NCBI RefSeq assembly: GCF_041435335.1
Contig: NZ_CP108430.1
Span: forward strand, 1,798,001 to 1,862,000
Length of the DNA: 64,000 nucleotides
Direction: 5' to 3'
From: Streptomyces sp. NBC_01283
GTDB taxonomy: Bacteria; Actinomycetota; Actinomycetes; Streptomycetales; Streptomycetaceae
In this document: in pieces, positions 1-64,000 of the stretch
Layout: every line of letters begins with the position of its first letter
Numbering within the stretch: position 1 is the stretch's first letter
Program-made: the position numbers and the translations under genes
Notes under the pieces: generated by a model
The model's input: only the letters and a program-made list of their open reading frames with translations
What the model was told of the DNA's origin: nothing
The model's database searches: none

Positions 1-604
1 CGTCGTGCTGCGTGACCAGCAGGAATATGCCGATGAGCATGAAGGCGATCAGGGCCGCGACCTTGACGATCGCGAACCAGAACTCCATCTCGCCGAAGTA
101 CTTCACCGAGATCAGGTTGATCACTAGGACGACGGCGAGGGCGATCAGCGCGAGCACCCACTGGGGGATGTCGGTGAAGAAGCTCCAGTAGTGCGTGTAG
201 AGCGCGATCGCGGTGATGTCGGCGATGCCGGTGGTCGACCAGTTGAGGAAGTACATCCAGCCGGCGACGTAGGCGCCCTTCTCGCCGAGGAACTCACGCG
301 CGTACGAGACGAACGAACCCGACGACGGCCGGTAGATGACCATCTCGCCGAGGGCGCGCACGACGAAGAAGGCGAAGATGCCGCACACGAGGTACGCGAC
401 GGCGAGCGCGGGGCCCGCGGAGTGCAGGCGGCCGCCCGCACCGAGAAAGAGTCCAGTTCCGATCGCGCCACCGATCGCGATCATGTTGACGTGACGGGCC
501 TTGAGGTCCTTGCTGTAACCGGCGTCGCCCGCGTCCGCGGGGGCCTGGGACGCATCTGTGCGGGATGCGTCCGCAGCGGCCGTGTCTACGGCTTCCTTGC
601 TCAC
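1..604 (-). CDS. Amino acid permease, APC family (C-terminus beyond window)
   Basis: About 201 N-terminal residues are present; the gene runs off the left edge. It starts at a GTG at 604. A polar Ala/Asp-rich N-tail of about 30 residues is followed by the APC-family first helix [19 protein letters not shown], and by segments such as [34 protein letters not shown] and [17 protein letters not shown]. These strongly resemble the bacterial asparagine permease AnsP and its D-serine/alanine/glycine relatives. Five hydrophobic helices are visible of the usual twelve. The expected role is proton-coupled amino acid uptake across the cytoplasmic membrane; asparagine as substrate is inferred from similarity only. 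There is no clear Shine-Dalgarno before the GTG. The 203 bases between 604 and the fadD-like gene hold its promoter region, where I see no strong motif. Confidence 0.9.
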
Positions 605-807
605 GTGGGGGGTCTACTCTCTGGTGCCCGGAAAACTCCGGTGTCCGGATGTGCTCCGGTCCACGACACCCCTGATGTGCGTGGACCGACGCGACACCTT
701 CCCCCAGAGATCGCCGGACATGCGGTGGCGCACGTCACATAGCGGAACTTCTCACATGGTGGGCAGGGGCTGTACACCCGATGATCACCAGATGTAGGGC
801 TCGTGAA

Positions 808-2619
808 TCACTGGGGGTACAGCGCGCTGATGGCCTCCGCGTACTTCTCCCGGATGACCCTGCGGCGCAGCTTCAGGGAGGGCGTCAGCTCCCCGGTCTC
901 GGGGCCCCACTCCTCCCCCAGGAGCCGGTAGCGCTTGATCTGCTCCGTGCGGTTGAGGCGCGCGTTGGCCGCCTCGACGGCGCGCGCGACCTCTTCCTGT
1001 ACGGCCTCGCTCGCCATCAGGTCGCCCGTGATCCCCCGGGAGGCCGCCCATACCGGGGCCATCTCGGCGTCCAGGACGAGCAGCGCGACCAGGTAGGAAC
1101 GGCCGTCGCCGTGGACGAGGGCCTGGCCTATGAGCGGGTGCTCCTTGAGGGTGTTCTCGACGAGTGCGGGCGAGACGTTCTTGCCCGTCGACGTCACGAT
1201 CAGTTCCTTCTTGCGGTCGGTGAGCCAGAGGAAGCCGTCCTCGTCGATCCGCCCGACGTCTCCGGTGGCGAACCAGCCGTCCGCGTCGCAGGCCGAATCG
1301 ACACCGCCGTCGGGCAGCAGATAGCCGTCGAAGACCGTCGCGCCGCGCACCAGGATCTCGCCGTCGTCGGTGGTGCGGATCTCCAGGCCGTCCAGGGGCT
1401 TGCCGACCGAGCCGAGCCGGAAGGCGGCCGGGGTGTTGATGGTGACGACGCCGGTCGTCTCCGTGAGTCCCCACGCGTCCATGATCACGATGTCGAAGCC
1501 CGCCCAGAAGCGCACGACGTCCAGGGGCATCGAGGCCGCCGCGCTCGCGGTCCACACCAGGCGGTCGAAGCCGGCCAGCGAGAGCAGCGGATCGATGGTC
1601 TTCTCCTTGGCCTCCCGGTACGCCGCCTCCAGCGCCGCCGTCGGTTCCTCGCCGCGCTCGACGCAGTCCACACGCGCGCGTGCCGTCTCGTTCGCCGCCT
1701 CGATCGCCTCCCGCTGCTCCTGCGGCAGCCCGGCGAGCACGGCCTTCACGGAGGCGGCCAGCTTCTCCCACACGCGCGGGACCCCGAAGAACTGCGCGGG
1801 CCGCAGCTCGCGCGCGGTCGCCGCGACGGCGGCCGGATCCGCGCACAGGTACACGTGCGAGACGCGGAACACGGGCAGGTAGATGCCCAGCATGCGCTCC
1901 GCGACGTGTGCGAACGGGAGATAGCTGATGTGCTCCACGAAGTCGGGCAGCTCTACGACGGCGTCCAGGGCGACGCCGTTGAGGACGACGTTGCGGTGCG
2001 TGATGCGGACGCCCTTGGGGTCGCCGGTGGTGCCCGAGGTGTAGACGACGGTCAGCGGATCCTCGGCCCGGGACTCGCGCCAGGCCTTCTCGAAGGTGTC
2101 CGGGTCGAACAGCCGGCTTCCGGTGGCGTGCAGGGAGCCGTACGTGCGGTGCGGGCCCGCGTCGGCCGCCTCGACGACCACCAGGCGCTCGATCGGGGCG
2201 TCGGGGTCCGACAGGAGCGGCTCCCAGCGTTCCAGCTCGCGGGCGCCCTCGATGATCGCGAAGCGGGCCCGGCTGTGCCGGGCGATGTGCGCGATCTGCT
2301 CGGGGGCCGACGTGCCGTACACGGTGACGGGGACCGCGCCGAGATGCACGAGGGCGAGATCGCTCAGCCAGTGTTCGGGGCGGTTGCCCATCATCATGAG
2401 GACGTGTTCGCCGCGCCGTACGCCGAGCGCCGTGTACCCGGCGGCGAGGACGGCGACCTTGCGGCGCGCTTCGCGCCAGGTCAGGGTCGTCCACTCCCCC
2501 TCGGGGGTGGCGCGCCAGGAGAGCGCGGGGCGGTCACCATGGTCCTCGGCGTTGCGGAGCAGCAGGGCGGGGAGGGTGATGTCGGCGGGCTCCCCGGGAA
2601 GTCGCAGGATCGTGGTCAT
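808..2619 (-). CDS. Long-chain acyl-CoA synthetase (AMP-binding, FadD15-like)
   Basis: 603 residues, full length for the bacterial long-chain fatty acid CoA ligases. It activates fatty acids with ATP and CoA in the cytoplasm, the entry step for beta-oxidation or lipid synthesis. Visible motifs: the AMP-binding P-loop YTSGTTGDPKGV at about residues 193-204, the A5-type motif WGLTETTG, and the A8 region GDVGRIDEDGFLWLTDRKKE leading to STGKNVSP. The last form is typical of the FadD15/ACSL group. The start is the ATG at 2619, preceded by AGGAGG. It is divergent from a MerR-type regulator, and the shared 120-bp intergenic region contains a strong palindrome, so control by that regulator is likely (inference). 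Confidence 0.93.
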   Translation of the reverse strand: MTTILRLPGEPADITLPALLLRNAEDHGDRPALSWRATPEGEWTTLTWREARRKVAVLAAGYTALGVRRGEHVLMMMGNRPEHWLSDLALVHLGAVPVTVYGTSAPEQIAHIARHSRARFAIIEGARELERWEPLLSDPDAPIERLVVVEAADAGPHRTYGSLHATGSRLFDPDTFEKAWRESRAEDPLTVVYTSGTTGDPKGVRITHRNVVLNGVALDAVVELPDFVEHISYLPFAHVAERMLGIYLPVFRVSHVYLCADPAAVAATARELRPAQFFGVPRVWEKLAASVKAVLAGLPQEQREAIEAANETARARVDCVERGEEPTAALEAAYREAKEKTIDPLLSLAGFDRLVWTASAAASMPLDVVRFWAGFDIVIMDAWGLTETTGVVTINTPAAFRLGSVGKPLDGLEIRTTDDGEILVRGATVFDGYLLPDGGVDSACDADGWFATGDVGRIDEDGFLWLTDRKKELIVTSTGKNVSPALVENTLKEHPLIGQALVHGDGRSYLVALLVLDAEMAPVWAASRGITGDLMASEAVQEEVARAVEAANARLNRTEQIKRYRLLGEEWGPETGELTPSLKLRRRVIREKYAEAISALYPQ

Positions 2620-2671
2620 GACCGCCTCCTGGCGTCATCGACGAAGCAAGTGACTGGGCGGGACGCTTTCA

Positions 2672-2714
2672 CAACAGTGGTGAGACAGCAATACTGTTGC
2701 ACCGGATCGGTGCA
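2672..2714. promoter_or_regulatory. Operator palindromes between fadD-like gene and merR gene
   Basis: Three overlapping dyads are visible. CAACAGT (2672-2678) pairs with ACTGTTG (2693-2699). GGTG-N2-ACAG-N5-CTGT-N2-CACC spans 2679-2703. TGCACCG-GAT-CGGTGCA spans 2698-2714. Promoter-like elements overlap them. On the plus strand TTCACA (2668-2673) and TACTGT (2692-2697) are 18 bp apart. On the minus strand there is a TTGTGC/TATTGC pair, also 18 bp apart. A palindrome sitting inside an extended spacer is the usual layout of MerR-family targets, so this is the probable binding site of the adjacent regulator. Confidence 0.6.
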
Positions 2715-2738
2715 CAACTGGGGAGGCGATGCGCTGCC

Positions 2739-3479
2739 ATGACGATGACGACGACGTCGGACACGGAAGAGCCGACGCTCACGGTCGACGAGCTGGCCGC
2801 GCGCGCGGGTGTCACCGTCCGCACGATCCGCTTCTACAGCACCAAGGGTCTTCTGCCGCCACCCGTGATCGGCCCGCGCCGGGTCGGTCACTACGGCCAG
2901 GAGCACCTGTCGCGGCTCGGGCTCATCGAGGAGCTGCAGCACCAGGGCATGACGCTGGCCGCGATCGAGCGGTACCTGGAACAGCTGCCGCCGGATCTGA
3001 GCGCCCACGATCTGGCCATCCACCGTGCGGTGGTGGCCTCCTGGGCCCCCGACTCGGCCGAGGACACCGACCACGCGGAGCTGGAACGCAGGGCGGGCCG
3101 TTCGCTGAACGAGGCGGACCTGGACCGGCTCTCGGCGATGGGGGTCGTCGCGCCGACGGAGCACCAAGGGTCGTACCGCGTCGATCCGGGGCTGCTGCGC
3201 CTGGGCGTGGAACTGCTCGACGTGCCCATCGCGCACGAGACCATCCTGGCGGCGCGCACGGTCCTGATGGAGCACACCCGCTCGGCCGCGGTCGAGCTCT
3301 CCCGGCTCTTCCGCGACGAGGTGTGGGGGCCCTACCGGGACCGGGAGTCGGACCCGGAGCACGTGGCGGCGATGCGCTCCCTGTCGGCCCACATGCAGCC
3401 GATGGTGGTGCAGGCCCTGGTGACCGCGTTCCAGCGCTCCCTCAAGGAGGAGCTGCGAGAGTGGCTCAAGGAGACCTGA
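2739..3479 (+). CDS. MerR family transcriptional regulator
   Basis: 246 residues from the ATG at 2739. The N-terminal winged helix-turn-helix is clear: LTVDELAARAGVTVRTIRFY, then STKGLLPPP and GHYGQEHLSRLGLIEELQ, covering roughly residues 10-75. The remaining 170 residues are a mostly helical, effector- or dimerisation-type domain with no cysteine cluster, so it is not a metal sensor of the classic MerR kind. It lies divergent to an acyl-CoA synthetase with a strong palindrome between them; an acyl-CoA or fatty acid ligand is plausible but inferred. GGGAGG at 2721-2726 sits 12 bases before the ATG; an ATG two codons later (2745) is an alternative start. It converges on the next gene with a 31-base gap. 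Confidence 0.88.
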   Translation: MTMTTTSDTEEPTLTVDELAARAGVTVRTIRFYSTKGLLPPPVIGPRRVGHYGQEHLSRLGLIEELQHQGMTLAAIERYLEQLPPDLSAHDLAIHRAVVASWAPDSAEDTDHAELERRAGRSLNEADLDRLSAMGVVAPTEHQGSYRVDPGLLRLGVELLDVPIAHETILAARTVLMEHTRSAAVELSRLFRDEVWGPYRDRESDPEHVAAMRSLSAHMQPMVVQALVTAFQRSLKEELREWLKET

Positions 3480-3510
3480 GCCACTCCCGGTCCGGTTGGT
3501 GCACCGTCTG

Positions 3511-4239
3511 CTACACCGTGGCGTTGGCCGCGGTGGCGGTCGGCGTCTCGCCCTGCGAGGCCTGTCGCAGCCGCTGTGCGTAGACCTCGGCGAGAACGCC
3601 CAGGTCCTGCGTGGCGTCCGCGGATCCGGCGTTGTCCCGGAGCCCCAGCGTGGCGACGAACTTGCCCTGGAGGATGACGATCTCCCGGGTGTTCTTCCGC
3701 GCCGGGCCGGTGAACCCGAAGGTGACGCTGTCGGCGCCCCGTTCCGGCCCGTCGACGACCTTCAGCTCGTGCTTGTTGTTGCGGACGTAGCTGTCCCAGG
3801 CGGCGAAGGCACGCCGGGCGGCCCTGTCGTTGCGGTACACGACGAGGTCGTAACTCGCGCCCTCCGCCTTGTCGTTGCTGCGGTAGCCGACCCGGCCGTT
3901 GGCGACGGCGTTCTTGCACTTGCCGCCCGGGTCCTTGCACACGGAGGGCGCCTTGGCGCGGCTGTGCAACTCCGTGCTGACGGTGCGCAGAGCGGCGGGC
4001 ATCGTGTCGGCGGGCGGCAGGATCGCCTTGGCGTCCTGTGCGCCGCCGAGCGAGCCGGTGCCCGTGCCCTTGGCGCCGGAGCCACCGGTCGTGCCGCCGA
4101 TGGTGCGGCTGTGCGACGACCCCGAACGCGACTTGTGCTTCTTGTTCTTCTTCTTTCCCCCGCAGCCCGTCAGGGCCAGCGAGAGGACCAGCACTCCGAC
4201 GCCCACTGCTCGCGTCGTTCCCCCAGTTGTGAACCGCAC
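3511..4239 (-). CDS. Putative lipoprotein of unknown function
   Basis: About 242 residues. The first ATG (4248) directly abuts CGGAGG, so the GTG at 4239, nine bases past that ribosome-binding site, is the better start. A short basic stretch, a hydrophobic core and the lipobox LALTGC mark a lipoprotein anchored outside the membrane. A Lys-rich, then Gly/Ser/Thr-rich linker (residues 27-60) follows. The remainder is a mixed alpha/beta domain with four cysteine-poor conserved-looking segments such as VTFGFTGPARKNTREIVILQ. I do not recognise a family with a known function. The layout resembles small streptomycete surface lipoproteins with a sensor- or PknH-like extracellular fold, but that is speculative. 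Confidence 0.75.
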   Translation of the reverse strand: MRFTTGGTTRAVGVGVLVLSLALTGCGGKKKNKKHKSRSGSSHSRTIGGTTGGSGAKGTGTGSLGGAQDAKAILPPADTMPAALRTVSTELHSRAKAPSVCKDPGGKCKNAVANGRVGYRSNDKAEGASYDLVVYRNDRAARRAFAAWDSYVRNNKHELKVVDGPERGADSVTFGFTGPARKNTREIVILQGKFVATLGLRDNAGSADATQDLGVLAEVYAQRLRQASQGETPTATAANATV

Positions 4240-4300
4240 CGCGGTCATCCTCCGTTTGTCGTGATCATGCTCTACGGGAGGATACGACGCGGGGGCGAAG

Positions 4301-4338
4301 ACCTGCGGTTCCGCCCGCGAGGAGGCGGAACCGCAGGT
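4301..4338 (-). terminator. Terminator downstream of the fad operon
   Basis: A perfect 15-bp inverted repeat (ACCTGCGGTTCCGCC at 4301-4315 and its complement at 4324-4338) has an 8-base loop, just past the stop of the fadB-like gene. There is no U-tract, as is usual in Streptomyces. It separates that operon from the lipoprotein gene. Confidence 0.75.
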
Positions 4339-4346
4339 GAAGAGGG

Positions 4347-6518
4347 TCAGACGTCGCTGAACTTCTCGCCCTTGTCGGCCTTTTCGACAAGCAGCGCGGG
4401 CGGCGTGAACCGCTCCCCGTAGCGGTCGGCCAGCTCACGCGCGCGGGCCACGAAGCCGGGCAGGCCGCCTTCGTAGCCGTTGATGTACTGGAGCACACCG
4501 CCCGTCCAGCCGGGGAAGCCGATGCCGAAGATGGAGCCGATGTTGGCGTCCGCGACGGACGTCAGGACGCCCTCCTCCACCAGGCGCACGGTGTCGAGCG
4601 ACTCGGAGAAGAGCATGCGCTCCTGCATGTCCTTGAACGGGATCTCCGTGCCCGGCTTGGTGAAGTGCTCGCGCAGACCCGGCCACAGGCCCGCGCGCTT
4701 GCCGTCCACGTAGTCGTAGAAGCCCGCTCCCCCGCTCCTGCCGGGGCGCTCGAACTCGTCGACCATGCGGTCGATGACGGAGTCCGAGGGGTGCCCGGCC
4801 CACGTGCCGCCGGCCTCCTCGACGGCGCGCTTGGTCTCGTTGCGGATCTTGCGCGGCAGGGTGAGGGTCAGCTCGTCCATCAGGGAGAGGACCTTCGCCG
4901 GGTAGCCCGCCTGGGCCGCGGCCTGCTCGATGGACGCGGGCTCGATGCCCTCGCCGACCATCGCGACGCCTTCGTTGATGAAGTGCCCGATGACGCGGGA
5001 GGTGAAGAAGCCGCGCGAGTCGTTGACGACGATCGGCGTCTTGTTGATCTGGCGTACGAGGTCGAAGGCGCGGGCGAGCGCCTCGTCCCCGGTGCGCTCG
5101 CCCTTGATGATCTCGACGAGCGGCATCTTGTCGACGGGCGAGAAGAAGTGCAGACCGATGAAGTCGACGGGCCGCGTGACGCCCTCGGCGAGCTGGGTGA
5201 TCGGCAGCGTCGAGGTGTTGGAGCAGAGCAGCGCGTCCGGCTCGATGACGTCCTGGATCTCCTGGAACACCTTGTGCTTGAGCGAGGTGTCCTCGAAGAC
5301 CGCCTCGATCACGGCGTCGCAGCCCGCGAGATCCTGCGGATCGGCGGTCGGCGTGATGCGGGCGAGGAGCGCGTCGGCCTTCTCCTGGGTCGTACGCCCC
5401 CGCTGCACCGCCTTGGCACACAGTTTCTCGGAGTAGGCCTTGCCCTTGGCGGCGGCCTCGGCGGAGACGTCCTTCAGGACGACCTCGATGCCCGCGCGGG
5501 CGCACGAGTAGGCGATGCCCGCGCCCATCATCCCGGCGCCCAGGACGGCGGCCTTGCGGACCGGGCGGGCCTCGATGCCCTTGGGGCGGTTGGCGCCGGA
5601 GTTGACGGCCTGGAGGTCGAAGAAGAACGCCTGGATCATGTTCTTCGCGGTCTGCCCGGTGACCAGCTCGGTGAAGTAGCGGGCCTCGATGGTCAGCGCG
5701 GTCTCGAAGTCGACCTGCGAGCCCTCCACGGCCGCCGCGAGGATGTTGCGCGGGGCCGGGTAGGGAGCGCCATTGATCTGCTTCTTCAGGTTGGCCGGGA
5801 ACGCGGGCAGGTTCGCCGCGAACTTCGGGTTGGCCGGGGTGCCGCCGGGGATGCGGTAGCCGGGCTTGTCCCAGGGCTGCGCCGACTCGGGGTTGGCGTC
5901 GATGAAGGCGCGGGCCTTGGCGAGCATCTCGTCGCGGTCGGCCACCACTTCGTGGACGAGGCCGTTCTCCAGGGCGCGCTTCGGGGAGTACTGGGTCCCC
6001 TGGAGCAGCACCTTGAGCAGCGCGTCCGCGATGCCCATGAGGCGTACGGTGCGGGTCACGCCGCCGCCCGCCGGGAGCAGGCCGAGGGTGACCTCGGGCA
6101 GGCCGATCTTGGATCCGGGCGCGTCGAGCGCGACGCGGTGGTGGCTGGCCAGGGCGATCTCGTAACCGCCGCCCAGGGCCGCGCCGTTGATGGCGGCGAC
6201 GACCGGCTTGCCCAGGGTCTCGATGCGGCGCAGGGAGCTCTTGATGGCGACGCCCGCCTCGAACGCGTCCTGCGCGTTCTCGGGGCCTGCCTGCATCATG
6301 TCCTTCAGGTCACCGCCCGCGAAGAAGGTCTTCTTGGCGGAGGTGTAGATGATGCCGCGGATGGAGTCCTTCTCGGCCTCCGCGCGTTCGGCGATCGCCG
6401 CGATGGAGTCCTTAAACGCCTGGTTCATGGTGTTCGCGGACTGGTTGGGGTCGTCGAGTACGAGGGTGACGACGCCGGTGTCGTCCTGTTCCCAGCGGAT
6501 GGTCGTGCTTTCGGTCAT
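4347..6518 (-). CDS. fadB: Multifunctional fatty acid oxidation protein (enoyl-CoA hydratase / 3-hydroxyacyl-CoA dehydrogenase)
   Basis: 723 residues, the normal size for the FadB/FadJ alpha subunit. The N-terminal crotonase domain (about 1-190) shows the oxyanion-hole segments FFAGGDLKDM and NGAALGGGYEIAL. A Rossmann NAD-binding domain begins near residue 325 with VLGAGMMGAGIAYSCARAG, followed by SNTSTLPI and GLHFFSPVDKMPLVEII of 3-hydroxyacyl-CoA dehydrogenases; the C-terminal dehydrogenase domains fill the rest. It hydrates enoyl-CoA and oxidises the 3-hydroxy product, feeding the thiolase encoded upstream. The start is the ATG at 6518, preceded by GGAG; an in-frame ATG at 6542 lacks one. 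It is last in the minus-strand operon, 217 bases after the thiolase, with a large hairpin in the gap. Confidence 0.93.
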   Translation of the reverse strand: MTESTTIRWEQDDTGVVTLVLDDPNQSANTMNQAFKDSIAAIAERAEAEKDSIRGIIYTSAKKTFFAGGDLKDMMQAGPENAQDAFEAGVAIKSSLRRIETLGKPVVAAINGAALGGGYEIALASHHRVALDAPGSKIGLPEVTLGLLPAGGGVTRTVRLMGIADALLKVLLQGTQYSPKRALENGLVHEVVADRDEMLAKARAFIDANPESAQPWDKPGYRIPGGTPANPKFAANLPAFPANLKKQINGAPYPAPRNILAAAVEGSQVDFETALTIEARYFTELVTGQTAKNMIQAFFFDLQAVNSGANRPKGIEARPVRKAAVLGAGMMGAGIAYSCARAGIEVVLKDVSAEAAAKGKAYSEKLCAKAVQRGRTTQEKADALLARITPTADPQDLAGCDAVIEAVFEDTSLKHKVFQEIQDVIEPDALLCSNTSTLPITQLAEGVTRPVDFIGLHFFSPVDKMPLVEIIKGERTGDEALARAFDLVRQINKTPIVVNDSRGFFTSRVIGHFINEGVAMVGEGIEPASIEQAAAQAGYPAKVLSLMDELTLTLPRKIRNETKRAVEEAGGTWAGHPSDSVIDRMVDEFERPGRSGGAGFYDYVDGKRAGLWPGLREHFTKPGTEIPFKDMQERMLFSESLDTVRLVEEGVLTSVADANIGSIFGIGFPGWTGGVLQYINGYEGGLPGFVARARELADRYGERFTPPALLVEKADKGEKFSDV

Positions 6519-6618
6519 GGTCTTGTCTCCGTGAAGTCTCATGCGGTGGGCGCTTGGCGGTGGCGGGGTCCGGGGAGGGTGGTGCTGTCTCGTTGCCGAC
6601 TTGACGCCGGTGGGGGCT

Positions 6619-6688
6619 GGTCGCGCAGTTCCCCGGGAAGGCAGCGGCGAAGCCGCAGGCCTTCAGGGGCGCGGGGAACTGCGCGACC
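6619..6688. repeat. Composite nested hairpin of the common Streptomyces intergenic type
   Basis: GGTCGCGCAGTTCCCCG (6619-6635) is perfectly complementary to 6672-6688. Inside it lie a second stem (GAAGGC with GCCTTC) and a GCGGC-GAA-GCCGC hairpin. From experience, arms built on GCGCAGTTCCCC and its complement recur in many Streptomyces intergenic regions. Here it sits between thiolase and fadB, where it could attenuate transcription or stabilise the upstream mRNA. Confidence 0.7.
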
Positions 6689-6735
6689 GGCCACGAGGCA
6701 CCCGCAGTCGGCGACGGCAACAGCCCCTACGGCGC

Positions 6736-7956
6736 TCAGCCGGAGACCCGCTCCACGATCGTGGCGATGCCCATGCCGCCGCCGACGCACAACGTGGCGA
6801 GCCCGTACCGCAGGTCACGCCGCTCCAGCTCGTCCACCAGCGTGCCCAGGATCATCGCCCCGGTCGCGCCCAGGGGATGCCCCAACGCAATCGCGCCGCC
6901 GTTGACGTTGACCTTGTCCAGGGACAGGCCCATGTCCTTGACGAAGCGAAGGACGACCGCCGCGAACGCTTCGTTGATCTCGACGAGGTCGATGTCGTCG
7001 ATGGTCAGACCCGCCTTGGCGAGCGCCTTGCGCGCGGCCGGTGCGGGGCCGGTCAGCATGATGGTCGGCTCGGAGCCGGAGACGGCCGCGGAGACGATGC
7101 GGGCGCGCGGCGTGAGGCCGTAGCGCTCGCCGACCTCCTTGGTGCCGATGGCGACAAGAGCGGCGCCGTCCACGATGCCGGAGGAGTTGCCCGCGTGGTG
7201 GACGTGGTCGATCTTCTCGACCCAGTGGTACTTCTGCAGCGCCACGGCGTCGAAGCCGCCGAGGTCGCCGATGTCCTTGAAGGACGGCTTCAGCTTGGCG
7301 AGCGAGTCGGCGGTGGTGCCGGGGCGCATGTACTCGTCGTGGTCGAGGACGACCAGGCCGCTGCGGTCCTTCACCGGCACGACGGACTTCTCGAAGCGGT
7401 TGTCCTTCCAGGCCGCCGCGGCGCGCTCCTGGGACAGGGCGGCGTACTCGTCGACGTCACGCCGCGAGTAGCCCTCGACGGTGGCGATCAGGTCGGCGCC
7501 GATGCCCTGCGGCACGAAGCCCGTCTCGTAGTTGGTCATCGGGTCGGCGAACCAGGCACCGCCGTCCGAGGCCATCGGGACGCGCGACATCGACTCGACG
7601 CCGCCCGCCAGGACGAGGTCCTCCCAGCCCGAGCGCACCTTCATCGCGGCCATGTTGACCGCTTCGAGACCCGAGGCACAGAAGCGGTTCTCCTGGACGC
7701 CCGCGACGGTGTCGGGGAGCCCGGCGGCGATGGCCGCGATCCGCGCGATGTCGGAGCCCTGGTCGCCGACGGGGCCGACGACGCCGAGGACGATGTCGTC
7801 GACGGCCGCCGGGTCCAGGTCGGGGAACCGCGCCCGGATCTCGTGGATCAGGCCGACGACGAGGTCGATCGGCTTGGTGCCGTGCAGGGCGCCATTGGCC
7901 TTGCCGCGTCCGCGCGGGGTGCGGATCGCGTCGTATACGTACGCTTCGGTGGTCAA
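6736..7956 (-). CDS. fadA: Acetyl-CoA acyltransferase (thiolase)
   Basis: 406 residues, standard thiolase length. It cleaves 3-ketoacyl-CoA with CoA in beta-oxidation, or condenses acyl units in reverse. The nucleophilic cysteine lies in [16 protein letters not shown] (about residue 90). The histidine is in [15 protein letters not shown] (about 360) and the second cysteine in LCVGGGMG near the C-terminus. I place the start at a TTG (7956): GAAAGG lies eight bases upstream and the protein then begins [15 protein letters not shown], the normal thiolase N-terminus; the frame stays open further upstream, but without a thiolase match. It is the fourth gene of the operon and is followed by the fadB partner, the usual FadA/FadB pairing. 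Confidence 0.92.
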
Positions 7957-7970
7957 GACAGCAGCCTTTC

Positions 7971-7984
7971 GCAAAGAACTTTGC
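7971..7984. promoter_or_regulatory. Perfect 14-bp palindrome between acyl-CoA dehydrogenase and thiolase genes
   Basis: GCAAAGAACTTTGC (6-bp arms, AA centre) occupies the 47-base gap between the two genes, 14 bases before the TTG start of the thiolase. It is too short for a terminator and could be an internal operator or a small RNA stem near the ribosome-binding site. Confidence 0.35.
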
Positions 7985-8003
7985 AGGTGAGGGTGGGGAA
8001 GGC

Positions 8004-9146
8004 TCAGGCGAGCAGGGAGCGGCCGATGATCTCCTTCATGATCTCGGTCGTGCCTCCGTAGATCGTCTGGATGCGGCCGTCGGTAAAGGCCTTGGCGACG
8101 CGGTACTCGGTCATGTAGCCGTACCCGCCGTGCAGTTGCAGACAGCGGTCGGCGACGCGTTTCTGCAGCTCGGTGGCCCACCACTTGGCCATCGACGCGT
8201 GCACGGCGTCGAGTTCCCCGTTCGAGTGATCGACGATGCAGCGGTCGAGGAACGAACGGGTGACGGCGCACTCGGTGGCCATCTCGGCGATCTCGAAGCG
8301 GATGTGCTGGAGCTTGGAGAGCGGGCGCCCGAAGGCCTCGCGCTCCTTGACGTACGTCGTGGTGATGTCCAGGAGGTGCTCGGCGGCGGCGATCCCCGCG
8401 ACGGCGATGCCCATGCGCTCCTGCGCGAGGTTCGTCATCAGGTGGATGAAGGCGCCGTCGAGGTCGCCGAGGAGGTTCTCCTTGGGGACGCGTACGTCGT
8501 TGAAGAACAGTTCGGCGGTGTCCTGGGACTTCTGGCCGATCTTGTCGAGGTTGCGGCCCCGCTCGAAGCCGTCCATGCCGCGCTCGACGACGAGCAGGGA
8601 CAGCCCCTTGGCGCCGCCCTCCGGGGAGGTCTTGGCGACGACGACCACGAGGTCGGCGAGGATGCCGTTCGAGATGAACGTCTTGGAGCCGTTGAGCAGC
8701 CAGTGGTCGCCCTGGTCGGTGGCGGTGGTGCGGATGCCCTGGAGGTCGGAGCCCGCGCCGGGCTCGGTCATCGCGATGGCCGTGATGATCTCACCGGAGC
8801 AGAAGCCGGGCAGCCAGCGCCGCTTCTGGTCGTCGGTGGCCAGGGAGGTGAGGTAGGGGCCGATGATGTCGTTGTGCAGGCCGAGCGCGAGCCCGGCCGT
8901 GCCCGCGCGGGTGAACTCCTCGGCGAGGACGGCGCTGTAGCGGAAGTCGGTGTTCCCCCCGCCGCCGAACTCCTCGGGCACGGCGAGCCCGAGCAGCCCC
9001 TGCTTGCCCGCGGCGAGCCAGGCGTCACGGCTGACGATGCCGTCCTTCTCCCACTCCTCGTAGTGGGGCAGCACCTCCTTGGCCAGGAAGGTGCGGACGG
9101 TCTCGCGGAACGCCTCGTGTTCGGCGGAGAAGATCTGTCGCTTCAC
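8004..9146 (-). CDS. Acyl-CoA dehydrogenase (long-chain / isovaleryl type)
   Basis: 380 residues, the usual ACAD length. This cytoplasmic FAD enzyme introduces the 2,3-double bond into acyl-CoA. The FAD/substrate segment [14 protein letters not shown] is at about 125-138. The second signature reads [12 protein letters not shown] followed by [20 protein letters not shown]. The glycine pair in IYGGT replaces the catalytic glutamate of MCAD/SCAD. This is the pattern of long-chain and isovaleryl dehydrogenases, whose base lies earlier, here probably in LAQERMG. The GTG start at 9146 has an ideal AGGAGG that overlaps the stop of the preceding LLM gene. Third gene of the operon. Confidence 0.92.
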
Positions 9147-9156
9147 GTTCGGCCTC

Positions 9157-10182
9157 CTAGAGCCAGCCCTTGACGGTCTCGATCAATGTGGCCGGCTCGG
9201 GGCCGACGGGAATGACGTTGAGCATGTCGACGCCCGCCTCGCGGAAGGCCTCGACGCGCTCGCGGACGTAGCTCTCCGGGCCGCACAGCGACATGAGCTC
9301 GCAGAACTCGGCCGGGACGGCTGCCTCGGCCTCCTTCTTCTTGCCGGAGAGATACAGCTCCTGGATGAGCTTGGCTTCCTTCTCGTAGCCGTACGCGACC
9401 GCGAGGTCGTTGTAGAAGTTCTTCCCCACCGCTCCCATGCCGCCTACGTAGAGGGCGATTTGGGGGCGGGCCAAATCCCGTACGGCCGCCGCGTCGTCAC
9501 CGATGGCGAGCAGTCCGCCCGCGACCGTCTGCAACGGGCCGAGCGCCGGATCGCGCTTCTCCTTGCCCTCGGCGAGCGGAGCGCCCCACACCTGGTGGGC
9601 CTTCTCCGGGATGAACAGGGTGGGCAGCCAGCCGTCGGCGATCTCGGCGGTCATGCGCACGTTGGCCGGACCCAGGGACGCCACGTAGAGGGGCACTTCG
9701 GAGCGGACCGGCTTGGTGAGGATCTTCAGCGGCTTGCCCAGCTTGCCGCCCTTTTCCTTGGGCAGCGGCATGTCCGTGATGCCGTGGTGGTCGATGACCT
9801 CGCGGCGCAGGATGCGGCGGGTCAGCTCGATGGTCTCGCGGGTGCGGGCCAGCGGCTTGTCGTAGGGCTTTCCGTGCCAGCCCTCGACGACCTGCGGCCC
9901 CGAGGCGCCGAGCCCCATGATCGCCCGGCCGCCGGAGATCGCGTCGAGTCCGGCCGCCGTCTGGGCGATGAGGGCCGGGGTGCGCGAGTAGACGTTGAGG
10001 ATCGCGGCGCCGATCTTCATACGCTCCGTGCGCGCGGCCAGGTAGCCCATGATGGTGGGCGAGTCGAAGCCGTACGCCTCCGCCACCCAGACGGCGTCCA
10101 GACCGGAGGACTCCAGGGCCGCGACGTCGTCGGCGGCCCGGCGCGGGTCGCCCGCGTAGGCGAGAGGTGCGGAGAGTTGCAT
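9157..10182 (-). CDS. LLM-class oxidoreductase (probably F420-dependent)
   Basis: 341 residues with the luciferase-like TIM-barrel pattern: LDAVWVAEAYGFDSP near the N-terminus, TERMKIGAAILNVYSRTPALIAQTA (40s to 60s), and GRAIMGLGASGPQVVEGWHG, a typical phosphate-binding region for F420 or FMN. Actinobacterial relatives include mycobacterial Rv3520c, which lies in a sterol-catabolic context. The substrate is unknown; sitting between a methylacyl-CoA racemase and an acyl-CoA dehydrogenase suggests a step on a branched or cyclic acyl chain (inference). GAAGGAAG precedes the ATG at 10182, and its A is shared with the stop of the racemase gene, so the two are translationally coupled. Confidence 0.85.
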   Translation of the reverse strand: MQLSAPLAYAGDPRRAADDVAALESSGLDAVWVAEAYGFDSPTIMGYLAARTERMKIGAAILNVYSRTPALIAQTAAGLDAISGGRAIMGLGASGPQVVEGWHGKPYDKPLARTRETIELTRRILRREVIDHHGITDMPLPKEKGGKLGKPLKILTKPVRSEVPLYVASLGPANVRMTAEIADGWLPTLFIPEKAHQVWGAPLAEGKEKRDPALGPLQTVAGGLLAIGDDAAAVRDLARPQIALYVGGMGAVGKNFYNDLAVAYGYEKEAKLIQELYLSGKKKEAEAAVPAEFCELMSLCGPESYVRERVEAFREAGVDMLNVIPVGPEPATLIETVKGWL

Positions 10183-11330
10183 CAGCTGTCTTCCTTCGTG
10201 GATGTGCCCGTAAGGGCCGGTACGTCCCAGTCGCGGGCCACGGCCTCGGTGTCGGCGCCCGGCTGGGCGGGGCCGCTGCGGACGTGGGTCGGGGTCGAGG
10301 AGAAGCGGGGTGCGGGTGCGGGCTGCGTGATGCCGCCGTGGTCGACGAAGGTGCCGCGGGCGGCGAGGTGGGGGTGGTCCGGAGCCTCGCGCAGCGAGAG
10401 GACGGGCGCGACGCACGCGTCGGAGCCCTCGAAGACGGCCGTCCACTCCGCACGCGTGCGGGCCTTGAAGCGGGCGGCGACCGCCTCGCGCAGCTCGCCC
10501 CAGCGGGCGAGGTCCTTGCGCGCGGGCGCCTGGTCCGTCAGGCCGAGCAGCGCGCTGAACTCGTCGTAGAACTGCTGCTCAAGGGCGCCGACCGCCATGT
10601 ATCCGCCGTCGGCGGTCTCGTAGTTGCCGTAGAAGGGGCAGCCGCCGTCCAGGAGGTTGGCACCGCGCCGGTCCTGCCAGCCGCCGGCCGCGAGCATGCC
10701 GTGGATCATCGACGTGAGGTGGGCGGTGCCGTCGACGATCGCGGCGTCCACGACCTGGCCCGTGCCGTGCTCGCGCGCGCGGTGCAGCGCCGCCAGGATG
10801 CCGACGACGAGGTAGAGCGAGCCGCCCGCGTAGTCGCCGACGAGGTTCGCGGGGACGGTGGGCGGCTCGTCGGGGTTGCCGATCATGCCGAGGGTGCCGG
10901 TGATCGCGATGTAGGCGATGTCGTGCCCGGCGCGCTGGGCGAGCGGTCCCTCCTGGCCCCAGCCGGTCATCCGTCCGTAGACGAGCCTGGGGTTGCGGGC
11001 GTGACAGGCGTCGGGGCCGACGCCGAGGCGCTCGGCGACGCCGGGGCGGTAGCCCTCGATGAGGACGTCGGCGCGGTCGACCAGGTCGAGGACCCGGTCC
11101 GCTCCGTCCGGCGCCTTGAGGTCGACGATCACGGAGCGTTTGTTGCGGTTGGTGACGTCATACTCGGGGTTGATCGCGAGGGCGCCGCCGCCCGGTCGGT
11201 CGACGCGTACGACGTCGGCGCCCATGTCGGCCAGCAGCATGGCCGCGAACGGGCCGGGGCCGATGCCCGCCAGCTCGACCACGCGCACTCCCGCGAGCGG
11301 TCCGTGAACGCCCTTGTCCGGCACTGCCAT
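10182..11330 (-). CDS. CoA transferase family III / alpha-methylacyl-CoA racemase
   Basis: 382 residues. It belongs to the CaiB/BaiF fold, and the segment GYRPGVAERLGVGPDACHARN then PRLVYGRMTGWGQEGP matches alpha-methylacyl-CoA racemases (Mcr of Mycobacterium tuberculosis) rather than formyl- or carnitine-CoA transferases. The histidine of AGHDIAYIAITG and the aspartate of NLVGDYAGG correspond to the His/Asp pair that abstracts the alpha proton. It epimerises 2-methylacyl-CoA so that branched or sterol-derived side chains can be beta-oxidised. It is first in the five-gene operon, starting at the ATG at 11330 near three operator-like sites. The stop overlaps the next start by one base. Confidence 0.88.
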   Translation of the reverse strand: MAVPDKGVHGPLAGVRVVELAGIGPGPFAAMLLADMGADVVRVDRPGGGALAINPEYDVTNRNKRSVIVDLKAPDGADRVLDLVDRADVLIEGYRPGVAERLGVGPDACHARNPRLVYGRMTGWGQEGPLAQRAGHDIAYIAITGTLGMIGNPDEPPTVPANLVGDYAGGSLYLVVGILAALHRAREHGTGQVVDAAIVDGTAHLTSMIHGMLAAGGWQDRRGANLLDGGCPFYGNYETADGGYMAVGALEQQFYDEFSALLGLTDQAPARKDLARWGELREAVAARFKARTRAEWTAVFEGSDACVAPVLSLREAPDHPHLAARGTFVDHGGITQPAPAPRFSSTPTHVRSGPAQPGADTEAVARDWDVPALTGTSTKEDS

Positions 11331-11353
11331 TGAGCCCCCAGCGCTATGACACA

Positions 11354-11424
11354 ACTGATGTAACACCAGTGATGCTAAGAACGTGTTCCACTCCGCACAA
11401 GACCCTAGCAAGCAAGCGCTTAGA
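11354..11424. promoter_or_regulatory. Cluster of operator-like palindromes upstream of the acyl-CoA operon
   Basis: The 231-bp divergent region contains three dyads. ACTGATGTAACACCAGT (11354-11370) is a 17-bp palindrome broken at one symmetric pair plus the centre. GAACGTGTTC (11379-11388) lies in a context close to the KstR consensus TNNAACNNGTTNNA (one outer base differs). AGCAAGCGCTTAGA (11411-11424) matches 8 of the 10 fixed bases of the KstR2 consensus ANCAAGNNCTTGNT. The consensus sequences are quoted from memory. TetR-type control of the operon is the likely meaning. Confidence 0.5.
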
Positions 11425-11561
11425 CAAAAGTGGGGAGAGAACCCGGGGCGCCGAGTCCCTCGACGGCGGAATGTCCAGGGGTACCGCCTGGTAACCCCGC
11501 CGGTTCCGCACGCTAGCCTCGGCCACCGACATCGGCACGGGGCGCACGGCAGAGAGGTGCC

Positions 11562-12773
11562 ATGACCAGTCAGCACGGCAACGGCAAGGAGCGTGCGGCG
11601 GACCGCACGTACGACATCGTGCTCTTCGGGGCCACCGGTTTCGTGGGTGTCCTCACCGCGGAGTACCTCGCGGCGAATGCCCCCGAGGGGCTGCGCTGGG
11701 CGATCGCGGGGCGTGACACCGGGAAGCTGGAGCGGCTGCGGGACAAGCTCTCCGAAGCCCACCCGGCCTGCGCGGAGCTCCCCCTCGTCCGCGCGGACGT
11801 GGCGGACCCGGCGACCCTGCGGGAGATGGCGGGCCACGCGCGCGTGGTGGCCACGACCGTCGGGCCCTATCTCCAGTACGGCCAGGAACTCGTCGCCGCG
11901 TGCGCCGAGTCGGGCACGGACTACGTGGACCTCACCGGTGAGCCGGAGTTCGTCGACCTCATGTACGTGCGGCACGACGCCCGCGCCCGGGAGACCGGCG
12001 CGCGCCTCGTGCACTCCTGCGGCTTCGACTCGGTCCCGCACGACCTGGGCGCGTACTTCACCGTGCGCCAGCTTCCGGAGGGTGTGCCGCTGCGGGTCGA
12101 CGGGTTCGTGCGCAGCAACGCGACGTTCTCCGGGGGTACCTTCGCCTCGGCCCTGGAGCAGTTCGCGCGCGGTCCGCAGATGCTGGCCGCCGCGCGCGAC
12201 CGGCGCCGGTACGAGCCGCGCGTGGTCGGCCGCAAGGCGTACGCCCCGCCGAGCGCTCCCCGGTACGCGGGCGAGGTCGGCGCCTGGGCCCTCCCCCTGC
12301 CGACGATCGACCCCCAGGTGGTGCAGCGCTCGGCGCGGGCCCTGGAGCGCTACGGGCCCGACTTCCGCTACCGGCACTACGCGGCCGTGAAGACCCTGCC
12401 GTTCGCGGTGGGCGGCGCGGCGGCCGTCAGCGGCCTGGTGGCCGCGGCCCAACTTCCGCCCGCGCGGCGCTGGTTGTCGTCGCGCCTGAAGCCGGGCGAG
12501 GGGCCGAGCGAGCAGCGGCGCGCGGACAGCTGGTTCTCCGTGCGGTTCGTCGGCGAGGGCGGCGGCAAGCGGGTGTTCACGGAGGTCTCGGGCGGCGATC
12601 CGGGGTACGACGAGACGGCGAAGATGCTGGGCGAGGCGGCGCTGTGCCTGGCCGTCGACGACGATCTGCCGGACGTGGCGGGGCAGCTGACCACCGCCGT
12701 GGCGATGGGCGACGCGCTGACGGCACGGCTGACGGCGGCGGGGATCAGGTTCCGGGTGGCGGCGTCGCGGTAG
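11562..12773 (+). CDS. Saccharopine dehydrogenase-like / trans-acting enoyl reductase family protein
   Basis: 403 residues. The N-terminal Rossmann fold begins YDIVLFGATGFVGVLTAEYLA, and TGEPEFVDLM and HSCGFDSVPHDLGAYF are hallmarks of the saccharopine-dehydrogenase-like family that includes the mycobacterial trans-acting enoyl reductase Rv2953 and relatives. It is probably an NAD(P)-dependent reductase acting on a lipid or polyketide intermediate; true saccharopine dehydrogenase activity is not expected. GAGAGG precedes the ATG. It is divergent from the acyl-CoA operon, so a lipid role fits. Its 3' end overlaps the 3' end of the endonuclease V gene by 29 bases in convergent orientation. Confidence 0.85.
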   Translation: MTSQHGNGKERAADRTYDIVLFGATGFVGVLTAEYLAANAPEGLRWAIAGRDTGKLERLRDKLSEAHPACAELPLVRADVADPATLREMAGHARVVATTVGPYLQYGQELVAACAESGTDYVDLTGEPEFVDLMYVRHDARARETGARLVHSCGFDSVPHDLGAYFTVRQLPEGVPLRVDGFVRSNATFSGGTFASALEQFARGPQMLAAARDRRRYEPRVVGRKAYAPPSAPRYAGEVGAWALPLPTIDPQVVQRSARALERYGPDFRYRHYAAVKTLPFAVGGAAAVSGLVAAAQLPPARRWLSSRLKPGEGPSEQRRADSWFSVRFVGEGGGKRVFTEVSGGDPGYDETAKMLGEAALCLAVDDDLPDVAGQLTTAVAMGDALTARLTAAGIRFRVAASR

Positions 12774-13470
12774 CGGTCGCCTCGCGCAGGGCCGCGCGGC
12801 ACAGGGCGTCCGCCCGCCTCGTCGATTCCGGGAGGCGGTAGTCGGGCGCCAGGTGCAGCGTGTGGGCGCAGGCGTTGTCCAGGCTCATGCGATGGCCGAC
12901 GGAGACGAAGACCGGCTTGACGCCCTCGCGGGTGCGCAGGGCGCGGCCGAGTTCCTCGTCTCCGTCCAGGAGCGGGGCCGCGCTGCCCCGCGGCGCGTCC
13001 GGAGCGTCGTACGTGAACGTGAAGGGGTTCTTGGCGACCCCGATCGTGGGCAGCCCTGTGAGCACGCCGAGATGGCTCGCGAGGCCGAACCTGCGGGGGT
13101 GCGCGATGCCGTAGCCGTCGCAGACGACGAGGCCCGGTGCGGCGTCGAGCTCCCCGAGAGCGGCGAGGACGGTCGGGATCTCGCGGAAGGCGAGCAGCCC
13201 CGGCACGTACGGGAAGGCCACGCGGCCCACCGCGGTGGCCTCCTCGACGACGTCGAGCGTCGCGGCGTCCAGGACGACGACCGCGGCGGCGACCATGTCG
13301 CGCTCGTCGTCGTAGGCGACGTCGACGCCCGTGACATGTCCCGTGCCGGGCTCGGGGCCCGTCTCGTCGAGCACGACCCGGGCGCGGAGTCCGTCCTGGA
13401 CCGCGCGGGCGGCCGGTTCGTCGGTGGGCCAGTCGGCGGGGGTTTCGGAGGTGACCGTGTGCGTTGTCAT
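12745..13470 (-). CDS. nfi: Endonuclease V (deoxyinosine 3'-endonuclease)
   Basis: 241 residues. All family blocks are present: GVDVAYDDE with the first metal-binding aspartate (about residue 50), the wedge/recognition segment YVPGLLAFRE (about 87-96), the metal-site aspartate in VVCDGYGIAHPRRFGLASHLG (about 117), GLPTIGVAKN, and VSVGHRMSLDNA near the C-terminus. It nicks DNA at the second bond 3' to deoxyinosine and so repairs adenine deamination. There is no good ribosome-binding site; a TAGGCT hexamer 11 bases before the ATG suggests a short or absent 5' leader. It runs convergently into the previous gene with a 29-bp overlap of the coding ends. Confidence 0.93.
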   Translation of the reverse strand: MTTHTVTSETPADWPTDEPAARAVQDGLRARVVLDETGPEPGTGHVTGVDVAYDDERDMVAAAVVVLDAATLDVVEEATAVGRVAFPYVPGLLAFREIPTVLAALGELDAAPGLVVCDGYGIAHPRRFGLASHLGVLTGLPTIGVAKNPFTFTYDAPDAPRGSAAPLLDGDEELGRALRTREGVKPVFVSVGHRMSLDNACAHTLHLAPDYRLPESTRRADALCRAALREATATATPPPGT

Positions 13471-13501
13471 CGTGCGGGCAAGCCTAGGCGGCCCCCACCC
13501 T

Positions 13502-13545
13502 TCGACCGCCGGACGGGCTGGATGTGCAGCCTGTCCGGCGGTCGA
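13502..13545 (-). terminator. Strong terminator downstream of the DUF4352-like lipoprotein gene
   Basis: A perfect 13-bp stem (TCGACCGCCGGAC at 13502-13514 with 13533-13545) continues through a G-T pair and five more base pairs to a 6-base loop, giving a stem of about 19 bp. It sits six bases after the lipoprotein stop and before the endonuclease V start. Confidence 0.8.
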
Positions 13546-13551
13546 GGCGCC

Positions 13552-14157
13552 TCAGCCGGCCGCGAACTTCCAGATGAACGGCTCGCCGTCCTCCTCGGAC
13601 CAGTGGATCTCCAGGTCCTTCGCGTCCTTGGGGACCAGGTAGGTCTCGCACAGGACGTGGCTCTCGCCCTGCTTCCAGCCCTCGATGGACGACGAGTCAT
13701 CACAGCCGGGCGCGTCCTCGGCGGCGCCGATGACCAGCGTTCCGCGCCGGCCGCCCGCCCAGACCGTGGTGGAGTCGTTGGCGTCGGGGGTCTCCGTGAG
13801 GGCCGCGCCGGACTTGTGCGTGTACTTCACGTGGGCGATGGCCGGGATCAGGCCCTTGGCGTCCTTGGGGTCCGCCACCATCTTCTTGGTGTCGGCCTCC
13901 GTGCCCAGGTCGACCTTCTGCGCGGTGATCTCGTAGGTGACGGGGGCGTTGCCCTCCTTCACCTTGCCGGTGGCGCTCTCACCGGTGCCGAGCTCGCCGC
14001 CGGACTCGGGGGACGGCTTGGCCTTGGGCTCGTTCGCCCCGGCCTTCGGCTTGTCCGCGGAGTCCTTCTTGTCGTCGCCACCACCGCAGGCGGTCAGCGC
14101 GAGGGCGAGCACGGCCACGGGCGCGGCAATGCGCAAAGCGGTCTTCCTGTACAGCAA
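13552..14157 (-). CDS. Putative lipoprotein (DUF4352-like)
   Basis: 201 residues from a TTG start at 14157, supported by AGGAG six bases upstream. The signal peptide ends in the lipobox LALALTAC, and a low-complexity Lys/Asp/Pro linker to about residue 65 precedes the globular part. That domain contains a pair of well-separated cysteines (APGCDD and VLCETY) that could form a disulfide, and VTYEITAQKVDLG resembles the immunoglobulin-like DUF4352 fold found in Gram-positive cell-surface lipoproteins. Function is unknown. It is monocistronic and followed by a strong terminator. The 227 bases upstream (14158-14384) show nothing beyond promoter-length sequence. Confidence 0.78.
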   Translation of the reverse strand: MLYRKTALRIAAPVAVLALALTACGGGDDKKDSADKPKAGANEPKAKPSPESGGELGTGESATGKVKEGNAPVTYEITAQKVDLGTEADTKKMVADPKDAKGLIPAIAHVKYTHKSGAALTETPDANDSTTVWAGGRRGTLVIGAAEDAPGCDDSSSIEGWKQGESHVLCETYLVPKDAKDLEIHWSEEDGEPFIWKFAAG

Positions 14158-14384
14158 AGTGAACTCCTGGCAGAAAAGGGCCGACCGCGCAGCACTAAGT
14201 CACCCCGTGGCGCGGCTGGTTGAGCGGTCAGCATAGGGGGCGACTACGCAAGGATGCGAAGCGGTTTCACACCGTGCAGCACACCGTGGGCACGAGGAGT
14301 ATTCACACTTGCTACGGATACGGGACGAAGCGAACACCCCGGGCCGGGACCGCACATGGCGGCCCGCCCGGTAGCCTCGCGATC

Positions 14385-14681
14385 ATGTTCGTTCTCGAGT
14401 TGACCTACACCGCGCCCGTGTCCGCCGTCGACAAGGAGCTGGAGGCCCATGTCGCCTGGCTCGACCAGCTGTACGCGCAGGGCGTCTTCATCGCCTCCGG
14501 GCGCAAGAACCCGCGCGACGGCGGTGTGATCCTGGCCGTGGCCGACGACCGTGCGGCGATCGAGAAGATCGCGGCGAGCGACCCCTTCGTGCTCGCGGAG
14601 GTGTGCGAGTACCGCATCACCGAGTTCATCGCCACGAAGACGGCCCCGGCACTCGCCCCCTACCGGCAGCAGCTTCCCTAG
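14385..14681 (+). CDS. YciI family protein
   Basis: 98 residues, typical of the YciI family. This ferredoxin-like fold includes chloromuconolactone-dehalogenase relatives, and its His/Asp pair is often catalytic. Seen: the start MFVLELTYT, the helix with HVAWLDQLYAQGVFIASGRK, and DPFVLAEVCEYRITEF at the C-terminus, matching the family. The exact reaction is unknown. No Shine-Dalgarno precedes the ATG. TAGCCT seven bases upstream would make it leaderless, a common arrangement in Streptomyces. The 3' end overlaps the convergent BNR-repeat gene by four bases. Confidence 0.88.
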   Translation: MFVLELTYTAPVSAVDKELEAHVAWLDQLYAQGVFIASGRKNPRDGGVILAVADDRAAIEKIAASDPFVLAEVCEYRITEFIATKTAPALAPYRQQLP

Positions 14682-15802
14682 TCCCGCTCCCAGCGTGCGA
14701 TCCGGCCCTTCTCGCCGGACGCCCAGCAGGCCCGGTCCCAAGTGCAGTCGACGGTGTCGTACGACCCCTGGTCGACCGTCCGCCAGCTGCGCCCGCCGTC
14801 GGACGTGACGTCCGTGCCGGTGGGCCCGACCGCGAGCGCGCCGCGGCGGCTGCCGGGCAGCCAGGCCACCCCGGAGCGGTAGGCGGGCGGCGGCTCGGCG
14901 GCCGTGGTCCAGCTGCGGCCGCCGTCGCGGGTGGTGGCCGCGGCCTTCGGGGACGGCTGGCCGGCGCGGTAGTCGCCGCCGACCGCGATGCCGTGCGTAC
15001 GGTCGCGGAAGGCGAGGCCGAAGACACCGCGCGCCGGGTCGCCCGCCGGGATCGGCGCGTCCGTGGCCTTCCAGGTGTGCCCGCGGTCGGCGGAGTGCAG
15101 CACACGCGCGCGCGCCGCTCCCCCGGTGGCCAGCCACACGTCGCGGGAACCGGAGCTCACCAGGCACTGGCCGCTCGCCGCGAAGCCCGACTCCCCCTCC
15201 TGGGCGGCGGGCATGCCCTTGCTGGGCAGGACCTTCCAGGAGCGGCCGCCGTCGGCGGTGGACAGAATGCGGTACTTGCCGTCCACCGGGTCGCTCATGG
15301 CCAGGCCGTGGTGCCGGTCGAAGAACGTCATGCAGTCGTAGAAGGCCTTCGGGTCGGTGTTGCGGAAGGACTCCGTCCAGGTCGCTCCGCCGTCCGACGT
15401 GCGAAAGACCCGCGACGCCTCGCCCTCACCGATGGCGAGGACCACGGCGCGGCGGCCGTCGAAGGCCTCGATGTCCCGGAACTCCAGCTCCCCGGCTCCG
15501 GGCGGCGATACGTTCCGCCAGTTTCCGCCGCCGTCCGACGTGCGCAGCACGGTGCCTTTCGCGCCGGCCACCCAGGCGGTGTTCCGGCTGACGGCGGCGA
15601 GACCGCGGAAGCGCGCGTCGGTGCCGCTCTCCTTGAGGTCCCAGCCCCCGCCCCCGCCCCGCTGGGGCGGCGGCTCCCCGGACGCCGCCCGGGCGGACCC
15701 CGGCGCGGCCAGCGCCGTCGCGGCGAGAGCCGCCCCGCACAGTCCCACCGACACCGCGCGTCCCACGGACCGCGCCCACCTCGTCTTCCCCAAGGACTTC
15801 AT
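14678..15802 (-). CDS. Secreted BNR/Asp-box repeat protein (Ycf48-like beta-propeller)
   Basis: 374 residues from the ATG at 15802. A signal peptide (basic start, then GLCGAALAATALAAPG, with a likely cleavage after SARA) is followed by a Gly-rich linker. The body is a beta-propeller carrying repeated Asp-box motifs SDGGATW, ADGGRSW, ADRGHTW, RDGGRSW and SDGGRSW spaced about 45-60 residues apart. These repeats occur in sialidases and in Ycf48/HCF136-type proteins. The catalytic Arg triad and Tyr/Glu of sialidases cannot be recognised, so an exported binding or scaffold protein is more likely than a glycosidase. The frame is open to 15931, but only the MKS start gives a sensible signal peptide. 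Confidence 0.82.
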   Translation of the reverse strand: MKSLGKTRWARSVGRAVSVGLCGAALAATALAAPGSARAASGEPPPQRGGGGGWDLKESGTDARFRGLAAVSRNTAWVAGAKGTVLRTSDGGGNWRNVSPPGAGELEFRDIEAFDGRRAVVLAIGEGEASRVFRTSDGGATWTESFRNTDPKAFYDCMTFFDRHHGLAMSDPVDGKYRILSTADGGRSWKVLPSKGMPAAQEGESGFAASGQCLVSSGSRDVWLATGGAARARVLHSADRGHTWKATDAPIPAGDPARGVFGLAFRDRTHGIAVGGDYRAGQPSPKAAATTRDGGRSWTTAAEPPPAYRSGVAWLPGSRRGALAVGPTGTDVTSDGGRSWRTVDQGSYDTVDCTWDRACWASGEKGRIARWERD

Positions 15803-15973
15803 GGCGGGCGAAGTTACCACCGGAACGCGGGATTCCTTCCGGGGTTTCTGTGAAGACGGTGAAGAGCATGCGGTGACCGAGGTCACTCCGTGTCCGCGTG
15901 CACGGATTCCGTCATTCCGACGTCTATCCAAGTGCCGACCCGAGTCGTCCAGCTGTCAGTGAGGGAGCAGGCG

Positions 15974-16390
15974 TTGTCCACCAGCATCGAGCAAGCCGTA
16001 GAGGCCCGCCTCGTCGCCGCCGCACCGCGGATGTCGACCATTCCCGCGACGCTGCACTACGACCGGGGCGATCCGTTCGCCGTCCGGATGAGCTTCCCCG
16101 CCCCGGCGACCCTAGAGGGCATCGAGGTCTACTGGACCTTCGCCCGCGAGCTGCTCGTCCAGGGCATGGAGCAGGCGGTGGGCGACGGCGACGTCCGCGT
16201 CCGGCCCTACGGCTTCGAGCGCACCGTCGTGGAGTTCCACGCCCCCGAGGGCACGGCGATCGTGCACATCCGCACCGGCGAGCTGCGCCGCTTCCTGCAC
16301 CGCTCCCAGGTGCTGGTGCCCACGGGCGACGAGCATCTCCACCTCGACCTGGACCAGGACCTCGCCGACCTGATGCGGGACGCCTGCTGA
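15974..16390 (+). CDS. ssgD: SsgA-like sporulation/cell-division protein
   Basis: 138 residues from a TTG start at 15974, with GGGAG seven bases upstream, matching the 130-145 residue length of SsgA-like proteins (SALPs). Seen: IPATLHYDRGDPFAVRMSF, YWTFARELLVQGM, GDVRVRPYG and the C-terminal GDEHLHLDLDQDLADLM, which align with SsgA/SsgB. These morphogenetic proteins exist only in sporulating actinomycetes and steer septum placement and wall synthesis. The assignment to ssgD rests on its place next to the ABC-F/UvrA-like pair, as I remember for SCO6722 in S. coelicolor; membership of the family itself is firm. It converges on the GPP34 gene with an 18-base gap. Confidence 0.88.
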   Translation: MSTSIEQAVEARLVAAAPRMSTIPATLHYDRGDPFAVRMSFPAPATLEGIEVYWTFARELLVQGMEQAVGDGDVRVRPYGFERTVVEFHAPEGTAIVHIRTGELRRFLHRSQVLVPTGDEHLHLDLDQDLADLMRDAC

Positions 16391-16408
16391 TCCGCTTCGG
16401 CGAGCGGC

Positions 16409-17098
16409 TCAGCCACCCCCGCCGCCCCCGCCGCCCGACCTGGCGTCCTCCGCGGACGACACCGCCGACGCCAGCGCCTTGCGCAGCGTCCGCATCAGCC
16501 CGGGGAGCTCGGGGCCCGGTGCCCCGCTGCGGTCGGTGAGCGCTTCGAGCCGCTCCTTGTACTGCCTGCGGTCCTTGCCCGAGATGACGCCGCGCAGCTT
16601 GCCCGTCGCCGCGCACACCACCAGGGCGGCGTCGCCCGCGGGAACCTCGGAGACCGGCACCGGACCGCGCAGGACCGCGAGCGTCTCGGCGTGCAGGACC
16701 TCGACGTATCCGGCGCGCTCCAGCTCGTAGCGCCGGGAGGGGAAGATCCCCAGGACCCGGGTGCGTTCCGTGCGCAGATATCCCTCGGACGCGAGCTGAT
16801 CGCGTACCGCGTCCATCGTGTGGCGGGACTTGTGGGTGATCCAGCCGCGCCACTTGCGGGGCCTCGACTCCTCGATGAGTTCGATGACGCCGTCGAGCCC
16901 CGGGTCTCCGGTGCGCGCCCCGAAGACCGGAGTGACGATGCCGTCCACGTCCGAGACGAGTCCGCGCTGGGCCAGCTCCGCGAGCGCGCAGGCCCGGACC
17001 GCGTAGTGCAGGTCGGGGGCGCCGGTGATCCGGTTCTTGCCGGTGTCCCAGGCGAGCAGGAAGATCCGGGTCGGCAGGGAGAGCGAGCCGTAGGGCAT
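16409..17098 (-). CDS. GPP34 (GOLPH3-like) family phosphoprotein
   Basis: 229 residues from the ATG at 17098 with AAGGAGG ideally placed. The sequence opens SLSLPTRIFLLAWDTGKNRI and contains ALAELAQRGLV, characteristic of the GPP34 fold, whose eukaryotic member GOLPH3 binds phosphatidylinositol-4-phosphate and retains glycosyltransferases. Streptomycetes hold many paralogs of unknown function, probably membrane-peripheral. The C-terminus ends in eight glycines, a codon-level GGC/GGT run. Its start is back to back with the promoter of the ABC-F operon, only 33 bases from that promoter's -35 hexamer. Confidence 0.85.
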   Translation of the reverse strand: MPYGSLSLPTRIFLLAWDTGKNRITGAPDLHYAVRACALAELAQRGLVSDVDGIVTPVFGARTGDPGLDGVIELIEESRPRKWRGWITHKSRHTMDAVRDQLASEGYLRTERTRVLGIFPSRRYELERAGYVEVLHAETLAVLRGPVPVSEVPAGDAALVVCAATGKLRGVISGKDRRQYKERLEALTDRSGAPGPELPGLMRTLRKALASAVSSAEDARSGGGGGGGG

Positions 17099-17120
17099 GG
17101 GGCCTCCTTGTTCGCGGTCA

Positions 17121-17159
17121 CGATAAAACGTTGACACCGGTCAGGGCGCACCCTACGGT
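17121..17159 (+). promoter_or_regulatory. Promoter of the ABC-F operon with WblC-type AT-rich element
   Basis: TTGACA (17131-17136), a 17-bp spacer and TACGGT (17154-17159) form a good primary-sigma promoter. The AT-rich GATAAAACG directly upstream of the -35 resembles the box recognised by WhiB7/WblC, the antibiotic-stress activator. An AGAACGGTTCT palindrome (17162-17172) lies at the start of the transcript. Confidence 0.65.
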
Positions 17160-17196
17160 GTAGAACGGTTCTGTTGTCGCCGATAGGAGTAGGACG

Positions 17197-17208
17197 TTGC
17201 TCGTCTGA
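17197..17208 (+). CDS. Three-codon leader ORF of the ABC-F attenuator
   Basis: TTG-CTC-GTC-TGA (fMet-Leu-Val-stop) follows GGAG (17186-17189) at seven-base spacing, about 30 bases into the predicted transcript. Very short upstream ORFs are known to drive ribosome-mediated attenuation of ABC-F resistance genes: a drug-stalled ribosome on the ORF changes the downstream fold. That this ORF is translated is inferred from its ribosome-binding site and position. Confidence 0.5.
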   Translation: MLV

Positions 17209-17226
17209 GGTCTGGTGTCACCGCGT

Positions 17227-17305
17227 CACACGGCTCGGCCGTGTGCGTAGCGTGCGACCTCGGCGTTCGAGCCGTCCCCCGGCGCAGGGCCCTTTTTTCT
17301 GCCCT
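17227..17305 (+). promoter_or_regulatory. Attenuator-like region with mutually exclusive hairpins
   Basis: CACACGGC-TCG-GCCGTGTG (17227-17245) forms a tight hairpin. Its ACGGCTCG segment (17230-17237) can instead pair perfectly with CGAGCCGT (17268-17275), so the two folds exclude each other. A run of six T (17293-17298) follows an AGGGCCCT palindrome, and AGGGC/GCCCT (17286-17290 with 17301-17305) can also pair. I could not find one classic terminator stem that ends exactly at the T-run. Confidence 0.5.
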
Positions 17306-17407
17306 AACCCCCTGACGACGTCGCTCCCGTCCTGCCGTCGCGCCCCGCGGTGTCCCGAAACGCGTTGCCCCTGACCGCGCTTCATCTCACGCAACCGCGA
17401 GGACCAC

Positions 17408-19039
17408 ATGTCTACTTCCCCCACTTCCATCACCTGCACGTCGCTCGACTTCACCTGGCCGGACGGGACCGGCGTCTTCGACGGTTTCCAGGCGGCCTTC
17501 GGGACCGGCAGGACCGGCCTCATCGGTGTCAACGGGTCAGGAAAATCAACCCTGTTGAAGCTTCTGGCCGGTGAGCTCACACCGAACGAGGGCGCCGTCC
17601 GCGTCGCGGGCGAGATCGGGTACCTGCCGCAGAACATCACCCTCGACACCGGTCTGCGCGTCGACGAGGTGCTCGGCATCGCGGCAACTCGCGCCGCCCT
17701 GCACGCCATTGAGGCGGGTGACGTGGCCGAGGAGCACTTCACCGCGGTCGGTGACGACTGGGACGTGGAGGAGCGCGCCGTCGCGACCCTCGACCAGCTC
17801 GGCCTCGGCCACATCGGCCTGGACCGCACCACCGGCGAGGTGTCGGGCGGCGAGTCCGTGCTGCTGCGCCTCGCCGCGCTGCTGCTGCGCCGGCCCGACG
17901 TGCTCCTGCTCGACGAACCCACCAACAACCTCGACCTGTACGCCCGTCGGCGCCTGTACGCGGCCGTCGACGGATGGTCCGGGGTCCTGGTCGTGGTCAG
18001 CCACGACCGTGAACTCCTCGATCTGGTCGACCAGATCGCCGACCTGCGGGACGGGGAGCTCAAGTGGTACGGAGGAAACTTCTCCGCGTACGAGGAGGCC
18101 CTCGCCGCCGAGCAGGACGCGGCGGAGCGCATGGTGCGCGTCGCCGAGTCCGACCTGAAGAAGCAGAAGCGTGAACTGGCCGATGCCCAGGTGAAGTTGG
18201 CCCGCCGAAAGCGGTACGGCCAGAAGATGTGGGACACCAAGCGCGAGCCGAAGGTCGTCATGGGCGAGCGCAAGCGCCAGGCCCAGGTGTCCGCGGGCAA
18301 GCACCGCATCATGCACGAGGAGAAACTCAGCGAGGCCAAGGAGCGCCTGGACGATGCCGTCGAGGCGGTGCGGGACGACGACGAGATCCGCGTCGACCTG
18401 CCGCACACCGCGGTCCCGCCGGGCCGCACGGTCCTCACGCTGAGCAATCTGTCCCTGCGTTACGGAGCGCGCGTACAGGGCGAGTTCGAGCTGCGCGGAC
18501 CCGAGCGGGTCGCGCTGGTAGGCCGCAACGGCGCGGGCAAGACCACGCTGCTGCGGACCATCGCCGGAGAGCTGGCGGCCGTGGAAGGAGAGGCACTGGC
18601 GCACGTCCCGCTGCGCTTCCTGCCGCAGCGGCTCGACGTGCTCGACGAGGAGCTCACCGTGGCCGAGAACGTGGCACGCTACGCCCCCGGCGCCACCAAC
18701 AACCGGATCCGGGCCCGCCTGGCCCGCTTCCTGTTCAAGGGGGCACGGGCCGACCAGCGGGCGGCGACCCTGTCGGGCGGCGAGCGGTTCCGGGCGGCAC
18801 TGGCCGCCCTGCTGCTCGCGGAACCGGCGCCGCAGCTCCTGATGCTCGACGAGCCGACGAACAACCTCGACATGGCGAGCGCGAAGCAGCTGGCCACGGC
18901 CCTGGAGTCGTACGAGGGAGCGCTGATCGTGGCCAGTCACGACGTGGCGTTCCTGGAGTCGATCGGCATCACGCGCTGGCTGCTTCTCGACGGAGAAATG
19001 AAAGAAATCACGACAGAAGCTGTCGGGTATTTTGACTAG
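17408..19039 (+). CDS. ABC-F family ATPase (ribosome-protection / antibiotic-resistance type)
   Basis: 543 residues, two ABC domains on one chain and no membrane segments. Domain 1 has Walker A GVNGSGKST (about 38-46), signature VSGGES and Walker B DVLLLDEPTNN. Domain 2 has GRNGAGKTT (about 374-382), LSGGERFR and LLMLDEPTNNLD. Between them lies a charged helical interdomain linker (about 235-320) that in resistance-type members reaches into the ribosome. ABC-F proteins with this arrangement dislodge macrolides, lincosamides, streptogramins or pleuromutilins from the 50S subunit. A roughly 240-base leader with a mini-ORF and alternative hairpins supports drug-induced expression. AGGA precedes the ATG. 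The stop abuts the UvrA-like gene, implying co-transcription. Confidence 0.9.
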   Translation: MSTSPTSITCTSLDFTWPDGTGVFDGFQAAFGTGRTGLIGVNGSGKSTLLKLLAGELTPNEGAVRVAGEIGYLPQNITLDTGLRVDEVLGIAATRAALHAIEAGDVAEEHFTAVGDDWDVEERAVATLDQLGLGHIGLDRTTGEVSGGESVLLRLAALLLRRPDVLLLDEPTNNLDLYARRRLYAAVDGWSGVLVVVSHDRELLDLVDQIADLRDGELKWYGGNFSAYEEALAAEQDAAERMVRVAESDLKKQKRELADAQVKLARRKRYGQKMWDTKREPKVVMGERKRQAQVSAGKHRIMHEEKLSEAKERLDDAVEAVRDDDEIRVDLPHTAVPPGRTVLTLSNLSLRYGARVQGEFELRGPERVALVGRNGAGKTTLLRTIAGELAAVEGEALAHVPLRFLPQRLDVLDEELTVAENVARYAPGATNNRIRARLARFLFKGARADQRAATLSGGERFRAALAALLLAEPAPQLLMLDEPTNNLDMASAKQLATALESYEGALIVASHDVAFLESIGITRWLLLDGEMKEITTEAVGYFD

Positions 19040-19049
19040 CTTCGCCTGT

Positions 19050-21341
19050 ATGCACCAGTACATCACCATCACAGGAGCCCGTGAGAACAACCTCAAGGAG
19101 GTGAGCCTGCGCATCCCGAAGGACCGGCTCACGGTCTTCACCGGCGTATCGGGGTCGGGGAAGTCATCGGTCGTGTTCGACACGATCGCGGTCGAGTCGC
19201 AGCGTCAGCTGAACGAGACCTTCACGTGGTTCGTCCGCAACCGGCTGCCGAAGTACGAGCGGCCGCACGCGGAGACCATCGAGGATCTCTCGCCCGCGAT
19301 CGTCGTCGACCAGCGGCCGGTCGGCGGTCACTCCCGGTCCACGGTGGGCACGATGACGGACATCTACGCGGTGATGCGCGTGCTGTTCTCGCGGCACGGC
19401 ACACCGAGTGCCGGCCCGGCCACCGCGTACTCGTTCAACGACCCGGCGGGCATGTGTCCCCGGTGCCACGGCCTGGGCAGGACCGTCCGGCCCGACTACG
19501 ACCGCATCCTGGACCCCGCCAAGTCCCTGGCGGACGGCGCGATCCTCTTCCCGCCGTTCGCCGCGGGGACCTGGCAGGGCCAGACCTACACCCACACCAC
19601 CGACCTGGACACGCACAAGCCGGTGGGCCAATTCGACGCGCGGGAGCGGGAGTTCCTCCTGCGCGGCGGCAAGCACGGCGGCAAGGTCAGCGTCGACAAC
19701 ACCGGCGGCGCGCGGGACATCGACTACGAAGGGCTCGCCGACCGCTTCGAACGGCTCTACCTCAACCGCGATCTGTCGTCGCTCTCCCAGAAGACCCGCG
19801 ACCTCGTGCAGCGCTTCCTCGTCGAGGGCGCGTGCGACCTCTGCGACGGGGCGCGGCTCAACGCGGCGGCGCTCGCCACCCGCATCGGCGGCATGAACAT
19901 CGCCGAGGCCTCGCGGATGGAGGTCACCGACCTCATCGCCGCCCTGGAGCGGATCGACGACCCGGTGGCGGGCCCGATCGCGGCGGCGGCCGTGGCGGCG
20001 CTCGAACGGATCGAGGCGATCGGCCTCGGCTACCTCAGCCTGGGCCGCGAGACGTCCACGCTGTCCGGCGGCGAGGGGCAGCGCCTGAAGACGGTGCGGC
20101 ACCTCGGCTCCAGCCTGACCGGCATGACGTACATCTTCGACGAGCCGAGCGTCGGCCTGCACCCGCGTGACGTGGGGCGGCTCAACGACCTGCTGCTGCG
20201 CCTGCGCGACAAGGGGAACACCGTCCTGGTCGTCGAGCACGACCCGGACGTGATCGCCGTCGCCGACCACGTCGTCGACATGGGCCCGGCGGCGGGCACG
20301 GGCGGCGGCCTGGTCGTCTTCGAGGGGACGCCGGACGAGCTGCGGCACGCCGACACGCTCACGGGCCGGCACCTGCGGCGCTCGACGGGCATCAAGGAGA
20401 ACCCGCGCGAGGCCATCGGCGGGCGGTGGGTCAAGGGCGCCGCCCTGCACAACCTCAAGGACGTCAGCGTGCGCGTGCCGACTGGGGTGCTCACGGCGGT
20501 GACGGGCGTCGCGGGCTCGGGCAAGAGCACGCTGGTGTCGCGGGCGTTCGTCGCCGAGCACCCGGACGCCGTGGTCGTGGACCAGTCGGGCATCGGCATC
20601 TCGGGCCGCTCCACCCCGGCGACGTACCTCGGGATCATGGACTCGCTGCGCAAGCTCTTCGCGCGGGAGACCGGCCGGGAGGCGGGGCTCTTCAGCTTCA
20701 ACTCCGGTGGCGCGTGCGAGAGCTGCCAGGGCCGCGGGATCATCTACAGCGACCTCGCCTTCATGGATCCGGTGACGACCACCTGCGAGGCGTGCGAGGG
20801 GCGCCGCTTCAAGGACGAGGTGCTCCGGCTGACCGTCGGCGGCAGCTCCATCGCCGATGTGCTCGACATGACGGCCGAGCGCGCCCTCGGCTTCTTCGCC
20901 GCGGTCGACGACACGGCGATGCGCCGCCGGCTGCGGGCCCTGCACGACGTGGGGCTCACCTACCTGACGCTCGGGCAGCCCCTGAGCACCCTCTCGGGTG
21001 GCGAGCGGCAGCGCATCAAGCTCGCCACCCAGCTGCACCGCACCGGCACCACATACGTCCTGGACGAGCCGACGACCGGCCTGCACATGGCCGACGTGGA
21101 CGGGCTGCTCGGCCTCCTGGACCGGCTCGTCGACGCCGGGAACACCGTGCTGGTCGTCGAGCACAACCTGCAGGTCGTCAAGCACGCGGACTGGGTGATC
21201 GACCTCGGGCCCGACGGCGGCAAGCACGGCGGGCAGGTCGTCTTCGAGGGCACGCCGGCACAGCTGATCGACGCGGACGGCTCGTTCACCGCCGATCATC
21301 TGCGACGAGACCTGGGCCTGGACCCCTCCCACGCTGCATGA
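19050..21341 (+). CDS. UvrA-like ATPase (DrrC-type, short UvrA paralog)
   Basis: 763 residues, about 200 shorter than housekeeping UvrA (around 950) and close to DrrC, the daunorubicin-resistance UvrA homolog. Seen: Walker A GVSGSGKSS (about 32-40), zinc-type pair CPRCHGLGR, signature LSGGEGQRLK, IFDEPSVGLHP; then GVAGSGKST, the zinc finger CESC and CEAC, LSGGERQRIK and VLDEPTTGLH. The missing length lies in the UvrB-binding and insertion regions of the N-terminal half, so it may remove DNA-bound drug rather than feed excision repair (inference from family). The ATG at 19050 lacks a Shine-Dalgarno; a TTG at 19032 overlaps the ABC-F stop and would allow coupling. Confidence 0.88.
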   Translation: MHQYITITGARENNLKEVSLRIPKDRLTVFTGVSGSGKSSVVFDTIAVESQRQLNETFTWFVRNRLPKYERPHAETIEDLSPAIVVDQRPVGGHSRSTVGTMTDIYAVMRVLFSRHGTPSAGPATAYSFNDPAGMCPRCHGLGRTVRPDYDRILDPAKSLADGAILFPPFAAGTWQGQTYTHTTDLDTHKPVGQFDAREREFLLRGGKHGGKVSVDNTGGARDIDYEGLADRFERLYLNRDLSSLSQKTRDLVQRFLVEGACDLCDGARLNAAALATRIGGMNIAEASRMEVTDLIAALERIDDPVAGPIAAAAVAALERIEAIGLGYLSLGRETSTLSGGEGQRLKTVRHLGSSLTGMTYIFDEPSVGLHPRDVGRLNDLLLRLRDKGNTVLVVEHDPDVIAVADHVVDMGPAAGTGGGLVVFEGTPDELRHADTLTGRHLRRSTGIKENPREAIGGRWVKGAALHNLKDVSVRVPTGVLTAVTGVAGSGKSTLVSRAFVAEHPDAVVVDQSGIGISGRSTPATYLGIMDSLRKLFARETGREAGLFSFNSGGACESCQGRGIIYSDLAFMDPVTTTCEACEGRRFKDEVLRLTVGGSSIADVLDMTAERALGFFAAVDDTAMRRRLRALHDVGLTYLTLGQPLSTLSGGERQRIKLATQLHRTGTTYVLDEPTTGLHMADVDGLLGLLDRLVDAGNTVLVVEHNLQVVKHADWVIDLGPDGGKHGGQVVFEGTPAQLIDADGSFTADHLRRDLGLDPSHAA

Positions 21342-21359
21342 TGTGCGACAGCACCCCGG

Positions 21360-21375
21360 CCCGGCGCGCGCCGGG
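21360..21375 (+). terminator. GC palindrome after the UvrA-like gene
   Basis: CCCGGCGCGCGCCGGG is a perfect 16-bp palindrome 19 bases after the uvrA-like stop. It is a likely weak terminator or processing stem ahead of the dimethylargininase gene. Confidence 0.45.
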
Positions 21376-21417
21376 CGGGGAGCGCCCCCGCCGTTCCACC
21401 CCTACGGAGAACATCCC

Positions 21418-22194
21418 GTGCCCAGCACGAAAGCGCTGATCCGCCGGCCAGGACCGCGTCTCGCAGAAGGCCTGGTCACACACGTCGAGCGGACCCCGGT
21501 CGACACGGCCCTCGCTTTCGATCAGTGGGTGGCATACGCCGGAGCGCTGCGGGCGCACGGCTGGGAGACGGTCGAGGTGGAGCCCGCCGACGACTGCCCG
21601 GACTCGGTCTTCGTCGAGGACACGGTCGTCGTCTTCCGCAACGTCGCGCTGATCGCCCGGCCGGGCGCCGAGTCGCGGCGGCCGGAGACGGCCGCCGTGG
21701 AGGAGGCCGTGGCCCGGCTCGGCGCCTCCGTGAACTGGGTGTGGGAGCCGGGCACGCTGGACGGCGGAGACATCCTCAAGGTCGGCGACACGATCTACGT
21801 GGGCCGCGGCGGGCGTACGAACGCCCACGGCGTCCGGCAGCTGCGGGCCGTCTTCGAACCGCTGGGGGCGCGGGTCGTGGCCGTCCCCGTCAGCAAGGTG
21901 CTGCATCTGAAGTCGGCGGTGACGGCGCTGCCGGACGGCACGGTCATCGGCCACCCGCCGCTCGTGGACTCCCCCTCGCTCTTCCCGCGCTTCCTGCCCG
22001 TGCCCGAGGAGTCCGGGGCCCACGTGGTGCTGCTCGGTGGCTCGAAACTGCTGCTCGCGGCGAGCGCCCCGAAGAGTGCCGAGCTGCTCGCGGACCTCGG
22101 TTTCGATCCGGTCGTGGTGGATATCAGCGAGTTCGAGAAGCTTGAGGGCTGTGTGACATGCCTCTCAGTGCGACTCAGGGAGCTGTACGCCTGA
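21418..22194 (+). CDS. ddaH: N(G),N(G)-dimethylarginine dimethylaminohydrolase (DDAH)
   Basis: 258 residues from the GTG at 21418, the same length as the known streptomycete DDAH. Seen: RRPGPRLAEGL, DSVFVEDTVVV with substrate-binding Asp/Glu, the GTLDGGDIL block, the catalytic histidine region LHLKSAVTALPDG, and the nucleophilic cysteine near the C-terminus in KLEGCVTCLSVRLR. The enzyme hydrolyses methylated arginines to citrulline and methylamines. The upstream ATG-rich 60 bases contain no better start, and ACGGAG lies nine bases before the GTG. It is monocistronic or weakly linked to the UvrA-like gene. Arginine deiminase is the alternative, but the length and the GTLDGGD pattern favour DDAH. 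Confidence 0.9.
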   Translation: MPSTKALIRRPGPRLAEGLVTHVERTPVDTALAFDQWVAYAGALRAHGWETVEVEPADDCPDSVFVEDTVVVFRNVALIARPGAESRRPETAAVEEAVARLGASVNWVWEPGTLDGGDILKVGDTIYVGRGGRTNAHGVRQLRAVFEPLGARVVAVPVSKVLHLKSAVTALPDGTVIGHPPLVDSPSLFPRFLPVPEESGAHVVLLGGSKLLLAASAPKSAELLADLGFDPVVVDISEFEKLEGCVTCLSVRLRELYA

Positions 22195-22263
22195 CCAGTC
22201 CTGGGGCGGGTGGGACGCGAGAGGCCTCTGGGGCCCGCCGACTCAGCCACTTTACGGAGGGCT

Positions 22264-22298
22264 TAACCTACGGCAACGTAACCTACGACACCGTAGGT
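22264..22298. promoter_or_regulatory. Operator upstream of the acyl-ACP desaturase gene
   Basis: ACCTACG-ACAC-CGTAGGT (22281-22298) is a perfect 7-bp dyad. The left half is duplicated: 15-bp units TAACCTACGGCAACG (22264-22278) and TAACCTACGACACCG (22279-22293) are direct repeats, and CCTACGG (22267) also pairs with CCGTAGG (22291-22297). The pattern suggests two adjacent sites for a TetR-like lipid regulator. Confidence 0.6.
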
Positions 22299-22376
22299 AG
22301 GTAGCACCCGCTCGTGCTTCCGCGTAACCCCTACGCACGTAATCCGCAAAAAAACTCCCGTCCCCCTGGAGCCCCC

Positions 22377-23348
22377 GTGACGATCACCTCTCCTCATCTC
22401 GGCAGCACGGACGACTGGACCGATGCCCGGTTGCTGTTCGCCCTGGAAGAAGTGGTCGAGAAGGAGCTCAACCGCCACCTGAAGGTGGCGAAGGACTGGA
22501 TGCCGCACGAGTACGTGCCGTTCTCCGACGCCCGGAACTTCCCCGGCTACTTCGAGGACGGCCAGGCCTGGGAGCCCGAGCAGTCCAAGGTGACCGACAT
22601 CGGCAAGATCGCCCTTGTCGTCAACCTGCTGACCGAGGACAACCTCCCCAGCTACCACCACGAGATCGCCTCCCTCTTCGGCCGCGACGGCGCCTGGGGC
22701 ACCTGGGTGCACCGCTGGACCGCCGAGGAGGGCCGCCACGGCATCGTGATGCGCGACTACCTCTTGGCCTCGCGTGCCGTGGACCCGGACAAGCTCGAGC
22801 AGTTCCGCATGGCGCACATGGCCGAGGGCTTCGAGTCCGACAACCGGCACTCGATGCTGCACTCGGTCGCGTACGTGGCCTTCCAGGAGCTCGCGACCCG
22901 CGTCTCGCACCGCAACACCGGCCACCAGTCGGGCGACCCGGTCTGCGACCGGATGCTGGCGCGCATCGCCACCGACGAGAACCTGCACATGGTCTTCTAC
23001 CGCAACCTCCTGGGCGCGGCCTTCGAGCTCGCCCCGGATCTGACGATGCAGTCCGTGCGTGACGTCGTGGTCGACTTCCGGATGCCCGGTCACGGCATGC
23101 CCGGCTTCGAGCGGGCCGCCGCGCAGATGGCGATCGGCGAGATCTACAACATGCGCATCCACCACGACGACGTGATCCAGCCCGTCCTTCGCTACCTGAA
23201 GGTCCTGGACATCGACGGGCTCGGCCCCGACGGTCTCAAGGCGCAGGAGGAGCTCGGCCTGTACATGAACGGGCTCGACAGCGAGGCCAGCAAGTTCGAC
23301 GAGAAGCTTGCCGCCCGCAAGGCGCGGATGGCGGCTCGGGGGAAGTAG
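22377..23348 (+). CDS. Acyl-ACP desaturase (soluble di-iron, FAB desaturase family)
   Basis: 323 residues from the GTG at 22377 (GGAG six bases upstream). The di-iron carboxylate ligands are visible: WTAEEGRHG (EExxH, about residue 120) and ATDENLHMVF (DExxH, about 205), plus an early Glu in LEEVVEKELNRHL and Glu in FQELATRVSHRNTG. The enzyme introduces a double bond into saturated acyl-ACP (stearoyl-ACP type), using ferredoxin and oxygen, and adjusts membrane fluidity. An ATG at 22314 in frame adds a proline/arginine-rich tail with no family match, so I reject it. A perfect palindrome 80-110 bases upstream suggests transcriptional control by lipid status. Confidence 0.93.
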   Translation: MTITSPHLGSTDDWTDARLLFALEEVVEKELNRHLKVAKDWMPHEYVPFSDARNFPGYFEDGQAWEPEQSKVTDIGKIALVVNLLTEDNLPSYHHEIASLFGRDGAWGTWVHRWTAEEGRHGIVMRDYLLASRAVDPDKLEQFRMAHMAEGFESDNRHSMLHSVAYVAFQELATRVSHRNTGHQSGDPVCDRMLARIATDENLHMVFYRNLLGAAFELAPDLTMQSVRDVVVDFRMPGHGMPGFERAAAQMAIGEIYNMRIHHDDVIQPVLRYLKVLDIDGLGPDGLKAQEELGLYMNGLDSEASKFDEKLAARKARMAARGK

Positions 23349-23356
23349 CCCCCGCA

Positions 23357-23410
23357 GGGTGGGCGGGCCTCGGCCCGTCGCGTCAGCGGCGGATCGTCTC
23401 CCGCCCACCC
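23357..23410. terminator. Bidirectional terminator after the desaturase gene
   Basis: GGGTGGGCGGG (23357-23367) and CCCGCCCACCC (23400-23410) form a perfect 11-bp stem with a structured 32-base loop. It lies in the 79 bases between the convergent desaturase and HEAT-protein genes. Confidence 0.65.
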
Positions 23411-23427
23411 GGCCGATCACCCCGTGG

Positions 23428-26400
23428 TCACTCGTACGACGTGCACACCGCCAGCGCCGCGTCCCGGACGTCCGGCACGGCGTGGGCCCGCAAGGACACC
23501 AGCAGGCCACGCCACGGCGCGGACCAATTCGTCCGCTCTCCCAGCGCGTCGGTCAGCGCCAGGGCGAAGAGCCCGTTCGCGTGGCCGCCCCCATCCACGA
23601 GGCGGTGCGCCACCGGCAGCAGGCCGGCCGCCCTGCCCGGGTACTCCGTGTCCGCGAGCCGCTCCGTGAGCGCCAGCGCGGACCGCGCCGCCAGCGCCGG
23701 CCGCCCCTCGTGCAACCGGGCCAGCCGCAGCAGTGCCTCGCCCACCTCTTCGGGCTCCCCGTCCACGTCCACCGCCGCCACCAGGATCTCCGCGGCCTGC
23801 GGCACGTGGTCCGCGTACCCGACGAGGAGGCCGCCCGCCGCGAGACCGGGCGCCCGGTATGCCTCGACCTCTTCCGCCAGCGTCTGCGCCACGTACTCGA
23901 TCCGCCGCCGCGCGGGCAGATCCCGGTCCGGCGACTCGGGCACATCGGTGCCCGCGAGGGCCGCGAGCGCCCCGCACAGGGCCTCGGTGCCGCCGGGCGC
24001 GGTCGCCGCCGCCGTCACCAGACCCCGCGCGGCCACCTGCCACGTGGCCCGCCGGCCGAGGTCCGCGACCGCGTCCGCCAGGACCGCAGCCGCGTCCGGT
24101 GACCACGGGGCCCATCGCGCGAGCGCGTCGAGCGCGCCGGCCGCCACCTCGTCGTCCTGCGTGCCGACCGTCTCGCGTACGAGGCGTGCGTACCGCTCCC
24201 GATGCCCCTCCGCCAGGTCGAGCGGCCGTACCCGGAGCACGGCCGTCCGCAGCACCGCCTCGCCCCCGGCGGCGTCGCTCAGTAGCCCCCACACCCGTTC
24301 CTCGCCGAGCAGTCCGCCCGCGAAGGCCACACAGGCCGCCCGTACGTCGCGGTGGGCGTCCGGCGCCTCGTAGGCGTCGGCGAGCAGCGCCGCCGCCTCG
24401 GCCGCCGGAAGGCGCACGGCGGCCAGCCGGGCCGCCTCCTTGCGGCTCGTCACCTTCTTGCCGGGCCCGCCCAGGACCTCCCGGAGCAGCTCCGCGAGCC
24501 GGGAGGGCGCGACATGGCGTGACGCCTGCGTCGCCGCGTAGACCGCGACCCGCGCCCGCTCGCCGCCCGCGTGCGCGAGCAGTTCGGGCAGCGCGTCACC
24601 GGGCCGGGAGATGTGGGCGAGGGCGCCGAGAGCCGCCTCGGCGAGCACCGTGTCGGGCGATTCGGTCCAGCGGCGCACGAGATCCTCCCCCGGGCCCGGG
24701 ACGTGGGCGCCGCGCCCGATCGCCGCCGCCCGGTCCCGTTGCGGCAGTCCCGCGTCACCGGCCGTCCGCGCCAACTGCCGTGCGTACGCCGCCTGCTGAC
24801 GCGGGAGCCAGCGGTGGATGTGCCGGGCGTCCGCCCGCACGGTCCACGCCGCGCCCTTGACCAGGAACCTGCCGTACGGGGGCCTATCGGACAGGAGCGG
24901 GTCGAGCAGGTCCGTGCGGCGGCCGCACACGACGTCGAGGACCGGAGCCAGCACACCCGTCGACGGCTCCTGCGCGAGGACCCTCGCGACACGCTCGTCG
25001 CGGGTCTCGGCCGGTTCGAGCCACAGGCCGATCGCCCTCGACATGGTGGCGTTGCTGCCGAACCGGATGGCCTGCCAGAGGAGTTCCTGGAGTTCGGGCA
25101 TGCCCGCGGCACGTCGTCCGACCGCGCGGGCCAGCGCGAAGGTGAGGCTGTGGTCGGCCTTCTCCGCACCCGCCTCGATCCAGGGCCGCAACGCCTCGAA
25201 GACGTCGTGCTCCTGGCCGCGGCGCAGGGTGTGGTCGAGGCGTCCGAGGTCGGCGCCGCCGGTGTTGCCGGAGATCCGGACGAGGGTGCGCAGCGCCCAG
25301 TTCACCAGCTCCGGCCGTCCGTCGGCCGCGTGTTCGCGCAGCACGGCGACGGCCAAGCGACTGAGCCCGCCGCGGGTGGCGTAGGAGGAGTCGCGGGCCG
25401 CGACGGCGTCCGCGGAGATCCGGTCGAGGAACGGTTCGGCGTCGGCCCCGAAAAGGGCGGGCCGGGTCTCGGCGAGCGCGGTCAGGGCCGCGGCCCGCAC
25501 GGGGTCCTGCTCGTTCGCGAGCCGGGTCATCTCCTTGAGTACGGCGGTGACCTGGGCCTTCTCACCGGACCGGGCGGCATTGCGGACGAGCAGGGGCCAC
25601 GCCTCGGCACGGTCGTCGGCGGACGGCCGCCGGGTCGCCGCCACCAGCCGGTCACGCACCTCGGCACAGGGCAGGAAGGACTCGGCGAGCAGCACCGCAC
25701 TCCACTCCGCGCCCTGTTCCTTGGCCCGCTCGGCCATCCGCCGCGCCTCTTCGGCCACGGCGCTGCGGGGCAGTGCGCCGAGAATGACGTCGTCGACGCC
25801 GGTGAATACCGGGCCGCGCCCTTCGACGGCCCTCGCATGGACGGCGGCCCGGTCCGCGGGCGCGTGGGCGAGCATCAGCCGGGCGAGGCCTTCCGATGCG
25901 TCGGGGTCCTCGGCGACGGTGCGGGCGTACGTGAGGAGTTCGGGAGCGCCCGAGCGCGCGAGCTTGCGCAGCACGGACGCCGTGAGCGCACGACTGCGGC
26001 GCAGCGGCCACCCCCAGGCCCCGGAGAGGATCGTGAGCACGCGCCCCGGCGCCGCATCGGCCAGTACGCCCAGGCAGGGGCGGAGCCGCACGGGGAACGC
26101 ACTGGGTGCGAACCGGTCCAGCAGGTCGAGCACCCGCAGCGGCTCCGCCTCCGTGACGGCCGCGATCCCCGTCGCGTACCGCTGCCACCACGCGTCCCGC
26201 AGCGCTTCCGGCAGCGCTTCGAGCTCGCGCGCCGCGACATCCAGCAGGACACCCGCGTGCCGCCCGGCCAAGGGCCGCCATCCCCGCACGGAGTGGAAGA
26301 GCTCCGGCAGCAGCCGCTCCACCACGGGGCCCGAGCAGCCGGCCAGCAGCCTGGCCGCCTCGGCGTCACCCCACTGCCGCCGCAACGGGTCGACGAGGCG

Positions 26401-26790
26401 ATCGGCGAGCGCGGTGCGGCGCCCGGCGACGATCGCCCGAAGGAGTTGGCGCCGCACCGCCTCGGGAGCGTCGTCGAGCGCGGCCTCGAAGGCGGTGTCC
26501 GGCACCCCATGGCTCTCCGCGGCCCGCAGCGCGTGCCCCCGCACGAAGGGGTCGGGGGCGGCGAGCCGCGCCCCGGTCCACTCGGCGTCACGTCCGGCAC
26601 AGGCCAGCAGGATGGCCACCTGGCGCTCGTACGGGCCGCCGCTCTCCAGCTCCTCGAGAACGGACCGCAGCGCGCCACGGCCCGCGAAGTCCCGGGCGCT
26701 CTCGGCGATCTCCCGCATCCGCCGCGGGTACGGCAGGGGGTCGAGGTCGGCGAGCAGATAGCGGGCGGCGGTCTTCTCGGGCTGGGCCAT
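23428..26790 (-). CDS. Giant HEAT/ARM-repeat protein of unknown function
   Basis: 1120 residues, cytoplasmic: no signal peptide, no membrane helices, and no catalytic motif that I can recognise. The whole chain is an alternation of short amphipathic helices rich in Ala, Leu and Arg, e.g. DPFVRGHALRAAESHGV, DPVRAAALTALAETRP, SPDTVLAEAALGALAHISRP, DDEVAAGALDALARWAPWS. This is the signature of an alpha-solenoid scaffold of about 25 repeats. It is probably a protein-protein interaction platform. Two further HEAT-type proteins are encoded within this window. TTGACA lies close to the ATG, and no Shine-Dalgarno is visible. Long coding runs of CGC/GCG and the absence of a partner gene give no functional clue. 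Confidence 0.8.
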   Translation of the reverse strand: MAQPEKTAARYLLADLDPLPYPRRMREIAESARDFAGRGALRSVLEELESGGPYERQVAILLACAGRDAEWTGARLAAPDPFVRGHALRAAESHGVPDTAFEAALDDAPEAVRRQLLRAIVAGRRTALADRLVDPLRRQWGDAEAARLLAGCSGPVVERLLPELFHSVRGWRPLAGRHAGVLLDVAARELEALPEALRDAWWQRYATGIAAVTEAEPLRVLDLLDRFAPSAFPVRLRPCLGVLADAAPGRVLTILSGAWGWPLRRSRALTASVLRKLARSGAPELLTYARTVAEDPDASEGLARLMLAHAPADRAAVHARAVEGRGPVFTGVDDVILGALPRSAVAEEARRMAERAKEQGAEWSAVLLAESFLPCAEVRDRLVAATRRPSADDRAEAWPLLVRNAARSGEKAQVTAVLKEMTRLANEQDPVRAAALTALAETRPALFGADAEPFLDRISADAVAARDSSYATRGGLSRLAVAVLREHAADGRPELVNWALRTLVRISGNTGGADLGRLDHTLRRGQEHDVFEALRPWIEAGAEKADHSLTFALARAVGRRAAGMPELQELLWQAIRFGSNATMSRAIGLWLEPAETRDERVARVLAQEPSTGVLAPVLDVVCGRRTDLLDPLLSDRPPYGRFLVKGAAWTVRADARHIHRWLPRQQAAYARQLARTAGDAGLPQRDRAAAIGRGAHVPGPGEDLVRRWTESPDTVLAEAALGALAHISRPGDALPELLAHAGGERARVAVYAATQASRHVAPSRLAELLREVLGGPGKKVTSRKEAARLAAVRLPAAEAAALLADAYEAPDAHRDVRAACVAFAGGLLGEERVWGLLSDAAGGEAVLRTAVLRVRPLDLAEGHRERYARLVRETVGTQDDEVAAGALDALARWAPWSPDAAAVLADAVADLGRRATWQVAARGLVTAAATAPGGTEALCGALAALAGTDVPESPDRDLPARRRIEYVAQTLAEEVEAYRAPGLAAGGLLVGYADHVPQAAEILVAAVDVDGEPEEVGEALLRLARLHEGRPALAARSALALTERLADTEYPGRAAGLLPVAHRLVDGGGHANGLFALALTDALGERTNWSAPWRGLLVSLRAHAVPDVRDAALAVCTSYE

Positions 26791-26859
26791 GCGCGGATTC
26801 TGCCTGTCAAGACCGGCCCGGGGACAGCGAATTGAAGAGGGGGCAGGGCGGAAAAGGGG

Positions 26860-26932
26860 GTGGGGCGGCTGGAATCGAACCAGCGTGTTCCGGTTTTGGA
26901 GACCGGCGCGACAGCCCCTGCGCTACGCCCCA
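26860..26932 (-). tRNA. tRNA-Trp (CCA), structurally unusual
   Basis: On the minus strand a 73-nt cloverleaf can be drawn. The acceptor TGGGGCG/CGCCCCA has 7 bp. The anticodon stem is CCGGT/ACCGG with loop CTCCAAA (anticodon CCA), and the T-arm is GCTGG-TTCGATT-CCAGC. The D-stem has only three pairs (GCGC against TCGC), the D-loop is AGGGGCTG, the first base is U and the discriminator is C. No CCA tail is encoded. The housekeeping Streptomyces tRNA-Trp, as I recall, has a GCGC/GCGC D-stem, so this may be a second divergent copy. Confidence 0.75.
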
Positions 26933-26963
26933 CCCTTGGCCGGATCGTACCCTCCTGGGGTTT

Positions 26964-27059
26964 TCAGGAGCGAGTCTTCCAGCGGGCGAGGAAGGCGAGG
27001 ACCGCCAGAACGGCACCGCATACTGCGGCAATTGCTCCGAGCAGGCACAACTGCGTCAG
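26964..27059 (-). CDS. Possible small one-helix membrane protein
   Basis: 31 codons from a CTG at 27059, or 28 from a TTG at 27050, ending at 26964. The product starts TQLCLLGAIAAVCGAVLA, continues with hydrophobic residues, and ends in RWKTRS: one transmembrane helix with a basic cytoplasmic tail. A strong GGGGAGGG lies about 12 bases before the CTG, and the ORF begins about 45 bases after the LRR-protein stop on the same strand. The rare start codon is the weakness; it could be chance. Confidence 0.3.
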   Translation of the reverse strand: MTQLCLLGAIAAVCGAVLAVLAFLARWKTRS

Positions 27060-27103
27060 TTTTCGATGCGCCCTCCCCTATGGGTGTCCCCGGCAGGGCA
27101 TCC

Positions 27104-28294
27104 TCAGCGATGCACGCTGCGCACGGCCGCCACATCCGCCGGGACGGCCGGTCCGTCGATCTCCGCGGCGAACGCCGCGAGGCGCCGCTTGATGCTCGCC
27201 GCGATGCCCTGGCCCAGGACGAAGCGGGTGGGCGTGAGTGCGCGTGCGGCCGTGTCCAGCAGCCGGTGGGCCTCACGACTGCGCAGACCGGTGTGGCTGA
27301 GCACCAGGTGCGCCAGGCGGTGCTCGACGGCGGCCAGGCTCTCCGCGATGGCCGTGGCCGCCGCGTCGTCGACGTGGTTGTCCGCCGCGCCGAGCGTCCC
27401 CGCGGCGCGCACCCGGCCGAGGTCGAGCAGCTCCACCCCGGCGGACACGGCCGCCGCGACCAGCCGGGCGGCGGCCCGTGGTCCGATGCCGTTGCTGGCG
27501 ACGGCGAGGCGTTCCAGCGCACCGCGTGGCGCTCGCTCCAGCCCCTGCGCGAGCAGCGACGCTCCACCGTCACCCAACTGCGCTGCCGATACGTACAGTT
27601 CACGTACCCCGCCCAGGGCGATCAGTTCGCCCAGCGGGGCAGCGCCGTCCGGGCCGAGCGGATTGCCGCCCAGGAAGGCCCGCTCGACGCACCGCCCCGT
27701 GTCGGCCGCCACGAGCAGCGCGTCGACGAGGACCGCGGTCCCGGCCGCGTCGAGTCCGGTCTGGACGAGGTCGAGGGTGCGCAACGTACGTACGGATTCG
27801 ATCAGTTGGGAGGCTGCGGCACCTCCCTGCGGGCCCAGCGGATTGCGTTTGAGCCAGACACCGGTCACGACCTGCGGTGAGGCCCGCAGCTGGTCCGCGA
27901 TGCGGCAGGCGCCACCGGCGGTGATGCCATTGCAGCCCAGGTAGAGCGTCTCGACGCCCGTGGGACCCGCCTCGCCGGTCGTGGCCGCCGCCGCGAGCGC
28001 CGCTCCCTCGTCGCCCAGGCCGTCCGTGCCGAGCAGCAAGTGGCGTATGGCGGAACGCTGTTCGGCGGATCCCCGCAGCGCGTCCGCGACCAGCGCCGCG
28101 CCCTCCGCTCCCAGCGACTGCTTGCACAGGTCGAGCCGTCCCGCCGGCAGTACCGTCCCGGCCGCGAAGTCGAGACGCTCCCCCGCCGGACGTCCGCCCC
28201 GCAACCAGTGGAGGAGGGGAGCAAGTTCGCCGACAGGGCGTGGGGCGATCCTGGGTACGCCCGCGAACTCCCTTACGTCGTCAGCGGTGTTCAC
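27104..28294 (-). CDS. RanGAP-like leucine-rich-repeat (GALA-type) protein
   Basis: 396 residues from a GTG at 28294 that overlaps the SDR stop by four bases (GTGA), so the pair is translationally coupled. The protein consists of leucine-rich repeats of the RNase-inhibitor/RanGAP class, about 28-32 residues each: VETLYLGCNGITAGGACRIAD, VTGVWLKRNPLGPQGGAAAS, LRTLDLVQTGLDAAGTAVLVD, VERAFLGGNPLGPDGAAPLGE and LERLAVASNGIGPRAAARLV. It has no signal peptide, no membrane helix and no enzymatic domain, so a binding role, perhaps with the coupled SDR enzyme, is likely. Such eukaryote-like LRRs are uncommon in bacteria; the partner and ligand are unknown. Confidence 0.82.
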   Translation of the reverse strand: MNTADDVREFAGVPRIAPRPVGELAPLLHWLRGGRPAGERLDFAAGTVLPAGRLDLCKQSLGAEGAALVADALRGSAEQRSAIRHLLLGTDGLGDEGAALAAAATTGEAGPTGVETLYLGCNGITAGGACRIADQLRASPQVVTGVWLKRNPLGPQGGAAASQLIESVRTLRTLDLVQTGLDAAGTAVLVDALLVAADTGRCVERAFLGGNPLGPDGAAPLGELIALGGVRELYVSAAQLGDGGASLLAQGLERAPRGALERLAVASNGIGPRAAARLVAAAVSAGVELLDLGRVRAAGTLGAADNHVDDAAATAIAESLAAVEHRLAHLVLSHTGLRSREAHRLLDTAARALTPTRFVLGQGIAASIKRRLAAFAAEIDGPAVPADVAAVRSVHR

Positions 28295-29703
28295 CACTCG
28301 GCCTCCCGGTAGTCCTTGAGGAAGACCCCGGAGACCGGCGCGCCCGCCTCGCCCCGCACGACCGGGTCGTAGATCCGGGCCGCGCCGTCCACCACGTCCA
28401 GGGGTGTGCGGAAGCCCGTGCCGGCGATGCGGTCCTTCCGCGGGGCCGGGTTCTCGTCGGTGATCCAGCCCGTGTCGACGGCGCACATGTGCACGCCGCG
28501 CTCGGCGAGTTCGGCCGCGCTCGTGCGCGTGAGCATGTTCAGGGCGGCCTTGGCCATGTTCGTGTGCGGATGCCCGGCGGTCTTGTTCCGCACCGCGAAG
28601 CGGCCCTCGACCGCCGTGACGTTGACGATGTAGGTGCGGGGGTGGGGCGAGGCGAGCAGAAGCGGAAGCAGCCGGTCGCAGAGCAGCGCCGGGGCCAGCG
28701 CGTTGACCAGCTGCGTCTCCAGGACCTCGGCGGGGTCGAGGTCGCCGAGCCGGGCGGACCAGGAGTTCTCCGGCGAGGGGTCGCGCAGCAGGCCCGCCTC
28801 GTCGGTGACGGGCAGGAGGCCGGAATCGGACAGGAGCGCGGACCCGGCCAGGAGCTCCGACTCGCACGGGACGTCGGATTCGGGCAGGACCAGGGCGAGC
28901 GCGCCCCGCGCGGCGGCGCCTCTCCGCGCCCCCATCGGCCGGAACCCGGGCGCGCCGCGCGCCCCCGCGGGCAGCTCCGGCGACTCCCCCGCCGCGAGCG
29001 CGGCGTACGACTCGGGTGGTCGTCGTACCGTCTGGGCCGCGTTGTTGACCAAGATGTCCAGCGGCTTGCCCTCCTGCCGCAACTGCGCACACAGGCCGAT
29101 CACTTGGCGTGGGTCACGGAGGTCGACGGCGAGCACGGTGAGCCGGTCGAGCCACTTCTCGCTGCCCGGCACCGCCCGGAAACGGCGCTCCGTGTCGTGC
29201 GGGAAACGGCTGGTGACCAGGAGTTCGACGCCGTCGCGCAGCATCATCAGGGCCAGCTGGAAGCCGATCTTCACGCGGCCCCCGGTGAGCAGCGCACGGC
29301 GCCCGCTCAGGTCGGTGGCGAGCGCGCGCCGGGCACGGTTGTCAGCGGCACAGTCGGGACAGAGCCGGTGGTAAAAGGAGTCGACCTGTCGATACGACGC
29401 CTTGCAGACGTAGCAGGGCCGGGGCCGCTCGAAGACCCCTCCCGCACCCTCGGCGACCAGCGGCGTGTCCTCACGGCGGTCGTCCGCCCCGGTGGCGGTG
29501 GCGGCCATCACCGCCGCGTCGGCGGCGGAGAGTTCGGCCCCGCGCGCCTTGCGCCTGCGCAGCCGTCCGTCCCGGGCGAAGGACGCGGCGACCTGCTCGG
29601 CCCGCAGCCGCACCGGGTCGTCGACCGGCAGCTCGCGGAGCCTGCCGACCACGTCGTGGAACACGGCGAGGTCCGCCTCGCTGATCCCGCCGCTCTCAGT
29701 CAT
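28291..29703 (-). CDS. SDR-family oxidoreductase with N-terminal zinc-ribbon domain
   Basis: 470 residues from the ATG at 29703, nearly twice a classical SDR. Residues 1-85 are helical and charged. Two CxxC pairs follow (CYVCKASYRQ and CPDCAADN, about 97-121), arranged like a zinc ribbon. The Rossmann fold starts at about 133 with GRRALLTGGRVKIGFQLALM (a TGGxxxIG nucleotide motif). ILVNNAAQTVRRPP follows, then a roughly 70-residue low-complexity Ala/Gly insertion, and the active-site region VNVTAVEGRF...HTNMAKAALNML. In this last stretch the usual YxxxK tyrosine is replaced (HTNMAK), so catalysis may differ. It is coupled to the LRR protein downstream. The substrate is unknown. Confidence 0.8.
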   Translation of the reverse strand: MTESGGISEADLAVFHDVVGRLRELPVDDPVRLRAEQVAASFARDGRLRRRKARGAELSAADAAVMAATATGADDRREDTPLVAEGAGGVFERPRPCYVCKASYRQVDSFYHRLCPDCAADNRARRALATDLSGRRALLTGGRVKIGFQLALMMLRDGVELLVTSRFPHDTERRFRAVPGSEKWLDRLTVLAVDLRDPRQVIGLCAQLRQEGKPLDILVNNAAQTVRRPPESYAALAAGESPELPAGARGAPGFRPMGARRGAAARGALALVLPESDVPCESELLAGSALLSDSGLLPVTDEAGLLRDPSPENSWSARLGDLDPAEVLETQLVNALAPALLCDRLLPLLLASPHPRTYIVNVTAVEGRFAVRNKTAGHPHTNMAKAALNMLTRTSAAELAERGVHMCAVDTGWITDENPAPRKDRIAGTGFRTPLDVVDGAARIYDPVVRGEAGAPVSGVFLKDYREAEW

Positions 29704-29733
29704 CCGTCCCGCCCCGCCCGTACCGTCCGCTCG

Positions 29734-29805
29734 TGGTCCCGGCCGGATTCGAACCGGCGTATCCGCCATGGCATAGCGGCGAGTCTGCCTCTGCTCTACA
29801 GGACC
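29734..29805 (-). tRNA. tRNA-like gene with Gly (GCC) anticodon, structurally unusual
   Basis: A 72-nt cloverleaf on the minus strand: acceptor GGTCCTG/CGGGACC (one U-G pair, one G-U wobble region) and discriminator A. The T-arm is GCCGG-TTCGAAT-CCGGC. The anticodon stem is CCGCT/GGCGG with loop ATGCCAT (anticodon GCC at positions 34-36). The D-stem keeps only three pairs (GAGC against ACTC). Ordinary tRNA-Gly(GCC) starts GCGGG and has loop TTGCCAA, so identity as a functional glycine tRNA is doubtful. Confidence 0.6.
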
Positions 29806-29934
29806 CCGCACACGTGCCGACCAGGAGTCTTCGGTCCGCCCGTGATCCCGGATCGTAACCGCGCGAGGCCCTGCGTGCCGAACCGATTTACGACCGTCCG
29901 GACCGGTGCAACGGTGGGCACGGGGGTGGAACCC

Positions 29935-32406
29935 ATGGCTCAGACCCATGAATGGATGTTCTACGAGGTCATGTGGCGCGGCTGGGCGGCACGGGCCCAG
30001 GTGCCCTATCCCGTGCCGTGGTGGGCGCAGGCCGCCTTCCGGCGCTGGAGCGACGACTTCGACTCGGGAACGTACGAATCCAAGGAGGCCGCCTTCGCCT
30101 CCAACGCCCTGTACCGCTACTGGCACATGGTGGGCGTCAAGGACCACCGCCAGGAGTCCCTGATCGGGCAGGCGGGCGAGATCGAGCCGGTCTACGACAA
30201 GTACTGCCTGTCCTTCTTCTTCTACTCGCCGTCGACCGGCGCCGTCCGCCTTCCGCAGCTGACCGATGCCGGAGCGGTCGGCCAGCGCATGGAGGCGCCC
30301 CATCTGCCGGTGGTCCTGACGACGTTCCGCACCGCCGACGGCACCGAGTTCGTGCAGCGGACCTTCGGGACGGCCATCGGCCCCCGGCAGCGCGACCTCG
30401 TCGTGACGCGGCTGACCGTGGGCAGCGCGACCGGACGCCCGCGCGACGGCTGGCTGTGCGCGGCCGTCATGCCCGCGGGGCCGAGCGGCTTCCAGCGGCA
30501 CGACCGCAACGGCCGCCAGATCACCGACCGGCGCCTGACATTCCTGCGTCATCTGCCCGACGAAGGGCGGGTGGAGACCAATACCGGCTGGGGCCCGGTG
30601 TTCGACACGCCTCCCGAGCAGTACGGCGTGTACGGCAACCCGGACTTCTCGTACGACCCGGGCTCCTATCTGACCCGCAACCCGTTCCACGACCTCGTCA
30701 CGGGCGGCAAGCTGAACGGCGCGCCGCAGGCGCAGGACCAGATCGCGGGGCTGTGCAGCGCGGCGTTCGCCTGGCCCTACCGGGTCGCCGACGACGAGCT
30801 GTTCGAGCTCGACGTACGGCTGCCCGTCGACCTCTACAGCGGGTCGGCCGATCTGGCGGAGATCAAGGCCACTCCTGCCGCGGACCTGGAGGAGGCCAAC
30901 CGGGTGTTCTGGACGGGCAAACTGATCACGCAGGGAGTGCAGCCCCAACTGCCACAGCCCGTCGCCCACTTGGCGGACCAGTTCCGTCAGTGCCGCTCAC
31001 AGCTCCTGATCCTCTCCGACCACGGCGAGATCCATCCCGGCCCGACGGTGTACGACTCCTTCTGGATCCGTGACTCCTCCGTCGAGGCCACGGCGTGCTC
31101 ACTGGTCGGCGACGCGGCCTTGGCCGAGCGGCAGTTGGGCACGCACTATCCCCTCAAGTTCAACCGCGGTTCGGGCCGCATCGGTCCGTGTGCCGAGTAC
31201 GGCTTCTACGGCGGGCCGCACGAGAAGGACGACCGCGAGTGGGACAGCAACGGCCAGGCGCTGTGGGCGATCGGCCGCTACGACCGGACCCACGGCCGGT
31301 CCACCGGCTTCGGCGCGAAGCTCTACACCCCCTACGTCATCGACGGCGCGCGGTGGCTGCGGGACAACCGCGACCTGAACGGCCTGCTGCACAGCGGCTG
31401 GAGCGCCGAGCACCTCGGCGAACGCAACAAACCTCACTACTGGGACGACCTGTGGGGCCTCGCAGGACTCTATGAAGCCGCGCGGCTCGCGGAGCGGCTC
31501 GGGACTCCCGACGTACCCGAACTCTGGGGTGCGTTCGACGACTTGAAGCGGGCCACGGCGGATTCGGTGCGCTGGGTCCTTGAGGAGCAGCGCAAGCTGG
31601 GCGCCTGGGAGACGTACATCCCGACCGGGCCCGCCGACGTCGGGCGGCTCGACTCGACGATGATCGGCACGGCTGCGTTCTTCCACCCGCTGCGGCTGCA
31701 CATGGGCAGCAAACTGGGCGAGGACATCGACCGGGCGGCCCGCTGGACGCTCGACACGATGTACGCGCACTTCGTGACCGGCGGCTACCGGCACGAGGCG
31801 GCCTGGAACGCCTACGGCCCCTATCTCACCACCCAGTTGGCGCACGCCTACCTGCTGGCCGGCGACGCCGCGCGGATGGACACGCTGCTCGGCTGGATCG
31901 TGGGCGCGTCACTGCCGCACATCGAGGAGCGGGCGGTGGCGCTCGGCGCGTGGAACGAGCAGCACGCCTTCCCCATCGCCTCCGACTACCGTGAAGTCCC
32001 CGCACGCCACTGGTACATGGGTGACATCCCGCACGGCTGGGCGGCGGCCGAGTATCTGCTCCTGATCCGCGACATCCTCTTCTTCGAGGCCGACGAGGAC
32101 CGCGACCCGCATCTCTACATCGCTCCGGGCATACGCCCCCACTGGGTGCCGGACGGGGCGACCGTGGCCGTCGACGACGCCCCGAACCTGTTCGGCGAAC
32201 CCTTCGGCTACCGGCTCACCCATGACGCGGGCGGGCGGAAGGTGACCGTGGACATCTCGCGTACGCCCGCGCGGGTGCGGTACGTCTACCCGTGCCGGTT
32301 CGGCCCGGTGCGGGCCGTCACGGCGGACGGCCGCGACCTGACGGTGACGGGGGACGACGTGCACATCCCGGCGGGGACGCGGAGGTTCACGGTCACCTAC
32401 GCCTGA
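29935..32406 (+). CDS. Putative six-hairpin (alpha/alpha)6 glycosidase
   Basis: 823 residues from the ATG at 29935, no signal peptide, so cytoplasmic. An N-terminal beta-rich part (about 1-330) includes LTTFRTADGTEFVQRTFGTA. The central part is a typical (alpha/alpha)6 barrel: YDSFWIRDSSVEATACSLVG (an Arg-Asp entry like that of GH15/GH63 relatives), EWDSNGQALWAIGRYDR, HSGWSAEHLG and YIPTGPADVGRLDSTMIG. A C-terminal beta domain begins around 720. The acidic residues in WIRDSS and EWDSNG are candidate catalytic pairs. It resembles proteins annotated as MGH1- or glucosidase-like; substrate unknown. It is monocistronic and followed by a strong bidirectional terminator. The start has only a poor GTGGA ribosome-binding site. 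Confidence 0.75.
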   Translation: MAQTHEWMFYEVMWRGWAARAQVPYPVPWWAQAAFRRWSDDFDSGTYESKEAAFASNALYRYWHMVGVKDHRQESLIGQAGEIEPVYDKYCLSFFFYSPSTGAVRLPQLTDAGAVGQRMEAPHLPVVLTTFRTADGTEFVQRTFGTAIGPRQRDLVVTRLTVGSATGRPRDGWLCAAVMPAGPSGFQRHDRNGRQITDRRLTFLRHLPDEGRVETNTGWGPVFDTPPEQYGVYGNPDFSYDPGSYLTRNPFHDLVTGGKLNGAPQAQDQIAGLCSAAFAWPYRVADDELFELDVRLPVDLYSGSADLAEIKATPAADLEEANRVFWTGKLITQGVQPQLPQPVAHLADQFRQCRSQLLILSDHGEIHPGPTVYDSFWIRDSSVEATACSLVGDAALAERQLGTHYPLKFNRGSGRIGPCAEYGFYGGPHEKDDREWDSNGQALWAIGRYDRTHGRSTGFGAKLYTPYVIDGARWLRDNRDLNGLLHSGWSAEHLGERNKPHYWDDLWGLAGLYEAARLAERLGTPDVPELWGAFDDLKRATADSVRWVLEEQRKLGAWETYIPTGPADVGRLDSTMIGTAAFFHPLRLHMGSKLGEDIDRAARWTLDTMYAHFVTGGYRHEAAWNAYGPYLTTQLAHAYLLAGDAARMDTLLGWIVGASLPHIEERAVALGAWNEQHAFPIASDYREVPARHWYMGDIPHGWAAAEYLLLIRDILFFEADEDRDPHLYIAPGIRPHWVPDGATVAVDDAPNLFGEPFGYRLTHDAGGRKVTVDISRTPARVRYVYPCRFGPVRAVTADGRDLTVTGDDVHIPAGTRRFTVTYA

Positions 32407-32428
32407 GGTGGGCCTGGCCTGAGGTGGG

Positions 32429-32461
32429 CGCGACCGCGCACGCCTGAAGTGCGCGGTCGCG
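32429..32461. terminator. Bidirectional terminator between glycosidase and whiB-like genes
   Basis: A perfect 13-bp stem (CGCGACCGCGCAC at 32429-32441 with 32449-32461) has a 7-base loop, in the 68-base gap between convergent genes. Confidence 0.8.
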
Positions 32462-32474
32462 TACCCGTACGGGC

Positions 32475-32714
32475 TCAGGTGCGTCTGAGGCTGAGCCGCT
32501 CCTTCTCCGAGAGGCCGCCCCATACGCCGAACCGCTCGTCGTGGGCCAGGGCGTACTCGAGACACGCGGGGCGCATCTCGCAGAGCTGGCAGATGTACTT
32601 GGCCTCGCGCACCGAGCTGCCCGGTTCGGGGAAGAAGAACTCGGATCCTGTCTGGGCGCACAGGGCCTGCTCCTGCCAGGCGAGTTCCGGCTCGGCTGTC
32701 ATGTCGATCTGCAT
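32475..32714 (-). CDS. WhiB-family iron-sulfur transcriptional regulator
   Basis: About 79 residues from the ATG at 32714 (an ATG at 32702 is also possible). The four cluster cysteines are present: ALCAQT, then ICQLC (CxxC) and PACLEY. The glycine-rich turn FGVWGGLSEKERLSLRR is the family's sigma/DNA-interaction segment. Wbl proteins are actinobacterial 4Fe-4S regulators that bind region 4 of the primary sigma factor and control development, redox or antibiotic responses. Which paralog this is cannot be decided from the sequence. The basic tail LSLRRT is short, so DNA contacts may be modest. It is monocistronic, with terminators on both sides. Confidence 0.92.
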   Translation of the reverse strand: MQIDMTAEPELAWQEQALCAQTGSEFFFPEPGSSVREAKYICQLCEMRPACLEYALAHDERFGVWGGLSEKERLSLRRT

Positions 32715-32852
32715 GCCACCGATGCTGGCAGGGCGCGCGAAACAGGGGATCAACGAACGATCAACGCCGCGACATGCGCTGTTTCGGGCACCTTCTGCTT
32801 GCCCGCGGGGGACGCGGCGAAACGCCGCGGGTGCGTTCAGATGCTGGACGGA

Positions 32853-32883
32853 GGAGGCCGGGGCCGTCTCCGCCCCGGCCTCC
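32853..32883 (-). terminator. Terminator downstream of the VOC gene
   Basis: GGAGGCCGGGGC (32853-32864) pairs perfectly with 32872-32883 over a 7-base loop, 12 bases past the VOC stop on the minus strand. Confidence 0.75.
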
Positions 32884-32894
32884 CCGATCCGTCC

Positions 32895-33689
32895 TCAGCC
32901 GCCGCTCGGCGCCTGCGGCTGCATCAGCGCGAACCGCGCCCCGGACGGATCGGCGAGCTTGGCGAAGCTGCCGACACCCGCGAGATCCATGCGCGGCACC
33001 CGCACCGTGCCCCCGGCCGGCCCGGCCTTGGCGAGCACCGCGTCGATGTCGGTCACCTGGAAGTACGGAGTCCAGTACGGCCCGGCCTCGGCTTCCTCCG
33101 GGGCGTCGGACAGCGGCCACAGGCCACCGAACATGTCGTTCGCGGTGCCGTCGGCGGGGTGCACCATCGTGTACGCACCGCCCTCGAAGGGCTGGGTCGT
33201 GGTGCCCCAGCCGAACACCGACCCATAGAACTCCTGGGCCGCCGTGATGTCCGGGGTGCAGAGCTCGGTCCAGCACAAACTGTTCGGGGCGTCGACCAGG
33301 TCAAGGCCCTTGTTCGTGCCCGGCTGCCACACGGCGAAGCCGACGCCCTGGGCGTCCTTGAGGACCGCCATGCGGCCGAGGTCGCCGACGTCCATGGCCT
33401 CGTACACCGTGCTGCCGCCGGCCTGCTCGACCGCCTTGGCCGTCGCGTCGGCGTCCGTCGTCTTGAAGTAGATCGTCCAGGCCGGAGGCGCCTGGTCGGC
33501 GGTGACGGTCATGGCGCCCGCCACGGTCTTGCCGGCCGCCTGATACATGCCGTATCCACCGAATTCCGCGCCGCCCGACTGGAACTCCCAGCCGAAGAGC
33601 GCGCGGTAGAAGGCATGGGCGCCTTCCAGATCCGGAGTGCCGAGGTCCACCCACGTCGGGGCACCCGCGACATATCGGGTATTGAGCAT
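32895..33689 (-). CDS. VOC (glyoxalase/dioxygenase superfamily) protein, two-domain
   Basis: 264 residues from the ATG at 33689 (GGAG upstream). Two tandem VOC modules are visible: PTWVDLGTPDLEGAHAFYRALFGWEF...GFAVWQPG (residues about 10-125) and CWTELCTPDITAAQEFYGSVFGWG...ARFALMQPQ (about 140-260). Each is a beta-alpha-beta-beta-beta unit. The pattern matches the CFP30B/hydroxylase-like streptomycete VOC family, in which metal-ligand conservation is poor, so a binding or resistance-type function is as likely as catalysis. It is monocistronic and followed by a terminator. The frame runs open to 33977, but the region upstream of 33689 has no family match and overlaps the promoter area of the glucanase gene. 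Confidence 0.85.
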   Translation of the reverse strand: MLNTRYVAGAPTWVDLGTPDLEGAHAFYRALFGWEFQSGGAEFGGYGMYQAAGKTVAGAMTVTADQAPPAWTIYFKTTDADATAKAVEQAGGSTVYEAMDVGDLGRMAVLKDAQGVGFAVWQPGTNKGLDLVDAPNSLCWTELCTPDITAAQEFYGSVFGWGTTTQPFEGGAYTMVHPADGTANDMFGGLWPLSDAPEEAEAGPYWTPYFQVTDIDAVLAKAGPAGGTVRVPRMDLAGVGSFAKLADPSGARFALMQPQAPSGG

Positions 33690-33786
33690 GATCGACTCCT
33701 TTGTCGCATCCTCTTCCGTCCTGCTGAGTCTGCCACCCGGCACTGACAGTGCGCGCACGCTGCCATCTTGTGAAAGAAGCGAGATT

Positions 33787-33802
33787 CTGAGAGCGCTCTC
33801 AG
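33787..33802. promoter_or_regulatory. LacI-type operator upstream of the GH64 glucanase gene
   Basis: CTGAGAGCGCTCTCAG is a perfect 16-bp palindrome centred on a CpG, 120 bases before the glucanase start. It closely resembles the Streptomyces CebR operator TGGGAGCGCTCCCA and other LacI-family sites upstream of secreted glycosidases. A LacI-family gene lies 2 kb away. Confidence 0.7.
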
Positions 33803-33921
33803 TCACAACTCTTGACGGTCGAATTCGCCGACGCGACAGTGGTCGCACCGCACGGCCAACACCCCCCACGGCCGCATGACATCCCCCCACACACCCCCAC
33901 ACACATCCCGGGAGACCTTCC

Positions 33922-35148
33922 GTGATTTCGCGCCGAGTGTTCCTGTCCACTGCCGCCGCTGCCACCGGAGCCCTCACCTATCCCGTCTGGGGAAGCGCGC
34001 TCAGCCCCGGCGCCAAGGCAGCCCCCGCGACCTGTGAACTCGCCCTCCAGAACAAGTCGTTGCCCGGACAGGTGCGGGCCTACGTCACCGGACACGAGCA
34101 GGGCACCGATCGCTGGGTCCTGCTGAAGCCCGACGGGGGCGTCTACCGGCCAGACTCGCCGTCGGCCCCGCAGACTCCGCTGCCCGTCGACTGCGCGATT
34201 CCGCTCGGCGCGGCGGGTTCGGCGCCGAAGGTCCTGACGCTGCCTCACATGTATGGCGCGCGCGTCTACTTCGTGCGGGACGACAAGCTGGACTTCTTCC
34301 TGAACCCCGGCCCTTCGCTGGTCGAGCCCGCCTTCGCGACCAAGGAGGACGCCAACTACGGGCGCACCTGGTCGTTCTGCGAGTTCACTTTCAACAGCTC
34401 GCAGTTGTACGCCAACATCAGCTACGTGGACCTCGTCACGGCCCTCCCCATCGGTCTGACCCTGGAGGGCGACGCCACGCACACCGTGGCCCCGCTGCCG
34501 GACGGCGCCGTCGGCAAGATAGCCGCCGACCTCGTCGCACAGGGCCAGAAGGACGGGCAGCCCTGGGGCGATCTGGTCATCCGCGGCGACGGCGGGGACG
34601 TACTCCGCGTCATCTCGCCGCAGAACCTCATGGCCCCGTACTTCGACCGCCCCAACGAGATGCCGTTCCGCGACGTGTGGAACAGCTACATCGACCAGGT
34701 GTGGGACAAGTACCGGAACACCGACCTGAAGATCGACCTGCAGGGCGGCCGGGGCGTGTTCACGGGCCGGGTGAGCGGCGACACGCTGACGTTCAACGGC
34801 GGGCACACCTTCCCGAAGCCGACGTCGAAGGACATCTTCACCTGCAACCACGGGCCCTTCACCAACAATCCCGGGGACCCGGACGACAAGAAGGGCCTGC
34901 TCGCGCGGCTCGCGGCGGGGTTCAACCGGAGCATCATGCTGACGCACCCCGAGCAGCCGAACGGAGCCGGCGCCGGGGACTACTACAAGGGTGACGTGAC
35001 CAACCACTGGGCCCGCGTGGTGCACGCGAACTCGCCCATCGGGTACGCGTTCCCGTACGACGATGTCCGGCCGGACGGCGAACCCGACGTGTCCGGGGCG
35101 GCGCACGACGGGAACCCGCGCCGCTTCACGGTGTCCGTCGGCTCCTGA
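33922..35148 (+). CDS. Secreted beta-1,3-glucanase, glycoside hydrolase family 64
   Basis: 408 residues from the GTG at 33922, with GGGAGA ten bases upstream. A Tat-type signal (ISRRVFLSTAAAATGALTY) is followed by the mature thaumatin-like GH64 domain, which fills the protein. Characteristic stretches are SPKVLTLPHMYGARVYF-like (APKVLTLPHMYGARVYFVRD), YGRTWSFCEFTFN, ANISYVDLVTALPIGL (Glu/Asp catalytic region nearby) and FNGGHTFPKPTSKDIFTCN. The family cuts long-chain beta-1,3-glucan, such as fungal wall laminarin, into pentasaccharides. There is no carbohydrate-binding module. A LacI-type palindrome in the promoter region suggests sugar-dependent repression. It converges on the chaplin gene across a strong terminator. 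Confidence 0.9.
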   Translation: MISRRVFLSTAAAATGALTYPVWGSALSPGAKAAPATCELALQNKSLPGQVRAYVTGHEQGTDRWVLLKPDGGVYRPDSPSAPQTPLPVDCAIPLGAAGSAPKVLTLPHMYGARVYFVRDDKLDFFLNPGPSLVEPAFATKEDANYGRTWSFCEFTFNSSQLYANISYVDLVTALPIGLTLEGDATHTVAPLPDGAVGKIAADLVAQGQKDGQPWGDLVIRGDGGDVLRVISPQNLMAPYFDRPNEMPFRDVWNSYIDQVWDKYRNTDLKIDLQGGRGVFTGRVSGDTLTFNGGHTFPKPTSKDIFTCNHGPFTNNPGDPDDKKGLLARLAAGFNRSIMLTHPEQPNGAGAGDYYKGDVTNHWARVVHANSPIGYAFPYDDVRPDGEPDVSGAAHDGNPRRFTVSVGS

Positions 35149-35202
35149 CGTCCGGGCCCGGCCCTCCCCCTTCCGGCCTTGCCCCTCCCGTGCCTCCCAC
35201 GG

Positions 35203-35241
35203 ACGCCGCCCCGTCGCGCGCTGGTCGCGGCGGGGCGGCGT
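35203..35241. terminator. Bidirectional terminator between glucanase and chaplin genes
   Basis: ACGCCGCCCCG (35203-35213) and its complement (35231-35241) form a perfect 11-bp stem with a further CGCG/CGCG pairing inside the 17-base loop. Confidence 0.8.
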
Positions 35242-35254
35242 GCCGTCCGGAGAC

Positions 35255-35497
35255 TTACTGGCAGTTGTTGTTCGAGGCCGGGTTGAGGAGCCCGACGACG
35301 TTGATGGAGTCGCCGCAAGCGTTGACGGGGATGTCGACGGGGACCTGCAGGAGGTTGCCGCTGAGGACGCCCGGCGAGTTCTGAGCCGTGCCCTCGGCGT
35401 AGGCGCCGGGGTCGGGGTCGGCGACGGCGGAGCCGGCTCCGCCGATGACGGTGACCGCGGCGAAGGCCGCTGCTGCCAGGATCGCGCGCTTGCGCAT
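35255..35497 (-). CDS. Short chaplin (hydrophobic aerial-hyphae surface protein)
   Basis: 80 residues from the ATG at 35497, with CGGAGG eight bases upstream. A Sec signal peptide (MRKRAILAAAAFAAVTVIGG, cleavage near AVADP) precedes one chaplin domain: NSPGVLSGNLLQVPVDIPVN, ACGDSINVVGLLNPASNNNC. It carries the two cysteines that form the conserved disulfide of the short chaplins (ChpD-H). Chaplins assemble into amyloid films that lower water surface tension and coat aerial hyphae and spores. It is monocistronic. The mature N-terminus is longer than in ChpE-type proteins by a dozen polar residues (DPDPGAYAEGTAQ), a small oddity. Confidence 0.92.
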   Translation of the reverse strand: MRKRAILAAAAFAAVTVIGGAGSAVADPDPGAYAEGTAQNSPGVLSGNLLQVPVDIPVNACGDSINVVGLLNPASNNNCQ

Positions 35498-35662
35498 GGT
35501 GTTACCTCCGTTGAAGGGAACTGCTGCAGCGAGCCTCACCCAGCGGCGGTGCGACAAAAACACCGGTGGACCGTGCGGGGGAACGAGGGCACCCGTTCGT
35601 GGGACGGGGCGCCTGAACGGGGGAGGCTCTGGGCCCCGGAGGCGGCGGTAGGGCTTCGCCCA

Positions 35663-35713
35663 CCTACGCCGACCGCCCCCCTACGTCGACCGACCCCTTA
35701 CGCCGACCCTCTC
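35663..35713. repeat. Three 17-bp tandem repeats across the 3' end of the lacI-family gene
   Basis: Units CCTACGCCGACCGCCCC (35663-35679), CCTACGTCGACCGACCC (35680-35696) and CTTACGCCGACCCTCTC (35697-35713) are adjacent. The third contains the last codons and stop of the LacI-family gene, so the repeat has grown outward from that gene's end. Confidence 0.6.
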
Positions 35714-36717
35714 CGCACCAGCTCCGTCGGCAGGACCACGCTCTCCGTCGGCAGCTCGCCCCGCGCCAGCAGCATCCGGGCCATCAGGCGGCCCATCTCC
35801 TCGATGTCCTGGCGCACCGTGGTCAGCGGTGGGTCCACCTGTTCGGCCACCGCCAGCATGTCGTCGAAGCCCACCACCGCCACGTCCTCCGGCACCCGCC
35901 TGCCCCGCTCCCGGAGCACCCGGAGCGCGCCCGACGCCGTCAGGTCGTTGGCGGCAAAGACCCCGTCCAGGTCGGGGACGCGGTCCAGGAGCTCGCGCAT
36001 CGCACGCTCGCCGCCCGCCGGGGTGAAGTCCCCGTGCGCGACGAACCTCTCTCCCGCCTCCGGCAGGACGTCGCGGAACCCGTCGAGGCGGTCCACCGCC
36101 GACGTCTGGTCCAGCGCGCCGGTGATGTGCGCGACGCGGGTGCGGCCCAGCGAGAGCAGGTGGCGGACGGCGTCCCTCGCCCCACCGCGGTTGTCGCAGT
36201 CGACGTACGGAGACGTCACCGTGCCGTCCGGCCACCCCGGACGGCCGCCGAACACCGTCGGCACCCCCGCGCCCTGGATGATGCCGGGCAGCGGATCGTC
36301 CAGGTGCAGGGAGAAGACGAGGGCGCCGTCCACATGGCCACCCGCCAGATAGCGGCCGACCCGCTCGTGATCGTCCCGCCCCTCCGTGAGCAGCAGCACG
36401 AGCTGGACGTCGCGCGACGTCAGCTCCTGGCTGATGCCGCGCAGTTGCAGGGCGAAGAACGGGTCGGCGAACACCCGTGTCTCCGGTTCGGCGATCACCA
36501 CGGCGACCGCGTCGTGGCGGCGGGTCACCAGACTGCGGGCGGCGCGGTTCGGCACGTAACCGAGTTCGTCGACCGCACGCCTGACCTTCTCGGCGAGCAC
36601 CTCGCGTACCCCCGTGTCGCCGTTGACGACACGGGACACCGTGGCCCGGGAGACTCCGGCTCGGGCGGCCACGGCCTCCAGTGTGGGGCGCGGGGCGGCG
36701 CTCGGCGGCTCGGTCAC
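35698..36717 (-). CDS. LacI family transcriptional regulator
   Basis: 339 residues from a GTG at 36717 with GAGGAG upstream. The N-terminal DNA-binding domain is unmistakable: TLEAVAARAGVSRATVSRVV (residues about 12-31), then NGDTGVREV and LGYVPNRAARSLVTRR hinge helix. The rest is a periplasmic-binding-protein-like sensor domain with DGALVFSLHLDDPL, DGVFAANDLTASGALRVLRE and VAVVGFDDMLAVAEQVDPPLTT. Ligand unknown, most likely a sugar. Candidate targets are the GMC oxidoreductase gene downstream of its own promoter region and the palindrome at 33787-33802. It points the same way as the GMC gene but is separated by 84 bases. Confidence 0.9.
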   Translation of the reverse strand: MTEPPSAAPRPTLEAVAARAGVSRATVSRVVNGDTGVREVLAEKVRRAVDELGYVPNRAARSLVTRRHDAVAVVIAEPETRVFADPFFALQLRGISQELTSRDVQLVLLLTEGRDDHERVGRYLAGGHVDGALVFSLHLDDPLPGIIQGAGVPTVFGGRPGWPDGTVTSPYVDCDNRGGARDAVRHLLSLGRTRVAHITGALDQTSAVDRLDGFRDVLPEAGERFVAHGDFTPAGGERAMRELLDRVPDLDGVFAANDLTASGALRVLRERGRRVPEDVAVVGFDDMLAVAEQVDPPLTTVRQDIEEMGRLMARMLLARGELPTESVVLPTELVRRGSA

Positions 36718-36801
36718 GTGGGGCTCCTCGGGGGGCGGCTGGCTGGTGCGCCGGTCAGGATACGACCGGAGGTCAGGGCGGTGAGCTGCCCCCTGCCCGC
36801 G

Positions 36802-38397
36802 TCACCTCCGCGCGTCCGCCCTGATCAGCTCGGCCGCCTTCTCCGCGAGCGCCACCGTGGGGGCGTGTGTGTGACCGCGCGTGATCCGCGGCATGACCGA
36901 GGCGTCCACGACCCGCAGCGCCGTCACTCCCCGCACCCGCAGCGCCGGGTCCGTGACGGAGGCGTCGTCGCTGCCCATGCGGCAAGTGCCGACCGGGTGG
37001 TACAGCGTCTCGGATGCCGCCCGGATCGTCCGGGCGAGGGTCGCGTCGTCGACCGTGCCCGGATGCGGCGCGAGCGGCCCCGACGTGTACGGGGCGAGGG
37101 CGCGCCCCGCGAGTATTTCCTCCGCGCGGCGCACCCCGGCGACGAGCGTGCGGATGTCGGCTTCTGCCGTCAGATAGCCGGGGTCGATGAAGGGTGGGGT
37201 GCCGACTCCCGGGCCCCTCGCCGTGATCCGGCCCTCACTCTCCGGCTGGAGCAGCACCACGCCGATCGTGATGCCGTGTTCGACGGGCGGGGTCAGGCCG
37301 TGGTTGACGAAGGGGGCGGGAGCGTAGACCAACTCGATGTCGGGGGCCTGGAGTTCGGGCCTCGTCTTGATGAAGGCGACGGCCTCGCCGACGTTCGACG
37401 TGAGCGGGCCGCGGCCACGCAGCAGGAAGCGGCCGACGTTGGCGAGGGAGTCCGCGCCGGTCAGCGTGACGGGCTCCGGGCAGCGCATGGTGATCGCGTA
37501 GGCGAGGTGGTCCTGGAGGTTGCGGCCCACGCCCCGGGACTCGATGCGCGGTTCGATGCCCACCTTCGCGAGGTCGTCCGGGTCGCCGACGCCGGAGGCC
37601 TGGAGGAGCTGCGGGGAACCGATGGTGCCCGCGCTGAGGATCACCTCGCGGCGGGCGATCAGCTTCCCGGGGACACCGTCGGCGATGACCCCCGCCACGC
37701 GTGTGCCGTCCAACTCCAGCCTGCGGACGCGCGCTTCGGTCAGGACGTGCAGGTTGCGGCGCCGCCGTGCCGGTTTCAGATAGCCGTCGGCCGCGCTCCA
37801 CCGGCGCCCGCGGCGCTGGTTGACCGGGGTGAGCGCGAAGCCGCTGTGGTCGGGCCCGTTCAGTTCCGTCAGCTCGCGCAGGCCCGCCTCGCGGCAGGCG
37901 TCCAGGAACGCGCCGGTGGTCGGGTTGACGGCGCGGGGAGGCGAGATCCAGAGCGGCCCTTCACTTCCGAACGATCCGCCGGACCCGCTGCCGGACTCGC
38001 CCGTCCACCGCTCCGCACGCCGGAAGTACGGTTCGAACGCGTCGTAGGACCACTCGGGTCCCGCGGCCTCGCCCCAGGCGTCGTAGTCGTCCCGGTGGCC
38101 CCGCACCCACATCATGGCGTTCATCGAGGAACTGCCGCCCAGCGTGTGGCCGCGCGGCCAGTACAGTTCACGGCCGTCGAGCGCGGACTGCTTCGCGGTG
38201 GAGTAGTCCCAGTCGTAGGGCGTCTTGAACAGCTTCGGGAAGGCCGCCGGGATGCGGATCTCAGGCTTCCGGTCGCGTGGCCCCGACTCGACGAGCGCCA
38301 CCCGCACCGCGGGGTCCTCGGAGAGCCGCGCGGCGAGGACACATCCCGCTGAACCGGCACCGACGATGACGTAGTCGTACACGCTGTCCTTGCTCAA
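36802..38397 (-). CDS. GMC-family FAD oxidoreductase (choline dehydrogenase-like)
   Basis: 531 residues. The start is a TTG at 38397 with GGGAG five bases upstream. The protein then opens SKDSVYDYVIVGAGSAGCVL, the FAD-binding GxGxxG. The GMC signature 1 appears as LGGSSSMNAMMWVRGH (about 85-100), signature 2 as ILSAGTIGSPQLLQ (about 250), and the active-site histidine in YHPVGTCRMG (about 470) with a second in TRGHTHAPT. It oxidises an alcohol to the aldehyde with FAD; choline or an aryl/sugar alcohol are possible. No betaine-aldehyde dehydrogenase gene is next door, so betaine synthesis is not supported by context. The frame extends to 38484, but without family similarity. Confidence 0.88.
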   Translation of the reverse strand: MSKDSVYDYVIVGAGSAGCVLAARLSEDPAVRVALVESGPRDRKPEIRIPAAFPKLFKTPYDWDYSTAKQSALDGRELYWPRGHTLGGSSSMNAMMWVRGHRDDYDAWGEAAGPEWSYDAFEPYFRRAERWTGESGSGSGGSFGSEGPLWISPPRAVNPTTGAFLDACREAGLRELTELNGPDHSGFALTPVNQRRGRRWSAADGYLKPARRRRNLHVLTEARVRRLELDGTRVAGVIADGVPGKLIARREVILSAGTIGSPQLLQASGVGDPDDLAKVGIEPRIESRGVGRNLQDHLAYAITMRCPEPVTLTGADSLANVGRFLLRGRGPLTSNVGEAVAFIKTRPELQAPDIELVYAPAPFVNHGLTPPVEHGITIGVVLLQPESEGRITARGPGVGTPPFIDPGYLTAEADIRTLVAGVRRAEEILAGRALAPYTSGPLAPHPGTVDDATLARTIRAASETLYHPVGTCRMGSDDASVTDPALRVRGVTALRVVDASVMPRITRGHTHAPTVALAEKAAELIRADARR

Positions 38398-38876
38398 CTC
38401 GGCTCCCTTGAATGGCAGTTCACGGAGGGATGCGCACGGGGACGTACCGGTGCGGCGCATGGATGAGGCGTACAAGGAGTACACCCAACGTGGACCTCTG
38501 GGTAAAGGGATGGCGCGAGGATCGGCCTGTCCTACACGATCTCCACATGACGACCAGAAAGGGCGACACCAACGGTGAGCCCCTGTAGGCGTACGAGGCG
38601 GCGGAGGGCGCGAGCGAGATCAGCTCGCCGTTGGCACCAAGCCGATCACGGGTCGTCCCTCAGCGCCGCTTCAAGGCATGAGGGCACGTCGGGTCCGGGA
38701 CGCGATCTCGTGCCGAATGCCAGATTCGGCCGCGTACGCGTCAGGCGGGCAGGCGGGCAGGCGGGCAGGCGGGCAGGCGATCTCTTCACATTTCCCACGC
38801 CAGCCGCACGGCTCAAGGTGGCATCGTTGATCGACTGATGGGCCGGACACGCCGCGTCCGCATTGGGGGGACTTTC
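38398..38876. other. 479-bp intergenic region without recognised gene
   Basis: It holds the promoter side of the GMC gene, a 13-codon ORF from an ATG at 38547 (MTTRKGDTNGEPL, weak AGAAAGG context), a run of stop-interrupted coding-like sequence (38589-38700) and an 8-bp tandem repeat. I recognise no family; it may be a decayed gene. Confidence 0.4.
38743..38779. repeat. 8-bp tandem repeat AGGCGGGC
   Basis: Four perfect copies (38743-38774) and a partial fifth (AGGCG) lie about 100 bases before the small lipoprotein gene. Copy number could vary by slippage. Confidence 0.8.
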
Positions 38877-39182
38877 ATGCGTACTCGTACAGCTGCAGCT
38901 TCGGCCGTTCTGATCCTGTGCACCGTGATGGGCTCGGCGGCCTGCTCGTCATCCTCGGACGGCAACCCGTCCTCGGGCACCTCGGCCCCGGACGAACAGG
39001 GGAAGAGTCAGCGCCAGGCGAACAGAGTCGCCTCCGATGCCGATCCCTCGGCCTGCGCGACTTCCGGCGAGAAGATCCCGGAAGACTGCGCCGTCGACAT
39101 GGATGTAGCCGAGATGGACGAGGCAACCCCTGCCACGGAGCCGCCTGCGACGAATGCGACGTGGGCACCCTCGACGAAGTGA
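38877..39182 (+). CDS. Small putative lipoprotein
   Basis: 101 residues from the ATG at 38877, preceded by GGGGGG. The signal peptide MRTRTAAASAVLILCTVMGS ends in the lipobox MGSAAC, followed by a serine-rich linker. The mature part is short, acidic and low-complexity (MDVAEMDEATPATEPPATN) with two cysteines (SACATS and EDCAVD). I do not recognise a family. It could be a surface-exposed acidic lipoprotein; the Ala/Thr/Pro tail suggests an extended, disordered end. The codon bias is Streptomyces-like, supporting a real gene. It is followed by 110 bases before the HEAT-protein start. Confidence 0.65.
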   Translation: MRTRTAAASAVLILCTVMGSAACSSSSDGNPSSGTSAPDEQGKSQRQANRVASDADPSACATSGEKIPEDCAVDMDVAEMDEATPATEPPATNATWAPSTK

Positions 39183-39292
39183 CTGCACCGATGACGGGCC
39201 CTGGCTCGGCGGGGGAACGTCGCAGTCGGCAGCGCAGCGCGCTCGGGAGCAGCGCGCTCGGTGTGTGACGGGGAGAACTTAGGCTGTCCCGC

Positions 39293-40927
39293 ATGTTCAA
39301 GGAGCGGAAAGCGCGCAAGCAGGCGGAACTGCACGAGAGGCTGGCCGCCGGGCTGCGGGATCCGGACGTGGAGGTCCGGCGGAAGGCGGCGGACACCGCG
39401 GCGGTGAGCGCCGATCCGCGGTGGGCCCTGCGTGAGCTGGCTCAGGCGGTCGAGCGCGAGCCGTGGGCCGAGGAGTTCCAGGAGACGGTGGTGGACGGCT
39501 TCGCCGCCGCGCTGCGCCGCGAGGCTCCGGTCCGCGAACGTACGGAACGGATCTTCGCTGCGCATCTCGACGACCCCGAAGGCTTCATACGGGCCTGGAC
39601 GGGGCTGACGGCGGAGCTCGGCGGTGCCCCTGCCCTGCGAGAGGTCCCCGGCGACCTGCGCGACGACATGCGGGCCCGCCTCACCACCCTGCGGGACAGG
39701 GGCTGGACGGCAGAGGGCCTCGGCGGCCTCGGCCGGCCGGACGCCTTCGCACGCGAGCTGGCGTTCGACCTCGCGATCCTGCTGGCGTCCCTCGTGCTGC
39801 GCCGGAACACGCCGCTGCCCGCGGAGGAGGCGGACCGGGTCCGCGGCGAGGCGCGGGCCACCCTGGAGAAGGCGCTGCCCCACGCTCCGGGGAGCGCCGA
39901 ACGGGCGGCACTCCTGGGCCCGTTCCCGCGGAACCCGGAGGTGGGGTCGTGGACCGACCGCGCGCGTGCGGGCCTGCGCGCCGACGAGGCACTGGCGCTC
40001 TGCGCGAGCGGGGAGCCGGAGTCGGTGACGCTCGGCGCGGAAGCCCTGGCCAAGCTGCTCTTCGGCGAGGTGGTCCGGCGTGACCAGGTCCTTGAGACAC
40101 TCGACCACCTCCTCGCTTCCCCGAAGGCCGCGCAGGGATCCTCACCGGATGCCGCGCCGGATGCCGCGCCGAACGCCGCACAGGACGCCCCACCGAACTC
40201 CGGCCGGGACGACGCCGGACCGACCGCATCGCCCGGCCCGGACCCCTTCCTCCTGAGCCGGATCCTGGACTGCTACAGCAACCTGCACGCGATGCTGCCT
40301 CTGGACGCCCCGCCCCTGGACCTCTTCCTGGACGGTCTTCGCCACCCCGACCCCCGCGTCCGCGCCTCCGCCGCCGAAGGCCTCGACCCGATCGCGGTGG
40401 GCTCCCCCACGGAGGGCCGGGCGGTGGAGGGCCTCGTCGGCCTCCTGGAGCACGACCCGGAGGTCTCGGTCCGCCGTCACGCCGCGACCGCTCTGCGGTG
40501 GCTGGAGTACGGCGAGGACCGTCACGCGCGCGTCGGCGCCGCTGCCCTGGAGCGCCAGGCGGACGCCGCCGACCCGGAGATCCGCGCACACAGCATCGCC
40601 GACGCCCTGCGGCGCGGCGCCCCGGACGCGTACGACCGCTTCCTTGCCGAGCTCGAATCGCCGGACGTCCATGGCCAGTTGCTGGCCGGGCTGATGAACG
40701 CGCCCACGGGCTCCGGTTTCGCCCTGCCCTCGCGCTCCGTGCGCAAGACGCTCATCGAACGTCTCGAAGCCCTGCGCGAGGCCGGATGGGCCGACCGGGA
40801 CGCGCCCGGCGCCGCGGGCCCGGCGAGCCCGAGCCCCGACTCGGCCCGCCCGAACGTGGAGGTACTGACCGCCGCCGACCGGGCCGAGCTGCTCTCCGGC
40901 CTCATCGAGGCCCTGCGCGACCTCTAG
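39293..40927 (+). CDS. HEAT-repeat protein
   Basis: 544 residues, cytoplasmic. The N-terminal half (DPDVEVRRKAADTAAVSADP, repeated amphipathic helices) and the C-terminal half (HPDPRVRASAAEGLDPIAVG, DPEVSVRRHAATALRWLEYG, DPEIRAHSIADALRRGAPD) are clear HEAT units. They are separated by a low-complexity Ala/Pro/Asp/Asn insert near 280-310 (PDAAPDAAPNAAQDAPPN) that looks like a recent codon expansion. There is no catalytic motif. No Shine-Dalgarno is present; TTAGGCT seven bases before the ATG implies a leaderless mRNA. Its stop lies inside a bidirectional terminator shared with the laccase gene. Function unknown. Confidence 0.82.
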   Translation: MFKERKARKQAELHERLAAGLRDPDVEVRRKAADTAAVSADPRWALRELAQAVEREPWAEEFQETVVDGFAAALRREAPVRERTERIFAAHLDDPEGFIRAWTGLTAELGGAPALREVPGDLRDDMRARLTTLRDRGWTAEGLGGLGRPDAFARELAFDLAILLASLVLRRNTPLPAEEADRVRGEARATLEKALPHAPGSAERAALLGPFPRNPEVGSWTDRARAGLRADEALALCASGEPESVTLGAEALAKLLFGEVVRRDQVLETLDHLLASPKAAQGSSPDAAPDAAPNAAQDAPPNSGRDDAGPTASPGPDPFLLSRILDCYSNLHAMLPLDAPPLDLFLDGLRHPDPRVRASAAEGLDPIAVGSPTEGRAVEGLVGLLEHDPEVSVRRHAATALRWLEYGEDRHARVGAAALERQADAADPEIRAHSIADALRRGAPDAYDRFLAELESPDVHGQLLAGLMNAPTGSGFALPSRSVRKTLIERLEALREAGWADRDAPGAAGPASPSPDSARPNVEVLTAADRAELLSGLIEALRDL

Positions 40928-40963
40928 GGCCCTTCTGGCGGAGATCCGTTGGACGGGCCCTAG
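40924..40963. terminator. Bidirectional terminator spanning two stop codons
   Basis: CTAGGGCCC (40924-40932) and GGGCCCTAG (40955-40963) pair perfectly. The stop TAG of the HEAT gene and the TAG of the convergent laccase gene are both part of the stem. Confidence 0.7.
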
Positions 40964-42030
40964 CCGTGGTCGTGGTGGCCCGCCCCGGACGCCCCGGACG
41001 CCCCGGAGTCCACCGACTTCTCCGCGTCTCCCGAGGACTTCTTCGCGTCTCCGGAGGGTTCCTTCATCGCCCCGGCCGCGTGATGCGGCTCGTAGTCCGG
41101 GATCGTCCCGTCGGCCTTCTTCACCAGGAAGAGCCCGGCCATCCCCATGTCGGAGTGGCTCTGCACATGGCAGTGGTACATCCAGGCGCCCGCCCCCACC
41201 CCCTCCCCCGCGATGACCTGGAAGCCGAAGGAGTCCCCCGGCCCGGTGATCTTGTCGTCGAGGATCTGGCTCGGGTCGTCGGGGCCGGTCAGCAGGCCCG
41301 TGCGGTTGTCCGCCCAGCGGTGACCGTGGACGTGGAACGTGTGGTAGTACTCGCCGTGCGTGATCGAGACGAACTCGACCCGATCGCCCACCGTGGCCTC
41401 GAAGTCGGGGGCGTCGTGGCCCGCCTTGTTGTTGATCGTCATGTCGTTGAAGACGACCGTGAAGGTCTTGTCCGGCAGCAGGTCGCCCTTCCGGCGCACG
41501 ATCAGCGCACCGTAGAGGCCCTTGCGCACGCCGCCCGTCCCATGGTCGGTGCCGACGACATGGTCGTGGTAGTGCCAGTAGCCCGCGGTCCCGGGGCGCC
41601 AGGTGCCGTCCTTGCGGCGGCCCGGCGCGTGGGTGCGCCAGGTGTAGGTCCGCTTGCCGCCCGGCTCGACGTGGCTCTTGGTGTGTCTGGTGCCGTCGCT
41701 GGATATCTCGTAGTCCATGCCGTGGACGTGCAGGCTGGCGTCGACGTCCATCGTGTTCTCGAACTCGATGTGCAGGGTGTCGCCCTCGTTCAGCTCGATG
41801 AGCGGGCCGGGGATGGACGCCTTGCCCTTCTCCAGGCCGTAGCCCATCTGCCCGTCCGCCAGCTTCTCGGCGTACATCTTGATGCGGCGCACCTCGCCGC
41901 CCGCGGGGGCGGTCTTCGGCCCTTCGGCCGTGCTCGCCTCGGGCGCGGCGGCCAGCGACAACGATGTCACCCCGGCCGTCGCGGCCACCCCGCCCACGAA
42001 CATCCGCCGGTTGAAGCTGCGTCGGTCCAT
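40960..42030 (-). CDS. Two-domain small laccase (multicopper oxidase, Tat-exported)
   Basis: 356 residues from the ATG at 42030 (GGGGAG upstream). The Tat signal is [16 protein letters not shown]. The length fits the small laccases of Streptomyces (SLAC/EpoA), which work as trimers rather than as three-domain monomers. Copper ligands are visible in all four motifs: [30 protein letters not shown] and [15 protein letters not shown], the last carrying the type 1 site His, Cys, His and Met. It oxidises phenols and other one-electron donors with oxygen in the cell wall space; in Streptomyces such enzymes are linked to morphogenesis under copper. The C-terminal tail is a Ser/Gly/Ala run ending GHHDHG, a possible extra copper-binding tag. 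Confidence 0.93.
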
Positions 42031-42230
42031 GCCGAACTCCCCACTGCGGTACGGAGACTGACGGGGCGCAGGTGGCCCCCGAGACGGCCACACGGTATCG
42101 GGGGGATCTTCGTTTATCCACACGCAGGACAAAGTTCGCGGAATTCCGGTGTTACCTATTGGCGAGTGACAAAAAGAGGTCTAGCTTCATCCGCGCCTGT
42201 TGCTGTGACCGACGAGGGGTGGGTGTACTC

Positions 42231-44777
42231 ATGCGGCTCACACCGCATCAAGAGCCCTTGGCTGTACGAGGGTTGAGCAGAGCCAGAAGCAGACCGAACC
42301 GCCACGACCGGAACCGGGCCCGCTCACGCCGCGCCTGGGCCGCAGCGCTGATCTCCGGGGCCCTGGTCACCGGTGCGCTCTCCACACAGGCCGCCACCGC
42401 GCGGCCGTATCCCGAACCACCGTTGACAACGATGTCCCTTCCCTCGCCGCCCGGCCAGGCGAACGTGCGTGTCCTCGTCTTCCATGGATCGGCGGCGGGC
42501 GGTGACGAGTCGCCGGTCGTGAACGCCGGTATCGAGGCCATCGAGAAGATCGGCCAATCCGGACCGGCAGCCCAGCGGTTCAAGATCGAGGCGACCGACG
42601 ACCCGGCGGTCTTCACGAACGAGGCCAAGCTCGGCAAGTTCAACGCGGTCGCCTTCCTGACCGGCGGCGGCGACATCCTCGACCCCGAGCAGGAGGCGGG
42701 CCTCGAGGCCTACATGGAGGCGGGCGGCGGCTTCGTCGGCATCCATGACGCGGCCCGCGCCGAGCCGTACTCGACCTGGTTCACCGGCCTGATCGGCGCC
42801 CGCCCGGCCGACTCCAGCCCGACAAACGTGCAGCGCGCCACCGTCGAGGTCGGCGACCGGGAGAATCCGGCCACCAAGGACCTGCCCCTTCAGTGGAAGC
42901 GCCCCGACCAGTGGCTGAACTGGACCAAGAACCCGACCGGCGAGGTCCACACCGTGGCCCGCGTGCGCGAGTCGTCGTACGCGCCGGGCGAGAGCAAGAA
43001 CGGCGCCGATCACCCGGTCTCCTGGTGCCGTGACTACGACGGCGGACGCTCCTTCTACACCGGTATGGGCGGTACGGCGGCCTCGTACGACGAGACCGAC
43101 TTCCGCCAGCACCTGCGCGGCGCCCTGCTCTGGACGAGCCGCATCGCGCGCGCCGACTGCAAGTCGACGATCACCGCCAACTACAAGGCGTCGCGGCTGA
43201 CCCAGCCCAACCAGCCGGGCCAGAACGACCAGATCGGCGAGCCGCACGGCCTGGTCACCGCGCCCGACGGCCGGGTCTTCTACATCGGCCGGGGCGGCGC
43301 CGACTCCTCGCAGCCGGTCATCACCGACTGGAACAACCCCGACATCGGCAAGGGCAAGGGCGAGATCCACGTCTACGACCCCAAGACCAAGAAGTCGACC
43401 CTCGCCGGGGCGCTCACGATCTTCGGCAACAAGGGCGGCGGCGACGAGCTGATCAAGGTCGAGGAGGGCCTGCTCGGCATCGAGCTGGACCCGAAGTTCG
43501 AGCAGAACGGCTGGGTGTACCTGCACTACACACCCCATTCGAAGATCAACCGTGAGACGCACATGGCCGAGCGCTATGTCTCGCGCTTCACGCTCGACCA
43601 GGCCACGAACAAGCTGGACCTCGCGAGCGAGAAGGTCCTGCTCAAGTGGCCGGTGCAGATCCACAGTTGCTGCCACGCGGGCGGCGGGATGGCCTGGGAC
43701 TCCAAGAACAACCTCTACATCGCGACCGGCGACAACAACTCCTCGGGCTTCAGCAGCGGTTACTCGGGCAACAACCCGCAGCCCAACTTCAAGGGCGTCT
43801 CCTTCGCCGACGCGCGCCGCACTGCGGGCAACACGAACAACCTGAACGGCAAGATCCTGCGCATCCACCCGGAGGCCGACGGGACGTACACACTCCCCGA
43901 GGGCAACCTCTTCACCGGCAAGGAGCCGGACGAGGGCGGCGGCAAGACGCGCGGCGAGATCTACGTGATGGGCGTCAGGAACCCGGCGCGCATCTCCGTC
44001 GACAAGAAGACCGACACCCTCTACGCGGGCTGGGTCGGTCCCGACGCCGGTGAACCGTCGACGACATGGGGCCCGGCGAAGTACGACACGTTCGCCGCGA
44101 TCACCCACGCGTCCAACCGCGGCTGGCCCTACTGCATGGGCAACAACCAGCCCTACCGCGACCGCAACCTGCCGGACCCGACGAAGCCGCTGGGCTGGTA
44201 CGACTGCAAGAAGCTCAAGAACGAGTCGCCCAACAACGACGGCCTGGTGAACATCCCGCCGGCCGAGCCCAACAACATCTGGTACTCGCCGCAGGGCGGC
44301 GGCGTCGACTACCCGCGCGACGCGAACGGCATCCCGAGCTACAAGACGTCGGAGCAGAAGATCCTCCTGCCGTGGCTCAAGGGCGGCGGCCAGGCCACGA
44401 TGAACGGCCCGGTGTACCGCTACGACGCCGCCGGCACCAGTGCGGACAAGTGGCCTTCGTACTGGGACGGCAAGTGGTTCGTCGGTGACTTCTACGACGC
44501 CGACCAGCCCCGGCACGCGGTCCTCACCGACCCGAAGACGGTCGGCAGCGGTGGCCTGCCCGTGCACGCCGAGTCCCTGAAGAAGATCATCCCGATCGGC
44601 AACGACGGCATCAAGAACCTCATGGACTGGAAGTTCGCCCCCGACGGCTCGCTCTACGTCCTCGACTACGGGCGCGGCTTCTTCACCTCGGACTCCAAGT
44701 CGGCGCTGTGGCGCGTCACTTACTCGGGCGGCGAGGCCACACCGGCCGCCAAGGACCTGGCAAGGAAGGCCGGATGA
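42231..44777 (+). CDS. Secreted ThuA-domain / glucose-sorbosone dehydrogenase fusion
   Basis: 848 residues from the ATG at 42231 (GAGGGG upstream; a GTG at 42219 is an alternative). The signal region is Arg-rich, then hydrophobic (RRAWAAALISGALVTGALST, cleavage near TAARP). Residues about 60-290 form a ThuA-like glutamine-amidotransferase-fold domain: VRVLVFHGSA, NAVAFLTGGGD, GGGFVGIHDAA, FYTGMGG. Residues about 340-840 form a PQQ-type sorbosone/glucose dehydrogenase six-bladed propeller: EPHGLVTAPDGRVFYIGRGG, LLGIELDPKFEQNGWVYLHY, CHAGGGMAWD, GVRNPARISVD. It probably acts on extracellular carbohydrate. Its stop overlaps the next start by four bases (ATGA), so the two proteins are made together. 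Confidence 0.85.
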   Translation: MRLTPHQEPLAVRGLSRARSRPNRHDRNRARSRRAWAAALISGALVTGALSTQAATARPYPEPPLTTMSLPSPPGQANVRVLVFHGSAAGGDESPVVNAGIEAIEKIGQSGPAAQRFKIEATDDPAVFTNEAKLGKFNAVAFLTGGGDILDPEQEAGLEAYMEAGGGFVGIHDAARAEPYSTWFTGLIGARPADSSPTNVQRATVEVGDRENPATKDLPLQWKRPDQWLNWTKNPTGEVHTVARVRESSYAPGESKNGADHPVSWCRDYDGGRSFYTGMGGTAASYDETDFRQHLRGALLWTSRIARADCKSTITANYKASRLTQPNQPGQNDQIGEPHGLVTAPDGRVFYIGRGGADSSQPVITDWNNPDIGKGKGEIHVYDPKTKKSTLAGALTIFGNKGGGDELIKVEEGLLGIELDPKFEQNGWVYLHYTPHSKINRETHMAERYVSRFTLDQATNKLDLASEKVLLKWPVQIHSCCHAGGGMAWDSKNNLYIATGDNNSSGFSSGYSGNNPQPNFKGVSFADARRTAGNTNNLNGKILRIHPEADGTYTLPEGNLFTGKEPDEGGGKTRGEIYVMGVRNPARISVDKKTDTLYAGWVGPDAGEPSTTWGPAKYDTFAAITHASNRGWPYCMGNNQPYRDRNLPDPTKPLGWYDCKKLKNESPNNDGLVNIPPAEPNNIWYSPQGGGVDYPRDANGIPSYKTSEQKILLPWLKGGGQATMNGPVYRYDAAGTSADKWPSYWDGKWFVGDFYDADQPRHAVLTDPKTVGSGGLPVHAESLKKIIPIGNDGIKNLMDWKFAPDGSLYVLDYGRGFFTSDSKSALWRVTYSGGEATPAAKDLARKAG

Positions 44778-46978
44778 TGCCAGTCGTACGCAAGCGAAGA
44801 CTCTGGACGGCGCTTCTCGCGTCGCTCCTGATGGTGCTCGGCCTGACGTCGACGGCCGCGAGCCAGCCCGACAACCCCGGTGCCGCGGCCGCCCAGACCC
44901 TGACCTGGACCGCGAACAACGGCATCGACAAGTACGCCTCGGCGCCCGCCACGGCGGTCGCGGGCGCGACGACGATCGTCTTCGAGAACAGCACGGCGAC
45001 CGGCAACGACACCGGCATGCCGCACACGCTGACGTTCGACGTGTCGGACCCCGAGTACAACAACGACGTACCGCTGAACATCCTGGCCAACCCGAACGAC
45101 GACCAGGGCGGCAAGCACACCGCCGAGGTGACCCTGACGCCCGGCCGGTACCGCTACCACTGCACGATCCCCGGCCACGGCTCCATGCAGGGCATCCTCG
45201 TGGTGACCGAGGGCGGCGGCGAGGACACCACGGCTCCCGAGACCGCGGCCAAGGTCGAGGGGCAGACCAACGCCGATGGCGCGTACGTCGGTTCCGCCAC
45301 CGTCTCGGTGACGGCGACGGACGCGGGTTCGGGCGTCGACAAGACCGAGTTCGCGGTCGGGGCGGACGGCGCCTGGCAGCCGTACACGGCGCCCGTGGTC
45401 GTCGACCAGGTCGGCACCCACAAGATCCGCTACCGCGCGAGCGACAAGGCGGGCAACGTGGCGGCGGAGAAGGCCGTCGACTTCACGGTGGTCCCGCCGT
45501 CGACCGACGACAAGACGCCCCCGGAGACCTCGGCCACGGTGACCGGCGAGAAGAACGACAAGGGCGAGTACCTCGGAATGGCGACCGTCACCGTGACGGC
45601 GTCCGACACCGGCTCCGGCGTCAACAAGATCGAGTACGCGGTCGGTGACGGCGGCGCCTGGACGGCGTACACCGCACCGGTCATGGTCCACGCGGCGGGC
45701 GCGCACAAGATCCGCTACCGCGCGTCGGACAAGGCAGGCAACCAGGCGGCCGAGAAGGCCGTGGAGTTCACCGTGGTCACGCCGCCGGTCGAGGACAAGA
45801 CGCCGCCGGAGACCACCGCGAAGGTCGAGGGCGACAAGAACTCGGACGGCGCGTACGTCGCCAGGGCGAAGGTGACGGTCACCGCGACCGACGCCGACTC
45901 CGGTGTCGACAAGGTCGAGTACTCCCTGGACGGCGGCCCGTACCTCGCGTACGCCGCGCCGGTCGTCGTCGACCGCGTGGGGCGCCACACGGTGGCCTAT
46001 CGCGCGAGCGACAAGGCGGGCAACACCTCGGCGGCCAAGGACGTCTCCTTCACCGTCGCGGAGGGCGGCGGGGTGCCGTCACCCAACTGCCCGGAGTTCG
46101 ACGAGCGGTTGACGGTCATCGTCGGCACGGTCGACACGGGAATCCCGAACCGCGTCACCAACAACCGGTGCCGCATCAACGAGTTGATCGAGGACGAGAA
46201 GGAGTGGACGTCGCAGGCGCTGTTCCTGAAGCACGTCAAGAGCATCACGGACAAGTTCCTGAAGAACGGCGAGATCGACCAGCGCGAGTACAACAAGATC
46301 AATAGGGCCGCCAAGCAGTCCGGCATCGGCAAGCCGGGCCAGACCGAGGGCTACCGCAAGATCTTCGACGGCACCCAGGATTCCCTGAACAAGTGGGAGC
46401 AGGTGGGTGGCGGCAAGTTCGGCCTGAACGCCGACGGTTCGATCACCAGCAGCACCACCGTCGAGGGCATGGGCATGCTGTGGTTCCCGCAGCGCAAGTA
46501 CGGCGACTTCTCGCTGAAGCTCCAGTGGCGGGACGACGCGCCGGGCAACGGCAACGCCAACGGCGGTGTCTTCGTCCGCTTCCCGCAGGTCCACGACCAC
46601 CCGGAGGAGTCACGTCCGGAGTGGGTCGCCATCAAGTACGGGCACGAGGTGCAGGTGCTCGACAAGCCTGACGGCGACATGTACAAGACGGGCTCGATCT
46701 ACGGCTTCGACCGGGTGGGTCTCGGCGGCGCCGGGGTCACCCCGAAGGGCACGTGGAACGACTACGAGATCAAGGTGGTGGACCAGCACTACTCGATCTA
46801 CCGCAATGGTGTCCTGATCAACGAGTTCGACAACACGGGCGGCCAGGAGTTCACGCCGCCGCGTGGCGACGACCCGGGCACGGACGGGCGGCGGTACTCG
46901 TCCGGTTATGTGGGCCTTCAGGTGCACGGGGTCACGGACGTCATCTCGTACCGGGACATCAGGATCAAGGAGCTGTAG
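44774..46978 (+). CDS. Secreted cupredoxin - Ig-like repeats - DUF1080 (3-keto-disaccharide hydrolase) protein
   Basis: 734 residues from the ATG at 44774 (AAGGAAGG upstream). After a signal peptide (RRLWTALLASLLMVLGLTST), a cupredoxin domain covers about 40-150; its type 1 copper ligands are plausible in GMPHTLTFD and RYHCTIPGHGSMQG (Cys, His, Met). Three near-identical Ig-like (OmpL47-type) modules of about 90 residues follow (150-430), each ending in YRASDKAGN. A helical linker precedes a C-terminal DUF1080/concanavalin-like domain (about 535-734, YRKIFDGTQDSLNKWEQVGG, GGVFVRFPQ). It is coupled to the ThuA-dehydrogenase. Together they form an extracellular carbohydrate-oxidising unit with an electron-transfer-like copper module. 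Confidence 0.85.
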   Translation: MMPVVRKRRLWTALLASLLMVLGLTSTAASQPDNPGAAAAQTLTWTANNGIDKYASAPATAVAGATTIVFENSTATGNDTGMPHTLTFDVSDPEYNNDVPLNILANPNDDQGGKHTAEVTLTPGRYRYHCTIPGHGSMQGILVVTEGGGEDTTAPETAAKVEGQTNADGAYVGSATVSVTATDAGSGVDKTEFAVGADGAWQPYTAPVVVDQVGTHKIRYRASDKAGNVAAEKAVDFTVVPPSTDDKTPPETSATVTGEKNDKGEYLGMATVTVTASDTGSGVNKIEYAVGDGGAWTAYTAPVMVHAAGAHKIRYRASDKAGNQAAEKAVEFTVVTPPVEDKTPPETTAKVEGDKNSDGAYVARAKVTVTATDADSGVDKVEYSLDGGPYLAYAAPVVVDRVGRHTVAYRASDKAGNTSAAKDVSFTVAEGGGVPSPNCPEFDERLTVIVGTVDTGIPNRVTNNRCRINELIEDEKEWTSQALFLKHVKSITDKFLKNGEIDQREYNKINRAAKQSGIGKPGQTEGYRKIFDGTQDSLNKWEQVGGGKFGLNADGSITSSTTVEGMGMLWFPQRKYGDFSLKLQWRDDAPGNGNANGGVFVRFPQVHDHPEESRPEWVAIKYGHEVQVLDKPDGDMYKTGSIYGFDRVGLGGAGVTPKGTWNDYEIKVVDQHYSIYRNGVLINEFDNTGGQEFTPPRGDDPGTDGRRYSSGYVGLQVHGVTDVISYRDIRIKEL

Positions 46979-47001
46979 TCGACGGCTGTCCTGACCGGCC
47001 T

Positions 47002-47036
47002 CGGCCCCCGCACCCCGACCTGGGGCGCGGGGGCCG
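47002..47036 (+). terminator. Terminator after the cupredoxin gene
   Basis: CGGCCCCCGC (47002-47011) pairs with 47027-47036, with an inner CCCC/GGGG stem and a five-base loop, 24 bases past the stop. Confidence 0.85.
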
Positions 47037-47112
47037 TTGTCAGTGGCGTGCGGCATGCTTCTGATCAACGGGATCCATGAGATCTACGGGATCGAGGCAC
47101 GGGGGAACTGGC

Positions 47113-49215
47113 ATGACGACAACGACGCTCACCGGGATCGAGGACATCGACTGGGCGTCGATGAACCACGCGTACGGCGACGCGTCGGACGTGCCGGACC
47201 TGCTGCGCGGCCTCGCCTCTCCGGACCCGGCCGAGCGTGACGAGGCGCTGGACGGGATGTATGGGGCGGTGCACCACCAGGGCGATGTGTACGACTCGAC
47301 GCTCGCCTGCGTCCCTTTCCTCTTCGTCCTCGTCTCCGACGCCTCGGTCCGGGACCGGGGCACGATCGTCGGCCTGTTGCGGAGCATCGCGGGTGAGGAG
47401 GTGCCCGATCCCGAGGAGATCGGCGGGCTCTTCGAGGACGAGGAGGAGGACGCGGCATGGGTGGCGAACTTCGTGGACGCCGCGGCGCTGATCCGGGGCC
47501 GGTCCGATGTCTTCCTGGAGCATCTCAGCGACACCGACCCGGAGTTGCGCGCGGCGGCCCCGGGCGCCCTGGCCCACCTGCACGCCGACCCCGCGCGCGT
47601 GTTCGCCGCCCTGCGCGAGCGCTTCCCGGTGGAGCGGGACGGCGAGGCCGTACGGTCCCTGGCGCGGGCGGTCGGTGTGCTCGGTGTCCGTCACGTGGAG
47701 CTGCGGCCCGATGCGGGGCGGCTTCTCGCTGAGGTCCTCGCGTTCGGCGGCGGGGATCCGGAGCTGCGGCTGACCGTGCTTACTCAACTCGCGCGGTGCG
47801 CGCCGGACTTGCTGCCCGAGGAGACGGTGGACATCGCCGTCGAGGTGATGCGGATCGCGCACGAGGACGAGTCCGCTGCCGAGGAGGGCGGGTCCGGCGC
47901 TCAGGAGGCCCCTGCCGAGCGGCCCCGTACGGACACGATGGTGTCCTACCTGCGCGACCTGGAGGCCGCTCACCGGGCGAGCATCGACGCGGACCTGGCC
48001 GACGACCTGCTCAGGGACCTGCACATCGCCCTGGACGACCGCACGGAGGAGCGGTTCGACCTGCTCCACGCGCAGTTGCGCGCCCCGGACTGGGGGCAGC
48101 GCATGGCCGCGGTCCAGGAGAGCGGCCTTCTCCTGACGGGCTGGCGCGCGCCGAACGACCTGGCGGTGGTCCTGCTCGCCCGGCAACTGATCGAGCACGA
48201 CGAGCGGTTGTCCCGGGCCGCGCTGAACGAACTGGCGTGTGTGCACCCGATCGCTCATGTCGTGGCGGACGTCCTGGAGGTGTGCCTCACCGAGTGGGAG
48301 GACGACTGGGACCCCTCCGACTGGGAGGATTCGCTGTTCGGCCGCGCCCTGAAGGCACTGGCCCTCCAGGGGGACGCACGGGCGGTGCCGTATCTGGCGG
48401 CGGTGCTTGAGAGCGGCGGGGGCGTGCCGGAGTACGTGGACCGCTGGGTCGAGGCGATGGGTCCGGCGGCCGGGGCCCGGCTCGCACCGGTCCTGCACGG
48501 CCGTCTCGCCGGTCCGGGTCACAGCGCTCGCGGGTACGAGCGGTCGCGCCTGATCAGCGCTCTGGGGGCGTGCGCGCCCGCCGCGTCGCTGCCCCTGCTC
48601 ACGACCGCCCTGCACGGCGACCACTGCGGGGCTGCGTTCACGGCTGTCGGGCGGTACGGCAGCGCGGCGGCGGACGCGGCGCCACGGCTGCGGGAGGTGG
48701 CGTCCGACGTGTCCAAGGGCGACCTGCCCCGCCTGGACGCCGCGGACGCCCTGTGGTCGGTGACCGGCGCGTCGGAGGACGTGCTGCCCGTGCTGCGCGA
48801 CGTCCTCCGGTCGGACAGGTCGTTCGCCCAGGTCCGGGCGGTGCGCATCGCGGGCGGGCTGGGCCCCGAGGGGGTGCCGCTCGTTCCGCGCCTGCGCGAG
48901 CTGATGGCGGCGAGCGTGCATCTGAGGTCGGAGGCGGCGATCGCCCTGTGGCACATACGGGCGGACGCGTCGGACGTCCTGCCGGTCCTCATCGACCAGT
49001 GGACGGCGGCCCCTGACTGCCGCCCGCAAACGGTCGCGTGCCTCCTGGAGATGGGCCCGGCGGCGGCCCCCGCCCTCCCGCTGCTCCATCGTGAGCTGGC
49101 GTCCCCGCGGCGGCACAACAACTACGGGGCCCAGGGCAACATGCGCTATGACGTCGCGAGTGACGAGACCCTGCTGCGCGACTGCCGGCGCCTGGTGGCC
49201 GCGCTGGAGCCGTAA
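47113..49215 (+). CDS. HEAT-repeat protein
   Basis: 700 residues from the ATG at 47113 (GGGGGA upstream). It is cytoplasmic and acidic, with HEAT units throughout, e.g. DPELRAAAPGALAHLHADP, GEAVRSLARAVGVLG, DARAVPYLAAVLESGG, FAQVRAVRIAGGLGPEGV and HLRSEAAIALWHIRADA. The spacing (about 35-40 residues) matches bacterial HEAT solenoids with phycobilisome-lyase-like repeats. The N-terminal 20 residues (TTTTLTGIEDIDWASMNHAYG) are a conserved-looking cap seen in Streptomyces HEAT proteins. There is no enzyme motif. It is the third alpha-solenoid gene in the window. It is convergent to the ligD-type gene across 56 bases. Confidence 0.82.
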   Translation: MTTTTLTGIEDIDWASMNHAYGDASDVPDLLRGLASPDPAERDEALDGMYGAVHHQGDVYDSTLACVPFLFVLVSDASVRDRGTIVGLLRSIAGEEVPDPEEIGGLFEDEEEDAAWVANFVDAAALIRGRSDVFLEHLSDTDPELRAAAPGALAHLHADPARVFAALRERFPVERDGEAVRSLARAVGVLGVRHVELRPDAGRLLAEVLAFGGGDPELRLTVLTQLARCAPDLLPEETVDIAVEVMRIAHEDESAAEEGGSGAQEAPAERPRTDTMVSYLRDLEAAHRASIDADLADDLLRDLHIALDDRTEERFDLLHAQLRAPDWGQRMAAVQESGLLLTGWRAPNDLAVVLLARQLIEHDERLSRAALNELACVHPIAHVVADVLEVCLTEWEDDWDPSDWEDSLFGRALKALALQGDARAVPYLAAVLESGGGVPEYVDRWVEAMGPAAGARLAPVLHGRLAGPGHSARGYERSRLISALGACAPAASLPLLTTALHGDHCGAAFTAVGRYGSAAADAAPRLREVASDVSKGDLPRLDAADALWSVTGASEDVLPVLRDVLRSDRSFAQVRAVRIAGGLGPEGVPLVPRLRELMAASVHLRSEAAIALWHIRADASDVLPVLIDQWTAAPDCRPQTVACLLEMGPAAAPALPLLHRELASPRRHNNYGAQGNMRYDVASDETLLRDCRRLVAALEP

Positions 49216-49271
49216 CCCCGCCGCTCCTCCTCGCCTCGCCGCGCCTCTCCGCACCCGGGGGGTGGCGCGGG

Positions 49272-50285
49272 CTAGTCCTCGTGCTTCGCCCTGCTCGGCT
49301 GCACGCGCTTCGGCTCGCCCGGCATCTTGGGGTACTCGGGCGGGTAGGGCAGGTTGCCGAGGCCGTGGTCCCGTTCGTCGCGCTCGGCGAGTTCTAGGAG
49401 CGCGTCCAGGGAGAAGGCGTGCTTCTCCATGTCCGCGTGCACGTCGCCGACCTGGGCGAACCGCTCCGGCATGGTGCCGATGTCGAAGTCCTCCGGCACC
49501 GCGTCGTCGACCTCGTCCCAGCGCAACGGCGCCGACACGGGGGCGTGCGGCCGGGGCCGTACGGAGTAGGCGGAGGCGATCGTGCGGTCGCGGGCGGTCT
49601 GGTTGTAGTCGACGAAGATCCGCTCGCCCCGCTCCTCCTTCCACCACGCGGTCGTGACCGCGTCCGGCATGCGCCGCGCCAGCTCGCGACCGCAGGCGAT
49701 CGCGGCCCGTCGTACGCCGGTGAAGTCCCACCGCGGTTCGATCGGCACGAAGACGTGCATGCCGCGTCCGCCGGACGTCTTGGGCCAGCCCTGGAGGCCG
49801 TACTCGTCCAGGACGGCGCGCAGCTCGTGCGCGGCGCGTACCGCGTCGGCGTAGTCCGTGCCGGGCTGCGGGTCCAGGTCGATGCGGAGTTCGTCGGGGT
49901 GGTCGGTGTCGTCGCGCCGTACCGGCCAGGGGTGGAAGGTCAGCGTGTTGAACTGGGCGGCCCAGATGACCGCGGCGATCTCCGTGGGGCACATCTCGTC
50001 GGCCGTGCGCCCGCTGGGGAAGGCGATGGTGGCCGTGGGGATCCAGTCGGGGTGGTTCTTGGGGATGCGCTTCTGGTAGAAGAACTCGCCCGCGACCCCG
50101 TCCGGGAAGCGCTGGAGCGTCGTGGGGCGGTCCCGCAGGGCGCGCAGGATCCCGTCGCCGACCGCGAGGAAGTACTGGGCCACGTCCAACTTGGTGAAGC
50201 CCCGCTCCGGGAAGACGACCTTGTCCGGGCTGGAGAGCCGCACAGAGCGCCCGCCCGCGTCGAGCTCGACCGCTTTACCACCCAT
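49272..50285 (-). CDS. LigD-type DNA polymerase (primase-polymerase domain for end joining)
   Basis: 337 residues, a stand-alone polymerase domain of the LigD/PolDom family. Seen: PDKVVFPERGFTKLDVAQYF near the N-terminus, QKRIPKNHPDWI, the catalytic pair in ELRIDLDPQPG (DLD), the TSGGRGMHVFVPI block, and TTAWWKEERGERIFVDYNQTARDRTIASAYSVRPR, which carries the third catalytic acidic residue and dNTP contacts. These enzymes fill gaps with ribo- or deoxynucleotides during non-homologous end joining. The ligase activity is encoded separately by the adjacent divergent ligC gene. No ku gene is in the window. The ATG at 50285 has only a weak ribosome-binding site. Confidence 0.92.
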   Translation of the reverse strand: MGGKAVELDAGGRSVRLSSPDKVVFPERGFTKLDVAQYFLAVGDGILRALRDRPTTLQRFPDGVAGEFFYQKRIPKNHPDWIPTATIAFPSGRTADEMCPTEIAAVIWAAQFNTLTFHPWPVRRDDTDHPDELRIDLDPQPGTDYADAVRAAHELRAVLDEYGLQGWPKTSGGRGMHVFVPIEPRWDFTGVRRAAIACGRELARRMPDAVTTAWWKEERGERIFVDYNQTARDRTIASAYSVRPRPHAPVSAPLRWDEVDDAVPEDFDIGTMPERFAQVGDVHADMEKHAFSLDALLELAERDERDHGLGNLPYPPEYPKMPGEPKRVQPSRAKHED

Positions 50286-50358
50286 GCGGCCACGCTAGGC
50301 GCAACGGACGAGAGCCGCATACCGGGCGAATACTGACGTATGGGCACAGAATCGAGGC

Positions 50359-51420
50359 ATGGATCTGCCGGTGATGCCCCCCGTCAAGCCCATGCTCGCC
50401 AAACCCGTGGCGAGGATCCCGCAGGGCATGCAGTACGAGGCCAAGTGGGACGGCTTCCGCGCGATCATCTTCCGGGACGGCGACGACCTGGAGATCGGCA
50501 GCCGTACGGGCAAGCCGCTGACCCGCTACTTCCCGGAACTGGCCGCGGCCCTGCTCGACCGCCTGCCCGCCCGCTGTGTCCTGGACGGCGAGATCGTGAT
50601 CGCCCGGGCCGGCCGGCTCGACTTCGACGCGCTCACGGAGCGCATCCACCCCGCCGCGTCCCGGGTGCGCACGCTCGCCGAGCGGACCCCGGCCTCCTTC
50701 GTGGCCTTCGACGTGCTCGCCCTGGACGACGAGGCCCTCGTCGACTCGCCCCTCTCCGACCGCCGCACCCGGCTGACCGAGGCCCTGGAGGGCGTGACGG
50801 CCCCTGTCCACCTCGCGCCCGCGACCACGGACCCAGAACTGGCGCACACGTGGTTCGAGCAGTACGAGGGCGCGGGTCTCGACGGCGTCATCGCCAAACC
50901 GCTCGACCTGCGCTACCGGCAGAACGAACGCCTCATGTTCAAGATCAAGCACGAGCGCACGGCGGACTGCGTGGTCGCCGGCTACCGCTTCCACAAGAGC
51001 GGCCCCGTCATCGGCTCGCTCCTCCTCGGCCTGCACGACGACCAGGGCACCCTGCAGCACGTCGGCGTCTGCGCCGCCTTCTCCATGCAGCGGCGCGCGG
51101 AGCTGGTCGACGAGCTGGAGCCGCTGCTGATGAAGTCGGCCGCGGGCCACCCCTGGGCCGCGTGGGCGGACGAGTCCGCGCACGAGACGTCCCGGATGCC
51201 GGGCGCGCCGAGCCGCTGGTCGGGCAAGAAGGACCTCTCCTGGGTGCCGCTGCGCCCCGAGCGGGTCTGCGAGGTCGCGTACGACCACATGGAGAACGGG
51301 CAGCGCTTCAGGCACACCGCGCGGTTCCGCACCTGGCGACCGGACCGCACCCCTGACAGCTGTACGTTCGCCCAACTGGAGGTGCCGGTCCGGTACGACC
51401 TGGCGGACGTGCTGCGCTAA
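50359..51420 (+). CDS. ligC: ATP-dependent DNA ligase LigC
   Basis: 353 residues, the length of actinobacterial LigC. The nucleotidyltransferase motifs are visible: motif I EAKWDGFRA (adenylated Lys about residue 29), motif III FVAFDVLALDD, motif IV GLDGVIAKPLD and motif V FKIKHERTADCVV, followed by an OB-fold domain with SFYGLLLGL-like positions (SLLLGLHDDQG). It seals nicks with ATP; LigC acts in backup base-excision or end-joining repair with LigD-type polymerase partners. It is divergent from the LigD-type gene with 73 bases between starts, consistent with shared regulation. GAGG lies 6-9 bases before the ATG (GAGGCATGG context). Confidence 0.93.
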   Translation: MDLPVMPPVKPMLAKPVARIPQGMQYEAKWDGFRAIIFRDGDDLEIGSRTGKPLTRYFPELAAALLDRLPARCVLDGEIVIARAGRLDFDALTERIHPAASRVRTLAERTPASFVAFDVLALDDEALVDSPLSDRRTRLTEALEGVTAPVHLAPATTDPELAHTWFEQYEGAGLDGVIAKPLDLRYRQNERLMFKIKHERTADCVVAGYRFHKSGPVIGSLLLGLHDDQGTLQHVGVCAAFSMQRRAELVDELEPLLMKSAAGHPWAAWADESAHETSRMPGAPSRWSGKKDLSWVPLRPERVCEVAYDHMENGQRFRHTARFRTWRPDRTPDSCTFAQLEVPVRYDLADVLR

Positions 51421-51439
51421 CCGGTCCCGTCGCGTGCGG

Positions 51440-52696
51440 TCAGCGGGCCGGGCGCAGGAGTGCGTCCGCGTTGCGGAGCGTCTCGCCCGCGACCCGTCCG
51501 CCGAGCTCCGCCCCGGCCTCGTCGGCCGAGCGGGTGTGGATGCCGGAGAAGATGCGGGCCTCCACGTTCTCGGCGGTCAACTGGTGCCAGTCGGTATAGG
51601 TGCGGGTCACGCCGGGCGCGGTGGGGCTGGTGAGGTCGTACGGCGCGGTGCGCGGGCCCGCGAGCGCCTCAAGGACGCCTTCGGCCGCGCCCGAGTACGT
51701 GGTGTGGCCACTCGGGTAGTCGGGGTGGGCGGGTGTGTCGTGCAGCGGCGTCCACGCCGGGTCCCGGCCGATGTCGCCGGTGCGGATCGCGGTGACCGGG
51801 CGCCAGCGGCGGTGGGCGTACTTGCTGTCGGACGTGGCGATCTGGGTGTCGACGGACGCGACGTGGAAGAGCGCGACCAGGCGGGCGCGGGCGGCGGGCG
51901 AGCGCGGGGAACGGTCCACGGCGACGCGCAGGGGTTCGGTGTAGAGCGCCAGCGAGGAGCCGTACCAGAAGTTGGCGGTCTCGTTCTGGCGCGCGGTGCG
52001 GCTGCTGCCCTCCTTGACGCCGTACGCGCGGACCTCGGCGAGGTCGGCCTTGTACCGCCGGGAGTCGAGCGCGGGCGGCGCGGGCAGCCGGTACTGGTCG
52101 GCGCCGCGCAGCACGAAGGGCTTGGCGAGGCGGTTGCCGTACTGGGTGGCGGGTGCGTAGGCGGGCGGGGTCGGCTGCCAGACGCCGGGGGCGGCGGGCG
52201 GCACGGTGAAGGGCGCGTTGACCGAGGCGGGGTCGAGTCCGTCGCCTTCGCGGGATTTCAGGGTCAGGGCGGCCTGGCGGGCTCCGGCGGCCACTCCCCT
52301 GTCCTCGGCGGGGCCGTCCGGGATGGCGTCGAGGCTCTTCTTGAGCGCCGCGTCGAGCTGCTGGGTGCGGGCCGGCGCGAGGGCGACGAGTGCGTCATGG
52401 ACAGCTGAGGCGAGGGCCGCGTCCTGGTAGTCGCCACGGTCCACGCCTCGCGGGGTTGCTCCGGTGGCGCGCGCGGCGGACAGCCAACTGATCGCCCACG
52501 TGCGGTTGTTGGTGACCTGCGTAGTGGCGCCCGCCGTGGTGATGGTCTCCGCGGTCGTGTCGTACCAGTCGAGTGCGACGGACGTGCGCGGTGCGGCCGT
52601 GGGTGTGGCGGCGTCGGACGGTGCCGCCGCGGAGGCGGCGAGGAGAGCGGTGGCGCCGAGTGCGGTGAGAGCGGGGCGGGATCTGAGCACGTTCAC
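51440..52696 (-). CDS. Secreted vanadium-dependent haloperoxidase-type (PAP2) protein
   Basis: 418 residues from the GTG at 52696 (AAGGAG upstream). A signal peptide (VLRSRPALTALGATALLAAS, cleavage near SDAAT) is followed by an all-helical domain. The vanadate/phosphate-binding motifs are clear: KYAHRRWRP (K-x6-RP), PDYPSGHTTYSGA (PSGH) and ARIFSGIHTRSADEAG (R-x5-H). Members either halogenate with peroxide or act as phosphatases; the two cannot be told apart here. Its GTG overlaps the stop of the monooxygenase gene upstream by four bases, so it is the last gene of the sulfur-uptake operon, an unexpected partner. Confidence 0.88.
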   Translation of the reverse strand: MNVLRSRPALTALGATALLAASAAAPSDAATPTAAPRTSVALDWYDTTAETITTAGATTQVTNNRTWAISWLSAARATGATPRGVDRGDYQDAALASAVHDALVALAPARTQQLDAALKKSLDAIPDGPAEDRGVAAGARQAALTLKSREGDGLDPASVNAPFTVPPAAPGVWQPTPPAYAPATQYGNRLAKPFVLRGADQYRLPAPPALDSRRYKADLAEVRAYGVKEGSSRTARQNETANFWYGSSLALYTEPLRVAVDRSPRSPAARARLVALFHVASVDTQIATSDSKYAHRRWRPVTAIRTGDIGRDPAWTPLHDTPAHPDYPSGHTTYSGAAEGVLEALAGPRTAPYDLTSPTAPGVTRTYTDWHQLTAENVEARIFSGIHTRSADEAGAELGGRVAGETLRNADALLRPAR

Positions 52697-54039
52697 GAAC
52701 TCTCCTTGGCGTGAGCGGAGTCGGCGTACTGGCTGTCGGGGCGGGAGAGCCCGTAGTGGTCGCGCAGGGTCGTGCCCGTGTACTCGGTGCGGAAGAGGCC
52801 GCGGGCGCGCAGGATCGGTACGACCTGGTCGGCGAAGACGTCGAAGCCGCCGGGCAGGCCTGGCGGCATGACGTTGAATCCGTCGGCGGCCCCCTGCTCG
52901 AACCACTCCTGGATCTGGTCGGCGACCTGCTCGGGCGTGCCCGCGATGACGCGGTGACCGCGAGCTCCGGCAAGACGGTGCAACAGGCCGCGCACGGTGG
53001 GCTGTTCGCGGTCGATGATGTCGAGGATCACCTGGAAGCGGCTGCCGTTGCCGCGTTCTCCACCGGTCTCGATGAGCTCGCGGGGCACGGGACCGTCCAG
53101 CTGCTCGGCGGTCAGCCGCAGACCGAGCATGCGGTGCAGGAGCTGCAACGAGTACTCGGGCTGGGTGAGTTCGTTGTACTCGTCGTGCAGGGCACGGGCC
53201 TCGGCCTCCGTCGAGCCGATGAAGGGGCTGATGCCGGGCAGGACGAGCACCTTGTCGGGGTCGCGCCCGAGCCCCGCGGCCCGCTTCTTGAGGTCGGCGT
53301 AGAAGTCCTGGCCGTTGCCGAGGGTCTGGTGCGCGGTGAACACGGCCTCCGCGTACCGCGCGGCGAAGGCCCGGCCGTCCTCCGACGATCCAGCCTGTAC
53401 GTAGACGGGGCGGCCCTGCGGTGTGCGCGGGGTGTTGAGCGGGCCGCGCACCTTGAGGTGCGGCCCTTCGTGGTCGATGGCGTGGATGCGGTCGGTGTCG
53501 GCGAAGAGACCCGTCTTCTGGTCGGCGACGAGCGCGTCGTCCTCCCAGCTGTCCCAGAGCTTGGTGACGACGTCGAGGAACTCCCTTGCCCGGTCGTACC
53601 GTTCGGCGTGCACGGGATGCGCGCCGAGGCCGAAGTTGAGGGCCGCCTGCGGGGCTCCGGTAGTGACGATGTTCCAGCCCGCACGCCCCCGACTGAGGTG
53701 GTCGAGCGAGGCGAAGAGGCGGGCCAGGTTGTACGGCTCGCTGTAGGTGGTGGACGCGGTCGCGATGAGTCCGATGCGCCGCGTGACGGCGGCGATCGCC
53801 GAGAGCCAGGTGAAGGGCTCCAGGCGGAAGCGGCTGGCGTAGCGGACGTTGTCGGCCAGTGCGGGGCCGTCCGCGAAGAAGATCCCGTCGAACGTGGCGG
53901 CCTCCGCCCGCCGTGCGAGGTCCTGGTAGAAGTCGATGTCCAGGATCCGCTCGGGGTCGGAGTCGTGGTGCCGCCAGGCGGCCTCGTGATGCCCGCCCGG
54001 GTAGACGAAGAGGTTGAGGTGCAGCTCGCGGCGGCTCAT
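52693..54039 (-). CDS. FMN-dependent monooxygenase, NtaA/SnaA/DszA family
   Basis: 448 residues, typical for the long LLM flavin monooxygenases. Seen: LNLFVYPGGHHEAAWR at the N-terminus, FDGIFFADGPALADN, EPFTWLSAIAAVTRRIGLI, STTYSEPYNLARLFASLDHLSRGRAGWNIVT (flavin site) and PVYVQAGSSEDGRAFAARYAEAVF. The family includes nitrilotriacetate, pristinamycin and dibenzothiophene-sulfone monooxygenases, all two-component enzymes needing a flavin reductase, which is not encoded here. With an adjacent sulfonate-type transporter the likely job is release of sulfite from an organosulfur compound. ATGA overlap with the ATPase gene upstream indicates coupling. Confidence 0.9.
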   Translation of the reverse strand: MSRRELHLNLFVYPGGHHEAAWRHHDSDPERILDIDFYQDLARRAEAATFDGIFFADGPALADNVRYASRFRLEPFTWLSAIAAVTRRIGLIATASTTYSEPYNLARLFASLDHLSRGRAGWNIVTTGAPQAALNFGLGAHPVHAERYDRAREFLDVVTKLWDSWEDDALVADQKTGLFADTDRIHAIDHEGPHLKVRGPLNTPRTPQGRPVYVQAGSSEDGRAFAARYAEAVFTAHQTLGNGQDFYADLKKRAAGLGRDPDKVLVLPGISPFIGSTEAEARALHDEYNELTQPEYSLQLLHRMLGLRLTAEQLDGPVPRELIETGGERGNGSRFQVILDIIDREQPTVRGLLHRLAGARGHRVIAGTPEQVADQIQEWFEQGAADGFNVMPPGLPGGFDVFADQVVPILRARGLFRTEYTGTTLRDHYGLSRPDSQYADSAHAKESS

Positions 54040-54863
54040 GCGACGGCCACCTCCTCCTGCGCCGCACGGTCGGCGCCATCGGCGCGCACGGGCTCGCCGC
54101 CGGACGCGTCGTCTCGTACGGGATCGTCGCCGGACAGGTCGACCCCCAGCTGCCGCAGCAGCCTTCCCCGCAGCGCCGCGTACTCCGGGCTCCCCTGGCC
54201 CCGGGGCGCGGGAAGGTCCACCCGTACGTCGGCCGCGATGCGCCCCGCGTCCAGGACGACCACCCGGTCGGCCAGGGCGATCGCCTCGTCGACGTCATGG
54301 GTGACCAGGAGCACGGCGGGGCGGTGCGCCTCGCAGAGGCGTCGCAGCAGGGCGTGCATCCGGATGCGCGTGAGCGCGTCCAGCGCACCGAACGGCTCGT
54401 CCGCGAGCAGGAGTTGGGGCTCACGGACCAGCGATCGGGCGAGCGAGACCCGCTGTTGTTCGCCGCCCGACAGGTCCGCGGGCCAGGCATCCTCCCGGCC
54501 GGCGAGACCCACTTCGGCGAGCGCCGCGCGACCGCGGTCCCGTGCTCCGGCGCCCGTCAGACCCAGTACGACGTTGTCCAGGACCCGCTTCCAGGGCAGC
54601 AGCCGTGCGTCCTGGAAGACCACCGAGACATCGCCGGGCGCCGAAAGCTCCCCGCTGCCCGCGACCTCGTGGTCGAGCCCCGCCAGGGCGCGCAGAAGTG
54701 TGGATTTGCCTGAGCCACTGCGGCCGAGGAGCGCCACGAACTCGCCTGCGGCGATGGACAGTTCGAGCCCGTCGAGGACCTTCCGGTCCGCGAAGGAGCG
54801 GACCAGACCTTCGATGCGGACAGCCGTCCCCTCGGCCGTCAGCCCGCCAGTGTGCGTCGCCAT
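54036..54863 (-). CDS. ssuB: ABC transporter ATP-binding protein (SsuB/TauB type)
   Basis: 275 residues from the ATG at 54863 (AGGAAGG upstream). Walker A is GRSGSGKST (about 46-54), the Q-loop FQDARLLPWKRV, signature LSGGEQQRVSLAR, Walker B LLLADEPFGALD and the H-loop VTHDVDEA. The sequence LPWKRVLDNV is typical of nitrate/sulfonate/taurine importers. It energises uptake by the permease and binding protein encoded immediately upstream. Its start lies 25 bases inside the permease gene, and its stop overlaps the monooxygenase start, giving a tightly coupled operon. The C-terminal 30 residues are acidic and disordered. Confidence 0.92.
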   Translation of the reverse strand: MATHTGGLTAEGTAVRIEGLVRSFADRKVLDGLELSIAAGEFVALLGRSGSGKSTLLRALAGLDHEVAGSGELSAPGDVSVVFQDARLLPWKRVLDNVVLGLTGAGARDRGRAALAEVGLAGREDAWPADLSGGEQQRVSLARSLVREPQLLLADEPFGALDALTRIRMHALLRRLCEAHRPAVLLVTHDVDEAIALADRVVVLDAGRIAADVRVDLPAPRGQGSPEYAALRGRLLRQLGVDLSGDDPVRDDASGGEPVRADGADRAAQEEVAVA

Positions 54864-55702
54864 GACAGCGCCTTCCTCTCCACGAGCCGTACGAGTGCGT
54901 CCGAGACGAGGCCGAGGAGGCCGTACACGACGAGGCCGACGATGATGATGTCGGTCTGTCCGTAGGTGCGGGCGAGCTCCATCATGTAGCCGATGCCGCT
55001 GGTGGCGTTGACCTGCTCGACCACGACGAGCGAGAGCCACGCCGCGGTGACCGCGAACCGCATGCCGAGCAGGAAGCCGGGCAACGCCCCCGGCAGGACC
55101 ACATGCCGCACGAACCCGGCCCGTGAGAGCCCTACCGTCTCGGCGAGTTCGGCGTAGCGGCCGTCGATCGTCCGCAGCCCGTTGTGGGTATGGATGTAGA
55201 CCGGCACGAACACGCCGAGCGCGATGGTGATTACCTTCATCGACTCGCCGATGCCAAACCAGAGGATGAGCAGCGGGATCAGCGCGAGCGACGGGATGGC
55301 CCGCTTGATCTGCACGGGTCCGTCGATGATGCCCTCGCCGATCCTGCTGAGCCCGGCGGCGATCGCGAGGGCGAGCCCGGCCGCGGTGCCGAAGAGCAGC
55401 CCGAGCAGGGCGCGTTCGGCGGAGGTGGCGAGGTTCGACTGGAGCCTCCCCTCGGCGATCAGATCACCGGCGGTACTCACCACGGTCCAGGGCGCGGAGA
55501 GGTTGCGGGCGTCGATGAACCCCGCGGCGGACCCCACTGACCAGAGCGCGAGCAGGAGCAGGGGGCCGATCGCCCAGCCGTACGGGACGGGCCTGCCGGG
55601 ACCTAGCCTGCGACGGCGCGGCCGGCGGCGCGCCGGGGTCACGGGGCGGGTACGGCCGGTGGAGGTGGAGGCCTTGGTCAGGGTGGACGCTTCGGCGCTC
55701 AT
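54839..55702 (-). CDS. ssuC: ABC transporter permease (SsuC/TauC type)
   Basis: 287 residues from the ATG at 55702 (GGGAGGG upstream). A basic, Pro/Arg-rich N-tail of about 40 residues precedes roughly six transmembrane helices. The EAA loop is recognisable as AELAETVGLSRAGFVRHVVLPGALP (about 190-215), and IPSLALIPLLILWFGIGESMKV is diagnostic of the nitrate/sulfonate/taurine permease family. It forms the membrane channel for the sulfur compound captured by the lipoprotein. It overlaps the binding-protein gene by four bases and the ATPase gene by 25. Confidence 0.92.
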   Translation of the reverse strand: MSAEASTLTKASTSTGRTRPVTPARRRPRRRRLGPGRPVPYGWAIGPLLLLALWSVGSAAGFIDARNLSAPWTVVSTAGDLIAEGRLQSNLATSAERALLGLLFGTAAGLALAIAAGLSRIGEGIIDGPVQIKRAIPSLALIPLLILWFGIGESMKVITIALGVFVPVYIHTHNGLRTIDGRYAELAETVGLSRAGFVRHVVLPGALPGFLLGMRFAVTAAWLSLVVVEQVNATSGIGYMMELARTYGQTDIIIVGLVVYGLLGLVSDALVRLVERKALSWRRTLAG

Positions 55703-56784
55703 GTTCCCTCCCCAGCAGTGGAGTTGACGGCACCGATGCCCGCCTTGACGGCGTCCGCGGCGACCGACTCGTAGCGCCGGTCGAAGAGGACCTCCGCGTC
55801 GAAGCTCTTCTTGCCGGTCTCCTTCGCGAGCAGGTCGACGGTCTTCTGCTGCCGCGCGACGGCGGAGTCCCAGTCGGCCGGAATGTCGGGGTGGCCGACA
55901 CCCTTGACCAGGTACTCGCCGTCCTCGCGGGTCAGGCCCTGGTCCTTGACGTAGTAGCCGGCGATCCACTGGTCGGGGTGCTTGTCGGCCCAATCGGAGG
56001 CGCGCGCCCAGGCCTTCACGAACTCTCGGATGGCCGCGGCCTTCTTGGGGTCCTCCACCGACTCGGTCGGCACCCACAGATGCCCCGGGTCGTCCCGCAG
56101 CCCGTGGCGGATCGTCTTCGCGCCGTCCTTGCCGTACTTCGCCGGATAACGCTTGATGTTGACCCCGCCGATCGGGGCCGCGTCGACCTGGCCGTTGCCG
56201 AGCGCGGACGGGTAGACGTCGCCGGTGCTGGGCAGTTCGACGAGCTGTACGTCGTCCTTGGTGAGCCCGGCCTTGGCGAGGATGCGCAGGACGAGGGCGC
56301 CCTGGGCCTGGCCCGGACTGTAGGCGATCTTCTTTCCGCGCAGGTCCTTCAAGGTGTCGATGTCCGCGCCGGGCGCGATGCCGATTTCGTACGTGGGGTG
56401 CTTCAGCGGGTCTTTGCGGAATTTGGCGGCGACCAATTTCGTGTCGAGTCCCGTCCAATGGGCGTGGATGGACGGTATTTCCGCGGCGGAGCACACATCG
56501 AGGGAATGTGCCCGGAATGCCTCGGAGCACTGCGGGCCGCCGCTGATGTTGGCCCATTTCACCTTGAAGGGAAGCTTGTCGAGCTGCCCGGAGAGTTTCA
56601 GGGCGACTTGCGTTTCCGGTGCGCCGATGGTGAGCGTGGTGCCCGGATCCACTTTCTCCGGGATCTTGGCGGAGACCTGCTTGGCGTCGACGGTCGTGGT
56701 GGACGCGCCGTTGTCGGCGCATCCGGCCAGGAGCAGCGGGGCGAGGAGGGCAGCGCCGAGCGCCACCCGTTTATGTGTGGGCAT
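55699..56784 (-). CDS. ssuA: ABC transporter substrate-binding lipoprotein (SsuA-like)
   Basis: 361 residues from the ATG at 56784. The signal peptide ends in the lipobox LLLAGC. The mature protein shows the periplasmic-binding type II pattern of sulfonate/taurine receptors: TLTIGAPETQVALKLSGQ, SEAFRAHSLDVCSAAEIPSI, YEIGIAPGADIDTLKDLRG and KIAYSPGQAQGALVLRILAKAG. The ligand is likely an alkane- or aryl-sulfonate or sulfate ester. First protein gene of the operon. Upstream are a leaderless-type leader peptide and three 12-bp repeats, which point to control by sulfur or cysteine supply. Confidence 0.92.
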   Translation of the reverse strand: MPTHKRVALGAALLAPLLLAGCADNGASTTTVDAKQVSAKIPEKVDPGTTLTIGAPETQVALKLSGQLDKLPFKVKWANISGGPQCSEAFRAHSLDVCSAAEIPSIHAHWTGLDTKLVAAKFRKDPLKHPTYEIGIAPGADIDTLKDLRGKKIAYSPGQAQGALVLRILAKAGLTKDDVQLVELPSTGDVYPSALGNGQVDAAPIGGVNIKRYPAKYGKDGAKTIRHGLRDDPGHLWVPTESVEDPKKAAAIREFVKAWARASDWADKHPDQWIAGYYVKDQGLTREDGEYLVKGVGHPDIPADWDSAVARQQKTVDLLAKETGKKSFDAEVLFDRRYESVAADAVKAGIGAVNSTAGEGT

Positions 56785-56826
56785 GACTTCTTTCCCGGAG
56801 TGCGGACCTTCACGGAAGTGTGAGAC

Positions 56827-56862
56827 TGAAACGAGCGCTGAAACGTGCGCTGAAACGTGCGT
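56827..56862. repeat. Three 12-bp tandem repeats in the ssu leader
   Basis: TGAAACGAGCGC, TGAAACGTGCGC and TGAAACGTGCGT lie head to tail (56827-56862) between the leader peptide stop and the ssuA start. They may form part of an attenuator or be a protein- or RNA-binding array. Confidence 0.75.
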
Positions 56863-56870
56863 TCCGAAGG

Positions 56871-56945
56871 TCAGCTACACAGAGCGGTGGCGACGCGCAT
56901 CAGATCAACAGCGCGCCGCTGCTTGAACCGCCGGGATATTCGCAT
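56871..56945 (-). CDS. Sulfur-operon leader peptide
   Basis: 24 residues, start ATG at 56945 and stop TGA at 56871-56873, 86 bases before ssuA. It begins MRISRRFKQRR, contains VDLMRVATALC and ends CS. Streptomyces operons for sulfate, thiosulfate or sulfonate use are often preceded by small Arg-rich peptides with an R-x-DL-x-RV-A-x-ALC ending; I rely on that recollection. The single near-terminal Cys codon would let a ribosome sense cysteinyl-tRNA. The ATG coincides with the predicted transcript start. Confidence 0.75.
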   Translation of the reverse strand: MRISRRFKQRRAVDLMRVATALCS

Positions 56946-56952
56946 GGCGTAG

Positions 56953-56982
56953 AAACTAGCCACGGCGTCGAGAGAGGGTCAA
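56953..56982 (-). promoter_or_regulatory. Promoter of the ssu operon (leaderless)
   Basis: On the minus strand TTGACC (56982-56977) and TAGTTT (56958-56953) are 18 bp apart. The expected transcript start, about seven bases past the -10, falls on the leader peptide's ATG at 56945. No Shine-Dalgarno is present. The rest of the 458-bp gap to the FAD gene (56983-57242) shows no further feature I can name. Confidence 0.6.
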
Positions 56983-57242
56983 GCCATCTCACCTGCCCCG
57001 GCTTTCCGGAAACGCAGCCTTCGCACTCCGGCCATACGTACGTCACAACACCCCGCAACGACACCCTGTCACGGCACCCCGTCACACGCGGCCGTACCTC
57101 GCGGCATCCAGGCCGGCGGCTGCCGGGATCTCATTCACGCCAATATTCACGCCCGCGACCTCGCGCCGCTTCCACGTCACGGGAGCCGACCGTAATATCG
57201 CCCGCCGGATACGGGAGTTACTTACGGTAAGGGGGCCGGGTC

Positions 57243-59036
57243 ATGGGGTACTCGGGAGCTGCGGGCAGTACGAGACGGACGTTTGTCGCGGGGGCGGCAG
57301 CGGCGGGTGGCGTGGCCGCGCTGGGGGCGGGGGCGCTGCCCGCGGCGGCCGGTGACCGCGCCCCGCGGACGGATCCGGCGAAGATCTCCGTGGCCGTCCT
57401 CGGCGGCGGCGTCGCGGGCCTGACCGCGGCCCATGAGCTGGCCGAGCGCGGCTTCGCCGTCACGGTCTACGAACGCAGGGCGCTGGGCGGCAAGGCCCGC
57501 AGCATGGACGTACCGGACAGCGCGAAGGGCAACCGCAGGCCGCTGCCCGGGGAGCACGGGTTCCGCTTCATCCCGGGGATCTACCACAACCTCCCGGACA
57601 CGATGCGCCGCATCCCCTTCCCCGGGAACGCGAATGGCGTCTGGGACAACCTCGCGGCACCGCGCGAGATGTCCTTCGCGCGCACCGGACGCGAGGACAT
57701 CCGGATGCCGATCCCGTGGCCCGGCAGCGAGCCCGAGAAGCTCACCCTGGACGACATCGCGCGGGCGCTCACCGCGCTCCTCGACACCGCCTTCAACCTG
57801 CCCGTGCACGAGGTCGCGTACTTCGTGAACCGCGCCCTGGTCTTTCTCACGAGCTGCGACGAGCGCCGCGACGACACCTGGGAGTCGACGCCCTGGTGGG
57901 AGTTCGTGCGCGCCGCGAAGATGTCCAAGGACTACCAGCGCATCCTCGCGATCGGCGTCACCCGCAACATCGTGGCGACCAAGGCCGAGGTGGCGAGCAC
58001 CCGCACCGTCGGCACGCTCGGCGAGGCCTTCGTCTTCAACGCGCTCGGCCAGGGCGCGGACGGCCCGCCGGACCGGCTGCTCGACGCGCCGACGAACGAG
58101 GCATGGATCGACCCGTGGGTGACGCATCTGAAGTCGCTGGGCGTGGAGTTCCGGATCGGCTGGAGCGTGCGGCAGCTGGGCTTCGCGGGCGGGCGCATCA
58201 CGAAGGCCGTCATCGAGGACCCCGACGGCGTACGACGTGACGTCACCGCCGACCACTACGTCCAGGCCATGCCGGTGGAGCACGCGCGCAGGACATGGAG
58301 CGCCGAACTCAAGGCAGCTGACCCTCAGTTGGCTCGTTGCGACAAGCTGCAGACGGACTGGATGACAGGCATTCAGTTCTATCTGACGGAGCGTCCGCCG
58401 GTGGTGAAGGGCCACTTCAACTGCATCGACTCGCCCTGGTCGCTCACCGGCATCGCGCAGGCGGGCCACTGGCCGGACCGTGACTTCCCCTCCGACTACG
58501 GGGACGGCGTCGCGGTCGAGTGCCTGTCCGTGGACATCTCCGAGTGGGACAAGCCGGGGATGCTGTACGGCAAGACCGCAAAGCAGTGCACGCGCGACGA
58601 GGTCGCCAAGGAGGTGTGGGCGCAGCTCAAGGCCGCGCTCAACGACACCGGCAAGGTGGTCCTGAGCGACGGCAAGCTGCACTCGTGGTTCCTGGACCCG
58701 GGCGTCGGCGGCCTGGGGACGCCGAACCCGACCAACGAGGACGAGCTGCTCATCCACCCGGTCGGCACCCTCCACAACCGCCCCTCGGCCGCCACGAAGA
58801 TCCCCAACCTGTACCTGGCGGGCGACTACGTGGCCGTACCGATCGACCTCGCGACGATGGAGGGCGCCAACACGTCGGCGCGCCAGGCGGTGAACGCCCT
58901 CCTGGAGAGGACCGGCTCGGATGCGGCGCCGTGCACGGTGACCTCCTTGTTCCGCGCCCCCGCCATCGAGGCCCTCAAGCGCCACGACCGCACGCGCTAC
59001 CGGTTCGGTCTGCGCAACGCCCTCGATCTGGGCTGA
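57243..59036 (+). CDS. Tat-exported FAD-dependent amine-oxidase-like oxidoreductase
   Basis: 597 residues from the ATG at 57243 (GGGGG upstream). A Tat signal, STRRTFVAGAAAAGGVAALG, is unusual for this fold. The FAD-binding motif is SVAVLGGGVAGLTAAHELAE (about 47-66), followed by VTVYERRALGGKARS; the C-terminal FAD contact is NLYLAGDYVAVPIDLATMEG (about 522-541). Similarity is to hydroxysqualene dehydroxylase/HpnE, zeta-carotene desaturase and phytoene-desaturase-type enzymes, so the substrate may be an isoprenoid or amine. It is monocistronic and not obviously linked to either neighbour. Confidence 0.82.
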   Translation: MGYSGAAGSTRRTFVAGAAAAGGVAALGAGALPAAAGDRAPRTDPAKISVAVLGGGVAGLTAAHELAERGFAVTVYERRALGGKARSMDVPDSAKGNRRPLPGEHGFRFIPGIYHNLPDTMRRIPFPGNANGVWDNLAAPREMSFARTGREDIRMPIPWPGSEPEKLTLDDIARALTALLDTAFNLPVHEVAYFVNRALVFLTSCDERRDDTWESTPWWEFVRAAKMSKDYQRILAIGVTRNIVATKAEVASTRTVGTLGEAFVFNALGQGADGPPDRLLDAPTNEAWIDPWVTHLKSLGVEFRIGWSVRQLGFAGGRITKAVIEDPDGVRRDVTADHYVQAMPVEHARRTWSAELKAADPQLARCDKLQTDWMTGIQFYLTERPPVVKGHFNCIDSPWSLTGIAQAGHWPDRDFPSDYGDGVAVECLSVDISEWDKPGMLYGKTAKQCTRDEVAKEVWAQLKAALNDTGKVVLSDGKLHSWFLDPGVGGLGTPNPTNEDELLIHPVGTLHNRPSAATKIPNLYLAGDYVAVPIDLATMEGANTSARQAVNALLERTGSDAAPCTVTSLFRAPAIEALKRHDRTRYRFGLRNALDLG

Positions 59037-59128
59037 GGACGGGAGAGGGCGAGGAGAAAGGACGGGAGAGGGCAGGAGAGGGGCGCTAGATCCCGGGAGA
59101 GCAGGGGCGTACGGGGTAAGAAGTCCGT

Positions 59129-60076
59129 ATGGGAACGCGGACACGGACACGACGCATGACGGTGGCGGCGGTGGCGGCCGTCGCCGCCCTGGCCCTGGCG
59201 CCCGGCTGCACGCTGAGCAACACCGAGGGAGGCGACGGAAACGTGCCTCCGGGCAGCGGGGGACGCGTACTCGCCGTGAAGATCGACAACGTGGGTCCGG
59301 CGCGTCCGCAGACCGGGCTCGACGCGGCCGATGTCGTGTACGCGGAGCAGGTCGAGGCGGGCCTGAGCCGCCTGATGGCGGTGTACGCGGGGCGGTTGCC
59401 GCCGGTCATCGGCCCGGTGCGCAGCGCGCGGGAGACGGATCTGGAGCTGCTGCGGCAGTTCGACGACCCGGCTCTCGCGTTCTCCGGGGCTCAGTCCAAG
59501 CTCCTGCCGCTGATCTCGACCGCTCCCCTGCGACCGCTGTCTCCAGGGAAGGCGCCGGGTAACGCGTACTTCCGTGGCAGCGGCAAACCGGCCCCGCACA
59601 ACCTCTTCGTACGCCCGAAGGCCCTTGGCGCCGATCCGGGCGCCGGAGGCCTGCAGAGCACGGGCTTCCGCTTCGGCCCGCGCCCCAAGGGCGGCACTCC
59701 GGAACGGGAGCGCACCGTGCGCTTCCCGGCGGCGCGGTTCACCTTCACCTGGGCCGCCGCGCAGAAGCGCTGGCTGGTTTCCATGGACGGCGCGCGGGCC
59801 CGTACGTCCGACGGCGGGACGCTGGCCGCGTCGACGGTCGTCGTGCAGTACGTGAAGGTGCGCGAGTCCCGGTTCCACGACCGCTCGGGCAACAACACGC
59901 CGTTCACCGAGACCGTCGGCTCGGGGAAGGCGCGGGTCCTGCGGGACGGCCGTGCCTACGAGGCGCGCTGGGAGCGGACCTCCCCGCAGGACGGCACGGA
60001 GTTCACGACGGCGGACGGCGGCGAACAACTGCCGTTCGCCAAGGGGCAGGTGTGGGTGGTGTTCGCGAAGGCGTGA
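59129..60076 (+). CDS. DUF3048 (YerB-like) lipoprotein
   Basis: 315 residues from the ATG at 59129. The signal peptide ends in the lipobox LALAPGC. The family pattern is clear: VLAVKIDNVGPARPQTGLDAADVVYAEQ (residues about 46-73), GLSRLMAVYAG, PPVIGPVRSARETDLELL, FSGAQSKLL and a C-terminal EARWERTSPQDGTEF block followed by KGQVWVVFA. DUF3048 proteins such as YerB are surface lipoproteins of unknown role, sometimes linked to lytic enzymes or sporulation. It lies immediately before the convergent PcaV gene with one base between the stops. AAGAAG serves as a weak ribosome-binding site. Confidence 0.88.
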   Translation: MGTRTRTRRMTVAAVAAVAALALAPGCTLSNTEGGDGNVPPGSGGRVLAVKIDNVGPARPQTGLDAADVVYAEQVEAGLSRLMAVYAGRLPPVIGPVRSARETDLELLRQFDDPALAFSGAQSKLLPLISTAPLRPLSPGKAPGNAYFRGSGKPAPHNLFVRPKALGADPGAGGLQSTGFRFGPRPKGGTPERERTVRFPAARFTFTWAAAQKRWLVSMDGARARTSDGGTLAASTVVVQYVKVRESRFHDRSGNNTPFTETVGSGKARVLRDGRAYEARWERTSPQDGTEFTTADGGEQLPFAKGQVWVVFAKA

Positions 60077-60077
60077 C

Positions 60078-60545
60078 TCAGCCGCGGTGGGCGGTGACGG
60101 GCTCGGCGGGGTTGCGCAGGCCCTCCGCCGCGTTCGAGACCCGCTGGATCAGGTCGAAGAACACGCTCTGTTCGTCCGCGGAGAGCGGTCCGAGGAACAC
60201 CTGGTTCATCCGGGCCGTCCGCACGGTCAGCTTGCGGTGCGTGCGCCTGCCCTCGTCAGTGAGGTGCAGTAGATACCGGCGGCCGTCCTGCGGGTCGCGC
60301 ACCTTGTCGAGCAGCTCGCGGCGGATGAGGCGGCTGATGACCTCGGCGATGGTGGAGCGGTCGAGGCCGACCCGCTCGCCGACGGTGCGCTGGTCGAGGC
60401 CGGGCTCGGCGACGAGCGCGTTCAGGACGGCGAACTGCGGCGAGGTGATCTCCTCGGAGACCATCGTGTTCCACAGCAGATAGTGCGCCTGCTGCAGACG
60501 CCGGGCCAGGTGCCCGGGGTGGGTGGTCAGGTCCACCGCGGCCAT
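60078..60545 (-). CDS. pcaV: MarR family regulator of the protocatechuate genes (PcaV)
   Basis: 155 residues from the ATG at 60545 (GGAGGA upstream). It is a winged-helix MarR protein: TSPQFAVLNALVAEPGLDQRTVGERV, DRSTIAEVISRLIRRELLDKVRD and PQDGRRYLLHLTDEGRR (wing). Helices at both ends dimerise it. In S. coelicolor PcaV represses the divergent pca operon and is released by protocatechuate, and the gene arrangement here is the same. Two ACTG/CAGT-based dyads lie in the 183-bp intergenic region. It was identified mainly by genomic context plus fold. Confidence 0.9.
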   Translation of the reverse strand: MAAVDLTTHPGHLARRLQQAHYLLWNTMVSEEITSPQFAVLNALVAEPGLDQRTVGERVGLDRSTIAEVISRLIRRELLDKVRDPQDGRRYLLHLTDEGRRTHRKLTVRTARMNQVFLGPLSADEQSVFFDLIQRVSNAAEGLRNPAEPVTAHRG

Positions 60546-60601
60546 GAGTTCCTCCACTGCCTTGGATCCGGCGCCTTGGGTCTGGCGTTTTCTGTAGGTG
60601 C

Positions 60602-60685
60602 ACTGAACAGTACTCGCCCTTGACGGCCCAGGGAACGAGTGGCAGCGTACGTGCAACCTCATGAAAATAGTCAGTGCCCTGATTA
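60602..60685. promoter_or_regulatory. Candidate PcaV operators between pcaV and pcaI
   Basis: ACTG-AA-CAGT lies at 60602-60611. A second dyad, TA-N-TCAG-N4-CTGA-N-TA, lies at 60668-60685. They sit in the shared promoter region, with TTGACG (60620-60625) as a possible -35 for pcaI. Confidence 0.45.
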
Positions 60686-60728
60686 ATGGGCGGGGCATCG
60701 AAGGCCTGGAAGAGATGGGGCTCGACGG

Positions 60729-61511
60729 ATGGACAAGGTGGTGGCCTCGGCCGCCGACGCGGTGGCCGACGTGGCGGACGGCTCGTCCCTCGCGGTGGGC
60801 GGGTTCGGGCTGAGCGGTGTGCCCGGCGTGCTGATCGGGGCGCTGTACGAGGCCGGTGTGTCGGGCCTGCGGGTGGTGTCCAACAACTGCGGGGCGATGG
60901 AGTCGGGTCTTGCCGTCCTGCTCTCGGCGGGCCGGATCGCCCGGGTGACCGGGTCGTACATCGGCGCCAACAAGGAGTTCGCCCGCCAGTACCTGGGCGG
61001 CGAGCTGGAGGTGGAGATGATCCCGCAGGGCACGCTCGCCGAGCGACTGCGTGCGGGAGGCTGCGGGATTCCCGCGTTCTACACGCCGGCCGGGGTGGGC
61101 ACGCAGGTCGCCGACGGCGGACTGCCGTGGCGCTACGACGGCTCGGGCGGGGTGGCGCTCGCCTCGCCCGCCAAGGAGGTCCGGGAGTTCGACGGGCAGG
61201 AGTACGTCCTGGAGCGCGGCATCCGCACCGACTACGCGCTGGTGCGGGCCGCGAAGGGCGACCGGCACGGGAACCTCGTGTTCAACAAGTCCACCCGCAA
61301 CTTCAACCCGCTGGCCGCGATGGCCGGACGGGTCACGATCGCCGAGGTGGAGGAGCTGGTCGAGCCGGGCGAGATCGACCCCGACGCGGTGCATCTGCCG
61401 GGGATCTACGTCCAGCGGGTCGTCGAACTGACCCCGGAGCAGGCGGCTGACAAGGGCATCGAACGGCGCACGGTCTCCGCGCCCGAGGCACGAGGGACGG
61501 TGAACGGCTGA
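60729..61511 (+). CDS. pcaI: 3-oxoadipate CoA-transferase subunit A
   Basis: 260 residues from the ATG at 60729. The alpha-subunit CoA-transferase pattern [22 protein letters not shown], then VVSNNCG and [19 protein letters not shown], is clear. The beta-subunit gene follows with a one-base TGATG overlap. The complex moves CoA from succinyl-CoA to 3-oxoadipate, the penultimate step of the beta-ketoadipate pathway. It is first in the pca operon under divergent PcaV control. The assignment to pcaI rather than an acetoacetate transferase gene rests on the linkage with pcaHG. Confidence 0.93.
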
Positions 61512-62203
61512 TGCCCTGGACCCGAGAGCAGATGGCTGCCCGCGCCGCGCGCGAGCTGCGCGACGGGCAGTACGTGAACCTGGGCATCGGACTGCCCACG
61601 CTGATCCCCAACTACCTCCCCGAGGGCGTCGAGGTGGTCCTGGAGTCCGAGAACGGCATCCTCGGCGTCGGCCCGTACCCCACGGACGACGAGGTGGACC
61701 CGGACCTGATCAACGCGGGCAAGGAGACGGTCACCGTCCGCCCCGGGGCCTCCTACTTCGACTCCGCGCTGTCGTTCGGGATGATCCGCGGCGGCCACAT
61801 CGACGTCGCGGTGCTCGGCGCCATGCAGGTCTCCGCGCGCGGGGACCTGGCCAACTGGGCGATCCCCGGCAAGATGATCACGGGGATCGGCGGCGCGATG
61901 GACCTGGTGCACGGTGCGCGCACGGTGATCGTGGCGATGACACACACCGCCAAGGACGGCTCCCCCAAGATCCTGGAGGAGTGCGCGCTGCCGCTGACCG
62001 GCCGGGCCTGCGTGAACCGGATCATCACCGACCTCGGCGTCCTGGACATCACCGAAACCGGCCTGGAACTGGTGGAGTTGGCGACCGGAGTCACCCCCGG
62101 CGAGATCACCGCCCGGACGGCGGCCAAGGTCCGCATCCCCGAAGCCGTCAGCTCCGGCGCTCCGGACGCCCTCGCCGAGGGAACCGGTCATGAGCCCGCG
62201 TGA
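61511..62203 (+). CDS. pcaJ: 3-oxoadipate CoA-transferase subunit B
   Basis: 230 residues from the ATG at 61511. The active-site glutamate lies in [16 protein letters not shown] (SENG motif, about residue 50) and the oxyanion/CoA region in [40 protein letters not shown] near the N-terminus is diagnostic. It forms the heterodimer with PcaI. In related genomes pcaF (beta-ketoadipyl-CoA thiolase) follows directly; here the last 14 bases overlap only a short pcaF-like start. No other thiolase gene lies in this operon; the fadA product at 6.7 kb could substitute in principle. Confidence 0.93.
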
Positions 62204-62306
62204 CGTCCACGTCGTCGACGCCGGGGCGCGGCTCGGCGGGACCGTCGCCCCTCACCTCGCCCCTCACCAGCAGCCGTACTCACGGAGACTCACGGAGCCG
62301 AGAGAC
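62190..62306 (+). pseudogene. pcaF: Probable pcaF remnant (start codons only)
   Basis: An ATG at 62190 overlaps the pcaJ stop. The first 10 or so codons read [11 protein letters not shown], matching the common beginning of PcaF/thiolases (M..DVYVVDAVRTPIG). After VVDA the similarity stops abruptly (GARLGGTVAPHLAP), and the frame continues through the upstream region of pcaH. A large internal deletion of pcaF is the simplest reading. The remaining 117 bases encode nothing recognisable. Confidence 0.5.
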
Positions 62307-63077
62307 ATGCCCCTCACCGAACCCCTGCCCGACGGGCTGAGCCAGCGGGAGATAGACACGGAGGTCGCCAAGGCGCAGGCCACGGCGGCGCCCTCCGACC
62401 ATCCGCCGCGCGACTACCCCCCGTACCGCAGCAGCCATCTCCGCCACCCCAAGCAGCCGCTGATCCCGCTGCGTGACCCGGAGGCCGTGGAGCTGAGCGG
62501 TCCCGCGTTCGGCGTCACCGACATCACGGCGCTCGACCGCGATCTGACGCGGCAGCACCTGGGCGAGCCGCTCGGCGAGCGGATCACCGTGTCCGGCCGC
62601 GTCCTCGACCGCGAAGGGCGCCCGGTTCGGGGCCAGTTGGTCGAGCTGTGGCAGGCCAACGCGTCCGGCCGGTACGCCCACCAGCTCGACCAGCACCCGG
62701 CGCCGCTCGACCCGAACTTCACCGGCTTCGGCCGCTGTCTGACCGACGACGAGGGGGCGTACTCCTTCACGACGATCAAGCCGGGTGCGTACCCGTGGCG
62801 CAACCACGTCAACGCGTGGCGTCCCGCCCACATCCACTTCTCGCTCTTCGGCACGGCGTTCGCGCAGCGCCTGGTGACGCAGATGTACTTCCCGGGCGAC
62901 CCGCTCTTCCCCTACGACCCGGTGCTGCGCTCGGTCACCGACGAGTCGGCGCGACAGCGCCTGGTCTCCGCCTACGAGCACGATCTCTCCGCCCCCGAGT
63001 GGTCACTCGGCTACCGCTGGGACATCGTCCTCGACGGCCCCTCCGCGACGCTTTTCGAGGAAGGCGACCACCACTGA
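62307..63077 (+). CDS. pcaH: Protocatechuate 3,4-dioxygenase beta subunit
   Basis: 256 residues from the ATG at 62307 (GGAG ten bases upstream; the longer open frame from 62190 is the pcaF remnant). Seen: RSSHLRHPKQPLIPL-type start (PYRSSHLRHPKQPLIPLRD), the first iron tyrosine region ANASGRYAHQLD, YSFTTIKPGAYPWRNHVNAWRPAHIHF (second Tyr and His ligands) and TQMYFPGDPLFPYDP. It carries the non-haem Fe(III) that cleaves the ring of protocatechuate to 3-carboxy-cis,cis-muconate. Its stop and the pcaG start share one base. The iron-ligand set appears intact. Confidence 0.95.
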   Translation: MPLTEPLPDGLSQREIDTEVAKAQATAAPSDHPPRDYPPYRSSHLRHPKQPLIPLRDPEAVELSGPAFGVTDITALDRDLTRQHLGEPLGERITVSGRVLDREGRPVRGQLVELWQANASGRYAHQLDQHPAPLDPNFTGFGRCLTDDEGAYSFTTIKPGAYPWRNHVNAWRPAHIHFSLFGTAFAQRLVTQMYFPGDPLFPYDPVLRSVTDESARQRLVSAYEHDLSAPEWSLGYRWDIVLDGPSATLFEEGDHH

Positions 63078-63631
63078 TGCCGTACGCCCCCACCCCTTCC
63101 CAGACCGTCGGCCCCTTCTACGGCTACGCGCTGCCCTTCCCGCGGGGCGGCGAGGTCGCGCCGGCCGGCCACCCGGACACGGTCACCCTGCACGGGTACG
63201 TGTACGACGGCGCGGGCAATCCCGTCCCCGACGCGCTCATCGAGACCTGGCAGCCCGCGCCCGACGGCTCCCGCACGGGCGCGCCGGGATCACTGCGGCA
63301 CGACCCGGTCTCGGGCGAGGTCATCGGCCGTGACGGCGTCGCGTTCACCGGGTTCGGCCGCGTGCCGACCGACGCGGACGGCCACTGGACGGTCCGTACG
63401 CTCCCGCCGGGCGGCGTCTCGTACATCGCGGTCGCGGTCTTCGCGCGCGGCCTGCTCCACCACCTCTACACGCGCGCCTATCTGGTCGACGAGCCCGGCG
63501 ACCCGCTCCTCGGCTCCCTCGACCCGGCGCGGCGTACGACGCTGATCGCCCGCCCCGAGGCCAGCCACACGTACCGTTTCGACATCCGCCTTCAGGGTGA
63601 GGGCGAATCGGTGTTCCTGGAGTTCCCGTGA
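63077..63631 (+). CDS. pcaG: Protocatechuate 3,4-dioxygenase alpha subunit
   Basis: 184 residues from the ATG at 63077. It begins PSQTVGPFYGYALPF, the usual alpha-subunit opening. The fold is homologous to PcaH, but the iron ligands are absent, as expected; ALIETWQPAPDGS, TGFGRVPTDADGHW and VAVFARGLLHHLYTRAYL are seen. It assembles with PcaH into the (alpha-beta-Fe)n dioxygenase and shapes the substrate pocket. It is translationally coupled at both ends: TGATG with pcaH, GTGA with pcaB. Confidence 0.94.
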   Translation: MPYAPTPSQTVGPFYGYALPFPRGGEVAPAGHPDTVTLHGYVYDGAGNPVPDALIETWQPAPDGSRTGAPGSLRHDPVSGEVIGRDGVAFTGFGRVPTDADGHWTVRTLPPGGVSYIAVAVFARGLLHHLYTRAYLVDEPGDPLLGSLDPARRTTLIARPEASHTYRFDIRLQGEGESVFLEFP

Positions 63632-64000
63632 GTCCGGCGAGTCCCATGAGTTCAGCGAGTCCAGTCAGCCCAGTGAGTCTTGAAGGTGTCGACGTCGGGC
63701 TTCTCGCCCCCGGGCGAGCGGGCTCACCGGCCGAGTCCGCGACGGGCGACACGGCCTTCCTGCAGGCGATCCTTGACGCGGAGGCGGCGCTGACGCGGGC
63801 GCAGGCCGAGGCGGGCCTGGCCCCCGCGGAGGCGGCGACGGCCGTCACCGCCGCGGCCCGCGCCGACCGTTTCGACGTACGCGATGTCGCGCTCCGCGCG
63901 CGGTCCGGCGGCAATCCGGTGATCCCGCTGGTCGCGGACCTGACGGCGGCGGTGCCCGCGGAGGCCGCGCCGTACGTCCATCGCGGGGCGACCAGCCAGG
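63628..64000 (+). CDS. pcaB: 3-carboxy-cis,cis-muconate cycloisomerase (N-terminal part; runs off window)
   Basis: 124 residues present from a GTG at 63628 overlapping the pcaG stop. The fumarase/aspartase-fold N-terminus is visible: DTAFLQAILDAEAALTRAQAEAGLAP, then SGGNPVIPLVADL and APYVHRGATSQ, the first conserved histidine block of this superfamily. It closes the ring of the PcaHG product to give 4-carboxymuconolactone. The first 16 residues are a low-complexity Ser/Pro/Val/Ala run (SPASPMSSASPVSPVS) made of AGTCC-like repeats; a GTG downstream (VSLEGVDVGLL) may be the ancestral start. pcaL or other genes presumably follow. Confidence 0.9.
   Translation, partial: MSPASPMSSASPVSPVSLEGVDVGLLAPGRAGSPAESATGDTAFLQAILDAEAALTRAQAEAGLAPAEAATAVTAAARADRFDVRDVALRARSGGNPVIPLVADLTAAVPAEAAPYVHRGATSQ

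Follow-up and report, generated by a model that had tools for sequence, protein, structure and literature searches.

The ABC-F gene in the stretch of DNA analysed here (64,000 nucleotides, hereafter the window) lies behind a leader that contains a three-codon upstream open reading frame (uORF). Does this leader sense drugs that act on the ribosome, and would it then control the transcription or the translation of the gene? The element is real and conserved, and it is essentially already known from the Streptomyces coelicolor orthologue. What this analysis adds is a set of conserved arms, a UUG start shared by all leaders of our sample, a group of compact leaders and the dismissal of one hairpin. 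The features discussed below are collected in Table 1.

Table 1. Elements of the leader and genes behind it, with their positions in the window.
Feature	Position	Strand	Basis
AT box GATAAA (17122-17127), 3 nt, then -35 TTGACA (17131-17136)	17122-17136	+	Sequence, A/T peak in placed promoters
-10 TACGGT, 17-nt spacer from the -35	17154-17159	+	Commonest -10 (55 of 118 placed promoters)
Shine-Dalgarno (SD) sequence of the uORF, GGAG	17186-17189	+	Near invariant in leaders
H1, 5' side: A (17192-17203) and B, GAGGTC (17207-17212)	17192-17212	+	Conserved pairs
uORF TTG CTC GTC TGA (Met-Leu-Val), orthologue of are5scL1	17197-17208	+	Conserved in 130/130 leaders; published in S. coelicolor
P5 arm, CACCGCG, just past the uORF	17219-17225	+	CACC-type core conserved
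Apical hairpin within H1, CACACGGC-TCG-GCCGTGTG, variable sequence	17227-17245	+	Stem test in leaders
H1, 3' side: B', GACCTC (17256-17261), and A', CGAGCCGTCC (17268-17277)	17256-17277	+	Conserved pairs
Small hairpin AGGGC/GCCCT, T-run 17293-17298 in its loop	17286-17305	+	Scan and folding
Switch arm CGCGGTGTCC, whose partner is P5 or, alternatively, the ABC-F SD or the bases immediately ahead of it	17346-17355	+	Pairing tests
ABC-F SD, GAGGA (17399-17403), and preceding GCAACCGC	17391-17407	+	Folding of the region
ABC-F ATPase, orthologue of Are5sc (SCO6720)	17408-19039	+	Profile and protein comparison, genome survey
UvrA-like ATPase, second gene of a likely operon	19050-21341	+	First ATG at 19050

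Genes of the locus and sample of leaders

The ABC-F protein scores 349.7 bits against the NCBIfam family NF000355 (ribo_prot_ABC_F), which is the top-scoring family of its library despite a curated cut-off of 380 that this score does not reach. Elsewhere in the same genome, an ABC-F paralogue with 53% identity lies behind a uORF encoding MVGEDDISG (GTG start) and is thus of the TiaA type; the window gene is therefore of the Are5sc type. On this sequence comparison, the window ABC-F is the orthologue of Are5sc and not of TiaA. The orthology with SCO6720 is predicted from the uORF type of the paralogue, from the Met-Leu-Val (MLV) uORF and from a 20-mer. The published SCO6720 guide reads FLESLG where the window reads FLESIG; of 392 genomes, 7 contain that 20-mer, each time in this gene. 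The TiaA-type locus (C1:8885585-8888911; L274 and L276) adjoins a second ABC-F-like gene in the same direction, with 37% identity to the window ABC-F query.

The first ATG of the UvrA-like gene is 10 nt past the ABC-F stop, with an in-frame TTG at 19032. Both genes have the same direction and are likely to form an operon. The list in the published text of PMC6637917 has an ABC transporter for sco6720 and a UvrA-like ABC transporter for sco6719, which matches the pair in the window. A UvrA-like gene was found downstream in 30 of the 80 named loci (one of them a partial match), these being the 80 top-ranking matches among at least 548, some clipped by contig ends. All the relatives kept in this named set are Streptomyces, and the window itself, at C1:1798001-1862000, is Streptomyces-like chromosome. 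The genome carries several more UvrA homologues, some of the UvrA-like proteins being 43-49% identical to that of the window. On the minus strand, 22728-22795 matches the Rfam family ASdes sRNA, antisense to the open reading frame 22314-23348.

For the leader, we compared 130 upstream regions of ABC-F matches, from 127 genomes among the 199 of the genus that were searched. These are the better matches, with at least 72% identity to the window protein, and counts over all 130 are silent on more distant relatives. Three genomes gave two leaders each: G103 (L005 and L031), G021 (L024 and L052) and G161 (L028 and L076) have two ABC-F copies, each with its own three-codon uORF leader.

Promoter and three-codon uORF

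A sequence-only reading of this DNA had described a promoter with a WblC-like AT box. Its -35, -10 and AT box could all be placed, and a sharp A/T peak accompanies 118 of the 130 leaders: in these placed promoters, the A/T fraction reaches 0.72-0.98 at positions -8 to -4 from the -35 element vs. 0.12-0.33 at -24 to -10. According to the published text of PMC7157823, the WblC consensus is GAAAWY, 3 nt upstream of the -35. The AT box of the window fits this consensus in position and matches it in 4 of 6 letters, which by sequence points to a promoter of the WblC/WhiB7 type. A divergent gene encoding a GPP34-domain protein (16409-17137, minus strand) is listed with a GTG start at 17137. Such a start would overlap the ABC-F promoter, and the gene more probably begins at an internal codon.

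The Met-Leu-Val mini-ORF with its own ribosome-binding site had been read correctly, coordinates included, and all 130 leaders keep a uORF of this kind. The start is UUG (never AUG or GUG) and the stop UGA throughout, with a length of three codons in 128 leaders and of four in the other two. Among the encoded peptides, MLV accounts for 111 leaders, followed by MLF (9), MLL (3), MLY (2), MLD, MRY and MKV (1 each), and the four-codon MLHI (2). The variation preserves the frame, and the conservation of the uORF is far beyond chance. Among 293 genomes sampled across the order, 177 carry an exact copy of the block GGAGNAGGNCRTTGCTCNNCTGAGGT, and these belong to 2 of the 9 genera; the genome of the window holds no second copy with up to 3 mismatches. 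With an MLV uORF that starts at TTG and has its own SD, ahead of an ARE5 ABC-F gene, the leader of the window is of the are5sc type.

The same uORF is known from S. coelicolor, where are5sc (SCO6720) has a uORF L1 that encodes MLV from a TTG start, published in 2025 (PMC12421871). As stated in the text of that report, 50S-site drugs of the lincosamide/streptogramin A/pleuromutilin group halt the ribosome at the UUG of this uORF. The are5sc promoter fusion was constitutive and the transcriptional fusion was induced by antibiotics, which its authors read as transcriptional control; are5sc is also counted in the WblC regulon (PMC12421871). In the same study, tiamulin and pristinamycin IIA induced Are5sc only in a strain lacking TiaA. 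The antibiotic-inducible control by ribosome stalling on a three-codon ORF, as the sequence-only reading had put it, is therefore published, with both stalling and induction, for the S. coelicolor orthologue. That reading had also listed macrolides among the inducers. Since erythromycin caused no stalling in the toeprint described in the text of PMC12421871, macrolides would not be expected to induce the window leader.

Another three-codon frame, which overlaps the MLV stop and which we take as the published second uORF L2 (MRS/LRS), is present in 88 of the 130 leaders. It reads on in the window, where L2 appears to have no counterpart, and only L1 was found translated in the S. coelicolor leader according to the text of PMC12421871; we therefore rejected this frame as the sensor.

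The uORF hairpin

In 103 of the 130 leaders, the uORF is buried in a hairpin, hereafter H1. In it, the SD/start region (AGGACG-UU-GCUCG) pairs with CGAGCCGUCC, and the stop codon lies within GAGGUC, which pairs with GACCUC. Each of 14 among its 15 pairs is found in 98-100 of the 100 unique leaders, and the 15th in 93 of 94 (6 gaps). The permutation analysis detected no covariation within H1 (325 of 2000 permutations were as good), because its pairs hardly vary. In one leader from another genus (L251), both strands of B, the stop-codon helix, have changed in a matching way. The H1 duplex of the window has an energy of -28.2 kcal/mol; when the leader is folded, H1 is present in the centroid and absent from the minimum-energy fold. 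The whole window leader folds no better than its shuffles (z = +0.85), and the Rfam gathering scan of the window gave no family at the leader. From these sequences, the uORF is predicted to lie inside a hairpin whose formation would be prevented by a stalled ribosome, as in systems of the vmlR/cplR kind.

Within H1, an apical stem of at least 6 pairs (G-U allowed) was found in 88 of 102 leaders vs. a fraction of 0.47 of the shuffles. The sequence-only reading had set two perfect hairpins against each other as mutually exclusive, 17227-17234/17238-17245 and 17230-17237/17268-17275. Both exist as letters, and the first is the apical hairpin of H1. The second one is not conserved: an 8-nt complement of its arm 17268-17275 occurs in the loop segment of only 1 of 102 leaders (that of the window itself), and a 6-nt complement in 2; we therefore rejected this hairpin, and the exclusive pair goes with it. 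The conserved partner of 17268-17277 is instead the uORF SD/start region 17192-17203, each of these 8 pairs being kept in 98-100 of 100 leaders. H1 was absent from the earlier reading, as were the second conserved long-range helix and the SD-proximal arm described below.

P5, the switch arm and the ABC-F start region

The second helix joins P5 (family consensus GAGACACCG) to a switch arm (consensus CGGTGTCTC) located about 45-65 nt before the gene in many leaders. The CACC-type core of P5 starts at +22/+23 of the uORF in 127 of the 130 leaders. In the two leaders with four-codon uORFs, this core has moved by one codon with its distance to the stop kept; neither has a clear switch arm. At least 7 consecutive pairs link P5 and the switch region in 114 of the 130 leaders, and at least 6 in 129, and shuffles reach 7 at a frequency of 0.25. 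The P5/arm duplex is at or below -15 kcal/mol in a fraction of 0.96 of 128 leaders, vs. 0.11 for random 20-mers from the same leaders. A strict arm pattern recovers the arm in 112 of the 130 leaders, the remaining 18 being compact or divergent.

RNAalifold gave no pairs on the SD region, because the stems shift register in the alignment, and it was replaced by energy-based duplex swaps. In these swaps, which do not control for relatedness, the mean energy of the leaders' own P5/arm pairs beats all 2000 permutations, as does that of their own arm-side/SD-side pairs. A letter-by-letter swap of the P5/arm pairs detected no covariation (10.52 vs. 10.50 pairs of 12). Three other genera of the family contributed four leaders, L251 among them; all four have a UUG-started MLV uORF and retain both helices, and one of them (L249) displays a compensatory A-U to C-G change across P5 and the arm. 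No description of the P5/switch-arm pairing was found in the text passages and listings of the literature searched.

The pairing of the switch arm with the ABC-F SD has a mean probability of 0.52 over the 130 leaders vs. 0.24 with the arm shuffled; it exceeds 0.4 in 82 leaders and the leader's own shuffled control in 92. When the arm is blocked, access to the SD rises by more than 0.2 in only 32 of the 130 leaders and falls in 2. These comparisons suggest that the conserved core may control access to the SD of the ABC-F gene itself. In the window, the SD-arm pairing is weak (probability 0.10, below the shuffled control at 0.25), the SD becomes no more accessible when the arm is blocked (unpaired 0.30 before and 0.21 after), and the window SD side does no better than foreign SD sides (-15.0 vs. 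a median of -16.05). In the minimum-energy fold of this region, the arm pairs with GCAACCGC, just before the SD. P5 and the arm have drifted in the window (GGTGTCACCGCG and CGCGGTGTCCCG), with the 7-bp core of their helix intact (-18.0 kcal/mol). An alternative pairing that would exclude a terminator or SD closure is well indicated across the family and weakly in the window. P5 lies outside the pairs of H1, so that overlapping bases do not make H1 and the P5/arm helix strictly exclusive.

Proposed mechanism

We propose that the window carries an are5sc-type drug-sensing leader, probably working as a switch of the vmlR/cplR kind in which the P5/arm helix spares the ABC-F start region; we give this reading a probability of about 0.62. 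Stalling and transcriptional induction were shown in the orthologue, and we infer every structural step from comparison. The footprint of a ribosome ends at about +16 when it stands at the start codon and at about +22 when it stands at the stop codon. In the absence of drug, the short uORF would be translated, after which its SD/start and stop regions would pair with 17256-17277 to form H1; nothing would then keep the switch arm from closing the ABC-F start region, and premature ends of the transcript are also possible. With a ribosome halted at UUG, the 5' side of H1 would be covered up to about +16, so that H1 would be blocked, and the P5 arm would be left bare from about +18/19. The bare P5 would pair with the switch arm, and the ABC-F start region would stay open. 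The WblC-type promoter would supply the transcripts, and the UvrA-like gene would be co-expressed. The closure of the ABC-F SD is the least certain of these steps, most of all in the window. This mechanism would add a putative translational layer to the published transcriptional reading of are5sc.

According to the text of PMC12421871, the model published for are5sc is one of transcriptional attenuation, as was that of the sequence-only reading; control would then be purely transcriptional, an intrinsic terminator at 17274-17298 being relieved by the stalled uORF ribosome and the SD pairing being incidental. The antibiotic-induced transcriptional reporter and the constitutive promoter of S. 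coelicolor (PMC12421871) fit this explanation, and so do a stem of at least 5 pairs followed by a T-rich stretch in 32 of the 130 leaders (mostly a 5-6-bp stem just after A') and a U-loop hairpin in 48 of the 103 leaders with H1, vs. a shuffle mean of 9.9. However, the terminator scan found no such site in the window, and a similar rule found none in 98 of the 130 leaders. The T-run 17293-17298, pointed out in the sequence-only reading, follows no canonical stem in the window and sits in the loop of the AGGGC...GCCCT hairpin, which is possibly a weak terminator or antiterminator site; no GC-rich stem directly followed by a U-run was detected in the window. A run of four T after the uORF is present in 54 leaders and absent from 76. 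In addition, the candidate terminator shares GTCC with H1, and a ribosome on the uORF would therefore be expected to favour this terminator rather than remove it. Finally, 12 compact leaders (L102, L103, L105-L108, L116, L117, L122 and L124-L126), with 97-184 nt from the uORF to the ABC-F start, keep the uORF, P5, the arm and the SD; neither of the 3' parts of H1 is present in them, and their T-runs do not exceed 2. H1 can therefore not be the sole off-state, and the intrinsic terminator is not the conserved core, which leaves Rho or translational control. We consider purely transcriptional attenuation by an intrinsic terminator unlikely.

With Rho, transcription would end early in the 3' half of the leader, which is rich in C and poor in G, unless the long-range helix folds this half. 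Such termination would make induction at the transcriptional level compatible with the lack of an intrinsic terminator. In all 130 leaders, C is more frequent than G in the 3' part, more than 1.5-fold so in 98 of them, and positions 17279-17393 of the window have fractions of 0.45 C and 0.24 G. In a high-GC genome, such a bias towards C carries little weight, and we hold Rho to be a decidedly improbable explanation. The leader might also have ceased to switch in the species of the window, expression then following the WblC-type promoter alone. The weak SD-arm pairing and the departure of P5 from its consensus would agree with such a loss, but the uORF, H1 and the 7-bp P5/arm core are intact, and a near relative (L002) keeps the same P5/arm variant. 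This last explanation is very improbable.

A more general view can be put forward tentatively, with the odds rather against it. The ancestral core of are5sc-type leaders would act as a switch on translation, the three-codon uORF would determine its geometry, and P5 and the SD region would compete for a single arm; later additions would be the uORF hairpin and any terminator, and the invariant UUG would tune how often the sensor is loaded. A ribosome at the start codon would leave P5 bare, and one that has advanced by the two to three codons to the stop would cover the first bases of P5. With such a core, transcriptional reporters of ARE5 genes would miss part of the control, and the compact leaders, devoid of hairpin and terminator, would switch by the core alone. 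They would then be a minimal ribosome-footprint sensor, and they make the question directly testable.

Comparison with described systems

The comparison places the gene of the window in a published drug-sensing system, and it names conserved RNA elements beyond those described in the published text consulted here. The closest system is the are5sc leader, with an orthologous gene, a TTG-started MLV uORF, a WblC-type promoter and the UvrA-like SCO6719 next by number. Its published length is 232 bp vs. about 240 in the window, counted from the -10; it differs by its second uORF and by the drift of P5 and the switch arm in the window.

Among more distant systems, vmlR of Bacillus subtilis has a tripeptide uORF (MIN) in a hairpin that is blocked by a drug-stalled ribosome, leading to alternative pairing, and combines transcriptional and translational layers, as described in the text of PMC9226507. 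Its sequence is unrelated, and vmlR has an intrinsic terminator, whereas no canonical one was found in the window; moreover, the alternative pairing of the window leader would reach an arm near the SD. In cplR of Clostridioides difficile, a 5' hairpin sequesters the tripeptide uORF (MRI) and the off state closes the main SD. According to the text of PMC10201436, the cplR SD is part of a terminator hairpin with a poly-U tail, whereas the near-SD pairing of the window has no U-run.

Two further systems concern ARE5 genes. The sister paralogue tiaA (SCO0636), whose 53% relative with MVGEDDISG is found in the genome of the window, differs by a nine-codon uORF (MVGDDDISG) and another leader, from the text of PMC12421871. 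The ABC-F gene lmrC of Streptomyces lincolnensis is controlled by ribosome-mediated attenuation in response to the same drug group; as reported in the text of PMC8546547, its uORF2 overlaps the terminator, and loss of uORF2 leads to constitutive expression.
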